64,000 nucleotides of DNA from Xestospongia muta. Lineage: Eukaryota; Porifera; Demospongiae; Haplosclerida; Petrosiidae. The stretch covers positions 2,619,646 to 2,683,645 of the forward strand of contig OY848921.1 in NCBI GenBank assembly GCA_963693285.1, given 5' to 3'. Position numbers and translations under genes: made by a program. Every line of letters starts with the position of its first letter. Within the stretch, counting starts at the first letter, position 1. Shown piece after piece: positions 1-64,000 of the stretch. The notes under the pieces were generated by a model. That model did no database searches. It was not told the origin of the DNA and saw nothing but the letters and a program-made list of their open reading frames with translations.

Positions 1-2856
1 ACTGATGTCAGTAGAGTGTCCACAGTCTAAACATTGACTGATCTTTCCTGTCTCTGGAAGAGGAAGAAGACCTTTACATTTGAAACAAGCTAGTCCATCC
101 CAAGCATGTTCTCGATAAATAAGAATCTTGTTTGGACTATATAGAACAAAATGAAGAAAATCATTATATATTTTATATTTCACTAAAAGTAGTTTGTTTA
201 GTCACTCATTATTATAAAGAACAAACAAAGTAGAACTTTTTACAGTTATCTTGTTATATATTCTTACTTGTGGCAGGCATTGCAGTTACAGTCAAACAAG
301 TATCCATGTTTCAAAATGTCAAGTCGCTTAGCTTTTTTCATTCTGCCAACTTGAGGACCTTTATTGATTACAAAACCATGCACTTAAACGTTTCTTTTTC
401 TTACCATAACAATAAAGTAACTCATCTCCTTTCTTCACATTGGAACTAGAAATAATTGCTATAACTTTGTTACCAGTAAATCTAAAGAGTTAAAGGAAAA
501 ATAATTAAAATTGATCTCCTTATACATGAATACACAATATATACTCATATAACAGTATTAAAATGACAGATCTTAGCATACGAGTTATAAATTTGAATGA
601 TTCATTATGTTTATGTTCCAAACCTGAAGACTATATTAGGATCACAAGAGTGGTTGAACAAAGACCCAGTGAGGTAGAGAGCTCGACCTAATTGATGTTC
701 AACTAATTCTTGAACCTGTTCTCCACCAGCTCCCTTAATGATAGTCACAGATTCAACAGCATATGCATTGACTCGAAATTGTAACATGTGATATTTAATG
801 AGTTCAGAAAATGGATCAAGTGCTGACTGATCAAAGTCATAATATTTAAGAAATGATTCCAAAATGTGAACACAGTTAACTGTTTTCCATGCTTCCTGTA
901 TAATTAATTAATTATAGTTAATAAAATACAAGTACTTATTGTGTTGCACCTTTTCTAAATATTGACGTTGTTCCTCATCACTATAAAGTCCATTGTGTGA
1001 CTCAAGCAGAAGAACAGTCTGATATACATCTTTAGAATGTACAAAGTTATATATAGTACATTACATGCATAGCTAAAAAAGTGATGTTATTTTAACAACT
1101 AAATTGTAGCTTACATGGGTGGATTACTATGGAATCTAAAATTAAAAGTGAATTTGTTACTGTATAATTGTTGGTATGTTGTACTATTACAAAGTAACAA
1201 ATAATATAGTGAGTAAATTACATGAATTTTAGAATACATAGTAATCAACTGATGTAAACTACAAAATAGTCATTAAATTAAACGATTAATTTTTCTAGTG
1301 AATGCATCAAAATATTACTTTACCAGTGATATCAGTACGACCTGGACTAGTGAGCTTAGCAATAGCACTGGTAAGAGAAGATATCTGGCATTCCTTGATA
1401 ATGGCTGCAAATAATTTCAGAGCAGATAAATGTTAAAGTATAAGAATACAATGTTAATTAATAGTAAATTTTTCTACTACTTCTTTATTTTCCTGCTACA
1501 AGTTGTAATCCCAACTAACTTACTTATAATGTCATCTCTTGAAGCATTTAATATAATCCTCATTGCTAACATAACCAACCAATGTATCTGTGGAAATATA
1601 AATAGTTCAAATGTTTTTACACTTTTCTTACCTCCTTCCAATCATCAATGTTCCTACATTCTAGCCAGTGATATGATCTCCAGGCTATTTGCATACAACT
1701 CATTGAACAGTAACCAGTATGAACACAGAGAGAGCAACTAGTGAAAATATATCTATTATGTCTGCCTATCTATCTATTCATGCTAACGGTAAAAGATTAG
1801 ATGAGTTCTTAAAACAATGACTACAATTAGTATGTAGATATTCTCTCTTTAGTAGAGCAACATAAGGTGTCTCTGATAATACACAGTCACCAAATGACAA
1901 ATCTTTCTTAGCCTACATAATATAAACACACACACATCAATGTATATACACATATATTATAATAAATTTATACTTACAGCTAAACCTCTTCCTTTTTCTG
2001 GAAATATTCGAGTACAAATGGAATATAAACAATAGTTTCTTTCTTCTTCAGTCTTTGTCTTCTCTTTACTACATAAACTAACATGAGGCTATATCTATTA
2101 TTGTAACAATACTCTCACATATTATTGTTAGGTTTAATTTGTTTGATTTCTTTTATAACATCTTGAACCTTCCTTTGAAGTGTATCTGAACTTACATTAT
2201 ATCTAACAATTATCATATCATCTTATACCTTTTTCTTTAGATGATGAACAGACAACTTTACTCTTAGATTGTTGAATAACTAGCAATATCCACCACATAA
2301 AGATATAATGTATTACTAATATTATCACTCACCTGATATTGCTTCATCACTTCTACCTAGATGAGCTAGACACAGAGCTTGTCTTTTATATAGTTTAAAG
2401 ATAGTGGTATTAGGATATCCACTAGTAAATGCTCTATCAATGTCTACTAAACACTCCTATAGAAATATACATCAGATAATGATAATGATAGTCGTATTAC
2501 TGACCTTATATAGTCCAAGTTCATATAGTGCAGCAGATCTGTTGCCATAGCAATGAGCTAAGATAGGATCTTCATTTACTTTAACTCTTGTTAATGATGA
2601 ATCTTGTTGTAGATAGTCTCTTAAGAACGGATCACATGAGTCTACTAGTTCCTGTAGTGTTTGGTCTATTATCTCACTAGGATATGGAGCAAAGAACAGA
2701 GCCTAATATATATAGTACATTTTATTCACAACTAGACTTATAACACCCACTAACTTGAGTGTAATATTTCACAGCAACGTCTAGGTCTTTTTCTTTAAAG
2801 TATTTAGTGCCCTCCTCTTTTAATAATGTAGCTTTAGAGACAGACTTAGCAGCCAT
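1..2856 (-). CDS. SMYD4-like SET/MYND protein, copy A1 (3' end outside window)
   Basis: Multi-exon gene read right to left. The start ATG at 2854-2856 opens an N-terminal TPR-like helical exon (motif LLKEEGTKYFKEKDL), as in the other copies here. The MYND zinc finger exon lies near 1632-1738 (CSLC..GYCSMSC..AW..YHWLEC). The SET exon at about 615-895 carries the signature NHSCDPN. A GDELLYCYG segment lies near 405-480, and the post-SET cysteines (FDCNCNACHK) near 266-350. A second Cys-rich exon (CFKCKGLL...CLDCGH) reaches the window edge, so the C-terminal helical exons are missing only because the window stops. I saw no stop or frameshift in the exons I translated. SMYD4 proteins are putative lysine methyltransferases; activity here is inferred. 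An intron near 1.1 kb holds a MITE. The gene is divergent from the receptor gene at 3563. Confidence 0.8.
1085..1280. repeat. MITE-like inverted repeat in an intron of copy A1
   Basis: The left arm (TACATGGGTGGATTACTATG, from about 1112) is answered by a reverse-complement arm ending near 1280. A second copy with the same arms lies at 43566-43770, so this is a mobile, palindromic, non-coding element. The boundaries are approximate because the arms have diverged. Confidence 0.65.
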
Positions 2857-3562
2857 TGACTGTATTGGGGTTAAATATTTTTAAACGGTCAGTGGTTGTT
2901 TGGCTTCAAGGCCACTTCATTCATGATGTAAAGAAAGATGATGGAGGTTCACAGATATTAGATGTAATAAAAACGTTGATGATGAGGAGAGAATGGATCA
3001 TAATATTATAAGAAAAGTTATATAAATTTTACCTCACTGTAATTTATTTCAACAGACAGTCTGAGGCAGATGCAGTGACATGATTATGTTCACAATAGGT
3101 ATGTAATTGATTATGACTCTGAGAACATTCTAAAGTCTATTCTATTCCTGAATGTATAATAAATACATTACCTGGTGTAATACAATGTAATCTTTACTTG
3201 TGATGTAAAGAATTAAATTGCAGTATAATTACTTATGTTTTACTAATACTACACTTACACTATAAGTTATTGTTGGCTTTAGAATCAAGTTACATAGTAA
3301 TATGAACTGTATTGTTATCATTGCACTTCCGTAATTTGTTCATAGAAATGTAAGAACGTTGATATAGTTACCATACATTCCACGCATTATGATTATGTGT
3401 ACATTCCACACATCATATATGTTGTCTAGCTAGTGATTAATGGGAAGTTAAGCGAGTGAAGTTCTACTCAAGCATATCGAGTAAACAAGGCAAGAAGATA
3501 TATATTTTTTAATGTCCCAATAGTTAATGTGTCCTTAATATATTCTTTATTAGACCTTAAGC
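2857..3562. promoter_or_regulatory. Shared upstream region between divergent SMYD4-like and receptor genes (unit 1)
   Basis: No gene is visible in these 706 bases. They separate two divergent start codons and are related to 9370-9859, 14630-15335 and 16320-17277. Conserved blocks include a GGGGTTAAAT stretch close to the SMYD4 start and ATTCCACACAT about 160 bases before the receptor start. A bidirectional promoter is inferred from the geometry only. Confidence 0.45.
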
Positions 3563-6407
3563 ATGAAGTCATCAAGTTTACTTCTACTGGTACTTTTAAA
3601 GACTTTTTTAAACATTTCTAATAGTCAGTTAACAATACCTTTTTTGTATAATTAAAAATATGTTTTTAAACTTCAGGCTCATGTGTTTCATTAAATCTTG
3701 GCTATCCTGGATGTTGTGATTATTCATTGACATTTATATGTAGTGATAATGGCTGCTTCTGTGATAGACTGTGTCATATCCATGGAGACTGTTGCGGTGA
3801 CATTGCTAGTATTGGTTGTCACCCTGTTGGTATTACAACAGAGTCATATAAACCAATCACCTCTTTGGTTACTTCAACACTTATTAGGAAACCTATTCCA
3901 ACTGTTACTGTAGGCAATATCACTACAACTATATCATATACATCAATGTTAACTACCTCTCTTGTCACTGCACTAACTACAAGCACACCTACTCCAACTG
4001 TTACTGCAGGCAAGTTCACTATTATAGTTAAATACATATATCATTTTTGTCATGTTTAGGTTCATGCCTCTCACTGAACCTCAGTTATTCTGGGTGTTGT
4101 GATTATTCACAGACAATGTTATGTAGCAATAATGGTTGCTATTGTGATCAGAGCTGTCACAGTTATGGAGACTGTTGCAGTGATATTGGTAATATTAGTT
4201 GTTTGCCTGCCTCTTTACCAACTCCTTTGCCATCAGGTTAAGTTGTTATATGTTATTTATGAGTAATGGTATAGGTACTTAATAATTCTTACATCTTAGG
4301 GTCATGCCTTTCACTTAATCTCAAATATTCTGGATGTTGTCATTCCTCTCTCTCACTAATATGTAGTAATAATAACTGTTATTGTGATCAAGCATGTTAT
4401 GCACTTGGTGACTGTTGCAGTGACATTGCTAGTATTGGTTGTCACCCTGTTGGTATTACAACAGAGTCATATACACCAATCACCTCCCTGGTCACTTCAA
4501 TGGCTACAAGCACACCTATGTCCATTACCTCTGCAATAGTAACAGTATCTGCAACATCAAAATTCTCTCTTTTGTTTACTCCATCCATTGCAAAATCAAG
4601 TACACTTATTGCTTCTCCTAAAATTTTAAGTCAAAGTATAATTTTGTCTTTTTTGAGTACATCTCTTGTTTCATCCATTTTACCATCTTCTCTTTCGATT
4701 GTATCTGGAGTTAGTACATTTATTGTAACATCATCCATTTTGACTACTACAAATAGTGTTAGTTTTTCAAGCTCTAGATATGCCATATCGAGTATCATCC
4801 TGCCAACCTCTAATATACTGGTATCCTCAAATCCATCATCCATTATTTCAACATTAACTACACCTATACCCTCAAGTACATCCACAGCCATGTCAAGTGT
4901 ATCTATTACTCCTGTAAAGAGTTCTATATCCTTAACTCCTTCAATTACTACATTCATTGTAAGTACTTCCACCAATCCTATGCATGCAAGCAGTAGTGCA
5001 TCATCAACCATAGTTGTTATAACATCTATTTCCTCAAGCAATGCTAAATTAACATCATCTATTTTGAGTACTTCTACTACTTCTTCCATTACAATGTCAC
5101 CTCTTTCGAGTGCTACTATGAACAGTTATGTGTCATTATATCAGATTATAACATCTATTGCTCCAACAACCAGTACAAGTACTTCGACTGCAAAATCATC
5201 TTTTTCAACTATATTCACTGTTGCTAGAGGTAGTTCCATATTTTCAAGTCTATTTATACCATCATATAATTCTATTGTTCCTACAATGTCACCTCCTTTG
5301 AGTACTACAAGTGCTATTGTTAACAGATACATGTCATCAAGTCCATTTATTGTGACATCCATTGTTACAACTGTTTCAATTATACCATCATCATTATCAT
5401 TAAGTATACTATTATCAAGTTCTACTAAAAAAAGAGGTGACATGACCACACCAATAGAAACTACATTCAAAGTGGAGCCTACCACTCTTCCTAAAGCAAT
5501 AACTGATAATACACTTGTGGTCAATGTAAATGGCTACACTGCGGAGACAGTAAGTATTAATTTATTATTGATTACAGGGTTTGTCTTCTTTGTATATACA
5601 GTTTATAGCAGATGTTCTGTTAAACTTTAAACAAGCTATAATTAACTCCTGCAATGTTTACTGTCCCTCACATACTGACATATGTATTGGTATCTCTATT
5701 AGTAGAAAAAGACAGTAAGTTAAATACTAATTATAAGACAATATTTCACATCACACTCTACCCTTTTAGAAGTACATGGACATTACTTACAGCTGATAAT
5801 ACAATTATACTAAGTGTCAATAATGCAATTAATGGTGGAGTCAACATCTCACTTTATGTACAATTAACAGAGACTTCTATTCTATCCATTAATCCACTAA
5901 AAAAAGCTATTAAAGTATATTTTAAGTTAATACTATTTGAATTAATCATTTATTTTACATACAGAGTGGTATAGTACAAGGTATTTATAGAAGTGCTGGT
6001 TTCAATAATGTTACAATACTCAGTTTGGATCAACCAACAACAGCTACTAAAAACACAGGCAATGATTCTATTGGTATAGTTGCAGTGGTTATTGGTATAG
6101 TATGTATTGTCTCTGCTGTCCTCATAATCTCAATGACAGTTGTATTCTTGTAAGTACTTTATAATAATATTCATATTTAAGTCTTTGCTGCAAAAATCTT
6201 AGAAAAAAATGTGGACATAGCAGTACTTACTCTTTTCGCTCACGAAGTATTTCTCTTACAAACCTCATAACCAATCAAGATGAGAATATTTATGTGATGA
6301 CAGGGACTGAGGCCGAAGACCCACTGTCTGGGGAGATAACAGTAGGATCTGTTAATGATCATAAAATGGATAATCAAGAAGAAGATATAACCAAAAAAAT
6401 TATGTAA
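3563..6407 (+). CDS. Somatomedin-B-like mucin-type membrane receptor, gene 1 (3 SMB modules)
   Basis: Exons that close in frame: 3563-3623, 3677-4009, 4060-4236, 4300-5549, 5578-5714, 5770-5914, 5965-6149 and 6203-6407, giving 830 residues. Exon 1 is a signal peptide (MKSSSLLLLVLLKTF). Exons 2, 3 and the start of exon 4 each encode one SMB-like module, with the core C-[YF]-C-D-x2-C-x5-C-C-x-D-I. This is close to the somatomedin B pattern C-x-C-x3-C-x5-CC-x-D-[FY], but has Ile for the aromatic residue and one extra spacer residue. Exon 4 continues as a long Ser/Thr-rich, presumably O-glycosylated stalk. Exons 5-7 encode a membrane-proximal region of unknown family and one membrane helix (IGIVAVVIGIVCIVSAVLII). 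Exon 8 is a cytoplasmic tail of about 68 residues with a single Tyr (NIYVMTG). The intron after exon 2 starts with GC. Ligand and function are unknown; a surface adhesion or recognition role is inferred. Confidence 0.8.
5550..5577 (+). other. 28-nt intron of receptor gene 1
   Basis: It begins GTAAGT and ends ACAG. Removing it joins exon 4 to a 137-nt open exon that ends exactly at another GTAAGT donor. Leaving it in reads through into a hydrophobic segment (NLLLITGFVFFVYTVYS) and a stop codon at 5628-5630. The same arrangement exists in genes 2 (12901-12928) and 3 (22643-22670). Confidence 0.65.
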
Positions 6408-6945
6408 CAATCAAACTTTGAAAGTCTTTTTTGCATTCTTATTGCATCCGTTATTGTCGTATAATATATTATATTACATTATAATAATGCTGTTTTTATA
6501 AATGGTGGGCTGCTCCTGTCAATTTAATAAAATTATTTTCAATGCATTTAATTATTAATATTAAATTTTCTGCTGTTATATTTTTCACCCAAAAAAGTTT
6601 AATGAAATGATGTTAAATTTTTATGAACTCAAATGTAAGCAAACTGGAAAGAGTTTGACATAGCTATATATAGTCCTTAAAGATATATGTCTCAAGTAGT
6701 TACAATATCATTACAGTTACATAGTCTGCAAAAGATTAAAATTAGATATAGTACAGTTGTTATAGTGGAGTGTATTGATATGTTATGACACAAGTACAAG
6801 CCACCAGTATTTCTATTAACACCAGTAATATTCCTTTATATTCTCACTTCAAGATATTCACTTATTTAGTTGTTGCAATACATTTGTCTCGATAAAAAAG
6901 ACAATATTAATATAAATTATGGATTATAGAAGTTGATTTCTAGAT
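6408..6945. other. Intergenic 3' flank of receptor gene 1
   Basis: No coding signal is seen. A polyadenylation-like AATAAA occurs at 6526-6531. The stretch is paralogous to 13753-14195 and 23503-24040, confirming that the duplication unit includes the convergent receptor/SMYD4 junction. Confidence 0.5.
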
Positions 6946-9369
6946 CTAGAAGTCATCTTTTAAAAGAAATGATAAATCAATGATGTTCTTGTAGTTATCA
7001 CCATAATACAATTTCAATAAAGGTAATGTTTTGTGAGCTATTTCCAAAGAACCAGTTTTGTCAGTTTTGTCAAAAATAAATGTAACAGTAACTACAATGA
7101 TTATATAGATATTCTCTCTTTAGTAGAGTAACATAAGGTGTCTCTGATAAAACAGTCACTAAATGACAAATCTTTCTTAGCCTACATAATATAAGCACAC
7201 ACACATCAATGTATATACACATGTATTATAATACATTTATACTTACAATTAAACCTCTTCCTTTTTTGGTAATATTTGAGCACATATAGAGGATGAACAT
7301 TAATCTTGTTAAGTCTTTTTCTCTTTACTACATAAACTAACATCAGATAATATCTATTATTGTAATATACTCTAACATATTATTGGGTTTAATTTGTTTT
7401 CTTTTATAATATCTTGAAATTCCCTTTGAAGTGTATCTGAACTTTCATTATATCTAACAATAATCATAATCATCTCAACCCTTTCTCTTTTGATGATAGA
7501 CAGATATTCTTTTCTTACACAGTTCAATAACTATAGCAATATCCATCACATAAAGATCTAATGTATTACTAATATTATTACTTACCTGATATTGGTTCAT
7601 CACTCTATCTAAATGAGCTAGACACTGGAGTAAAGTAGACATTCACTGTTAATTAGTGTTAATTTGAGTAATGTATTTATGATTGTGTTAATTACTTTTT
7701 ATTACTCCAATTCTTTCAGTATCAAATTTTGTTATTTAATAATGCTCTTTTTTATAAATCTTTTGGTAACCTTTGAATTGTCCTTATGAGTCCTTGGTCC
7801 TTGTAATTGTATTTAAGTTGATTATGTTGTTAGTTGTTTATGGTAAGTTTTAGCTAATATATTTCCAAGTGTTCAATACACAACAGACACAAAGCTTGTC
7901 TTTTGTATACTTTGAAGATAGTGGTATTAGGATATCCACTAGTAAATGCTCTATCAATATCTACTAAACACTCATATAGAAATAGACATCAGATAACAAT
8001 AATGATAGTTGTATTACTGACTTCATATTGTCCAAGTTCATATAGTGCAGCAGATATGTTGTCATAGCAATAGATAAGATAGGATCTTCAATTCCTTTAA
8101 CTCTTGCTAATTATGGATTACGTTGTAGATAGTCTCTTAAGAATGGATCACATGAGTCTACTAACTATAGTTCCTGTAGTGTTTAGTCTATTATCTCGCT
8201 AGGACATTTTACAACTCACTGAATAGTAACCAGTATGAAAGCAGAGAGGACAACACAATGTATCAATTAACTGCCTATCTATCTATTCATGCTAATGGTA
8301 AAAGATTAGGTGACTTCTTAAAACAATAACTACAATAAGTATATAAATATTCTCTTATTAGTAAAACAACATAAGGTGTCTCTGATAAAACACAGTCATC
8401 AAATGACAAATCTTTCTTAGCCTACATAATATGAACACACATACATCAATATATATACACATGTATTATAGTAAATTTATACTTACAACTAAACCTCTTC
8501 CTTTGTCTGGAGTTGATTGAACACATATAAAAGATGAACAACAGTGTCCTAGTTCTTCAGTATTTGGCTTCCCTTTACTACACAAACTATCATGAAGTCA
8601 TATCTATTATTGTAATATAATCTAACATATTGTTGGGTTTAATTTGTTTGGTTTGTTGAACTTTCTTGAACTTTATTTTGAAGTGTACCTGAACTTTGAT
8701 TATATCTAACAATTATTATATCGTCTTATACGTTTCTCTTTTGATGATAGACAGATAATTCTATTCTTAAACTGTTCAATAACTATAACAATATACATGT
8801 GATAAAGATATAATCTATTACTAGTAATATTACTTACCTGATGTTGCTTCATGACTCCTACCTAGATGAAGTAGACACAAAGCTTGTCTTTTATATAGTT
8901 TAAAGATAGTGGTATTAGGATATCCACTAGTAAGTGCTCTATCAATATCTACTAAACACTCCTATAGAAATAGATATCAGATAACAATAATGATAGTTGT
9001 ATTACTGACTTTATATCGTCCAAGTTCATGTGGTGCAGCAGATTTGTAGCCATAGCAATGAGGTAAGATAGGATTTTCAATTCCTTCAAAACTTTTATTA
9101 ATGATGAATCATGTTGTAGATAATCTCTTAAGAATGGATCACATGAGTATAGTTCCTGTAGTGTTTGGTCTATTATCTCACTAGGATATGGAGCAAAGAA
9201 CAAAGCCTAATATATACAGTACATTTTATTCATAACTAGACTTATAATACCCACTAACTTGAGTGTAATATTTCACTGCAATGACTAGGTCTTTTTCTTT
9301 AAAGTATTTAGTGCCTTCTTCTTTTAATAATGTAACTTTAGAGGCAGACTTAGGATCACCTCCAGACAT
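6946..9369 (-). pseudogene. SMYD4-like pseudogene, two partial copies fused (A2)
   Basis: The last exon (GDNYKNIIDLSFLL type, stop at 6946-6948) is directly followed by exons from the middle of the protein at about 7084-7260, so the SET region, post-SET cysteines and MYND finger are deleted. An in-frame stop interrupts the exon near 7290 (D-stop-CSSSIC). Exons 3 and 2 follow at about 7890-8200, after an insertion near 7630-7880 that resembles 15425-15605. A second partial copy begins at a MYND fragment near 8210-8255. It repeats the same middle exons and ends with an intact-looking first exon (MSGGDPKSASKVTLLKEEG; ATG 9367-9369). It is a recombination relic and not functional as an SMYD4 enzyme. 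Confidence 0.7.
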
Positions 9370-9859
9370 TGACTGTATTGGGGTTACATTTTGAAGCCAA
9401 ACAACCAGATGACCTCTTAGACTAATGTGGTTGTTTGGCTTCAAGGCCTCATTCTTGGAATCATGATGCAGCAAGAGTTACTAGAAACTCACAGATATAG
9501 TAGATCTAATAAAAACATGATAAGATAATTACTCATGTTTTTGATTTCTAATACTTCATCTACACTACATGTTGGTTTTGGCTTTACAACTAGTTACATA
9601 GCAATATAATTAACACATTGTCATTATTACACTTCTGTAGTTTCTTCATAGTAAGACCATTGGTATAGTTACCATATATGTGTATATTCCACACATATAT
9701 GGTAACTGTCTAGCTGTGGTGGACAGGAAGATAGATAAGTGAATTTCTACTAATGTTTATCAAGTAAAGAAAGAAAAAAGGCAATTAATTTTATGATATC
9801 CTAGTTGTTAATATATCTTTAATATGTTCTTAATTAATTCCTCATTATAGACCTTAAGC
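9370..9859. promoter_or_regulatory. Upstream region of unit 2 with a perfect 16-bp stem palindrome
   Basis: There is no gene. The inverted repeat at 9668-9706 has perfect 16-base arms (GTTACCATATATGTGT and its complement) around a 7-base loop. The equivalent positions in units 1 and 3 keep the ATTCCACAC core but not the full palindrome. This may be a shared bidirectional promoter. Confidence 0.4.
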
Positions 9860-12800
9860 ATGAAGTCATCAAGTTTACTTCTCCTGGTACTTTTAAAGAC
9901 TTTTTTTAGCATTTCTAATGGTCAGTTAAAACAATGCCTTTCTTTATATATTTAATATTATGTTATTAAACATTCAGGCTCATGTGTTTCCTTAAATCTT
10001 GGTTATCATGGATGTTGTGATTATTTGTTGACATTTATATGTAGTGATAATGGCTGCTATTGTGATAGACTGTGTCATATCCATGGAGATTGTTGCAGTG
10101 ACATTGCTAGTATTGGTTGTCACCCTGCTGGTATTACAACAGAGTCATACACATCAATCACCTCTCTGGTCATTTCAACAGCTACAAGCACACCTATTTC
10201 GACTGTTACTGCCAGCCAGTTGACCACAACAATGTCACATATAACAACTCTGGTCACTTCAATGGCTATGACCACACCTGTTCCAACAGTTACTGCAGGC
10301 AAGTTCAATATTATATTTAAATACATTATGATTTCTCATTTCTATAGGTTCATGCCTTTCACTGAACCTCAATTATTCTGGGTGTTGTGATTATTCACAG
10401 ACATTTTTATGTGGCAATAATGGTTGTTATTGTGATCAGAGCTGTCACAGTTTTGGAGACTGTTGCAATGATATTGCTAGTATTGGTTGTCATCCTTTTG
10501 GTTTTACACCAACAACCTTTCTGATCACTTCACTGACTACAAATATATCACCTATTTCAACTGTTACTTCAGGCAAGTTCACTACAACAATAATGTCATA
10601 TACACCAACCACCAGTCTGGTAACTTCCTTGACTATAAGGACATCTATTACAACTGACAGCATGCTGATTACAACAATGTCACATATACCAACCAACTCT
10701 CTGGTCACTTCAATAGCTATGACCACACCTATTCCAACTATTACTGGAGGCAAGTTCATTATATTATAGTGAAATATATACGTCATTTCTCATTTCTAGG
10801 CTCTTGCCTTGCACTGAACCTTGGCTATCATGGATGTTGTGACTATTTCTTGACATCTATATGTAGTGATAATGGTTGCTTTTGTGATCAGAGCTGTCAC
10901 AGTTTTGGAGACTGTTGCAATGACATTGCTAGTATTGGTTGTCATCCTTTTGGTTTTACACCAACAACCTCTCTGATCATTTCACTGACAACAAATACAT
11001 CACATATTTCAACTGTAACTTCAGGCAAGTTCACTACAACAATAATGTTATATACACCAACCACCAGTCTGGTAACTTTCTTGACTATGACCACACCTAT
11101 TACAACTGTTACTGACAGTATGTTGACTACAACAATGTCACATAAACTAACCACATCTCCAGTCACTTCAATAGCTATGACCACGCCTATTCCAACTGTT
11201 TTTGCAGGCAAGTTCATTATATTATAGTGACATATATACATCATTTCTTATTTCTAGGGTCTTGCCTTTCACTGAACCTTGGCTATCATGGATGTTGTGT
11301 TTATTCATTGACATTTATATGTAGTGATAATGGCTGCTATTGTGATCAGAGCTGTCACAGTTTTGGAGACTGTTGCAGTGACATTGCTAGTATTGGTTGT
11401 CACCCTGTTGGTATTACAACAGAGTCATATATACCAATCAACTCTCTGGCTACTTCAACAGTTACTACCACACCTATTCCAACTGCTACTGCAGGCAAGT
11501 TCACTATTGTATTTAAATATGTATATCATTTCTTTCATGTTTAGGTTCATGCCTTTCACTGAACCTCAATTATTCTGGATGTTGTAATTATTCACAGACA
11601 TTTTTATGTAGCAATAATGGTTGCTATTGTGATCAGAGCTGTCACAGTTATGGAGACTGTTGCAGTGATATTAGTAACATCAGTTGCTTTCCTGCCTCTT
11701 CACCAACTCCTTTGCCATCAGGTAAAGTCATTATATGTTATTTATGATTAATGATACAGGTACTTAATCATTCTTACAAACTTAGGGTCATGCCTTTCTC
11801 TTAATCTCAACTATTCTGGATGTTGTGATTATTCTCTCTCACAATCATGTGTTAATAATGACTGTCATTGTGATCAACAATGTTATACACTTGGTGACTG
11901 TTGTAGTGATATTGCCAGTATTGGTTGCTTTTTTTCCAGTGTTATTACAACAAGTATTATATCTACAAGTCAATTCACAGTAATGTCTTCTATTTCAAAT
12001 ACTCATGTTGCTATATCATCAAACATGGTCAGACTAACGTCAAGCACACATATCGTTTCTACATCTTTAAGTCTTTTCCTTTCACAATTTTCAATTTTTA
12101 ATTCACCTTCTGCTTATTCAACCAGACCTATGTCCATTACCTCTTCAATGGTATCTGCAACATCAAGATTGTCTCTTTTATTTACTCCATCCATTGCAAA
12201 ATCAAGTACACTTATTTCTACTATGAGTACTCCTGAAGTTTTAAGTCAAAGTATATTATCGTCTTTTTTCAGAACTTCTCTTGTTTCATCTACTGTACAA
12301 TCTACTACATTCATTGTAAGTACTTCCACCAATCCTATGCATGCAAGCAGTAGTGCATCATCAACCATAGTTGTTATAACATCTATTTCTTCAAGCATTG
12401 CTAAATTAACATCATCTATTTTGAGTACTTCTACTACTTCTTCCATTACAATGTCAACTCTTTCAATTACTACTATGAACAGTTATGTGTCATCAAATGA
12501 GATTATAACATCTGTTGCTCCAACAACCAGTACAAGTACTTCAACTGTAAAATCATCTTTTTCAATTATATTCACTGTTACTAGAGGTAGTTCCATATTT
12601 TCAAGCCTATTGATACCATCATATAGTTCTATTGCTCCTACAATGTCACCTCCTTTGAGTACTACAAGTGCTACTGTATACATGTCATCAAGTCCATTTA
12701 TTGTGACATCCATTGTTACAACTTTATCAACTATACCATCATCATTATCATTAAGTATTCCAATATCAAGTTCTACTACAAAAAGAGCTTACATGACTAC

Positions 12801-13752
12801 ACCAATAGAAACTACATTCAAAGTGGAGCCTACCACTCTTCCTAAAGCAATAACTGATAATACACTTGTGGTCAATGTAAATGACTACACTGAGAAGACA
12901 GTAAGTATTAATTTATTATTGATTACAGGGTTTGTTATCTTTGTATATACAGTTTATAGCAGATGTTCTGTTAAACTTTACACAAGCTATAATTAACTCC
13001 TGCAATGTTTACTGTCCCTCCCATACTGACATATGTATTGGTATCTCTATTAGTAGAAAAAGACAGTAAGTTAAATACCAATTATAAGACAATATTTCAC
13101 GATCACACTCTACCCTTTTAGAAGTACATGGACATTGCTTACAGCTGATAATGCAATTATACTAAGTGTCAATAATGCAATTAATGGTGGAGTCAACATT
13201 TCACTTTATGTACAACTAACAGAGACTTCCATTCTGTCCATTAATCCACTAAAAGAAGCTATTAAAGTATATTTTAAGTTAATATTATTTGAATTAACCA
13301 TTTATTTTACATACAGAGTGGTATAGTACAAGGTATTTATAGAAGTGCTGGTTTCAATAATGTTACAGTACTCGGTTTGGATCAACCAACAACTGCTACT
13401 AAAAACACAGGCAATGATTCTATTGGCATAGTTGCAGTGGTTATTGGTATAATATGTATTGTCTCTGCTGCCCTCATAATCTCAGTGACAGTTGTATTCT
13501 TCTTGTAAGAACTTTATGATGATATCCATTTTTAAATGTTTGCTACAATCTTTTAGAAAAAAATATGGCCGTAGAAGTACTTACACTTTTCGCTCACAAA
13601 GTATTGTTCTTAAAAATCTCAAAACCAATGAAGATTGTGCGATGACAGGGACTGAAGCTGAAAACCCGCTGTCTAGGGAGATATTAGTAGGGTTTGTTAA
13701 TGATCATAAAATGGATGGTCAAGAAGAAGATATAACAAAAATGATTACATAA
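9860..13752 (+). CDS. Somatomedin-B-like mucin-type membrane receptor, gene 2 (6 SMB modules)
   Basis: Exons: 9860-9920, 9978-10298, 10348-10749, 10800-11207, 11258-11494, 11545-11721, 11786-12900, 12929-13065, 13122-13266, 13317-13504 and 13557-13752. They join without a stop to 1128 residues. Architecture is as in gene 1: signal peptide, six SMB-like modules (exons 2-7), Thr/Ser/Pro-rich spacers, a mucin-like stalk, a membrane-proximal region, a membrane helix and a tail. Exons 3 and 4 have longer Thr-rich spacers containing an internal GGCAAGTTCACTAC, identical to a used splice donor, which suggests fusion of former exon ends. The introns after exons 2-5 use GC-AG borders. The tail has lost the Tyr present in genes 1 and 3 (NEDCAMTG). 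All SMB exons are phase 1-1, so copy number can change without breaking the frame. Confidence 0.8.
12901..12928 (+). other. 28-nt intron of receptor gene 2
   Basis: Same position and length as in gene 1, with GTAAGT and ACAG borders. Splicing gives ...ACA|GGT TTG, continuing open to the donor at 13066. Retention gives a hydrophobic C-terminus that here runs on a few residues to a later stop, because the gene 1 stop codon is changed. Confidence 0.65.
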
Positions 13753-14195
13753 CAATCAAACTTTGAAAGTTTTCTTACATACTTAACAATGCATCAGTTT
13801 TGTCATACTAAATATAATAATGCTGTTTTTCATAAATGCTAGGCTGCTGCTGTCATTTTAGTAAATTATTTTCAATGAATTTAATTATTAATATTAAATT
13901 TTCTGCTGTTATGTTTTTACCTAATGAAGTTTAATGAAATGATATTAAATTTTTAAGAAGTCAAATGAAGACAAACTGGGAAGACTTTGACATAACTTTA
14001 TAATTAGTACTATATAGTCTCCAAAAGATTAAAATTAGACATAGTACACTAGTTATAGTGGAGTATATTGGTATACTATGATTCCAGTACAGCCACCATC
14101 ATTTGTATTAACAGTTAAACACCAGTAATATTCATTTATATCTTCATTTTAACATATTAATTTATTTTCGATTAAGGTAATGTTTTGTGAGCTAT
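13753..14195. other. Intergenic 3' flank of receptor gene 2
   Basis: Paralogous to 6408-6945 and 23503-24040. I see no gene in it. Confidence 0.5.
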
Positions 14196-14404
14196 TCCTG
14201 GCCCAACAGAGCCCGATCAATGTACATACACATGTATTATAATAAATTTATACTTACAACTAAACCTCTTCCTTTGTTTGGTAATATTGAGCACATAAGG
14301 AGAATGAACAATAGTCTTGTTAAGTCTTTTTCTTTTTACTACATAAACTAACATCAGATAAACTCTATTATTGTAATATATTCTATATATTACAATAATA
14401 TATT

Positions 14405-15335
14405 ATATTTATTGGCAAGTATTATTATACTTTTGTATTTATCCTCAAATTTATGTACCTATTTTATTTGCTCAATTTCAGATGATATTCTGATAATTTT
14501 CTGATAACATTCTTACAATTTTCAGATAATTTAGGGTGAACAAATCATATGCTTTTCAGATGGCTGCCAATGTATTTCCCCTCCATTTCAAAGTAATTGT
14601 TGCAATGCTTTTTCTATGAAACTCAGATACAACAGATCAGTAGTGGTATTGGGGTTAAATTTTCTAAGCGGCCACACGTTGTTTGCCTTCATGGCCCTTC
14701 ATTCTTACAATCATGATATAACAAGAATTAATAGAGACTCACAGATAATAGATCTAATGAAAACGTTGATGTTGATGAGAGAATGGATCATGATATAATG
14801 AGAATAAGAGTTATTGATTTATCTTGCTGTAGTATGTTTAATAGATGAGATGCAGTCAAATCACGATAGATATTATATAAATAAATAGGGTGCTTCTTGG
14901 TGTAACTTGACTGATGATGTGTAACATGTCCTATGATGACATCACAAGTGTCATAGAGTTAATAATGTTAGGTTTGGTTTAGGGTTAGGTGATATCATCA
15001 ATATAATGGCATCACTATGTGTCATTTCATTATGATGTCATCATAGTCAGTTACACCAAGAACCACCCAATAAATATGATCACATGACATTTGTATTTGA
15101 GGTATGTAACAGATTACGACTTTGACAACATTCTAAGGTTTGTTCTATTGCTGAATGTATAACTTATATAAAATATTACCTAATTTAACACAATGTAATT
15201 AGAACGTGTAGTGTAAACAATTAAATTGCAGTATAATTACTTATGTTTTTGATTTCTAATGCTTCACCTGTACTATATGTTAGTTTTGGCTTTAGAACTG
15301 AGTTACATTACAATATGGACTACATTGTCATTAGC
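14405..15335. repeat. Duplicated upstream block, copy 1 (other copy 16112-16820)
   Basis: Long direct duplication beginning TATTTATTGGCAAGTATTAT and ending near ACTACATTGTCATTA. It contains the GGGGTTAAAT...AATGGATCATGATATAATG segment that also lies upstream of the other SMYD4 copies. It differs from the second copy mainly by a 181-bp insertion at 14888-15068. Confidence 0.7.
14888..15068. mobile_element. 181-bp MITE with 8-bp target duplication
   Basis: The inverted ends read GGGTGCTTCTTGGTGTAAC and, on the other strand, GGGTGGTTCTTGGTGTAAC. It is flanked by AATAAATA at 14880-14887 and 15069-15076. The paralogous block near 16550-16575 has the empty site with one AATAAATA. An 8-bp duplication fits a hAT-type non-autonomous element. 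Confidence 0.8.
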
Positions 15336-15734
15336 AATATCCATCACATAAAGATGTAATGCATTACTAATATATATTATTATTTACCTGATGTTGGTTC
15401 ATCACTCTATCTAGATGAGCTAGACGGTGGGGTAAACTAGACATACACCTGTTAATTAGTGTTAATTTGAGTAATGTATTTTATGATTGTGTTAATTACT
15501 TGTTATTAGGCCAATTCTTTCAGTATCAATTTTTTTGTTATTTAATAATGCTCTTTCTAATATATCTTTTGGTAACCTTTGAATTGTCCTTATGAGTCCT
15601 TGCTCCTCGTACTTATAACACCTGCTGATTTAAGTTTAATATATCACTGTAATGTAGTACTCTTTAAAGTATTTAGATTCATCCTCTTTTAATATTGTAG
15701 CTTTAGAGACTTACACAGCATCACCTACATCCAT

Positions 15735-16111
15735 TGACTGTATACTACTGCAATGGTATATCTGAAAATATCTAAATACTATCATATTTTTCACACATGT
15801 CTGAATAACATTGGAATTTTATTGGACTTTACAATCTTCCTGAAATATATAATGTCTGAATATTGTCTCAAAAGGTCTGTATGTAAATATTGGTAAGTGA
15901 TGCAGAAGGTGAAAAACAATTATGTTAAGTGACACTAGAAAGTCTCTTTCAAGTGAGCAATGACGTGTGTCAGCTTTCACATTCACAAAAGTTTGAGCAT
16001 CCACTTCATGTGGGCAAAGATGTATCATCACATCAAAAAAGAAAAACAGAGTTGAAAACTAACAAACTCGACTAACAAGTATTATTATTATTACACATTA
16101 TGCATATCTTT
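15735..16111. other. Intergenic stretch without recognised gene
   Basis: The 70-codon minus frame inside (15819-16031) has no recognisable motif and no splice context. I regard it as non-coding. Confidence 0.35.
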
Positions 16112-16820
16112 CTATTTATTGGCAAGTATTATACTTTTGTATATATCCTCAAATTTATGTACCTATTTTATTTGTTTGATTTCAGATGATATTCTGATAA
16201 TTTTCAGATAATTTAGGGTGCACAAATCATATGCTTTTCAGATGACTTCCAATGTATGTCCCCTCCATTTCAAAGTAATTGTAGCAATGCTTTTCAATGA
16301 AACTCAGATACAACACATCAGTAGTGGTATTGAGGTTAAATTTTCTAGGTGGCCATGTGTTGTTTGGCTTCATGGCCATTCATTTTTACAGTCATGATAT
16401 AACAAGAGTTAATAGAGACTCACAGATAATAGATCTAATGAAAACGTTGATGTTGATGAGGGAATGGATCATGATATAATGAGAATAAGAGTTATTGATT
16501 TATCTTGGTGGAGTATGTTTAATAGATGAGATGCAGTCACATAAAATAGATATTATATAAATAAATATGATCACATGACATTTGTATTTGAGGTATGTAA
16601 CAGATTATGACTTTGACAACATTATAAGGTTTGTTCTATTGCTGAATGTATAACTTAAAAAATATTACCTAATGTGATATAATGTAATTAGAACTTGTGG
16701 TGTAAACAATTAAATTGCAGTATGATTACTTATGTTTTTGATTTCTAATGTTTCACTGTACTATATGTTAGTTTTGGCTTTAGAACCGAGTTACATTACA
16801 ATATGGACTACATTGTCATT
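16112..16820. repeat. Duplicated upstream block, copy 2
   Basis: Second copy of 14405-15335, lacking the 181-bp MITE. It leads into the upstream region of receptor gene 3. Confidence 0.7.
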
Positions 16821-16847
16821 ATTTCACTTCCATAATTATATATATAT

Positions 16848-17052
16848 CATTGTAAAAACTGACTGGTCGATTTAATCAATATGAAGCTTTACTGTTTGTG
16901 AAAAGTTAGAACTAATAATGATTTTTAAGGAGTAAAAGTGATATCATAATAATAATATAATAAGAACTATTACATGTTGTCTACCTTCTGTTTCCATCAT
17001 GTTGTCTGTATAACCATTTATTAAATAAATCAACCAGTCAGTTTTTATAATG
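16848..17052. mobile_element. 205-bp MITE upstream of receptor gene 3
   Basis: Terminal inverted repeats of about 27 bases: CATTGTAAAAACTGACTGG at the left end, and the complement of CATTATAAAAACTGACTGG at the right end. It is not present in the corresponding upstream regions of units 1 and 2. It lies about 225 bp before the receptor start. Confidence 0.75.
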
Positions 17053-17277
17053 ACATAGTTTGTTCTGAATCAATGGACTAAGAAGACCATAAGTGTAATT
17101 ATTGTACATGTGCACATTCCACACGTTATATTTGTTTGTCTAGCTTTGATTGACAGGAAGCTAAGTGAGTGGAGTTCTACTTAGGTGTGTCAAGTAAAGA
17201 AGGCAAGAAGGTATTTATATTTTAGAGTCCCAATAGTTTATACATCATTGATATGTTCCTCATTATAGGCCTTAAGC

Positions 17278-20200
17278 ATGAAGTCATCAAGTTTACTTCT
17301 GCTGGTACTTTTAAAGACTTTTTTTAACATTTCTAATGGTCAGTTAAAACAATGCCTTTCTTTACATATTTAATAATATGTTGTTAAACATTCAGGCTCA
17401 TGTGTTTCATTAAATCTTGGCTATCCTGGATGTTGTGATTATTCATTGACATTTATATGTAGTGATAATGGCTGCTTTTGTGATAGACTGTGTCATATCC
17501 ATGGAGACTGTTGTAGTGACATTGCTAGTATTGGCTGTCATCCTGATGGTATTACAACAGAGTCATATACACCAATCACCTCTTTGGTCACTTCAATGAC
17601 TACAAGTACACCTATTACAACTGTTACTGCTAGCAAGTTGACTACAAAAATGTCACATATACCAACCAACTCTCTAGTCACTTCACCACCAGCTATGACT
17701 ACACCTATTCCAACTATTACTGAAGGCAAGTTCATTATATTACAGTGAAATACATACATCATTTACCATTTCTAGGCTCTTGCCTTTCATTGAACCTTGG
17801 CTATCATGGATGTTGTGATAATTCGTTGACATTTATATGTAGTGATAATGGTTGCTATTGTGATAGACTGTGTCATATCCATGGAGACTGTTGCAGTGAC
17901 ATTGCTAGTATTGGTTGTCACCCTGTTGGTATTACAACAGAGTCATATACACCAATCACCTCTCTAGTCACTTTAACAGCTACAAGGACACCTATTCCAA
18001 CTGTTATTGCTAGCAAGTTAACTACAAAAATGTCACATATACCAACCAACTCTCTGGTCACTTCAACAGCTATGACCACACCTATTCCAACTATTATTGC
18101 AGGCAAGTTCATTATATTAAAATGAAATACATACATCATTTACCATTTCTAGGCTCTTGCCTTTCATTGAACCTTGGCTATCATGGATGTTGTGATAATT
18201 CGTTGACATTTATATGTAGTGATAATGGTTGCTATTGTGATAGACTGTGTCATATCCATGGAGACTGTTGCAGTGACATTGCTAGTATTGGTTGTCACCC
18301 TGTTGGTATTACAACAGAGTCATATACACCAATCACCTCTCTAGTCACTTCAACAGCTACAAGGACACCTATTCCAACTGTTACTGCTAGCAAGTTGACT
18401 ACAACGATGTCGCATATACCAACCAACTCTCTGGTCACTTCAACAGCTATGACCACACCTATTCCAACTATTATTGCAGGCAAGTTCATTATATTATAGT
18501 GAAATATATACATCATTTCTCATTTCTAGGCTCTTGCCTTTCACTGAACCTTGGCTATTCTGGATGTTGTAATTATTCGTTGACATTTATATGTAGTGAT
18601 AATGGCTGCTTTTGTGATAGACTGTGTCATATCCATGGAGACTGTTGCAGTGATATTGCTAGTATTGGTTGTCATCCTGATGGTATTACAACAGAGTCAT
18701 ATACACCAATCACCTCTCTGGTCACTTCAATGGCTACAAGCACACCTATTCCAACTGTTACTGCTAGCAATTTGACTACAACGATGTCGCATATACCAAC
18801 CAACTCTCTGGTCACTTCAACAGTTACTATCACACCTATTCCAACTATTACTGAAGGCAAGTTCATTATATTATAGTAAAATACATACATCATTTCTCAT
18901 TTCTAGGCTCTTGTCTTTCACTGAATCTTAGCTATCCTGGATGTTGTGACTATTTCTTAACATTTATATGTAGTGATAATGGCTGCTTCTGTGATAGACT
19001 GTGTCATATCCATGGAGACTGTTGCAGTGACATTGCTAGTATTGGTTGTCATCCTGATGGTATTACAACAGAGTCATATACACCAATCACCTCTTTGGTC
19101 ACTTCAATGGCTACAAGCACACCTATTCCAACTGTTACTGCGAGCAAGTTGACTACAACGATGTCGCATATACCAACCAACTCTCTAGTCACTTCAACAG
19201 CTATGACCACACCTATTCCAACTAATACTGCAGGCAAGTTCATTATATTATAGTGAAATATATACATCATTTCTCATTTCTAGGCTCTTGCCTTTCACTG
19301 ATCCTTGGCTATTCTGGATGTTGTAATTATTCGTTGACATTTATATGTAGTGATAATGGCTGCTTTTGTGATAGACTGTGTCATATCCATGGAGACTGTT
19401 GCAGTGACATTGCTAGTATTGGTTGTCATCCTGATGGTATTACAACAGAGTCATATACACCAATCACCTCTCTGGTCACTTCAATGGCTACAAGCACACC
19501 TATTCCAACTGTTACTGCGAGCAAGTTGACTACAACGATGTCGCATATACCAACCAACTCTCTAGTCACTTCAACAGCTATGACCACACCTATTCCAACT
19601 AATACTGCAGGCAAGTTCATTATATTATAGTGAAATATATACATCATTTCTCATTTCTAGGTTCTTGTCTTTCACTGAACCTTGGCTATTCTGGATGTTG
19701 TAATTATTCATTGACATTTATATGTAGTGATAATGGCTGCTTCTGTGATAGACTGTGTCATATCCATGGAGATTGTTGCAGTGACATTGCTAGTATTGGT
19801 TGTCACCCTGTTGGTATTACAACAGAGTCATATACACCAATCACCTCTCTGGTCACTTCAAGAGTTACTAGCACACTTATTCCAACTATTACTGAAGGCA
19901 AGTTCATTATATTATAGTGAAATACATACATCATTTCTCATTTCTAGGCTCTTGCCTTTCACTGAATCTTGGCTATCATGGATGTTGTGACTATTTCTTA
20001 ACATCTATATGTAGTGATAATGGCTGCTTCTGTGATAGACTGTGTCATATCCATGGAGATTGTTGCAGTGACATTGCTAGTATTGGTTGTCACCCTGTTG
20101 GTATTACAACAGTATCATATACACCAATCACCTCTCTGGTCACTTCAATGGCTACAAGCACACCTATTCCAACTGTTACTGCTAGCAAGTTGACTACAAC

Positions 20201-23200
20201 GATGTCGCATATACCAACCAACTCTTTGGTCACTTCAGCAGCTATGACCACACCTATTCCAACTTTTACTGCAGGCAAGTTCATTATATTATAGTGAAAT
20301 ATATACATCATTTCTCATTTCTAGGCTCTTGCCTTTCACTGAACCTTGGCTATTCTGGATGTTGTGATTATTCGTTGACATTTATATGTAGTGATAATGG
20401 CTGCTATTGTGATAGACTGTGTCATATCCATGGAGACTGTTGCAGTGACATTGCTAGTATTGGTTGTCACCCTGTTGGTATTACAACAGAGTCATATACA
20501 CCAATCACCTCTCTGGTCACTTCAACAGTTACTAGCACACCTACTGTCACTTCTACTGTTGCTAATACACCTATTCCAACTATTACTATAGGCAAGTTCA
20601 CTACAACATCAATGTTAACCACCTCTCTTTTCACTACACTAACTACAAGCACACCTATTCCAACTGTTACTATAGGCAAGTTCAATATTATATTTAAATG
20701 AATAAATCATACCTGTCATGTTTAGGTTCATGCCTTTCACTGAACCTCAATTATTCTGGATGTTGTGATTATTCACAGCCATTGTTATGTAGCAATAATG
20801 GTTGCTATTGTGATCAGAGCTGTTACAGTTTTGGAGACTGTTGCAGTGATATTGGTAATATCAGTTGCTTTCCTGTCTCTTCACCAACTCCTTTGCCATC
20901 AGGTAAAGTCATTATATGTTATTTATGAATGATGATACAGGTACATAATCATTTTTACTAACTTAGGGTCATGCCTTTCTCTTAATCTCAACTATTCTGG
21001 ATGTTGCGATTACTCTTTCTCACAAATATGTAGTAATAATGACTGTCATTGTGATCAAGAATGTTATACATATGGTGACTGTTGTAGTGATATTGCCAGT
21101 ATTGGTTGCTTTTCTTCCAGTGTTATTACAGCAAGTATTATATCTACAAGTCAATTCACAGTAATGTTTTCTATTTCAAATACTCATGCTGGTATATCAT
21201 CAAACATGGTCACACTAATGTCAAGCACACATATTATTTCTACATCTTTAAGTCCTTCCCTTTCACGCTCATCAATTTTTAATAAACCTTCTGCTTATTC
21301 AATCAAACCTTTGTCCATTTCCTTATCAATGGTATCTGCAACATCAAAATTATCTCTATTATTTACTCCGTCCATTGCAAAATCAAGTAGACTTATTTCT
21401 ACTACGAGTACTCCTGAAGTTTTAAGTCAAAGTATAATATTGTCTTTTTCAAGTACTTCTCTTGTTCCATCCACCGTACCATCTTCTCTTTCAAATGGAT
21501 CTAGAGTTAATACATTTATTGTAACATCATCCATTTTGACTACTACAAGTAGTGTTACCATATCGAGTATCATCCTGCCAACCTCTGATATACTGGTATC
21601 CTCAAATCCATCATCCATTATTGCAACATTAACTACACCTATACCCTCAAGTACATCCATAGCCATGTCAATTGTATCTATTACTTCTGTAAAGAGTTCT
21701 ATATCCTTAACTCCTTCAATTACTACATTCATTATAAGTACTTCCATTAATCCTATGCATGCAAGTAGTAGTGCATCATCAACCATAGTTGTTATAACAT
21801 CTATTTCTTCAAGCATTGCTAAATTAACATCATCTATTTTGAGTACTTCTACTACTTCTTCCATTACAATGTCACCTCTTTCAATTACTACTATGAACAG
21901 TTATGTGTCATCAAATGAGATTATAACATCTGTTGCTCCAACAACCAGTACAAGTACTTCAACTGCAAAATCATCTATTTCAACTATATTCACTGTTAGT
22001 AAAGGCAGTTCCATATTTTCAAGTCTATTTATACCATCATATAGTTCTATTGCTCCTACAATGTCACCTCCTTTGAGTACTACAAGTGCTACTGTATACA
22101 TGTCATCAAGTCCATTTTTTGTGACATCCATTGTTCTTACAACATCCTTCATTGAAAAAACATCTACTTCAAGTATTTCTATAACTCCTTCCATTGTAGC
22201 GTCACCTCTTTTGAGTACAACTGAAAACAACTACATATCTTTGAGTTCAATTATTGGAACATCTGTTGCTCCTACAAGCAGTCAGACTATATTTTCAAGC
22301 ATTTCCCCTGAAAAATCATCTATTTCAAGTATACTCATTGCTACAAAATATAGTATTACCATCACTCTTACAACCAGTTCAAAATCCAATATTATTGGTG
22401 TATCTAGTCCAAACAGGTTTGCTCATTCAACAATACTACCTATGCTCTCTTCCATTGTTTCAACTTTATCAACTATACCATCATCATTATTATTAAGTAT
22501 TCCAATATCAAGTTCTACTACAAAAAGATCTGACATGACTACACCAATAGAAACTACATTCAAAGTGGAGCCTACCACTCTTCCTAAAGCAATAACTGAT
22601 AATACACTTGTGGTCAATGTAAATGACTACACTGAGGAGACAGTAAGTGTTAATTTATTATTGATTATAGGGTTTGTCTTCTTTGTATATACAGTTTATA
22701 GCAGATGTTCTGTTAAACTTTAAACAAGCTATAATTAACTCCTGCAATGTTTACTGTCCCTCACATACTGACATATGTATTAGTATCTCTATTAGTAGAA
22801 AAAGACAGTAAGTTAAATACCAATTATAAGACAATATTTCACATCACACTCTACCCTTTTAGAAGTACATGGACATTGCTTACAGCTGATAATGCAATTA
22901 TACTAAGTGTCAATAATGCAATTAATGGTGGAGTCAACATTTCACTTTATGTACAACTAACAGAGACTTCCATTCTGTCCATTAATGCACTAAAAGAAGC
23001 TATTAAAGTATATTTTAAGTTAATACTATTTGAATTAATCATTTATTTTACATACAGAGTGGTATAGTACAAGGTATTTATAGAAGTGCTGGTTTCAATA
23101 ATGTTACAGTACTCGGTTTGGATCAACCAACAACAGCTACTAAAAACACAGGCAATGATTCTATTGGTATAGTTGCAGTGGTTATTGGTATAGTATGTAT

Positions 23201-23502
23201 TGTCTCTGTTCCCCTCATAATCTCAGTGACAGTTGTATTCTTCTTGTAAGTACTTTATGATGATATTCATAATTAAGTCTTTACTACAATCTCTTAGAAA
23301 AAAATGTGGCCATAGAAGTACTTACTCTTTTCGCTCACGAAGTATTTCTCTTACAAACCTCATAACCAATCAAGAAGAGAATATTTATGTAATTACAGGG
23401 ACTGAGGCCGAAGACCCACTGTCTAGAGAGATAACGATAGGATCTGTTAATGATCATAACATGGATGGTCAAGAAGAAGATATAAGGAAAGAAATTACGT
23501 AA
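17278..23502 (+). CDS. Somatomedin-B-like mucin-type membrane receptor, gene 3 (11 SMB modules)
   Basis: Exons: 17278-17338, 17396-17725, 17776-18102, 18153-18479, 18530-18856, 18907-19233, 19284-19610, 19661-19897, 19948-20274, 20325-20675, 20726-20902, 20967-22642, 22671-22807, 22863-23007, 23058-23245 and 23298-23502. They join to 1822 residues with no stop. It has a signal peptide, eleven SMB-like modules (typical core CYCDRLCHIHGDCCSDIASIGC shortened: C-x-C-D-x2-C-x5-CC), and Thr/Pro spacers of the TSTPIPTVTAS type. These are followed by the longest Ser/Thr stalk of the family, the membrane-proximal region, a membrane helix, and a tail with NIYVITG. Nine consecutive introns (after exons 2-10) are exactly 50 nt and start with GC. 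Near-identity of the middle exons points to recent exon amplification by unequal crossing-over. Function is unknown; a polymorphic surface receptor or adhesin is possible. Confidence 0.8.
17396..20675 (+). repeat. Tandem 377-bp exon-plus-intron repeat
   Basis: Nine consecutive units, most of them 327 bp of exon plus a 50-bp intron (period 377). Two are length variants: one exon shortened to 237 bp (19661-19897) and one extended to 351 bp (20325-20675). Every exon is phase 1-1. Each unit carries the same GCAAGTTC donor and a TTTCTAG acceptor. Confidence 0.85.
22643..22670 (+). other. 28-nt intron of receptor gene 3
   Basis: Begins GTAAGT and ends ATAG; the length is identical to genes 1 and 2 despite substitutions. 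Retention would end the protein shortly after a hydrophobic stretch (NLLLIIGFVFFVYTVYS). Confidence 0.65.
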
Positions 23503-24040
23503 AGACCAAACTTTCGAAAAGATTCCTTACATTCTTAACAATGTACCTGTTTTTGTCATATATTATATTACATTATAATAATGCTGTTTTTATAAATGTT
23601 AGGCTGCTACTGTCAATAATAATTAAGTATTTTCAATGCATCTTATGACTAACATTAAATTTTCTGTTGTTATATTTTTTACCTAATGAACTTTATAAAA
23701 TGATATTAAAATTTTATGAAGTCAAATGAAGACAAAATAGAAAGAATTTGATATAGCTATATATAGTCCTTAAAGATATATGTCTCAAGTAGTTACCATA
23801 TACTACAATTATAAGTAAGACTACATAGTCTGCAAAAGATTAAAATTAGACATAGTACAATAGTTATAGTGTAGTGTATTGATATGTTATGACACAAGTA
23901 CAAGCCACCAGTATTTCTATTAACACCAGTAATATTCCTTTATATTCTCACTTTAAGATATTCACTTATTTAGTTGTTGGAATACATTTGTCTTGATAGA
24001 AAAATATTAATTTATGCATTATAGAAGTTGATTTCTAGAT
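23503..24040. other. Intergenic 3' flank of receptor gene 3
   Basis: Paralogous to 6408-6945. No gene is seen. It lies between the convergent receptor gene 3 and SMYD4 copy B. Confidence 0.5.
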
Positions 24041-27000
24041 CTAGAAGTCATCTTTTAAAAGAAATGATAAGTCAATGATGTTCTTGTAGTTATCACCATA
24101 ATACAATTTCAATAAAGGTAATGTTTTCTGAGCTATTTCCACAGCACCAGCTTTATTACCACTGAAATAAAAATAAAGTGCATGAACATCTGTGCATGAA
24201 TTGGGAAAATACAGAATCCATTTAATATACACCATATTACAACTGAAATTATATCACAATTGCAATACTAATACTTTACCTCCATTGATCTGTCCAAGGT
24301 GTGCATGTGTGCTTGTATATGATACCATATTGTGTGCATGCAGTCATTATACCTTTCAACTAACGCTTGAATGAGTTTAGATAGCTCCCGAGTTAGTTCA
24401 TAACTATGTGATCCACAAACAATTTCAATTCCATCACATCGCTGTTTACAGTAGGGTACAGCAGCTTTGTAATCAGCTAAGAAGAACATTAACAATCAGA
24501 ATTAGGTCTATTTGTCAGATATATTGGTGATGCTAATTTCATCACACAAATTCTGGCTAAGTTAGAAAATCCAGTTTATTTACATGCTTTAAATGTATTT
24601 TTAATGCACTCTCATCAATTTCCATAAATTACTTGTACATAAGTAACTGTATATGGCTATTTTATTTTATTCTTTTATTTTTTAAAGGTCATATAATAAA
24701 AGCAAGAAAATCAGGCTGATCATAGTCTATAATGTACTGTTACAGTCACTGACAGTTAACAAACTGCTAACCAACATCCTTACAAGTTACAACACCTCAT
24801 GTATTTTGAATAGTGTTATATATATAACACTATAGAGGTACAATTACATGTAATGTACTCTATGTAAAACACAGGATGCATTACTCACCTTGTACATTGT
24901 AATATAGTTATTGAATAGTCTTATAAATAACACCATAGAGGTACAATTACATGTAATGTACTCTATGTAAAACACAGGATGCATTACTCACCTTGTACAT
25001 TGTAATATAGTTATTGAATAGTCTTATAAATAACACCATAGAGGTATAATTACATGTAATGTACTATGTGTAAAACACAGGATGCATTACTCGCCTTGTA
25101 CAATGTAATATAGTTATTGAATAGTCTTATAAATAATACCATAGAGGTATAATTACATGTAATGTACTATGTGTAAAACACAGGATGCATTACTCACCTT
25201 GTACATTGTAATATAGTTATTGAATAGTCTTATAAATAATACCATAGAGGTATAATTACATGTAATGTACTATGTGTAAAACACAGGATGCATTACTCAC
25301 CTTGTACATTGTAATATAGTTATTGAATAGTCTTATAAATAACACCATAGAGGTACAATTACATGTAATGTATTGTATGTAAGACACAGGATACACTAAT
25401 AACCTTGTACATTGTAGTATAGTGAGCTAATGGCATCACAAGTATCAGAGAGATCATCATTGAATTTGTAAAGTACTCGAGATTGCTCTTTATAACACTT
25501 CTCAAAAAGAGGCAGAGATAACACTGTATATAACAAGACAAAATAACTACATAATCAATCTATTTTCAATTACAAAACTACCTTCATCAGCTTTTTCATA
25601 TAATTGTTTTGCCTGATGTTTGACCTAGTAATGTAGAGTTGAAATTCTTTGATTGTTCTTACATCATCACAACACACACCTTAAGATGATGGCTGATATC
25701 AGTAGAGTGTCCACAGTCTAAACATTGACCGATCTTTCCTGTCTCTGGAAGAGGAAGAAGACCTCGACATTTGAGACAAGCTAGACCATCCCCAGCATGT
25801 TCACGATAAATCAAAGTCTTGTCTGGACTATTAAAGAAGTAAGTGAATTTGTGAACATTTGAAAGTTAAGTTTACTCGTAGCTTTTTAAATTAATCTTTA
25901 ATTATAAGGTACCAAAATTATTCCATAGCCATTCCTGTTCATACACAACCTTTATATCTTGTATTTGTATATTATATATTTTAACATACATAAAAAGTAT
26001 GAATTTATGTATAATGACGCGAACCAATTAATTAATAACATGCATGTTTTATTTCATACTTGTAGCATGCTTGGCAGTTGCAGATGAAGAAAAATCCATT
26101 CTTTAACAATTTTTGTCTCTCAGCTCTTTTTTCCTTACCAACTTCAGGACCTTCATATTAATAATATGATTAGTGAACTCATTGATTCATCAACACATAC
26201 CATAAGATCGACAAAGTTCCTCTCCTTTATATATGCAAGACTTCAATATACAAGCAGATAGTCTGGCACCATTAAATCTAATAAAGTATGAGTGCAATAA
26301 AATACTACGTTTTTTAATCTTGTTTTAGTATGGAGAGTGTAACTAAACAGATAAGCATTAACAACTTTATATAACTACTGGATGTTTGTTATAATCTAAT
26401 TACATTGAGTATGCAAGTGCTAATTGTACACTTTATTAGATTTAAAATTTATGACCATAAACTTCCACTCCATGTAATGCATAATCTATTGTCTAGTACT
26501 ATTCTAGTTTACAAATATGATATGAATTCTCTTCCTCTAAACAAAGCAATGTACAAAGGTAATAATAGATTAGTATAATTCAAACCTCAATATCACATTA
26601 GGATCACATGAATGATTAAACAATGATCCAGTCAGGTAGACACCTAAACCTAACCATTGTACACTCATTGTAGGGACTAGTTCATTAATCACTTCAACAT
26701 GAGCTTCAGCCATTCCATGTACTATAACAGTACATGAATTGATGCGAGCTTGACACATGTGATATATTAAAAGATTAGTGATACAAGGTAGAAATGAACT
26801 GTCTAGTTCATAATAGTTCGTTATGAGTTCTTTAAAAAATATTTCACTGCATTTTTTACAAATCTACATATAGAAAATCAACATATTCATAAACTCTTAT
26901 CAATTCATAATCTGTTGAGCATATACCTCTTCAAAAACAAATTTCTGAGTTTCATCTACATATTTTTCATTATGTGATTCCAGTTTTAGTGCTGTCTGAT

Positions 27001-28555
27001 AGATATCTTTTGTTAAAGAGATCAACCAAAACAAGAATCACTTTTGACTGACCACTAATATCAGTACAGTCCTCACGAGTGAGTTCAGCAATAACACTGT
27101 CTAGAGAAGATGCCTGACATTTTTTTATTAATGCTAAATAATGAATAGAGGATGAAATGTTTATATTATATTATAGAAATACTATCCCACTTTGAACATC
27201 TTGTCTTGGAGATATCAGCAACATTCTAATTGCTAGTATGACAATTGAGTCCAACTAGACATTACAATAATATCAGATAAACTTAATAACAATATAATTA
27301 TGCTAACAACCTTGTTCCAATAGTCAATATTCTTACATTCTAGCCAGTGATATGATCTCCAGGCTATTTTCATACAACTCATTGAGCAGTAACCAGCATA
27401 GGCACAGAGAGGACAACTACATGTAGAGAGAGATAGAAATTATCATCTTCATATCTTCATCTGTCCATATAACCATCTATCCATCAACCTAGGCCTATCC
27501 ATACTAACGGTATAAGATTGAATGAGATCTTAAAGCAATAGCTACAGTGAGTATATTGATGGTCACTCTTAAGCATAGCAACATAGGGAGTCTCAGATAA
27601 AACACAGCCACCAAATGACATGTCTTTCTTTACCTACATAGCACAACGTCAGTGCACTATACTATAACAACTTTACACCTACAACTAAGCTTCTTCCTTT
27701 GTCTGGAGATATTTTAACCAACATAGAAGATGAACAGTAATATTTCTCTTCTTCGGTCCTAGTCTCCCTTTTACTACATAAATTAACATGAGGTCAAGTC
27801 TTTAATATAACATTCTCTCACATATTGTTGGGTTTAATCTGCTTGATTTCTTTTATAATGATTTGAATATTCTTTTGAAGTATTTCTGAAGTAAATGTTG
27901 TTACATAAATCAAAACAATTTACCCTATACTACCTTTCTCTTTAATTGATGAACAGATAACTCTACGTTTACACTGTTCAATAGCTAAAATATTTACATA
28001 TAAAAATTACATATTATTACTAACAGCATAAACCTGATATTGCTTCATCACTTCTACCTAGATGAGCTAGACACAGAGTTTGTCTTTTATATAGTTTAAA
28101 GATAGTGGCATTAGGATATCCACTAGTAAGTGCTCTATCAATATCTACTAAACACTCCTATAGAAATAGACATCAGATAACAATAATGATGCTTTTCCTA
28201 ACTTCATATTTTCCTAGTTCATGTAGTGCAGCAGATCTATTGGCATAGCAATGAGCTAAGACTGGACCCTCAACTCCTTTAACTCTTGTTAACGATGGAT
28301 CATGTTGTAGATAATCTCTTAAGAATGGATCACATGAGTCTACTAGTTCCTGTAGTGTTTGGTCTATTATCTCACTAGGATATGGAGCAAAGAAAAGAGC
28401 CTAAGATATACATAGATTGAGAAAACCGCTTTATTCATTCTAACCTGTGTGTAATATCTGACTGCAGTGTTTAGGTCTTGTTCGAAGTACTTATTGCCTT
28501 CTACTTTCAGAGATTTAGCTTTTGATACAGACTTACTGCTAGCATAGACAGCCAT
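24041..28555 (-). CDS. SMYD4-like SET/MYND protein, copy B
   Basis: Complete-looking multi-exon gene. The ATG at 28553-28555 opens exon 1 (TPR-like; KVEGNKYFEQDLNTAVRYYTQ region), and the stop is at 24041-24043. The MYND finger is at about 27311-27418 (CPLC..GYCSMSC..AW..YHWLEC). The SET exon is at about 26584-26870 with NHSCDPN. The GEELCRSYG segment is near 26200-26280, the post-SET cysteines near 26060-26155, and the CRGLL...CLDCGH exon near 25680-25829. C-terminal helical exons follow to GDNYKNIIDLSFLL. The intron after the exon coding for the ...SLYYNVQ helix is expanded by a 103-bp minisatellite that repeatedly copies that exon's own end and splice donor. The SMYD4 family is implicated in lysine methylation; the substrate here is unknown. 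Confidence 0.75.
24800..25420. repeat. 103-bp minisatellite copying an exon end and splice donor
   Basis: The motif CCTTGTACA recurs at 24888, 24991, 25094, 25197, 25300 and 25403, exactly 103 bases apart. On the minus strand each unit contains CAATGTACAAGG followed by a donor-like GTGAGT or variant, which is the end of the SMYD4 copy B exon at about 25403-25530. Confidence 0.85.
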
Positions 28556-28887
28556 GTTTGCTTTCCTGCAGGAAGTAATAAACTAAACTTCCTTTTCAAC
28601 GTACAATTGTTTTAATACTGTCTTCGCTTGTTGCTCAGAAATTAATGTAATAATTTGTAACTGTTCATAACCCGTGTTGTTATGCATGAAGGAAGGCTTA
28701 TCCATGGCCTTAATACCTTCATTGCACACACATACACACACACACTTTTTATCTTTGTATCATATATTTAAGAAAAATATAGAAGAAAATCTTAGATTTT
28801 AAGACAATCATAGTCATTGAAAATATCATACAATTATACAACTTTGTTACACTCAACCATTAATGCATGAGGTGACAAACAAACTTC
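28556..28887. other. Intergenic region between SMYD4 copies B and C
   Basis: Short spacer with a small CA microsatellite near 28728-28744. No gene is seen. Confidence 0.5.
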
Positions 28888-31800
28888 TTAATCTTCAGCT
28901 AGTAAAAAAGATAAATCAATTATATCTTTGTAGTTATCACCATAAAAGAGCTTCAGTAGAGGCAAAGCTTTCTGTGCCATTTCTATAGCTCCAGCTCTAT
29001 CACCACTGAAATGAAAGATAAGAGATGAGGATGTGGAATGTGTATGAGTGAATTTTGCAGGCAGCCTGCCACATTTATCAACAAGTATATATGTACCTAA
29101 AAGTTAAAGCTCGAATAAGTTTAGGTAACTCCCAAGTTAATTCACGGCTATATGGACCACAGACTGCTTCTAGTCCATCACATAGTTGTCTTAAATACGG
29201 AACAGCAGACTTGTAATCCTCTATAAAAATATAACAGAGTACAATATTTGCTATTGTTCTTTGAAGTCAAAGCCTGCTATATCTAAGCTATTTCACCTTT
29301 TGCATAGAAGTAGAGGAAGCCTATAGCATCACATGTATTAATGAGATCATTGTTATACTTGTAAAGGACTCGAGATTGCTCTTTGAGACATTTCTCATAA
29401 AGAGACAGAGATGACATTGAATAAGATACTGTCAAAGACAAATACAATACAGATTGATGTAACAAACTTACATTGGTAGGCTTCTTTAAATAGCTGTTCT
29501 GTTCTAAGCTTAACCTAGTAATAATGTAGAGCTCTACAATTGTCAATTCAACATACTCACCTCAAGATGATGACTAACATTAGTAGAGTGTCCACAGTCT
29601 AAACATTGACTGATCCTTCCTGTCTCTGGAAGAGGAAGAAGACCTTGACATTTGAGACAAGCTAGTCCGTCACCAGTATGTTCTCGATAAATCAGAGTTT
29701 TGTCTGGACTATAAAGGTATTAATATTACTCAGCATTTAAAATACAATTCTACTTGTGACAAGCTATACAGGTACAATCAAAGTAATAGTAAGTCTTCAA
29801 CTTCTCTTGTCTTTCAGCCTTCTTCTTTCTACCCACTTCAGCACCTGATAATTTCACAATACAAATATTTAAATACAGTACTATATATACCATAACAATA
29901 ACAAAGTTCTTCTCCTTTTTTAACAGAAGAAGTATAGACATATGCAGACAGACTAGTACCAACATAACTAAATGACAATAAAGAGAAAAATACCAGTGTA
30001 TATAACATAGTCAACTCCTTAACTATTTGTCAGCAAATTAGTTAGATAATAATATGCCTACAATCAATTTCAATGTGATTAATGTTATTTTCAATATAAT
30101 TACATAACTTAAATAATTAACCTGACTATTGCATTTGGAACACAAGAATGATTGAGCAAGGATGCAGTGAGATAGAGAGCATCACCTAATTCTACTTTAG
30201 TTGGTTTAAGAACGTTTTTGCCAGCAACCTTAATATAACGTTGAGTTATTGGATTTTCTGTCACACTATATGGATTACATCGGAGTTGACACATGTGATA
30301 TCTGAACAGCTCAGTTAACGAAGACAGTGATGATCCCTTTAATTCATAATACTTGAGCAGGGTATTTTTAAAAACACCAATACATTTCTCACTTTGCTAT
30401 TAAAATAGATCATTTTCACATAATTATATGAAAGAATTTCTATATCCACAGACTTTACCATTTCAAAAACAAATTCCATAGTTGCATCAGCATATTGTCC
30501 ACTGTTTGATTCCAGTTTAAGTACTGCCTGATAAATACCTTTGGTATAAAAACTTCAAACAAACAACTAGTTCTTATATTACCTCACCACTAATATCAGT
30601 ACAATCCTCTTTGGTGAGTTCACTGATAGCATTGTCCAGAGAAGATGTCTGACATTTCTTGATTACAGCTGTGAAGGATACAAGAGTATACACATTTACA
30701 TGTTATATTTAATAATGAGATATACTTAATATTAACACTCACTTTGAACATCTTTTCTAGGAGATCTCAACAACATCCTTAGTGCACTTTTGAGAATATT
30801 CATATAAAGCTAAAAAAACATGAAGTAATAAATTTTTGGAATATTTTACCAACCTTATTCCAGTCATCAATATTCTTACATTCCAACCAATGATATGATC
30901 TCCAGGCTGTTTGCATACAACTCATTGAACAGTAACCAGCATGGGGACAGAGAGGACAACTAAATGATGAAAATATAAATTGTTATCTATATGTCTGCAT
31001 CCTAACGGTAGAATAGTAGAGGATTTCTTAAAACAGTAACTGCAATGAGTGTATAGATGTTCTTTATTGAGAAGAGCAACATAAGGTATCTCTGATAAAA
31101 CACAGTCACCAAATGACAAATCTTTCTTAGCCTACATAATATAAACACACACACACACATCAGTATACATACATTATGTATTATATTACATTTATACTTA
31201 CAACTAAACCTCTTCCTTTGTTTGGTAATATTTGACCACATATAGAGGATGAACAATAGTCTCCCTCTTGTTTAGTCTTCTTCTCTTTACTACACAAACT
31301 AACATGAGGAATTATTATAATATACTCTCACATATTTTTGGGTTTAATTCGTTTGATTTCTTTTATAGCATCTTGAACTTTCCTTTGAAGTGTATCTGAA
31401 GTGAACACATACTTTGTTTCCTTGAATAAGAGCCATGGTATGTAGATACATATTGAAGTACAATGTGTTTAATCAAGGATGGTATTATATAAATAGCAGT
31501 TAGAATAAGAGCTGATTCCGATCTTTCTGATAAACAGTAGTTTTGAAACTTAGTATATTGTTAGAATTTTATATAAAAGTTTATAAAATTATAGCAGCGA
31601 TTTCTGTATTCATCCAGTGATGCAAATGGAAGAAAAAAAGATGGAAGATAAGGCTGCCATTTAAGGGCAGCTACTACTCAATTAATGCTGATTCTTACTT
31701 TAATGAACACATTATTTCAATTTACCTTTTTCCTTTGATGATGAACAGACAAGTTTAGTTTTACATTGTTCAATAACTATAGCAATATACACATAAAGAT

Positions 31801-32366
31801 ATAATATACTACCAATATTATTACTCACCTGATATTGCTTCATCACTTCTACCTAGATGAGCTAGACACAAAGCTTGTCTTTTATATAGTTTAAAGATAG
31901 TGGTATTAGGATATCCACTGGTAAGTGCTCTATCAATATCTACTAAACACTCCTATAGAGATAGACATCAGATAACAATAATGATAGTTGTATTACTGAC
32001 TTTATATAGTCCAAGTTCATATAGTGCAGCAGATCTGTTGCCATAGCAATGAGCTAAAATAGGATCTTCAATTCCTTTAAGTCTTGTTAACGATGGATCG
32101 TGTTGTAGATGGTCTCTTAAGAATGGATCACATGAGTCTACTAGTTCCTGTAGTGTTTGGTCTACTATCTCATTAGGAAATGGAGCAAAGAACAGAGCCT
32201 AAGATATACTTATACTGACATATACATGCACACAACAACTTCATCCACTAACCTGTGTAAAATATTTCAACGCAGTGTCCAGGTTGCCTTGTTTAAAGTA
32301 TTTATTGCCTTCTTCTTTCATTGATGTAGCTCTAGAGAGAGACTTACCCTTGCCATAGTCAGCCAT
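28888..32366 (-). CDS. SMYD4-like SET/MYND protein, copy C
   Basis: ATG at 32364-32366 (MADYGKGKSLSRATSMKEEG), stop at 28888-28890. It has the same exon order as copy B: TPR-like exons at 32260-32366 and about 32000-32200, further helical exons near 31835-31950, MYND at about 30855-30961 (GYCSMSC..AW..YHWLEC), SET at about 30121-30400 with NHSCVPN, GEELCYCYG near 29890-29965, post-SET FDCTCIACHK near 29750-29846, CKCQGLL...CLDCGH near 29562-29710, and C-terminal helices to GDNYKDIIDLSFLL. One intron (about 31390-31735) is enlarged by non-coding DNA. I saw no disabling change in the exons examined. It is the most diverged of the intact copies in the SET exon. Confidence 0.75.
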
Positions 32367-32659
32367 TTTTACTTCCTGCCTGTTATTAAAAAACGTTCCT
32401 AACATATTTTCAATTTCAGACTTAATATATAGAGGATATATATTACAATGATCAATTTTACTGTTCTGGACTGGTTAGCTTTGACACTACTTTACTGGTT
32501 AGTTTAACCAGTTTGCACAAACTTTACACATGACAGAACACACATGTTCATACACTCGTGTTTACATAAACAGTTTTATTGATATTAATTTATAAAAAAG
32601 TGTAGACAAATAAAAATTTCTGAGAAATGCAGAGATGGTGGCAAAAGTATGTTAAAACA

Positions 32660-33020
32660 AAACTAAAGTAGGAATGAAATTATGAAAACTCTTTATATTA
32701 GCCTCACAATGGAAAGCTGTACAATTTAATTGTCATCAAAAGTTTAGGAGAAATACTGTTACAGTTGACATTTAAAGGTAAGGATTTCTTATGGCTCATG
32801 AGGCTATAGAAAGCTGCTTGCTCCTCTCTTTTAACTGTAACAAGACTACAATAGGGATGACAGCATGAAAACTGTTCATATTAGCCTCACAATTGGAAGA
32901 ACATATAATTTAATTGTCATCAAATGTTTAGGAAAATAGTGTCAGGGTTGACATTTAAAGTAAGGATTTCTTATGGCCCTAGAGGCTAAGAAAGTTGCTT
33001 GCTCCTCTCTTTTAACTGTA
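32660..33020. repeat. Tandem duplication of about 183 bp
   Basis: Two diverged copies share ATTAGCCTCACAAT, TTTAATTGTCATCAAA, AAGGATTTCTTATGG and TTGCTCCTCTCTTTTAACTG. The segments are 32660-32840 and 32843-33020. Confidence 0.7.
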
Positions 33021-33121
33021 CACACAAAAATATATTTTGTCATTAACATTACTGCTCTTTTTAAAATTCATAATACCTCTTGTTCTACTAGTACATGTAC
33101 ATGTACATACATGTTAAATGC

Positions 33122-33935
33122 AAAATTAAAGATCAATTTTAATGATTAAAACCTGGAATAAAATTAAACATCTAAAAAGGATTCGATCAAAATAACTGAT
33201 TTGAGAACCAGTCAAATGCTAACTTTCAACATACAACTTCTTCAATCATTGTTTTGTTCATTAACATCCATTGATCAACCATGGTTATGTAATGTCCATT
33301 ATGAAGTGTTCTTGTAACACTCCCTCTCAGTGTTCTTGTTCTCTCATGTTCTATGATAAAATAAATAAAATAAGATTTACAGTAAGTTTAGTCTATAGCT
33401 AAAAGAAACTTGTGGACATAGAATATAATTCTTATACATACATCTTTCATCAGTAAAATAATTGACTTCTTATTAACCTCAATAACTAAGTTAATTATGT
33501 AGTTATTAATTATTATTACTTATTAATTAATTAGTTATGACAACTATTACCTTCCACTTTCACAAATGTGAAGGTGGAGTAATAGTTGTCCATCATAACA
33601 AATTCAGTAAACTCTATAGCTTACAAATATATGATGTGGCCATAACACTAATTTTCTGTCTGGTCATTAAGAAACACAATTAAGAGAAAATATGCCATTA
33701 CCAGAAACAGGAATCGTTGATGAGAGCATCATTACTATCCCTGATATATGTATTATACACGTACTGATCAAAACTTAAATATCAACTGAGACAAGTATCG
33801 AGTCTGTATATCCATGCAGACTGGAAGATTGCCTAGAAAGACTTTGCTGCTAATTTAATTTGTTTGTGTATTGTTTAAAACCAAAAATAATTGCATACTT
33901 AATACATATTAAGTACAGCAAATTAGTCAGGTAGC
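33122..33935. repeat. 814-bp block, duplicated at 38501-39316
   Basis: Near-identical long direct repeat that starts AAAATTAAAGATCAATTTT and ends AGTCAGGTAGC. It contains the hairpin at 33534-33599. It sits downstream of SMYD4 copy D, and its partner sits downstream of copy E. Confidence 0.85.
33534..33599. other. Strong inverted repeat (hairpin), copy 1
   Basis: Arms ACAACTATTACCTTCCACTT and AAGGTGGAGTAATAGTTGT around CACAAATGTG, extended by GTTATG and CATAAC. One small asymmetry separates it from its more perfect partner at 38913-38980. Confidence 0.7.
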
Positions 33936-33983
33936 CTAATTCTAGATGTTGGACCAACTCTAGTTATCTTAAGTAAAACATCT

Positions 33984-35345
33984 TTACAATATAATAGACA
34001 AATCAATGATGTCCTTGTAGTTGTCACCATAGTAGAATTTCAGTAGAGGCAGTGCTTTACGAGCTAACTTAGTTGCATCTGTTGTATTACCACTAAAAAA
34101 TAAAGAAAATCGTATGCGACTTTATTAATTTTGTATATATGTGTTTATCATTGGAAGAATGTAATGTATGTTTAGCTTTGATGACTACTATTATATGCAT
34201 AGTATGCATGTCAGAGTTAGATATTTTACAGTTATACTCTTTCAGATTGAGTCCAATCATCCATTAGCATGTGCAATTACCTGCAATATAAAGCTTGAAT
34301 GAGTTTATGTAGCTCTCGAGTTAGATCAAAACTATATGATCCACAAACAAACTCCAATCCATCACACCTCTGTTTACAGTAGGGGACAGCAGCTTTGAAA
34401 TTAGCTAAGAACATGGTAAGAATAAATGTTCATGTCTATAAAGTATGGGACAATTTAAAACATATTGCAAATAAGTCACAAGGTTTTCACAAAAACACAG
34501 AATACACCAATATAACCTTGTACATTGTAGTATAGTGAGCTGATGGCATCACAAGTAGAAGAGATATCATCATTGAATTTGTAAAGTACTCGAGATTGCT
34601 CTTTATAACACTTCTCAAAAAGAGGCAGAGATAACACTGTATATAACAAGACAAAATAATCAATAATCAATCTATTTTTAATTATAAACTACCTTCATCA
34701 GCTTTTTGATATAATAGTTTTGCCTGATGTTTGATCTAGTAATGTAGATGCAAAACTCCCAAATCCTTCAATAAAAATCATAACAACACCAACTCACTTT
34801 AAGATGATGACTGATGTCAGTAGAGTGTCCACAGTCTAAACACTGACTAATCTTTCCTGTCTCTGGAAGAGGAAGAAGACCTTTACACTTGAAACAAGCC
34901 AGTCCATCCCAAGCATGTTCTCGATAAATAAGGGTCTTGTTTGGGCTATAATAAGTCCAAAAGGAGGAGTAAGAAACAGCCAATCACTTTTTTTACTTGT
35001 GACATGCAGGACAAGTGCAGTCAAAGAAAAATCCACTTTTTAATATCTGCTGTCGTTCAGTTCTTTTTCTCTTACCCACCTCAGGACCTGATAACAATAA
35101 CTAAAGATGCCATGACTTACCATTAACATACCATAAGAGTGACAAATCTCCTGTCCTTTGCTGATAGGATTTGTTACACAAGCAGACAGCACAGTACCAT
35201 TAAATCTATAAATATAAGTAATCTGTAAGAAAGCCATCCTTGTAAATATTCACTTCATATAATTTAAAATGTAAGCATATCACGATTATTAAGTCATAAA
35301 TGATTTGTTATTACAACAATTATAACTTACAGTAGTGATATTAAG

Positions 35346-35397
<52 letters not shown>

Positions 35398-37396
35398 CAT
35401 ATAGTAGTGTAATGCAAGTATGATATACAAACCTCATAATTAAATTAGGATCACATGAATGGTTGAATAAGGAGGCAGTGAGGTAGACAGCCTTACCCAA
35501 CTTCTGTATTTTTGTTGTAGAAATTAATTCATTGGTAACTTGAACACGAGTTTCAGCCATCACATGTACACTCACAATACATCCATTAATATTAACTTGA
35601 TGTAAATGGTATTTGAAGAGATCAGTTAGAGCAGAAAATGACAAACTGTCTAATTCATAATAGCTGAGGAGATCATTAAGAAATATATCCTTGCATTTTT
35701 CTGTCTCCTAGTACAAAAGAACTATATATTAAATGCTTTATATTACTAACAAACATTTATACATACATTTTCAAAAATTATTTTCTGAAGTTCATTAGCA
35801 TACTTTCCACTATGTGACTCTAATTGAAGTACTGTCTTATAGATATCTTGAAGAAAAACAATTCAAATAAAACAATATCTATTAATATTGTCTCTTACCA
35901 CTTATATCTGTATAATCCTCTCTGGTTAGCTCAGTGATAACATTGTCCAAAGAATTTGCTTGACATTTTTTAATCAACTCTGAGGATAAGTATAATAATT
36001 TTTTAAAAATTGCTAATGTGAATGTATTGTAGATATTTTGGTAAACATACTTTGAACATCCTGTCTAGGAGACGTCAACAACATCCTTATTGTTACAGTG
36101 AATATATATAAACGCTAAAAAAGTTTCAAATAGTAAAAATTATAATTATAAATAATAAGAACCTTGCTTAAGTAGTCAATGTTCTTACATTCCAACCAGT
36201 GATATGACCTCCAGGCAATTTTCATACAACTCATTGAGCAGTATCCATTATGAGCACAAAAAGGACAACTAGATAAAACCATTCAATGTAAGATGTCTAA
36301 CTATTCATTAATCAATCTATCTAATAACTTACGGTATAAGATTAGATGAGTTATGAAAGCAATAACTACAATGAGTATACAGATACTCTTTATCAAGTGC
36401 AGCAGCATATGGAGTCTCAGACAGAACATAATCACCAAAGGACAAATCTTTCTTAGCCTACATGATGATAGATGTATTGTTAACAAACATATATTAATAA
36501 CTAAACAAACTTCATACTTACAACTAAACCTCTTCCCTTATCTGGAGTTAATTGAACATGCATGGATGATGAACAGTAGTGTTCTTCTTTAGTTTTTGTT
36601 TTCTCTTTACTACATAAACTAACATGAGGTCATATCTATTATATTCTCACACGTTGAAGGATTTGACTTGTTTGATTTCTTTTATAACATCTTGAACATT
36701 CCTTTGAAGTGTATCTGAAGTGAACACATCACTACTACCATCTGACTAAAACATATCATTACCTTTTTCTTTTGATGATGAACAGGCAACTTTACTCTTA
36801 CACTGTTCAATAACTAGCAATATCCACCACATAAAGATATAATGTGTTACTAATATTATCACTCACCTGATATTGCTTCATCTCTTCCACCTAGATGAGC
36901 TAGACACAAAGCTTGTCTTCTATATAGTTTAAAGATAGTGGTATTAGGATATCCACTAGTAAGTGCTCTATCAATATCTACTAAACACTCCTATAGAAAT
37001 AGACATCAGATAAGGATAATGATAGTTGTATTACTGACTTTATATTGCTTAAGTTCATATAGTGTGGCAGATCTGTTACCATAGCAATGAGCTAAGACAG
37101 AATCTTCAATTCCTTCAACTCTTGTTAATGATGGATTATGTTGTAGATAGTCTCTTAAGAACAGATCACATGAGTCTACTAGTTCCTGTAGTGTTTGGTC
37201 TACTATCTCACTAGGATATGGAGCAAAGAACAGAGCCTGTAAGGCATATATATTTATATTGACACCAAGATATCCACTTTACCTGTGTGTAATAGTCCAC
37301 TGCAGTGTTTAAGTTGCCTTGTCTAAAATTTTTATTGCCCTCCTCTTTCAGTGATTTAGCTCTGGATAGAGACTTCCCACTTTCATGGACAGCCAT
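33984..37396 (-). CDS. SMYD4-like SET/MYND protein, copy D
   Basis: ATG at 37394-37396, stop at 33984-33986. Exon 1 is 37283-37396 (MAVHESGKSLSRAKSLKEEG...), and exon 2 encodes ALFFAPYPSEIVDQTLQEL. MYND lies at about 36163-36270 (CPFC..GYCSMSC..AW..YHWLEC), and SET at about 35433-35710 with NHSCDPN. The GQEICHSYG segment is near 35129-35206, matching the conserved G-x-E-I-x3-YG of SET enzymes. Post-SET FDCTCPACHK is near 34996-35086, CFKCKGLL...CLDCGH at 34795-34946, and C-terminal helical exons at about 34513-34639, 34290-34406 and 33984-34094. A TA microsatellite sits in the intron next to the SET exon. It is very similar to copy E, so the duplication is recent. Confidence 0.8.
35349..35395. 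repeat. TA microsatellite
   Basis: Uninterrupted run of TA dinucleotides in an intron of SMYD4 copy D. Confidence 0.9.
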
Positions 37397-38392
37397 TTTT
37401 TTGTTTCCTGTTAGTTATTAACAAACATGACCTATATTATACGCATAATATAATAATGGATGAATGCTATTAGCAAAATCAATATTAAATGTTCAGCTAA
37501 TTGACGGGGTGCGTTGTCTAGCTTTTGAAATAAGAAAGGAGATGATGAAACATTCAATGGAGAGAAGTGGAATGAAACAATGCAAGATCATTTCTTGATA
37601 AGGCTGAGATACCACAAATGGTATTCAAAATGCTAGACAAACATTATATATGTAGTGTTTTGATTTTAAAATATTAAATTATTAGTTTCATGTTAATGCT
37701 GAACTATATACTACCAATTTTTGCAGTATTGCTCCTAAAATACTTAATGAAACAGATGATACCTGAAAGAAAGTTGATGTCACTCTTAAGCCATGAAATT
37801 AATGTAGGCATTTGTCACACAAGGTAGGTAGTGTTCTAATAACATTAACATCTATAGGTTAATGTAACTAGCTATGCCCACCAAATATTTAAGGAAAGAT
37901 CATGTAGAAAACAAAAAGAAACAATACAAAACAAAGACTTGGAACTGCATTAGATAAATTTAAAAAAATAACTTAAAACACAAGAAATAAAGAAGCATTG
38001 ATTGAGAAAGCACATGTAACATTGCTTTATAGTATAGTATAGACTCTAAAAGAAACTTTGTGGGCACAGACTATAATTCTTATATTCATTTTCAAGTTAG
38101 TGATTATTCTACCAGCCAATATATACACAATAGTGCTATTAATGGCTGTTGTGGTGCAATCTATTGTTGTTATTGAGGAGAAATTTTTATTTGTACTACA
38201 AATGATGTAATAAGAAAGTATACATAACTGATATTATTGACTTCATAATGTACAAGACATAGAATTTAAGAGAGATTCTTATAATTTTCTTTTGAAATTT
38301 ATACACATCTAGGCCGTGCAATTATGAAAACTTGTTTTAAAAAGTAAGTTGTCTTTTATTATGAAAACTATCCAATAATGTCTTACATATAC
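37397..38392. other. Intergenic region upstream of SMYD4 copy D
   Basis: No gene is seen. The stretch is homologous to 43010-44324, and in part to 48003-48160 and 56822-57000, marking the upstream part of the SMYD4 duplication unit. Confidence 0.5.
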
Positions 38393-38500
38393 TTAGTCAG
38401 TAGAAAAGATAAAATCAACAATGTCTTGGTAGCAATTAGGATAATAAAACTTCAGTAGAGGTGATACTTTGCGAGCTAAACCATCAGTATTGGTTGTATC
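38393..38500 (-). pseudogene. Orphan last exon of a copy-F-type SMYD4 gene
   Basis: The minus-strand reading ends ...LKFYYPNCYQDIVDFIFSTD and a stop at 38393-38395, almost identical to the last exon of copy F (stop 44325-44327). It is cut off at 38501, where the 816-bp repeat begins. No matching upstream exons exist before copy E's own last exon, so it marks a deletion or unequal crossover. Confidence 0.75.
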
Positions 38501-39316
38501 AAAATTAAAGATCAATTTTAATCATTAAAAGCTGGAATAAAATTAAACATCTAAAAAGGATTCGATCAAAATAACTGATTTGAGAACCAGTCAAATGCTA
38601 ACTTTCAACATACAACTTCTTCAATCATTGTTTTGTTCATTAACATCCATTAATCAACCATGGTTATGTAATGTCCATTATGAAGTGTTCTTGTAACACT
38701 CCCTCTCAGTGTTCTTGTTCTCTCATGTTCTATGATAAAATAAATAAAATAAGATTTACAGTAAGTTTAGTCTATAGCTAAAAGAAACTTGTGGACATAG
38801 AATATAATTCTTATACATACATCTTTCATCAGTAAAATAATTGACTTCTTATTAACCTCAATAACTAAGTTAATTATGTAGTTATTAATTAATATTAGTT
38901 ATTAATTAATTAGTTATGACAACTATTACCTTCCACTTTCACAAATGTGAAGGTGGAAGGTAATAGTTGTCCATCATAACAAATTCAGTAAACTCTATAG
39001 CTTACAAATATATGATGTGGCTATAACACTAATTTTCTGTCTGGTTATTAAGAAACACAATTAAGAGAAAATATGCCATTACCAGAAACAGGAATGGTTG
39101 ATGAGGACATCATTATTATCTCTGATATATGTATTATACACATACTCATCAAGACTTAAATATCAACTGAGACAAGTATCGAGTCTGTATATCCATGCAG
39201 ACTGGAAGATTGCTTAGAAAGACTTTGCTGCTAATTTAATTTGTTTGTGTATTGTTTAAAACCAAAAATAATTGCATACTTAATACATATTAAGTACAGC
39301 AAATTAGTCAGGTAGC
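38501..39316. repeat. 816-bp block, duplicate of 33122-33935
   Basis: Second copy of the long intergenic repeat. Its left edge abuts the orphan exon at 38393-38500. Confidence 0.85.
38913..38980. other. Near-perfect inverted repeat (hairpin), copy 2
   Basis: Arms ACAACTATTACCTTCCACTT / AAGGTGGAAGGTAATAGTTGT, about 25 pairs with a very short loop, plus outer GTTATG / CATAAC. The pairing is better here than in the copy at 33534-33599. Confidence 0.75.
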
Positions 39317-39568
39317 AAGATTGTTTATAAACACTTCACTGCTAATTTAATTTGTTTGTCCTTTGTTTAAAATCAATAATTATTAGGCAATATAATTGGT
39401 AGAAAATAAAATGTTGACTATTTATTATCTCAGATTTCTTACAAAAATAAATTGCATATTTAATACATATTAAGTACAGAAAAATTAGCCAGGTAGCCTA
39501 ATATTCTAGATATTGAACCTACTCTAGTTATCTTAAGTATAGAACATTTAATATTTAGCAATCAATCT

Positions 39569-42500
39569 TTATAATATAAAAGATAAATTAAAGATGTCCT
39601 TGTAGTTGTCACCATAGTAGAATTTCAGTAGAGGCAGTGCTTTGTGGGCTACCTTAGTTGCACCAGTTGTATTACCACTAAAAAATAAAGAAAATCATAT
39701 GCAACTTTATTAAATTTGTATATATTATGTGTTTATCTTTGGGAGAACATAATGTATTTTTGGCTTTGATGACTACTATTATATGTATGTACTTATATAT
39801 ATATATATATATATCAAAGTTAGACATTTTCCAACTATACTTTTTGGGATTGAGTCCAATCATGCATTAGTGTTGCAATTACCTCCAATATAAAGCTTGA
39901 ATGAGTTTAGGTAGCTCTCGAGCTAGTTCAAAACTGTATGATCCACAAACAAACTCCAATCCATCACACCTCTGTTTGCAATAGGGGACAGTAGCTTTGA
40001 AATTAGCTAAGAACATGGTAAAAATAAATGTTCATTTCTATAAATAAAGTATGGGACAATTAAAACATATTCCAAATAATTCATAAATGTTTTCACACAA
40101 GCACAGTACACACTAATAACCTTGTACATTGTAGTATAGTGAGCTAATGGCATCACAAGTAGCAGAGAGATCATCATTGAATTTGTAAAGTACTTGAGAT
40201 TGCTCTTTATAACACTTCTCAAAAAGAGGCAGAGATAATACTGTATATAAGAAGACAAAATAATTACATAATCAATCTATTTTCAATTACAAAACTACCT
40301 TCATCAGCTTTTTGATATAATAGTTTTGCCTGATGTTTGACCTAGTAATGTAGAGATTAAACTCCTAAATCCTTCAATAACAATCACAACAACAACAACT
40401 CACTTTAAGATGATGACTGACATCAGTAGAGTGTCCACAGTCTAAACATTTACTGATCTTTCCTGTCTCTGGAAGAGGAAGAAGACCTTGACATTTGAAA
40501 CAAGATAGTCCATCCCAAGCATGTTCTCGATAAATAAGGGTCTTGCTTGGACTATAATAAGTCCAAAAGGAGGTGTAAGAAACAGTCAATCACTTTTTTA
40601 CTTGTAACAAGCAGTACAAGTGCAGTCAAAGAAAAATCCACTTTTTAATATCTGCTGTCGTTCAGTTCTTTTTCTCTTACCCACCTCAGGACCTGATAAC
40701 AATAACTAAAGATGCCATGACTTACCATTAACATACCATAAGAGTGACAAAGTTCCTGTCCTTTGCTGATAGAATTTGTTACACAAGCAGACAGCACAAT
40801 ACCATCAAATCTATAAATATAAGTAATCTGTAATTAAGATAGTCATTCTTGTCAATCTTCACTGCATATAATTTACAATATAAGTATATCATAATTATTA
40901 ACTCATAATTGATTTGCTAATACAATAATTATAATAACTTACAGTAGTGATAATAACTTTGAGAATGTTATATAGTTCAACCAGTAGTTGTACAAAGTGT
41001 TATTATAGCATTACATATTGGTGCATATAGTAGTGTAATGCAAGTATAATATACAAACCTTAAAGTTAAATTAGGATCACATGAATGGTTGAATAAGGAG
41101 GCAGTGAGGTAGACAGCCTTACCCAGCTTTTGTATTTTTGTTGTAGAAATTAACTCATTAGTAACTTGAACATGAGCTTCAGTTATCACATGTACCATCA
41201 CAGTACATCCATTAATATTAACTTGATGTAAATGATATTTGAAAAGATCAGTTAGAGCAGACAATGACAAACTGTCTAATTCATAATAGTTGAGGAGATC
41301 ATTAAAAAATAAATCACTGCATTTTTGGGTCTCCTAGTACAAAAAGAACTACATTACTAACAAACTTTTTATATAATTATACCCTTTCAAAAACTAGTTT
41401 CTGAATTTCATTGGAATACTTTCCACTATGCGACTCTAATTGTAATACTGTCTGATAGATATCTTGAAGAAAAACAGTTCAAATAAAACAATACTTATTA
41501 ATATTGTCTCTTACCACTTATATCTGTATAATCCTCTCTGGTTAGCTCAGTGATAACATTGTCCAAAGAATTTGCTTGACATTTCTTAATCAGATCTGAG
41601 AATAAGTAAATTTTTCAACATTGCTTATGTGAATGCAAATTATATATATTTTGGTAAACATACTTTGAACATCCTGTCTAGGAGACGTCAACAACATCCT
41701 TATTGTTACAGTGAATATATATAAACACTAAAAAGATGTTTCAAAGAGTAAAAACTATAAATAAAAAGAAACCTTGCTCAAGTAGTCAATGTTCTTACAT
41801 TCCAACCAGTGATATGATCTCCAGGCAATTTTCATACAACTCATTGAACAGTATCCAGTATGAACACAAAAAGGACAACTAGATAAAACCATTCAATGTA
41901 AGATGTCTAACTATTCATTAATCAATCTATCTAATAACTTACGGTATAAGATTAGATGAGTTATGAAAGCAATAACTACAATGAGTATACAGATACTCTT
42001 TATCAAGTGCAGCAGCATATGGAGTCTCAGACAGAACATATTCACCAAAGGACAAATCTTTCTTAGCCTACATGATGATAGATGTATTGTTAACAAACAT
42101 ACATTAATGACTAAACAAACTTCATACTTACAACTAAACCTCTTCCCTTATCTGGAGTTAATTGAACATACATGGATGATGAACAGTAGTGTCCTTCTTC
42201 TTTAGTTTTTGTCTTCTCTTTACTACATAAACTAACATGAGGTCATATCTATTATATTCTCACATATTTAAGGATTTGACTTGTTTGATTTCTTTTATAA
42301 CATCTTGAACTTTCCTTTGAAGTGTATCTGAAGTGAACACATCACTACTACCATCTGACTAAAACATATCATTACCTTTTTCTTTTGATGATGAACAGAC
42401 AACTTTACTCTTACACTGTTCAATAACTAGCAATATCCACCACATAGAGATATAATGTATTACTAATATTATTACTCACCTGATATTGCTTCATCTCTTC

Positions 42501-43009
42501 TACCTAGATGAGCTAGACACAAAGCTTGTCTTCTATATAGTTTAAAGATAGTGGTATTAGGATATCCACTAGTAAGTGCTCTATTAATATCTACTAAACA
42601 CTCCTATAGAAACAGACATCAGATAAGGATAATGATATTCATATTACTGACATTGTATTGTTTAAGTTCATATAGGGTGGCAGATCTGTTACCATAGCAA
42701 TGAGCTAAGGCAGAATCTTCAATTCCTTTAACACTTTTTAAGGATGGATCATGTTGTAGATAGTCTCTTAAGAACAGATCACATGAGTCTACTAGTTCTT
42801 GTAGTGTTTGGTCTACTATCTCGTTAGGAAATGGAGCAAAGAACAGAGCCTGTAAGCCATTTATACTTATATTGACACCAAGATATCCACTTTACCTGTG
42901 TGTAATAGTCCACTGCAGTCTTTAGGTTGCCTTGTCTAAAATTTTTATTGCCCTCCTCTTTCAATGATGTAGCTCTGGATAGAGACTTCTGACTCCCATG
43001 GACAGCCAT
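39569..43009 (-). CDS. SMYD4-like SET/MYND protein, copy E
   Basis: ATG at 43007-43009 (MAVHGSQKSLSRATSLKEEG), stop at 39569-39571. Exon layout is as in copy D: exon 1 at 42896-43009, TPR exon 2 at about 42651-42850, MYND at about 41773-41880, SET at about 41060-41336 with NHSCDPN, GQELCHSYG near 40735-40815, post-SET cysteines near 40600-40695, CFKCQGLL...CLDCGH at 40400-40552, and C-terminal helical exons at about 40125-40240, 39890-40010 and 39569-39677. I saw no disabling change. High similarity to D across exons and introns indicates a recent tandem duplication. Confidence 0.8.
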
Positions 43010-44324
43010 TTTTTGTTTCCTGCTAGTTATTAACAGACATGACCAATATCATACACGTAATATAATGGATGAATGATTAGCAAAATCAATATTAAATGTT
43101 CCCTTAATTGGCGGACTGTGTTGTCTAGCTTTTTGAAATAAGAAAGGAGATGATGAAACAAGTTCAATGGAGAAAAGTGGAATGAAACAATGTAAGATCA
43201 TTTTCTTGATAAGGGTGAGATACCACATACACTATTCAAAATTCCAGACAAACATCATGTAGTGTTGGATTTTAAAATATAAAATTATTAGTCTCATGTT
43301 AATGCTGAACTATATACCAATTTTTGTAGTATTACTCCCAAAATATTTTATGAAACAGATGATACCTGAAAGCAAGTTGATGTCACTCTTAAGCCATGAA
43401 ATTAATATAGACATTTGTCACATAAGGTTGGTAGCGTTCTAATAACATTAACATCTATAGGTTAATGGAACTAGCTATGCCCACCAAATATTTAATGAAA
43501 GATCATGTAGAAAACAACAAAAAGAAAACAATACAAAACAAAGACATACAATATAAATCTAATATGTTATTTTAACAAACTAATTTGTACTTTACATGTA
43601 CATGGGTGGATTACTATGGAATCTAGAATTTATGTGAATTACTCACAGTATAATTTGTTGATTTGTAAATGTACAACATACCAATAAATTATATAGTGAG
43701 TAGTTCACAAGAATTCTATATTTCATAGTAATCCATCCATGTAGTGTACACAACTAGTTGATAAAGTGACATAGTTTTTACAGTGTAGAACTGCATTAGA
43801 TAAATTTTAAAAACTAACTTAATAATTAACAGAAGAAATAAAGTAAGCATTGATTGAGAAAGCACATGTAACATTGCTCATCAGTGAACTTGTCAAAGAC
43901 TTTTCTCTAAGCAGAGTAGATTTATAGTATACTGTACTGTAGACTCTAAACGAAACTTTGTGGGCACAGGCTATAATTCTTATATCTCTTTTTGGTCAAG
44001 TTAGTGATTATTCTACCAGCCAATATAAACACAATAGTGCTATTAATAGCTGTTGTGGTGCAATCTATTGTTGTTATTGAGGAGAGCTCAGCATACTTGA
44101 AGAATCCATATAATTTTTATTTGTACTACAAATGATGTAATAAGAAAGTATACATAACTGATATTATTGACTTCATAATGTACAAGACATAAAGTTTGAG
44201 AGATTCTATCTTATAATTTTCTTTTAAAATTTATACACATCTAGGCCATGCAATTATGGAAACTTGTTTTAAAAAGTAAGTTGTCTTTTATTATGAGAAC
44301 TATCCAATAATGTCTTACATATAC
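43010..44324. other. Intergenic region between SMYD4 copies E and F
   Basis: No gene is seen. It contains a MITE at 43566-43770. The rest is homologous to 37397-38392. Confidence 0.5.
43566..43770. repeat. MITE-like inverted repeat, second copy of the element at 1085-1280
   Basis: Left arm CATGGGTGGATTACTATGG and a complementary right arm (CATAGTAATCCATCCATG). It is absent from the homologous position upstream of copy D, so it inserted after that duplication. Confidence 0.7.
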
Positions 44325-47300
44325 TTAGTCAGTAGAAAAGATAAAATCAACAATGTCTTGGTAGCAATTAGGATAATAAAACTTCAGTAGAGGTGATACT
44401 TTGCGAGCTAAACCATCAGTATTGGTTGTATCATCACTAGAATGTGAAAAATAGACTGAATTTGTACAATATGTTATTTATTTTATGTTGAGTTATATTC
44501 AAGTTATACAGATGCATGTGTATACATGCAATATAAATATACCTGTGAACTAAAGCTTGAATAAGTTTACATAATGCCCTAGTAAATTCAAAACTACCTG
44601 AACCATGTCGAAGCTCTTGAGCATCACATCTCTGTTTAAGATAGGGAATGGCAGCTTTATACTTTGCTGTATAAAAGAAAAAGTTAATATATTGACAAGA
44701 AGTATAACTAAATTTATAAGCAGATATCTTGAATTTTCATAACATAGTTATGAATTTCTGAAATGATCTAATAAATTATTCTATTTGTTAGGATGAGTGA
44801 AGAGAAAAATAATCTGAACATTAAGCATACTATGTTATTCGTGCACATTTATTATAGTTATAATTTATTTTACACATACATGAACATATATATTAACCAT
44901 AAATATTGCAGTACAAACAGCTTATAGCATCACAAGTATCAATTAGATCATCATTAAACTTGAAAAGTACTTGAGATTGTTTTTTATAACAGTTCTCGAA
45001 CATTGGCAAAGCAAATGGTGGAAATGAACGAAATGCTGCATAGGACTATACAAATCCATTCTAACAAGAAACAAAACTTACCTTGATCGGCTTCTCGATA
45101 TAATACGTCTGCTTGATCTTTGATCTGGTGATATGTATAAATGTCTTATTTGTCAGCTATACTTACCTCAAGATGATGACTGACGTCAGTAGAGTGTCCA
45201 CAGTCTAAACATTGACTAATCTTTCCTTTCTCTGGAAAAGGAAGAAGACCTTGACATTTGAAACAAGCCAGTCCATCCAATGCATATTCTCGATAGATCA
45301 GAGTCTTGTTAGGACTACAATGAATATATTTAAAGAAACAATTAAGTAACACACACATGTATAATAGAGTCATGGGTAGTAAATAAAATCTTAATACTTG
45401 TGACAAGCACTACAGGCACAATCAAAAAAATAGCGGGTTCTTAATTCCTGCTGTCTTTTGACCTTCTTTTGTATACTAATGTCAGGACCTGTTTGAAGTG
45501 TTGACAAGACTAGACATCCAATCAGATTTTACAGAACATACCATAACAAATAAATAATTCCTTTCCACTGCCAACAGCAGATTCAATCACACGAGCACAA
45601 AGTCTGGTACCAGTAAAACTGTATATAAACAAAAAGATTTGATCACTTAATTATACAGGATTATATATGTGTTATTATGTAATCATACACAGTGTTCCAT
45701 AGAAAAAAATAACTGCAAACCTTAATTTCATATTAAGATCACAAGAATGGTTGAATAGAGATGCGGTGAGATATATAGCTGGACCCAACTTCTGTTTTTT
45801 CATATTAGTAACCAGTTGACCACGAAAAAGACATATTATGTTCTGACTCACATCAAACGCATTAATATAAACTTGGAACAAATGATGCTTTAAGAGTTCA
45901 ATTAGAATAGATAGTGATGAACTGTCCAGGTCATAGTACTCAATGAGGATGGTTTTAAAGGACAATGATAAAATTTCTATCATTTTATTCTATGACGAAA
46001 GCAAAGTATTACCATCTTATATATTGAAGTATCTACAAACCATTTGGTGATACTCATCAGTATATTGTCCGGTATGAGATTTCAGTTGAAGTACTGTCTG
46101 ATATACACCTTTACCATATAAAAATCTCCAACAGGCTTTAATTAAATTTGATTTACCATTGATGTCAGTACACTCCTTAGTAGTGAGTTCATTGATAACA
46201 CTGTCCAGAGAAGATGTCTGACACTTTTTGATCAGGGCTAATTTTAAAAAGGTTTAAATATAATAAAAAAGAACAAGCTTACTTTTAATGCTTTGTCTTG
46301 GTGACTTCAACAACATCCTAAATGTTAGTACAATAAGAGTATACTATAGACAAAAATATCAGTTATACACTTATAATATTATATTAATATACTAACAAAC
46401 TCGTTTGACTTCCTAACACACGAATCAATATTCTTGCATTCTAGCCAGTGATATGATCTCCAGGCTATTTGCATACAAGTTAAGGAACAGTAACCAGCAT
46501 TGACACAGTTAGGACATCTAGTGGAATGATAACATTTGTATGCATAATCTTCTATCCTTTAATCCATTTATTTTCCATCCATCCTATATTCATACATTCA
46601 CCACTAGTGTCTACATTCATCCATCCATCTATATTTGTATCCTTCATTCCATCCATTCATGCATGTGGCATTGTAAGAATTGATTGGTTGATTTTATCCA
46701 TATATGGTTATACAGATTACATGTAATTATTGATACATACTGAAAGTAAACATAACATTGTTTTGTTACCACGCATGGGATTGACTGTTTATGTAGCTAA
46801 TGGCTAGAAATAATAATGATTTATGTTTATTCTTAGACAAAGAAAATGCTTTAATCATATAACCTCCATGACCATATATGAGACAAATTACCCAATCAGT
46901 ATTTGGATCTATTATGATCTAACGGTATAAGGTTAAAGGAATCTTGAAAACAATAGCTACAGTGAGAATATAAGTGCTCCAGTTTCAGAATAGCAACATA
47001 TGGAGTTTCAGACAAAACACAGTCACCATAGACCAGATCTTTCTTAGCCTATAATGATTATGATAAACATATATACTATGTATTGCTATGAATTCATACT
47101 TACAACTAAACCTCTTCCTTTGTCTGGGATTATTTGAACACATATGGAGGATGAACAGTAGTCTCCTTCTTCTTCATTCTTTGTCTTCGCTTTGCTATGT
47201 ATACTCACATCAGATGATGTCTATTATTATAATACACTCTCACATATTGTTAGATTTGATTTGTTGGATTTCTTTCATAACATCTTGAATGTTCTTTTCA

Positions 47301-47999
47301 AGGACAACTGCATGTTAAAAATGTAAAGTTAAAATCTGACTAAAAATATGTCAAAATATTATATGTACCTTTGTCTTTTGGCATTGAACACACAACTTTA
47401 CTCTTACACTGCTGAATAGCTATCAATATTAAATCCACGTACATAGACCGTTAACATTATCACTCACCTGATATTGCTTCATCACTTCTACCTAGATGAG
47501 CTAGGCACAAAGCTTGTCTTCTATAAAGTTTAAAAATAGTGGTATTAGGATATCCACTAGTAAATGCTCTATCAATATCTACTAAACACTCCTATAGAAA
47601 TAGACATCAGATAACAATAATGATAGTTGCATTACTGACTTTATATCGTCCAAGTTCATATAGTACAGCAGACCTGTTGCCATAGCAATGAGGTAAGATA
47701 GGATCTTCAATTCCTTTAACTCTTGCTAATGATGGATTATGTTGTAAATAATCACTTAAGAATGGATCACATGAGTCTACTAGTTCCTGTAGTGTTTGGT
47801 CTACTATCTCACTAGGATATGGAGCAAAGAACAGAGCCTAAAATATACTGATATTGATACATACACAACAACTGCATCTACTAACCTGTGTAAAATATAT
47901 CAATGCAGTGTCTAGCCTGCCTTGTTTACAACATTTATTGCCCTCCTCTTTCAGTGATGTAGCTCTGGAAAGAGACTTTTCATCCCCATGGACAGCCAT
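44325..47999 (-). CDS. SMYD4-like SET/MYND protein, copy F (altered SET motif)
   Basis: ATG at 47997-47999 (MAVHGDEKSLSRATSLKEEG), stop at 44325-44327. MYND lies at about 46412-46520 (CPNC..GYCSLTC..AW..YHWLEC). SET is at about 45718-45985, but the signature reads NHSCDLN, with Leu in place of the near-invariant Pro of NHSCxPN. The GKELFICYG segment is near 45545-45620, post-SET cysteines near 45400-45488, and CFKCQGLL...CLDCGH near 45167-45315. The C-terminal helices are the most diverged of the array (ending DFIFSTD). The frame stays open in the exons examined. The gene could encode a protein with reduced methyltransferase activity. Confidence 0.7.
46540..46930. repeat. Insertion in an intron of copy F
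   Basis: This intron is about 330 bp longer than in copies D and E. It includes CATCCATC-rich simple sequence and weakly matching inverted ends (CATTGTAAGAATTGATTGG near 46669; CCAATCAGTATTTGG near 46892) that resemble the MITE at 16848-17052. Confidence 0.4.
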
Positions 48000-48002
48000 T
48001 TT

Positions 48003-48335
48003 CTTGTTTCCTGTTGGTTATTAACAAACATAACCTATATATAATCATACAAATACCCAACTTAATTTATGATGATGAATTATTAACAAAGTCATAATAA
48101 AATGTTTCCCTTAATTGGTGGTGTGTTATCTAGCTTTTGAATAAGTATAATGTAGGGATTTCAAACCTGATAAGGTTTTCAATAGATTAGGATATTTAAT
48201 ATTTAATAACATTTTATATGTTTGTTGTTATAAAGTGGATACTAACAAGCTATTAAAAAAACAAATACAACAGAAATTAGTAAAAATATTCATTTAATTA
48301 GGGTTTAGCAAAAGGCAGCAGTTGTCAGCAAAATC
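48003..48335. other. Upstream flank of copy F
   Basis: No gene is seen. Its two halves are homologous to 56822-56960 and to 57110-57260, the latter being the 3' flank of the glycoside hydrolase fragment. Confidence 0.5.
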
Positions 48336-48398
48336 TTATTTCAAAGATGTCTTAGCTACTTTCACAACATCATGTAAATCGGACTCTGTACTAACAGG
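48336..48398 (-). pseudogene. C-terminal remnant of a glycoside hydrolase 2-like gene
   Basis: The minus-strand reading PVSTESDLHDVVKVAKTSLK with stop at 48336-48338 matches the end of the larger fragment at 57268-57789 (IPISTESDLH...). It retains a C-terminal tail that the larger fragment lost through a deletion of about 50 bp. It is truncated at about 48398, where sequence resembling 46700-46770 begins. Confidence 0.6.
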
Positions 48399-48472
48399 TT
48401 ATACAGATTTCACGTAATTATTTACACAGACTGAAAGTAAACATTGTTTTGTTACCACCCACAGGAGTGATT

Positions 48473-48930
48473 ATTTAAAGATAGTGGTATTAGGATATCC
48501 ACTAGTAAGTGCTGTAACAATATCTACTAAACACTCCTATAAAAATAGACATCAGATAACAATAATGATAGTTGTATTACTGACTTTATATAGTTCAAGT
48601 TCATATAGTGAAGAAGACCTGTTGCCATGGTAATGAGGTAAGATAGGATCATCAATTCCTTTAACTCTTGCTAATGATGGATCATGTTGTAGATAATCTC
48701 TTAAGAATGGATCACATGAGTCTACTAGTTCCTGTAGTGTTTGGTCTATTATCTCACTAGGATATGGAGCAAAGAACAGAGCATGAGATATATGTACATT
48801 GACATATATACAATATCTTCATCCACTAACCTGTGTAAAATATATCAATGCAGTGTCTAGGCTGCCTTGTTTGCAATATTTATTGCCCTCCTCTTTCAGT
48901 GATCTAGCTCTGGAGAGAGACTTCTGATCC
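48473..48930 (-). pseudogene. SMYD4-like copy G: first three exons only, split by a transposon
   Basis: Exon 2 (about 48590-48780) and part of exon 3 resemble copy F, but homology stops at about 48473. Exon 1 runs to 48930 and continues after the transposon at 56807-56820. Joined across the element, the frame is preserved (MAVNEDQKSLS), so the insertion hit codon 5-7 of an otherwise normal start. The gene is both 3'-truncated and interrupted. Confidence 0.8.
48922..48930. repeat. Target-site duplication, left copy
   Basis: TTCTGATCC, repeated at 56798-56806 on the other side of the element. Confidence 0.85.
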
Positions 48931-49096
48931 CCGACAGCTTTAGACGGAGAAAGTTATCCAAAATTTTAACCCCTTCTTTTTTGTTTTTATTGAATTCTCT
49001 CACGTCAGCAGTTATATCTTTAATAGAGGGCTTCCTCTAACTATCTCTGATCTACACCCGCCAAATACTTTTGATGTTTCAGGAGGTTCCAGTTCG

Positions 49097-49664
49097 ATGA
49101 TGGAGCAGCGACCAGGGCAATTGGAATCATTAGCTGCTTTGTTTATTGGTTTGAGTACACAAGAGTTGCTACATAAAGAGACCACTCTTCAAAATCAGAT
49201 AAATGTTGTAGAAGTAAAAGAACATAATGAGATATGACTAGTTCAAAGTTTGCCTTAGTAAGTTCTGCTATTACTGTGTGTTACTTATTCTATATTGGTA
49301 TAGACTGTTCATATGTTTATTAGAACTACTGCAATAATTGGACATGGACTACTGGCAGGTAAGTATTATCTATTCATACATCTATCTAATGTCCCACATA
49401 GCTATCTACAATATCTATCCATCTCTATCCATCAATTCATCTATCAACTATAACTTTTATCATTTGTCAGTATTCATCACCTTGGTTTTATCAATGAGTG
49501 TCCTTATAGTGGGTTTAGTAGTACTTGGTATGAGTACAAGATTAGAATATAGAACAAGTATGCTGAAATTATGGAAGCCAAGGACAGACATTCCAATTCC
49601 TATTTCTTATTTTAATCAAATAGGATTATATAGAGTTGGAATTTATGTCCTCAGCTTCTATAAA
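49097..49664 (+). CDS. Putative small membrane-protein gene inside the MULE
   Basis: A TTTCAG acceptor precedes an open segment with ATG at 49097 (MMEQRPGQLESLAALFIGLS...). A second coding segment at about 49322-49358 ends CTGGCAG followed by GTAAGT. It splices in frame to 49471 (after TTTGTCAG), giving TTAIIGHGLLAVFITLVLS and a further hydrophobic run, then a basic tail to a TAA at about 49665. The link between the first and second segments is uncertain (possible donor GTAAAAG near 49218). One membrane helix is clear. I do not recognise the family. It may be a captured host gene. Confidence 0.35.
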
Positions 49665-49679
49665 TAACACTCATAGAAT

Positions 49680-51450
49680 ATACAACCAAAATCAGGAACC
49701 CAACCCAACTGGAAACATCTTACTGACGCTTGATTCTAAGAGGCAGTTCGTGGTGTTCGTGCTCTATGTCTTATTAATAAAATAAAAGCCTAGAAATGGC
49801 ACATATACAAAGAATGAAATAAGGAATAAGAAATTGAAAGTTATCAAGGTCGTTAATTGGAATTTTTAAAATACGCAAAGATGCGCAGAAGAAACAAGAA
49901 ATAGGAATTGGAATGTCCATCCTCAGCTTTCATATGAAATAGAGTTTCCTTGAATCTTAATTCCATGGCATCCTTTCTTCTTTTCTATAAGCTTGATGTA
50001 TTGACTGGAACAAACAGTTCTTCAATTATACCTCTCCTCATAGTCAACAGTCTCCATTATGTTGCTAATAGTCAGCAAAGCCCACAACTGTTTGGTTAGC
50101 TTTTAGTATAACAAGAATCTTAACTGGTCCTTGGCTGAATGGACCCTTAGTCCAGATAGAAAGTAAGTACATGTATATGTAAGAAGTGGTGTGGTCTAGT
50201 TCATGTATGGACTGGAGGGTAAAGGATATATATCTAAGAAAAATAAGGTTTAAAAGTGTCTATAATGAAGACATGCTTTTAAGATGTGAGCCTCTCTGTA
50301 GTCTGTAGTGGACACTTTGGGATATTAGCATGGACTGGATCAGGACACTGAGGAGAGTTCAATATAGAGGATGTTCTTAGTTTAGAATATTATGAGAATA
50401 AAATGTGATTACGCCATTAATAAGATATTGTTTTTAATAAACAAGAAGAGATTACTGGTATTAAAACTAGACCACTAAATAAACTTTGTAAGATTCTCTT
50501 TTTTCAGAATATCTGTGGAATCTTTATCAAACCAGTTCTACAGACCAAGACAAACCAGTTATCCTAGTTTAGCCTGAAATATCTGCACTTTTAAAATGAA
50601 TCATATTTTCCACATAATCTATTTTTTGCATACTATTGTATTATCTAAAAAAAATTTGGATTAGGATGAGGATATTCCATGTTTTATTAAATTTATACTT
50701 AAAAATGTTCATCAAGCAACTGGATACAAAGCTAAGGCAATGAATTATAATTGTTCAATTGATTTTAGGTGTACATTTTAATTGTAGTTTGTTGATATCC
50801 TACTACCCACTATCATGTTTGTTATTCTTTTAAAAAAAGAATACTTTTGTTTGGAAATAGTTACGTAATAGACACAGACAAATATCAAATAAGTTGGACT
50901 CAAACCCATACTAATAGACTCATTCCGATACTGTGTAGCAGAGTCCTTTACATCACTTGGTGAGCCATGGAACTCAGTTGTATGCTCAATTTTTAAAAGA
51001 AGTGTAATAAAATTTGTGTGTAGATGCTGAACCCTAAACTTCTTAAATAGTTAAAAAAATTAAATGATAAATAAAGATTTGTTTGTTAATAGTTGTGTAG
51101 TAAACACAGACACTGAAACAAGTTGGACTCAAACCCATACTAATAGACTCATTCCCATACTGCATATCAGAGATTCAAGGACTCTACATCACTTGGTGAG
51201 CCATGGAACTCAATTGTATGCCCAATTTTGTATTTAAGATTACATGATGATGACACAAATTTAATGCTATAAATTTTTTATCTTATCTATTAAGTGTAAT
51301 AAAATTTGTGTGTAGACACTGAACCCTAAACTTCTTAAATAGTTTTAAAAAATTTTTACGATAAATAAAGATTAATTTTGACTATTAAAAGAAATAAATA
51401 TCTGAGAAGAACTTGATTAAAAACACTAAAATAGAAATTAAACCACATTG
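49680..51450. other. MULE interior without a recognised gene
   Basis: An AATAAA occurs near 49777. Otherwise the stretch is AT-rich with a direct repeat at 50865-51350. No coding region is supported. Confidence 0.4.
50865..51350. repeat. Direct repeat of about 200 bp, two copies
   Basis: The copies at about 50870-51060 and 51100-51352 share AAGTTGGACTCAAACCCATA, CATCACTTGGTGAGCCATGG and GTGTAATAAAATTTGTGTGT. The second copy contains an extra insert. Confidence 0.8.
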
Positions 51451-52312
51451 ATTGGGCGGGAAAAATATCATTGGCACGTGTACACAACTAGTAAAAGAAC
51501 GCGTGACCATGATTATGGCGGGAAAATCTCAATTATTAGCACACGACTAACAAGCAAAAAGCTTTAATAGATTTTTAATTAATTTTGGTAAAAAATGATT
51601 CTTGATTAAAATTAATGTAAATGTAAAAAAGGAGATACAAACTAAATTAACAATAATAAAGAAGTGATTGACGTAGGTATAATAAATAAAATGATAATAC
51701 TATGGTTGTAAAAAGATAGAATTCAGTGATCATAGTATACACCAGCAATGATAAGTAAACTGTCATATTAGAGTTTAGAATTTTAAAGAAATTGAGTTCT
51801 AAACTAATTCATTTTTAATAAAAAAATTAAAGTATAAAAATAATTGTTGAATAAATATCTTCAAAGTTAAAATTGACAAATTTAGTGAAAAATGTTATTA
51901 AAATAAGAAAATTAATACATATACAAACTATAAAAAAACAAGAAAAAATGACAACAAAAAATAAAAAAATAGTCTCTCTAGTTGAAGAGTTCCCAAGAAG
52001 TCCAGTGAAGGTCTCCAATCCAACAATTATAGGAAAGAGATGATGGTGAGTTCCCAAGAGTCCAGTCAGTCCACAAGTTGAGAACATAGAGGGAGAAAGA
52101 GAAGAATAACAACTGGATAACTATAGAATGGATGAGGAGTGGATGGATGGATGGAGAGACAGCTCACCTTTTTCACCAGTGCTGCTCCTGCAGGGAAAGA
52201 AAGAGAGAGTAGTTATGAACTGATAGTGACAATGAGTAGATGGTAGAGAGTGAAGAGAGACAGAGGAAGTGAAAAGGGACCACCAACACACACGCACCCT
52301 AGAAGATCAGAG

Positions 52313-52387
52313 CTTCCCCCCGCCACCTGGCGGCCTCGGATGTTAAAAAAAAATTTTTTTTTGAGGCCGCCAGGCGGCAGGGGGAAG
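52313..52387. other. GC-rich imperfect palindrome with A/T tract centre
   Basis: CTTCCCCCC-GCCACCTGGCGGCCTC on the left is mirrored by GAGGCCGCCAGGCGGCAGGGGG-AAG on the right. About 28 bases separate the arms, centred on a run of nine A then nine or more T. It is strikingly GC-rich against its AT-rich surroundings. Confidence 0.75.
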
Positions 52388-52771
52388 ATGATGAATAGAG
52401 TTTGTGTGGGCTGGATAGCCCAAAAAAAATAAAAATAAAAAAAAAGAAAAGGAAAGAAGGCTTGAAAGAAGAAGATAGAAGAGACCAGGCAGGAGAGCGA
52501 CTCATCTTTTACATCCAGAGAACTGAGAACAGTCAAAATACCAGAGAACATCAGAGAACAGTCAACAACATCAGAGAACATCAGACAACTCCAATTGAGT
52601 CCTGTAAAAACGAAGAGAAAAGTCAATTAGCGAACTGATTGATATAAACAAAAAATAAAAAGATAAAAATTAAATAAAAAAACAGAAAATAAATAAAAAT
52701 AATTACATACAAAAACAGAAAAGAAAATGAAAAGGATGATCCAGCGAAGAGGAGGGATCCAACGAAGTGAC

Positions 52772-52903
52772 GAACAAAGAGACGAGTCGTTAAGAGGGTC
52801 GAAGTGGAGAACGAAGAGACGAGTCGTGAAGAGGGTCGAAGTGGAGAACGAAGAGACGAGTGGTGAAGAGGGTCGAAGTGGAGAACGAAGAGATGAGTCG
52901 TAG
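52772..52903. repeat. 37-bp minisatellite
   Basis: About 3.5 units of GAGACGAGTCGTGAAGAGGG-TCGAAGTGGAGAACGAA. It makes long frames on the minus strand that are artefacts of the repeat. Confidence 0.85.
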
Positions 52904-53283
52904 CCACGAAGACCCACGGGAGTCTGTGAACTAAAATGGCTTTCAAATGGAGTCTTTTTAATATTTTCAAGACATCTCTGTCATGCTTCATTACGACAAA
53001 CACAAGGTACAAACTCGTGACAATTTGGCGGGAAATAACAGCAGGTTCCAACCACGCGTGACCAACATTAATTGATTTTTAATTGATCTGATCAACAATT
53101 AATTAAAAATCTTCTAAATACATAAAAACATTACAGTACAATATCTATTGTAGCTCCAAAATTGTTAACAACAAGTATGACAGCTTCATCTTTGTAATGT
53201 AATATCACAAATAATGTTGACTGAAACAAACGATTATAGTTAAACCAAAATTATATAACTTCAGTGACAGTTTTTAATCAGCA

Positions 53284-54004
53284 TTAATACCAGTCACCAG
53301 CTAACAATACTATGTAGTCTTGACCAGCTTTGTTGGTTAGCTTGTAATTCTATGACCCAGTCCACTGAACAACTAGAAAAAAACCAAAGAATGTTAATTG
53401 ACATCTCTCTCTCAATGACATCCAAATTACATGAAATATCTGTATACATGAATGTTACTATTATAGAGTAGCTAAATATCATTTATTTATCATTTTTATC
53501 TTTACAATAACGTGTCTCCTCCACATTTACCTCCTTTTAATTTTTAGCAATATATTAAGGAAGCGTGTTCATGCAGGCTGAAACAGGTTATGGATTGGTT
53601 ACTGTATTGGGTCTCCAGACATACCTTCTCTTTGTGCTTTAGCTATTATCTGGTCAATAATTCCTCTGTGTATTTTATTGTATACATCTTCTTCACACAA
53701 TCAAGTTATTTCCTAATATGGAAATAAGATTCTGTTAATATCAATGGATAACTACCTCAACAGAACAAGCATTATTATGTGTGATTTTATTACATAATGT
53801 ATTATTAATAAATTATTATTAATGAATGATTACGTGACATTTGGTCTCTTTTCCATCATTGCTATGTATAATAGCTTGAAGTGTGTCATCTTCTAAATCA
53901 TATAACCGGTACATTTAGTATTTGAATATATGGATTAAGACTTAGATAGAAGTCTATATCTGTAGTCCTACCTTAATACTAGCTTTCTTTGAGATGTCCC
54001 AGTC

Positions 54005-54042
<38 letters not shown>

Positions 54043-54339
54043 TCAGTCAGTCAGTCAGTCATCATTATTTTTGTTCGAGGAGACATCTTTTTAAATTCTT
54101 CAACTTTCTTAATAATTTTAACCTTCAACAACAGCAAACAAATTAAACACTAGTTGTTCATAACTATTAAACTATTACTCACAGATCCTGAAATAATATC
54201 TTGTATAAAACTTTTCAAACTAGCAGTACTAGACATTTGACAACATGTTAAATGATTCATCAAGTCTACAATAGTAAGTGGTGGAGGTAAGTTTTCACTG
54301 GTAGTTGGTGCATCAGCTGGTTGACTGGATTGAGAGACT
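53284..54339 (-). CDS. Unrecognised multi-exon gene or captured gene pieces inside the MULE
   Basis: Exon-like segments on the minus strand with plausible borders. 54183-54339 has an upstream TTTGTAG acceptor, encodes SQSSQPADAPTTSENLPPPL..., and its donor GTGAG follows ...DIISGS. About 53972-54010 encodes DISKKASIK before GTAGGA. About 53840-53900 encodes DDTLQAIIHSNDGKETKCH before GTAATC. About 53622-53695 encodes EEDVYNKIHRGIIDQIIAKA before GTATGT. 53284-53349 encodes NYKLTNKAGQDYIVLLAGDW with stop at 53284-53286. The residue composition is natural and not low-complexity. I did not establish the exact phases between the inner exons, and I do not recognise the family. Confidence 0.35.
54007..54060. 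repeat. AG and TCAG microsatellite
   Basis: An uninterrupted AG run followed by tandem TCAG units. Confidence 0.9.
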
Positions 54340-54427
54340 ACAAATAAATGAAACAGATAATGAAGACATATATAGCAGACATTAGGAGTATAAAACAACT
54401 TTAGTCCTTGTGTGTGATAGTATTAAA

Positions 54428-54686
54428 TACCGTATACCGGGATTTATTGGCGACCGATAAAATTTGGCAAATTTCAAAAAATCGCCAAATAAATAACCGT
54501 CAAAATTTTTCACGCAGTCACCACGCCCACAATTTTTATTTGTACACGTGAAACATTGTGGCTGGATGGCTAAAGTGGGTGTGGTAACAAGACATGTGCT
54601 AAATTTGTCAAATTTAATCTCACCAATTATAAAATTTTACAATTCCGCCAAATTTTATCGTTGCTAATAAATCCCGGTATACGGTA
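54428..54686. mobile_element. 259-bp MITE nested in the MULE
   Basis: The ends TACCGTATACCGGGATTTAT and ATAAATCCCGGTATACGGTA are exact reverse complements. The inverted arms are about 40 bases (GATAAAATTTGGC / GCCAAATTTTATC inside). Possible TA target duplication at the tips. Confidence 0.85.
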
Positions 54687-54924
54687 TGTCTTTAAGATTA
54701 TTAATAACTGGTAATCTTAGGTCTACAGTTGAGGAATTAGCAAAAGCTGTGATGTAGCAATATGGAAAACTAAGAAATTTCAATAATCAGTAACACTTGT
54801 TGCCATAGTAACACTGATGCACCAAGATTGTTGTATGCATCAGTGGTAACAAATAGTATATGGTAAACTAATAACAAAAGCATTCAATACCACTAATCCA
54901 CTATATTCCTTTTGTCAGATTGGG

Positions 54925-56420
54925 AAGAGAATATTTTTATAAGTTCGCTGTTTTTTGTAAAACTTTGCTTATCTAATAGGGAAGATGCAATGGCAATTAA
55001 TTCCTTTTTTATAGCACTTAAAGAGGCTTGAGGCATAATATTACCGACATGGTTTATGTCTGATGATGCAGATAATTATTTTAATGCATGGAGGGGAGTT
55101 TTTACTAATAAAATCTAAAAAAATCATTTGTGCATGGCATTTGGACAGGACATGGAGGAAACCACTTGCAGAACATGTTAAGGACAAGCAAGAACAAATC
55201 ACACTTTATCATTTTCTTAGCATTTTATCAAATGAACTTGACAAAGGCAAATTCCGTGCTACATTACAAGAATTTTTAACCCATATACATGAAAACCACA
55301 GCTAGTTTTACACATATTTTTATTCAAATTATTGTACACATTTGAAGCAATGGACAACTTGTTACAGAACAAATACAACTGCTAATACAAACATGTTTTT
55401 AGAGTCATTTCACAAAGTACTAAAAACAATATACTTACATCATAAACAAAACAGAAGGGTAGATGCCTTACTAGTTACTTTAATAAAAGTCACTAGAGAC
55501 AAGGCTTTTGAGGGTTTTAGAAAACTTGAAATGGGAACGAGCTCTCACAGAATATGTGAAGTAAACAGACGACACAAATGAGCTACAACTTTAGACCATT
55601 CTTCAATTACACAAGTGGAAGAAACAAAATGGATCATTGCATCACAAAATTCTCCATGTATTATTTATACAGTACAAAAGCTTCTCAATAATTGTGAATG
55701 TCAAATACGATGCAAAGAGTGTACAATTTGCCCTCACTATTACTCCTGTACATGCTTAGACTCAATATTACATCCAACTGTTTGTAAACATATTCACCTT
55801 GTACATATGAATATTACAACTACTATACCCCAAACACTTGAAGGAAATCAAGAACCATCTGACAACGACTTTTATTTTACCAACATACTCTCGCAACAAG
55901 ATGACGGAAGCACTATAATGTCAGCAAAAACAACTTTGATCAGCAAACTGCATGAACTAGGACTATTAGCTGAACATTGTGAAGACCGAGATGCCATATC
56001 TACAGCAAATAAACATCTTTAAGTAGCAATCCCAGTCATAAAAGCCATTGTACAATATCCATCTAAAATCTTTACTAGTTAAGAGGACAGTATCTCCAAA
56101 TGAAAACAGTGAGCATCAACGAAGATTTTTTTCAACCAAGAAAAAAAGAGCAACAACCACAATGACTATGTCTAAACCAAATCAATGACAACTTGATATA
56201 GCTAAGAAAATGCTTTAAAAAGAAAACACAAAATTTTGTGGTGGCTGTTTGAAAGAAGATGATCACAGTTATAACTCGGAAACTGTTCAATAGATACAAT
56301 CTGATTTTTGCCTATTGTGGATGCATTTTTCATGTACAGTTCCAAAACCAGATGAAATCCCTAATAACTACATTTGTCAATTCTGTAATACCAAAACTAA
56401 TGATAACAAATAAGATAAAT
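54925..56420 (+). pseudogene. MULE-type transposase pseudogene with SWIM and PHD-like fingers
   Basis: Several frames with stops and at least one frameshift. SNREDAMAINSFFIALKEA is followed by a stop, then PTWFMSDDADNYFNAWRGVF. A frameshift near 55110 leads to CAWHLDRTWRKPLAEHVKDK (conserved C-x2-H of MULE transposases). NMFLESFHKVLK lies at 55390-55430. A SWIM zinc-finger pattern C-x-C-x(n)-C-x-H occurs at about 55750-55805 (CTCLDSI...CKHIH). RRFFSTKKKRA lies near 56120-56155. A degenerate PHD-like finger (CGGC...CLLWMHFSC...ICQFC) with an in-frame stop lies at about 56230-56390. It is the coding remnant of the surrounding element and is no longer functional. Confidence 0.8.
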
Positions 56421-56806
56421 AGTGTTAAAGTTACTTTCACATACATGTAATTAGTGAATAGTAGTGATATCAACATGTTTTTGTGTTTATTATCTTCTAA
56501 TTATGAGATTCCTTACCTAAACACTTTTCTTCATTATCTTTTGTTCGTCTATCCCTCCCAAGTTTATAACAGCAGAGCTCCTACAGCCCCTCAAGTCTCA
56601 AGAGCTCCAGACACAATCACTTCACAACGTGGTGTATCACGGGAGAGAGTATTTCATGTCTCCCAACAGTACTAATGTATTTCATCTCATCCAGCAAAAA
56701 GTGAAGAAAAGAGACAGCCGCTCACGTGATTGTACGGATGTGTGATGTGAGCAAAAACGGGTTAAAAATGTGGATCACTTTCTCCGGCTAATAGCTATTC
56801 TGATCC

Positions 56807-57267
56807 TCATTGACGGCCATTTTCTTGTTTCCTGTTGGTTATTAACAAACACGACCTATGATCATACAAATACCCAACTTAATGTAATGATGATGAATTA
56901 TTAACAAAATCAAAATAAAATGTTTCCCTTAATTAATCGTGTGTTATCTAGCTTTGAATAAGAAAAGAGATGATTAAACAAGTGCAAAAGATAGAAATAC
57001 AATGAAACAACACAAGGTCACCTTAATAGAAGTAAGATACCATGCATGTATGGTATTCAAATTCCAGACAAATGAGACAAAAGTAGCTGAAAATCAGCAA
57101 TAATATTTAAATAATGTAGGGTTTCAAATCTTATAAGGTCTTCAATATATTAGGATATTAAATATTTTAATAACATTCATATGTTTGCTGATATAAAGTG
57201 GATATTAACAAACTATTAAACAACAAATACCAACAGAAAGTACTAAATATGAATTTAAATAAGTTTA
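56807..57267. other. Start of SMYD4 copy G (56807-56820) and its upstream flank
   Basis: The complement of ATGGCCGTCAATGA lies directly after the target duplication. The remainder matches 48003-48335 and contains no gene. Confidence 0.6.
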
Positions 57268-57955
57268 TCAAAAGGCAGCATGTAAATCGGACTCTGTACT
57301 AATAGGAATAGTTACTGTTGAACTACCTATACCTGGAACAGATACCTCAACTATAATAGCATCAGCACAATTAGTAGATTCTACTCTTGGATCTTGAATG
57401 CGTGTACAGATACCTCCATCTCTGTCAATCTGTATGAGATGTTGCCGGTGTTCTGGTAATGTGGCATGATTTTCTGTTACCTGAACTATCGCTCGAGCTA
57501 GACCATGATAGGCACTCCTCCATGATACTTGGTTAGGTTCATGACAGGCTGGATTACCATTACCTACTCCAATGATCCTTCCAGGACCACTAACAATACT
57601 AAATGTGACATTATGGCTTGAAGAGTGAACAACTCGACCATTGGAGTCTAATATAGCAGCACTGACCAAACCACTATCCTGACCATTGAGAAGAAGAGCA
57701 AACCCTGTCCCTGTTTCTTCGTTAGGAACATCAAGATATGCCATAATTTTAGAAGGTGTACCATTAGTGAGAACAGTGTGGGTAGCCATAATGGAATGTT
57801 GATCAGAAAGAGCTGTAGCTGTTAAATTACCAGAAGAATAGATAACATTCCATTCAGCCTAACCTTGCCACACTAATTGCTGTACACCCTGAGCTTTATC
57901 ATTGATAAAAAGTTTAGCCATTGGAACATTGGTAATATTATAAGGTTATGAATAA
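57268..57955 (-). pseudogene. C-terminal part of a bacterial-type glycoside hydrolase family 2 protein
   Basis: The open reading from 57789 to 57268 contains SIVSGPGRIIGVGNGNPACH and HGLARAIVQVT, the hallmark of the C-terminal beta-sandwich of bacterial-type GH2 beta-galactosidases. Homology continues upstream of that ATG (NITNVPMAKLFINDKAQGV..., then AEWNVIYSSGNLTATALSDQ), but a TAG at about 57863-57865 interrupts it within ...LVWQG-stop-AEWN. Another stop lies just before the YNITN segment. No catalytic domain is present. The end is shortened relative to the remnant at 48336-48398. Animals do have GH2 enzymes (beta-glucuronidase, beta-mannosidase), but this sandwich is of the bacterial type. 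Transfer from a bacterium is inferred. Confidence 0.7.
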
Positions 57956-58217
57956 TGTCAATCAGTAAATTGTTAACTCATTTCTAGATGCCAACTTGTA
58001 CTTCATACTGAACTATATCTCACCAGCCATAAGCATGAAAATAACTATTACTTTATAAAACCACTACTTACGTAAGTAAGGAATTTTAAGAACAATCGCT
58101 GTTTTATCTCAAAAAGTTGTGTATATAATATTAATCAGATTCACAAGCAAAATTTCATTACATTTCCATAATGTATTGCTTGTTTATGAAGTTATTCATT
58201 GTTTTTCTTCCATTTAG
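57956..58217. other. Intergenic DNA
   Basis: No feature could be supported. Confidence 0.4.
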
Positions 58218-58316
58218 ACAGCTCAATTATCAGGAAAGGAAGAGAAAGAAATGTATTGCTTCCAGTTGATAGGAGATCCATTGTACTATCATGTTTGCCC
58301 TATAGTTAGTGTTGGT
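58218..58316 (+). other. Possible orphan exon
   Basis: An open segment (LSGKEEKEMYCFQLIGDPLY...) lies between a pyrimidine-rich TTCTTCCATTTAG acceptor and a GTATGTGAG donor. No partner exon was found on either side, and the family is not recognised. It could be an upstream exon of the methyltransferase transcript or chance. Confidence 0.25.
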
Positions 58317-58625
58317 ATGTGAGTGTAATTAGGCAGTTGTGTGTCATGTGTTGATTACTGTATATGTGTTGATAGGTTTATTTATTTATAATGTATCTCT
58401 TCCTAGGTCTTCCTTCTTGTCCTTCCCTTAGCCATCTCTTTGTTTATTGTGTTTTTTGTTATGATTTTTTGGGCCTTTGTCCTTATGACTTGAGGCTCTG
58501 CTCTTTTCAGTTGTGGATTTAAGTAGGACCTTATCTGATTTGTGTTTCCCTTTTTTGATTCTTAAAAATAGTTGATTTCCTGTGAGTCTATTGAGATATC
58601 TCAGTAACAGATTTACAAACGCGCC

Positions 58626-58777
58626 TGCAAACAGTTAGTTAACCATGTATCTGTTAGGAAATCTATTCTTTTAATTTAAGCTGTTGTTAACCGAACATCT
58701 GTTAGGAAATGTATTGTCTTCTAATTTGTGCTGTAGTTAACCAAACATCTGTCAGGAAATCTATTGTCCTCACCTGT
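58626..58777. repeat. Tandem repeat of about 60 bp, three diverged units
   Basis: The recurring core is TTAACC(A/G)(A/T)(A/G)CATCTGTTAGGAAAT followed by TATTGTCTTCTAATTT. It lies about 170-320 bp before the methyltransferase start. Confidence 0.65.
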
Positions 58778-58945
58778 TTGCACAGGATCTAACAATAGCC
58801 TACACAATAAATTAAAGGGAGGTACACAGGTGAGACCATGAGGTAATGAGGTTTATAAGCAGTAGGTTGTATGTAGTTGTCTTATTTGTTCTAGACCTTT
58901 GCAGGAAAATTAGTGTCTACTTATTCAGTTCAACCTAAACACACC

Positions 58946-61047
58946 ATGAAATCTGCAAAGAAACTATCTCCTTCTCAATTCAAGGAAGAAGAGAAGTGGA
59001 ACAATCTTACAAGCCTCATAGCTCATGAAGCACAGAAAATGGGTATGATAATGTGTAACATTATCATTGTATGAGTTTATGTCAGTGTTGTTATTTTTAT
59101 TCTATAGATTACTTTGAATCGGAACTTAAGTTTGCAAAGGACAAAGGATCTCTTGTCATTATAGGTTCTGGTATCAAAAGTGTTGGCCAATTTTCTCTCG
59201 AAGCAGTTTCACATATCAAGTCTGCAGATAAAGTCCTCTTCTGTGTTGCTGATCCTGCTACCGAGGTTTTCATCAAGGAGCTGAACCCAGATGCAATGGA
59301 TCTGGATGTTTTCTATGCAGATGACAAGAAACGTTATGACACAGATGTCCAGATAGCTGAGGTGTGTCTCTTTTATGCTCGTAAGGGACTCAATGTTGTT
59401 GCAATCTTCTACGGTCATCCTGGAGTCTTAGTGTTGTCATCTCATCGAGCTTTTAAAATAGCCCTCAAACAAGGTATGTATATGGTTATATACAAGCAAT
59501 CCTGAATTAGATTGTATCTCTTTTATTAAGGTATCAAGGCATACATGCTCCCTGCTGTATCAGCAGAAGATTGCCTCTTTGCTGACTTGGGAATAGATCC
59601 ATCTTTTCCTGGTCTACAAACTTTTGAAGCTACTGACCTACTACTTCGGCATCGTCAAATCCTCACTGATGCTAACGTTATTATCTGGCAAGTTGGATGT
59701 GTTGGAGACCTTGGATTTCGTAGGAAGGGTTATCTCAATGAGAACTTCCACATTCTAATCGATCACTTGCAAAAGATATATGGAGAAGACTATGTGATAA
59801 CTCACTACATTAGTGCTCATTATCCAGTATGCAGAGCACTCATTGAAGAAATACCTTTAGCTAAGTTCTATGAGCCTGATGTGGCCAAACGAGTCATTAG
59901 ATTCTCTACATTCTACATTCCTCCCAAAGTTTATAAGGACATAGATTCTGCTATGGCTGTTCGATTGGGAATCGTACTAAAAAAAGAGGATGCATGGCTT
60001 ATCGAGAGTAAGCGAGATTTGACCAAGTATGGTCCTAGAGAAATCAATGCAGTCAAAGCACTTGATGATTATACTGTTCCTTTTCCATACGCTCACACAC
60101 CACCAAGTAAGGCTGCTCGTTATTTAGGGGCTCTTAGTCAAGATGTGAAATTGTTACGACAACACACAATCAATCCAGATAAAAACATGGAAACATTTGG
60201 TTTAACCAATAAAGAGAAGGAAATAATCAAAGGTGGACACAGTGATCATATTTGCATGATGTTGAAGACTGATTCAGGTAAAGTTGCAGAACAACTTGCT
60301 ATTCATTTGGTGACAGATCCGCAGTTTGCCTCCAAGTATGCTGCTCAAGCACGCAAGTATCTGGAAGACTCAAATGGTCTTGAGCATATTGAGAAATGGC
60401 TTCTTTTTGAGGGATACGATACTACACCCGAGGATGTAATAACTGCTGCTGTCAACCTTCAAAAGACTTCTTTGCTCATGTGGAGTGGAAATTATTCAAC
60501 TAACATAAATGATATTTATATTTTAGTGCAGGGAATGAGCCCACCATTACATGGCAGAGTTTGGATAAATAATATTTATATTAAAAAGATTGCTTTTCTT
60601 AATAAAACTCTCTCTTGGTCTGAATTTGATGGTAACCAATCCAACGCAGAGCTTAATTTTACAGTTAATGAAAATGGAGTTTTCATTTTTAGTGGGAAAT
60701 ACTGGGAAGCTGGTTCTTCAAAACCACCCACTGATAATCTCACAGGTGAAGATACAGGTTTTGAAGATACACCAGGTCTTAAAGAGAATGCTCAAATATT
60801 GATAAGTGGGTTAAGGAGCATCGACTTAATGGTGGCAACTTCAAGGGCCATTGTTGACCTAAATAAATATTTGAAAAATCCAACTCAAGAAAACAAGGAG
60901 GTATATCAAAAAGCTATAGACGAGGCAGAAGCAGCTTCATTAAGACAATTAGATGCTGAAAAAAATGTCAAGCAGCAAAATCCTTCTGAAGTTGATGCAG
61001 TGGCTACACCAGACCTTTTGTTTGCTGAAAATAATGAATTTCATTAA
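58946..61047 (+). CDS. Borosin-type peptide alpha-N-methyltransferase homologue
   Basis: Three exons, 58946-59042, 59108-59473 and 59531-61047, with GT-AG introns of 65 and 57 nt, give 659 residues. The fold is a SAM-dependent tetrapyrrole methylase: IIGSGI at residues 50-55, the FYGHPGV loop at 133-139, and LPAVSAEDCLFADLGIDP at 161-178. The order and detail (DLDVFYADDKKRYDTD at 97-112, IIWQVGCVGD, YIPPK near 283-287) match borosin methyltransferases, which N-methylate backbone amides of a C-terminally fused or separate precursor. Tyr102 and Arg108 align with catalytic Tyr/Arg of the fungal enzymes, but a further catalytic Tyr is Asp112 here. Residues 399-454 (AIHLVTDPQFASKYAAQARK...) resemble the LigA-like precursor-binding region. 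A beta-rich domain of unknown type follows at 471-554 (WSGNY...FSGKYW), then an acidic linker and a helical tail. No typical hydrophobic core peptide is evident. A CACTA-like element begins 42 bp after the stop. Confidence 0.85.
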
Positions 61048-61201
61048 ATAGTTGTGTTCTTGGTATGAAAAAATAGGTTTAAAATCATTCACTGTGAAAA
61101 CAATGGTGTTAATGTCACACCAAAATGCAGTGTCAAGCATCTGTGCAATTTTGACCCCTTTGTGGTGTCAAATTAAACACCAGTTTGGTGTCATTGTTAA
61201 C

Positions 61202-61300
61202 ACCACTCACTGTCATACAGCTTTCACCACTGAGTGTCATATAGCTTTCACCACTCAGTGTCATATAGCTTTCACCACTCAGTGTCATATATATATAGCT
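61202..61300. repeat. 24-bp tandem repeat inside the CACTA-like element
   Basis: About four units of CACCACTCAGTGTCATATAGCTTT-type sequence, ending in a short AT run. Confidence 0.85.
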
Positions 61301-61503
61301 TTTTAATGAAATAAAATAGTTGAAATAACACAAAAAATGACAGCATAGCCAATGAAACCTATAACCATGCATGTATAAATACAAAAAGAAAAGGTTAATC
61401 AACTTAAACTGTCTATAATTCATTGAACCAAACGATTCTTAAGGAGGTAAGGTTATACATGTACCTTGGTAAACTTCACTACACATAATTATTGTTTTAG
61501 GTT

Positions 61504-62962
61504 ATGATTGGTCATAAGAGTCATTCAGATATACCTTCTGACTTTTGTGATGGAAGTCGATATCAATGTCATCCACTTTTTTCTGCTAGTCAGCCAACAC
61601 TTCAAATACATCTGTATTATGATGAATTAGAGGTTTGTAACACTTTAGGGTCCAAATGCTCAAAGCATAAGATAGGTAAATTGCTGTAGCCATGCATCAC
61701 ACACATAAATTATTCTGGTATATGTTACAATGTACACTAAATTTAAAATTGAAAATTTTCTTGAAACATGCACAGGTGCCTTTTACTTTGTTCTTGGAAA
61801 TATACAACCTAAACTTAGGCAGCACTTAACTAACATTCAGCTATTAACTCTAGTTAAATCTACTATAGTAAAAGAACAAGGAATTAACCAGATTTTGGAG
61901 GTATTACTTAAGGACATAAGGAAGTTAGAAACAGTAAGTATAATTATGAATCAGTAATGTCATAATTCCAATTGTGTTATAGGGCATCCATGTGGATGGT
62001 ATATCATGGCCATTAAGAGGAACAACAGCATTGTGTTCTGCAGATAACCTTTGAAGCCAGGAATTAGGTGGTTTTAAGTTAGGTAGAGCTTCTTTTCGAA
62101 TGTGTCGACACTGCCTGGGAACAAATGCTGACATTCAAACTAAGGTTTGATTATCCTCATTAATTGGCACTTTACATGTATGTCTTGAGTGTACATTTAT
62201 CTTAACGCTCATCTTTTTCCAGTTTCGTAAGTGTGACTTTGAGCTAAGAACTAATGACCAATATGTTCATCATTGTGACCCAATTGAAAAAAATCCCCAT
62301 TTAGCTAGTCATTATTCAATGACATATGGAATCAACCATCGATCAGTTCTACAGTCTAAATTTGAACACCAATACTTTGCCTGGAGAGGACTTAGAACTA
62401 GGTCCAAGTATGTTATTAGATTTTAGTCCACTCGTGTATTTGTTAACAAGAGCATGAACGTCATTAGTATCTCATTTTTATATCTACATGTGTAGCTCAT
62501 CGTGTTGTTATGCCATTGTGTCAATTTTGGTATGAAAACAGCCTTCAAGATTTTGGTGGTCAATCAGAAGAAAGGTAGATGTATAAGCATGTTATCATAC
62601 AAATTAACTTTATATCCTCATATAGTGTTAGTTGGGTAAAGAAAAATGGGGTTAAATATTAGAAGGGAGCATGTGCCATTGTTGGAATGAATGCAGACGA
62701 ATTATTGCTTTTTGGTTTGATAGTCAATGTGTATATAATACAGTATCAGATTCTCTTCCAAGTCAAAATCCTTGAGACTATTGAGTTTGACGATCATTTT
62801 CATGCCTTTGTTGTTAACAAGAAAGTTGATCCTGATGTGTTTGTTTGGAATAGTCAATTATATGATCATCATGTGTATGGACTTTATACACAACCAGTAC
62901 TAAGCACAGGACTTACTACTACTCACAAAAATTTATTGTTCTTAAATACAATGTTTTTTTAA
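61504..62962 (+). pseudogene. Transposon-encoded protein remnant (CACTA-like)
   Basis: 61504-61680 encodes LHLYYDELEVCNTLGSK-type sequence ending SKHKIG. An intron-like gap is followed by GAFYFVLGNIQPKLRQHLTN and IQLLTLVKST at about 61770-61930. 61981-62145 encodes GIHVDGISWPLRGTTALCSA-DNL, a TGA stop, then QELGGFKLGRASFRMCRHCL. FELRTNDQYVHHCDPIEKNP and HYSMTYGINHRSVL lie at about 62221-62400. A C-terminal FDDHFHAFVV segment lies at about 62780-62820. The order of motifs matches multi-copy transposon proteins seen in fish and cnidarian genomes (from memory, not searched). The in-frame stop makes this copy inactive. Confidence 0.6.
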
Positions 62963-63155
62963 TGTTAATAATAATGATAATATCACAATAGGAGGTTACA
63001 TAGATGTTTGTGTTTACACTACTCTGGTGTCAGCTGAACTATGTATTATTGTTAGTGTGGTAGTGACACTTTATCTTCAGGCAACACCACAGTGCTATGA
63101 GAACACCACAAACATTACACCATGGTGTCACAGTGACACTACCTTTTTTACAGTG

Positions 63156-63900
63156 TATGTAAGCAGTTATTAAGATGCCATACTTGATCTATCATTTTTA
63201 AAAATTCTGTGATGAAAAGCATTACACTGCAGAACCTCACTGCTAGAAATAGTAATTTAAGTCGTAATTGCAGTTACAATAAATGGGTGTGACTAAATTG
63301 GTTAATGTGTAGCAAAATATTGACTTTAAAAGATCTGGCAAAAGTAAAGATTGCTAGAAAGCAGAAAACAAAGCAGACAAACTAGAAGTTTCAAATGTAT
63401 GGAATTTAAACAATAGTAATTAATAAATACCTGGTAGGTATTGGCATTATTTCCAACAAATTTGAAATAGCCACAAAATAAATGGCTTTCTTCTAATTAT
63501 AAAATGTGTATAAAATGGTACTATAATGATCATAGGTCTGTATGTCGCTTTGGCAAATGTTGCTATGGTGACATAAATGTTATCATTATGGTATTGTTAT
63601 TATGGTCATTGCTATCATGATCATGGTTCCTAATATGTTATGATAAGACATGTTGTTGCTAAAGCACTTGTTCCCATGGTAACATACATACTGTGCTTGT
63701 ATAAATTATATGGTTTTGTGGATTTGAGGATTCTGTGTGTCCAATTTCTAATTATGTGTTGAAATTGAACAATACATACAAATGAAATATCATGCAGGTT
63801 TTGACATTGTTTCCAACAAATTTGAAATAGTTAAAGAAATAAATTTATTCCTATTAAAAAGTATATAAATGCCACAGTGATTAATTAGATACAACAGTGT
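63156..63900. other. Intergenic DNA with a direct repeat
   Basis: No gene is seen. TTTCCAACAAATTTGAAATAG occurs near 63450 and 63810, inside two related segments of about 90 bp (63430-63520 and 63785-63870). Confidence 0.5.
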
Positions 63901-64000
63901 AGGTATTATAATAAATTTATACTTATAACTAAACCTCTTCCTTTGTCTAGAGTTATTAGAACACATATGGAAGATGATTAGTAGTCTCTTTCCTCTGTCT
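63901..64000 (-). pseudogene. SMYD4-like exon fragment at window end (copy H)
   Basis: The minus-strand reading is T-E-E-R-D-Y, stop, S-S-S-I-C-V-L-I-T-L-D-K-G-R-G-L-V. It aligns with the middle exon of the other copies (HYCSSSMHVQLTPDKGRGLV) but has TAA at the first Cys. The rest lies outside the window. Confidence 0.6.

What the first reader, a model, noticed from the sequence alone, without database searches (positions are those of the whole stretch)
58946..61047. A borosin-type peptide backbone N-methyltransferase encoded in animal DNA
The reconstructed 659-residue protein matches the borosin methyltransferases along both halves of the tetrapyrrole-methylase fold and into the clasp and precursor-binding region. 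These are the RiPP enzymes known from basidiomycete fungi and bacteria. The gene has two spliceosomal introns with clean GT-AG borders and lies between animal-type genes and transposons, so it is not a stray bacterial contig. If real, it would mean an animal genome encodes ribosomal peptide N-methylation. To my knowledge this is not an established animal system, but I could not search.
Basis: partly seen in the sequence, partly recalled or inferred. Interest (0 to 1): 0.95.

Follow-up and report, generated by a model that had tools for sequence, protein, structure and literature searches.

The report
Animal borosin relative, probably inactive
This animal genome, probably a sponge's, carries genes for a peptide-backbone-methylating enzyme family (borosins) known mainly from fungi and bacteria; the copy in this window looks like a shortened, switched-off relative of two complete copies elsewhere in the same genome.

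Summary

The window copy is probably not a working borosin. Its C-terminal core and four of five beta-barrel repeats are gone, and both tyrosines that hold the substrate amide (OphMA Y63 and Y76) are Asp; at the Y76 column it is the only exception among 54 sequences. Phe at both left SonM without measurable activity (PMC8429565). Its frame has nevertheless stayed open under constraint that is relaxed but not absent.

The working candidates are two intact tandem genes on contig C13 (about 1170 aa, same introns, all five checked active-site residues, a Thr/Glu/Val-rich type III-like tail). Named animal relatives are Oscarella (a sponge) and four bivalves; one from Mya arenaria ends in VVVVAVVIIMA. 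One 2024 paper mentions a metazoan borosin (Paramuricea) in passing. Backbone methylation in animals is inferred, not shown.

The parts
58946..59042 (+). exon 1 (residues 1-32 and the first base of codon 33)
   Evidence: spliced frame; same exon in C13 paralogs A and B
59043..59107 (+). intron 1, GTATGA...TATAG
   Evidence: same position in paralogs
59108..59473 (+). exon 2, N-terminal half of the borosin methyltransferase domain
59305..59307 (+). codon GAT, Asp99, at the OphMA Tyr63 / SonM Tyr58 position
   Evidence: sequence; column counts: of 50 letters 46 Y, 2 F, 1 S, and this D
59344..59346 (+). codon GAT, Asp112, at the OphMA Tyr76 / SonM Tyr71 position
   Evidence: sequence; of 54 letters 53 Y and this D
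59474..59530 (+). intron 2, GTATGT...TTAAG
   Evidence: same position in paralogs; read-through starts of P0010 and P0024 fit the same acceptor (inference)
59531..61047 (+). exon 3: C-terminal half of the methyltransferase domain, clasp, one beta-barrel repeat, helical hairpin, short tail, stop
60103..60270 (+). borosin-binding-domain-like helical bundle in the clasp (residues 346-401)
60466..60768 (+). single beta-barrel repeat (residues 467-567); the C13 paralogs have five
60778..60978 (+). predicted long helical hairpin, homologous to the paralogs' pre-tail hairpin
   Evidence: secondary structure
60991..61044 (+). low-confidence tail VDAVATPDLLFAENNEFH where the paralogs have a Thr/Glu/Val core-like tail
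   Evidence: pLDDT under 50; tail alignment; composition; no Thr-Glu repeat pattern in the window

Best explanation
The window gene is a shortened, probably non-catalytic paralog of complete type III-like fused borosins that the same animal genome carries on contig C13. The complete copies most likely work as known fused borosins do: a dimer in which each methyltransferase domain, fed by clasp and borosin-binding domain, uses SAM to methylate backbone amides of the partner's C-terminal Thr/Glu/Val-rich tail (inferred from family knowledge). The window copy keeps the fold, the other active-site residues checked, the clasp and one beta-barrel, but has lost the tail to be methylated and the two tyrosines that hold the amide (shown by sequence). 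It should therefore bind SAM and dimerise but not methylate (inferred). Its reading frame stayed open under relaxed but non-zero constraint (shown, crudely), so it may have a non-catalytic job; my leading guess is pairing with a complete copy and damping its activity (speculation, about 1 in 4).
Against: The two Asp codons are seen in one assembly; P0001 and P0002 lack exon 2, so no second genome confirms them. Asp was not among the mutants in the passages I read; Phe and Ala were. Pairwise dN/dS averages both branches; by subtraction, assuming equal dS, the window branch is about 0.29 (methyltransferase), 0.43 (clasp) and 0.57 (repeat), looser than A-B, and P0002 has odd changes in a usually fixed motif (VIILQVGFVGD against VIIWQVGCVGD), so ongoing decay is possible. 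The clasp shows a rate excess against one of 9 outgroups (5.76). No transcript, protein or heterodimer data. That the C13 tail is a methylated core is by resemblance only.
Confidence: 0.68

Rival explanations
1. The window gene is a plain decaying copy with no function, like the borosin fragments on contigs C13 and C14, only younger.
For: Core, four repeats and two catalytic tyrosines lost; looser constraint than A/B; many decayed relatives in the genome: 28 of 48 matches lie on C14, longest open frame there 293 aa, and all 16 C14 stretches fetched hold only fragments.
Against: No stop or frameshift in 1977 coding bases although the copy is about 0.6 synonymous changes per site from A; 1 of 2000 neutral runs stayed stop-free; shortened form shared with P0002; no marked rate excess in the methyltransferase halves against 9 outgroups (at most 1.6), though the clasp against P0024 gave 5.76.
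Confidence: 0.17
2. The window protein is an active methyltransferase acting in trans on a separate precursor, as split borosins do.
For: Fold, Y66-, R72- and Y98-equivalents kept; split architecture is known in bacteria (PMC8429565).
Against: Both substrate-holding tyrosines are Asp. A search of the own genome with the paralog tail found only A, B, a partial C13 copy, the window hairpin and a C14 fragment, no free-standing precursor (searched without regard to introns).
Confidence: 0.08
3. It is a working fused borosin with an unusual core in its last residues.
For: Family membership; a short hydrophobic stretch PDLLF in the tail.
Against: Active-site losses; the last 70 residues have acid fraction 0.19 and S/T 0.09 against 0.34 and 0.46-0.50 in A and B.
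Confidence: 0.06
4. It is another tetrapyrrole methylase (cobalamin or diphthamide type), or bacterial contamination.
For: Generic Pfam PF00590 domain.
Against: two introns, an 8.7 Mb contig and intron-sharing paralogs.
Confidence: 0.01

Closest known systems
Fused fungal borosins OphMA / dbOphMA / MroMA
   Same: Methyltransferase fold, clasp, borosin-binding-domain-like bundle, one polypeptide
   Different: The window copy has Asp at the Y63 and Y76 positions and no hydrophobic C-terminal core
Type III borosins (bacterial KchMA in PMC11395268; type III-like Clonostachys protein P0016 here)
   Same: The C13 paralogs share with P0016 the extra repeats, the helical hairpin and an acidic alternating tail
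   Different: C13 tails are Thr/Glu/Val, P0016's Ala/Glu; the window copy has one repeat and no such tail. KchMA itself was not aligned here
Split borosin SonM/SonA (type IV)
   Different: The binding domain is fused here, and no separate precursor was found
Metazoan borosin mention, Paramuricea clavata (PMC11395268)
   Same: Animal origin
   Different: One sentence and a network node; its sequence was not seen here, and no test of it appears in the parts I read

Membership tests
Borosin alpha-N-methyltransferase family | Sequence and fold nearer OphMA/SonM than other tetrapyrrole methylases | tested here: met
   [not shown]
Borosin alpha-N-methyltransferase family | Active-site residues OphMA Y63, Y66, R72, Y76, Y98 | tested here: not met
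   window copy D, Y, R, D, Y; C13 A and B Y, Y, R, Y, Y. So the window gene is a family homolog, not filed as a working borosin
Fused borosin | Core peptide C-terminal to the clasp in the same chain | tested here: not met
   window tail VDAVATPDLLFAENNEFH; C13 A and B have a core-like tail
Fused borosin | Borosin-binding-domain / clasp helices | tested here: met
   [not shown]
Type III borosin (C13 paralogs A and B) | Long tail alternating acidic and other residues (wording of PMC11395268) | tested here: met
   last 70 aa: acid 0.34 in both, S/T 0.46 and 0.50; resemblance only
Borosin | Backbone N-methylation of the core (+14 Da steps) | not testable with these tools
   needs mass spectrometry
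Split borosin | Separate precursor gene with binding domain and core | tested here: inconclusive
   own-genome tail search found none, but intron-split or unlike precursors would be missed
Cobalamin/diphthamide methylases | Best sequence and structural match to those families | tested here: not met
   borosins rank first

The most novel reading that the evidence does not exclude
Animals inherited a type III borosin system early, before sponges and bivalves parted, and still use it to make ribosomal backbone-N-methylated peptides; in this lineage a core-less, active-site-broken copy is kept as a dominant-negative partner that sets how much of the complete enzyme can self-methylate.
Probability: 0.12. 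Interest if true: 0.92.

Novelty: new variant of a known kind. Interest (0 to 1): 0.68.

Why it matters
The two reviews of which I saw passages treat borosins as fungal and bacterial. Intact, intron-bearing type III-like borosin genes in an animal genome, with relatives in a named sponge and four bivalve species, would make animals possible direct makers of backbone-N-methylated ribosomal peptides, a chemistry often credited to symbionts in sponges (that credit is recalled). The window copy would be the first borosin pseudoenzyme I know of (recalled, not searched for). All of it is directly testable by recombinant expression and mass spectrometry.

Tried and rejected

Notes hold slips: about 6 repeats (note) and 5 deleted (note), where the count is five and four; residue numbers 98/111 (note), truly 99/112; the window copy called simply maintained (note), where the constraint is relaxed. 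P0024 and P0010 show false differences before residue 155 because their models read through the intron.

Full report
Observation. The window carries a three-exon gene on the plus strand, 58946-61047, coding for 659 aa, with two GT-AG introns.

Active site. In 64 aligned sequences of my choice (60 of the 278 proteins then held, plus window copy, A, B and OphMA), the column of OphMA Y76 has 54 letters: 53 Tyr and Asp in the window copy. The column of Y63 has 50 letters: 46 Tyr, 2 Phe, 1 Ser and Asp in the window copy. Y66, R72 and Y98 are kept in it. A and B keep all five. In SonM, Y58F lowers kcat/KM 14-fold, Y71F 98-fold and the double mutant was not measurable (PMC8429565, passages). In KchMA, Y70A gave a moderate and Y83F a significant loss (PMC11395268, passages). 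I take these as the same positions from the authors' statements and equal spacing. Asp was not tested in what I read.

Architecture. Paralogs A (C13, 1169 aa) and B (1170 aa) have the same three exons, no stops, five beta repeats, a helical hairpin and a Thr/Glu/Val tail ending EVVEVEIIVL or VEAVDVVAA. The window copy aligns at 77% DNA identity over 58946-60742, then lacks repeats two to five, resumes in the hairpin, and ends VDAVATPDLLFAENNEFH. PMC11395268 describes type III cores as alternating acidic and other residues (first of five parts read; passages). A search of the own genome with the A tail found 5 places: A, B, a partial C13 copy with a stop, the window hairpin (41%) and a C14 fragment.

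Other copies. The own-genome search gave 48 matches, exon by exon: 3 on C5, 17 on C13 and 28 on C14. The C14 matches have open frames of at most 293 aa; all 16 C14 stretches fetched gave only fragments.

Selection. A-B over residues 1-570: dS 0.044, dN 0.005, ratio 0.12. W-A: 0.28 over 1-570, 0.18 in the methyltransferase domain, 0.275 in the clasp, 0.40 in the repeat. Taking A-B values for one branch and equal dS, the window branch is about 0.43, 0.29, 0.43 and 0.57 (the clasp uses the 1-570 value 0.12, since A and B have no non-synonymous clasp change). So constraint is relaxed but not absent. 1 of 2000 neutral simulations with half the differences stayed free of stops, mean 6.3 stops. Relative-rate tests against 9 outgroups gave at most 1.6 in the methyltransferase halves, but 5.76 in the clasp against P0024 (several outgroups lack the N-half). 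Of 35 near-invariant columns (six rows left out of the definition) the window copy departs at two. P0002, 87% identical over 74% of the query, shares the short form but has odd substitutions. W-P0002 identity is 128 of 141 in residues 160-300, A-P0156 136 of 141; whether P0002 and P0156 are one species is unknown.

Phylogeny. A careful tree of 61 rows (three long rows dropped from 64: P0237, P0009, P0164) puts the window copy, A, B, ten unnamed proteins and Oscarella in one group of 14 (96/84). I labelled these as sponge because of kinship; only Oscarella is named. With four bivalve species (5 proteins) and two unnamed proteins, 21 rows lie on one side of a branch with 79/92 support, which is not decisive; in both trees the nearest outside group is bacterial type III-like proteins, and fungi lie apart. 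So one animal origin is neither shown nor rejected. Several unnamed relatives start inside the window's exon 3, and P0010 and P0024 read into it in a way that fits the same intron-2 acceptor (inference).

Other animals. Named: Pecten maximus, Ylistrum balloti, Argopecten irradians, Mya arenaria (two proteins) and Oscarella lobularis (each list shows only the best 120). Mya P0076 ends GDVVVVAVVIIMA, like a hydrophobic fungal core; the three scallop proteins show no such tail. P0024, close to Oscarella, is 1050 aa with a Thr/Glu tail.

Mechanism. For A and B, family knowledge predicts a dimer in which each active site methylates the partner's tail. The window copy should fold, bind SAM and dimerise, but has neither a core to give nor the tyrosines to hold one. 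If it pairs with A or B, it would hold A's core in a dead site and leave A's site empty: a built-in brake. That step is speculation.

Literature. Six searches used the term borosin and two used related terms. 32 papers in the held open library contain the term, 30 listed. I saw parts of four: PMC11395268 (first part of five, and passages), and passages of PMC8429565, PMC11285071 and PMC9233826. PMC11395268 names one metazoan borosin (Paramuricea clavata). PMC11285071 calls types I-III fungal and IV-X bacterial. PMC9233826 speaks of fungal and bacterial domains. Subscription papers and the other listed papers were not read, so priority is uncertain.

Verdict. A true borosin-family gene in animal DNA, but in this copy probably catalytically dead. 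The biological interest lies in the family around it.

Noticed in passing
window 4275-22723: About 45-aa Cys-rich repeats (such as GSCLSLNLGYHGCCVYSLTFICSDNGCYCDQSCHSFGDCCSDIASIGC) in many frames, with Ser/Thr-rich frames ending in a membrane-like segment; three such frames had no Pfam hit at E 0.01.
   Followed up: partly
window 57268-57858 (-): Glycoside hydrolase family 2 C-terminal domain 5, E 5.8e-18, just upstream of the gene on the other strand.
   Followed up: no
window 61200-61300: Short tandem repeat around CACTCAGTGTCATATAGCTTTCAC right after the gene (by eye).
   Followed up: no
G000 contig C14 2.96-3.49 Mb (L014-L029): A field of borosin remnants: all 16 stretches fetched hold fragments only, many with stops.
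   Followed up: partly
[not shown]
   Followed up: partly
P0009, P0082 (proteins): Two borosin-like methyltransferase halves in tandem in one protein, a eukaryote transcript and an unnamed protein (by eye).
   Followed up: no
L118 (contig C8:8041680-8041793): Fourth PF00590 match in the genome, probably diphthine synthase by eye; not confirmed.
   Followed up: partly
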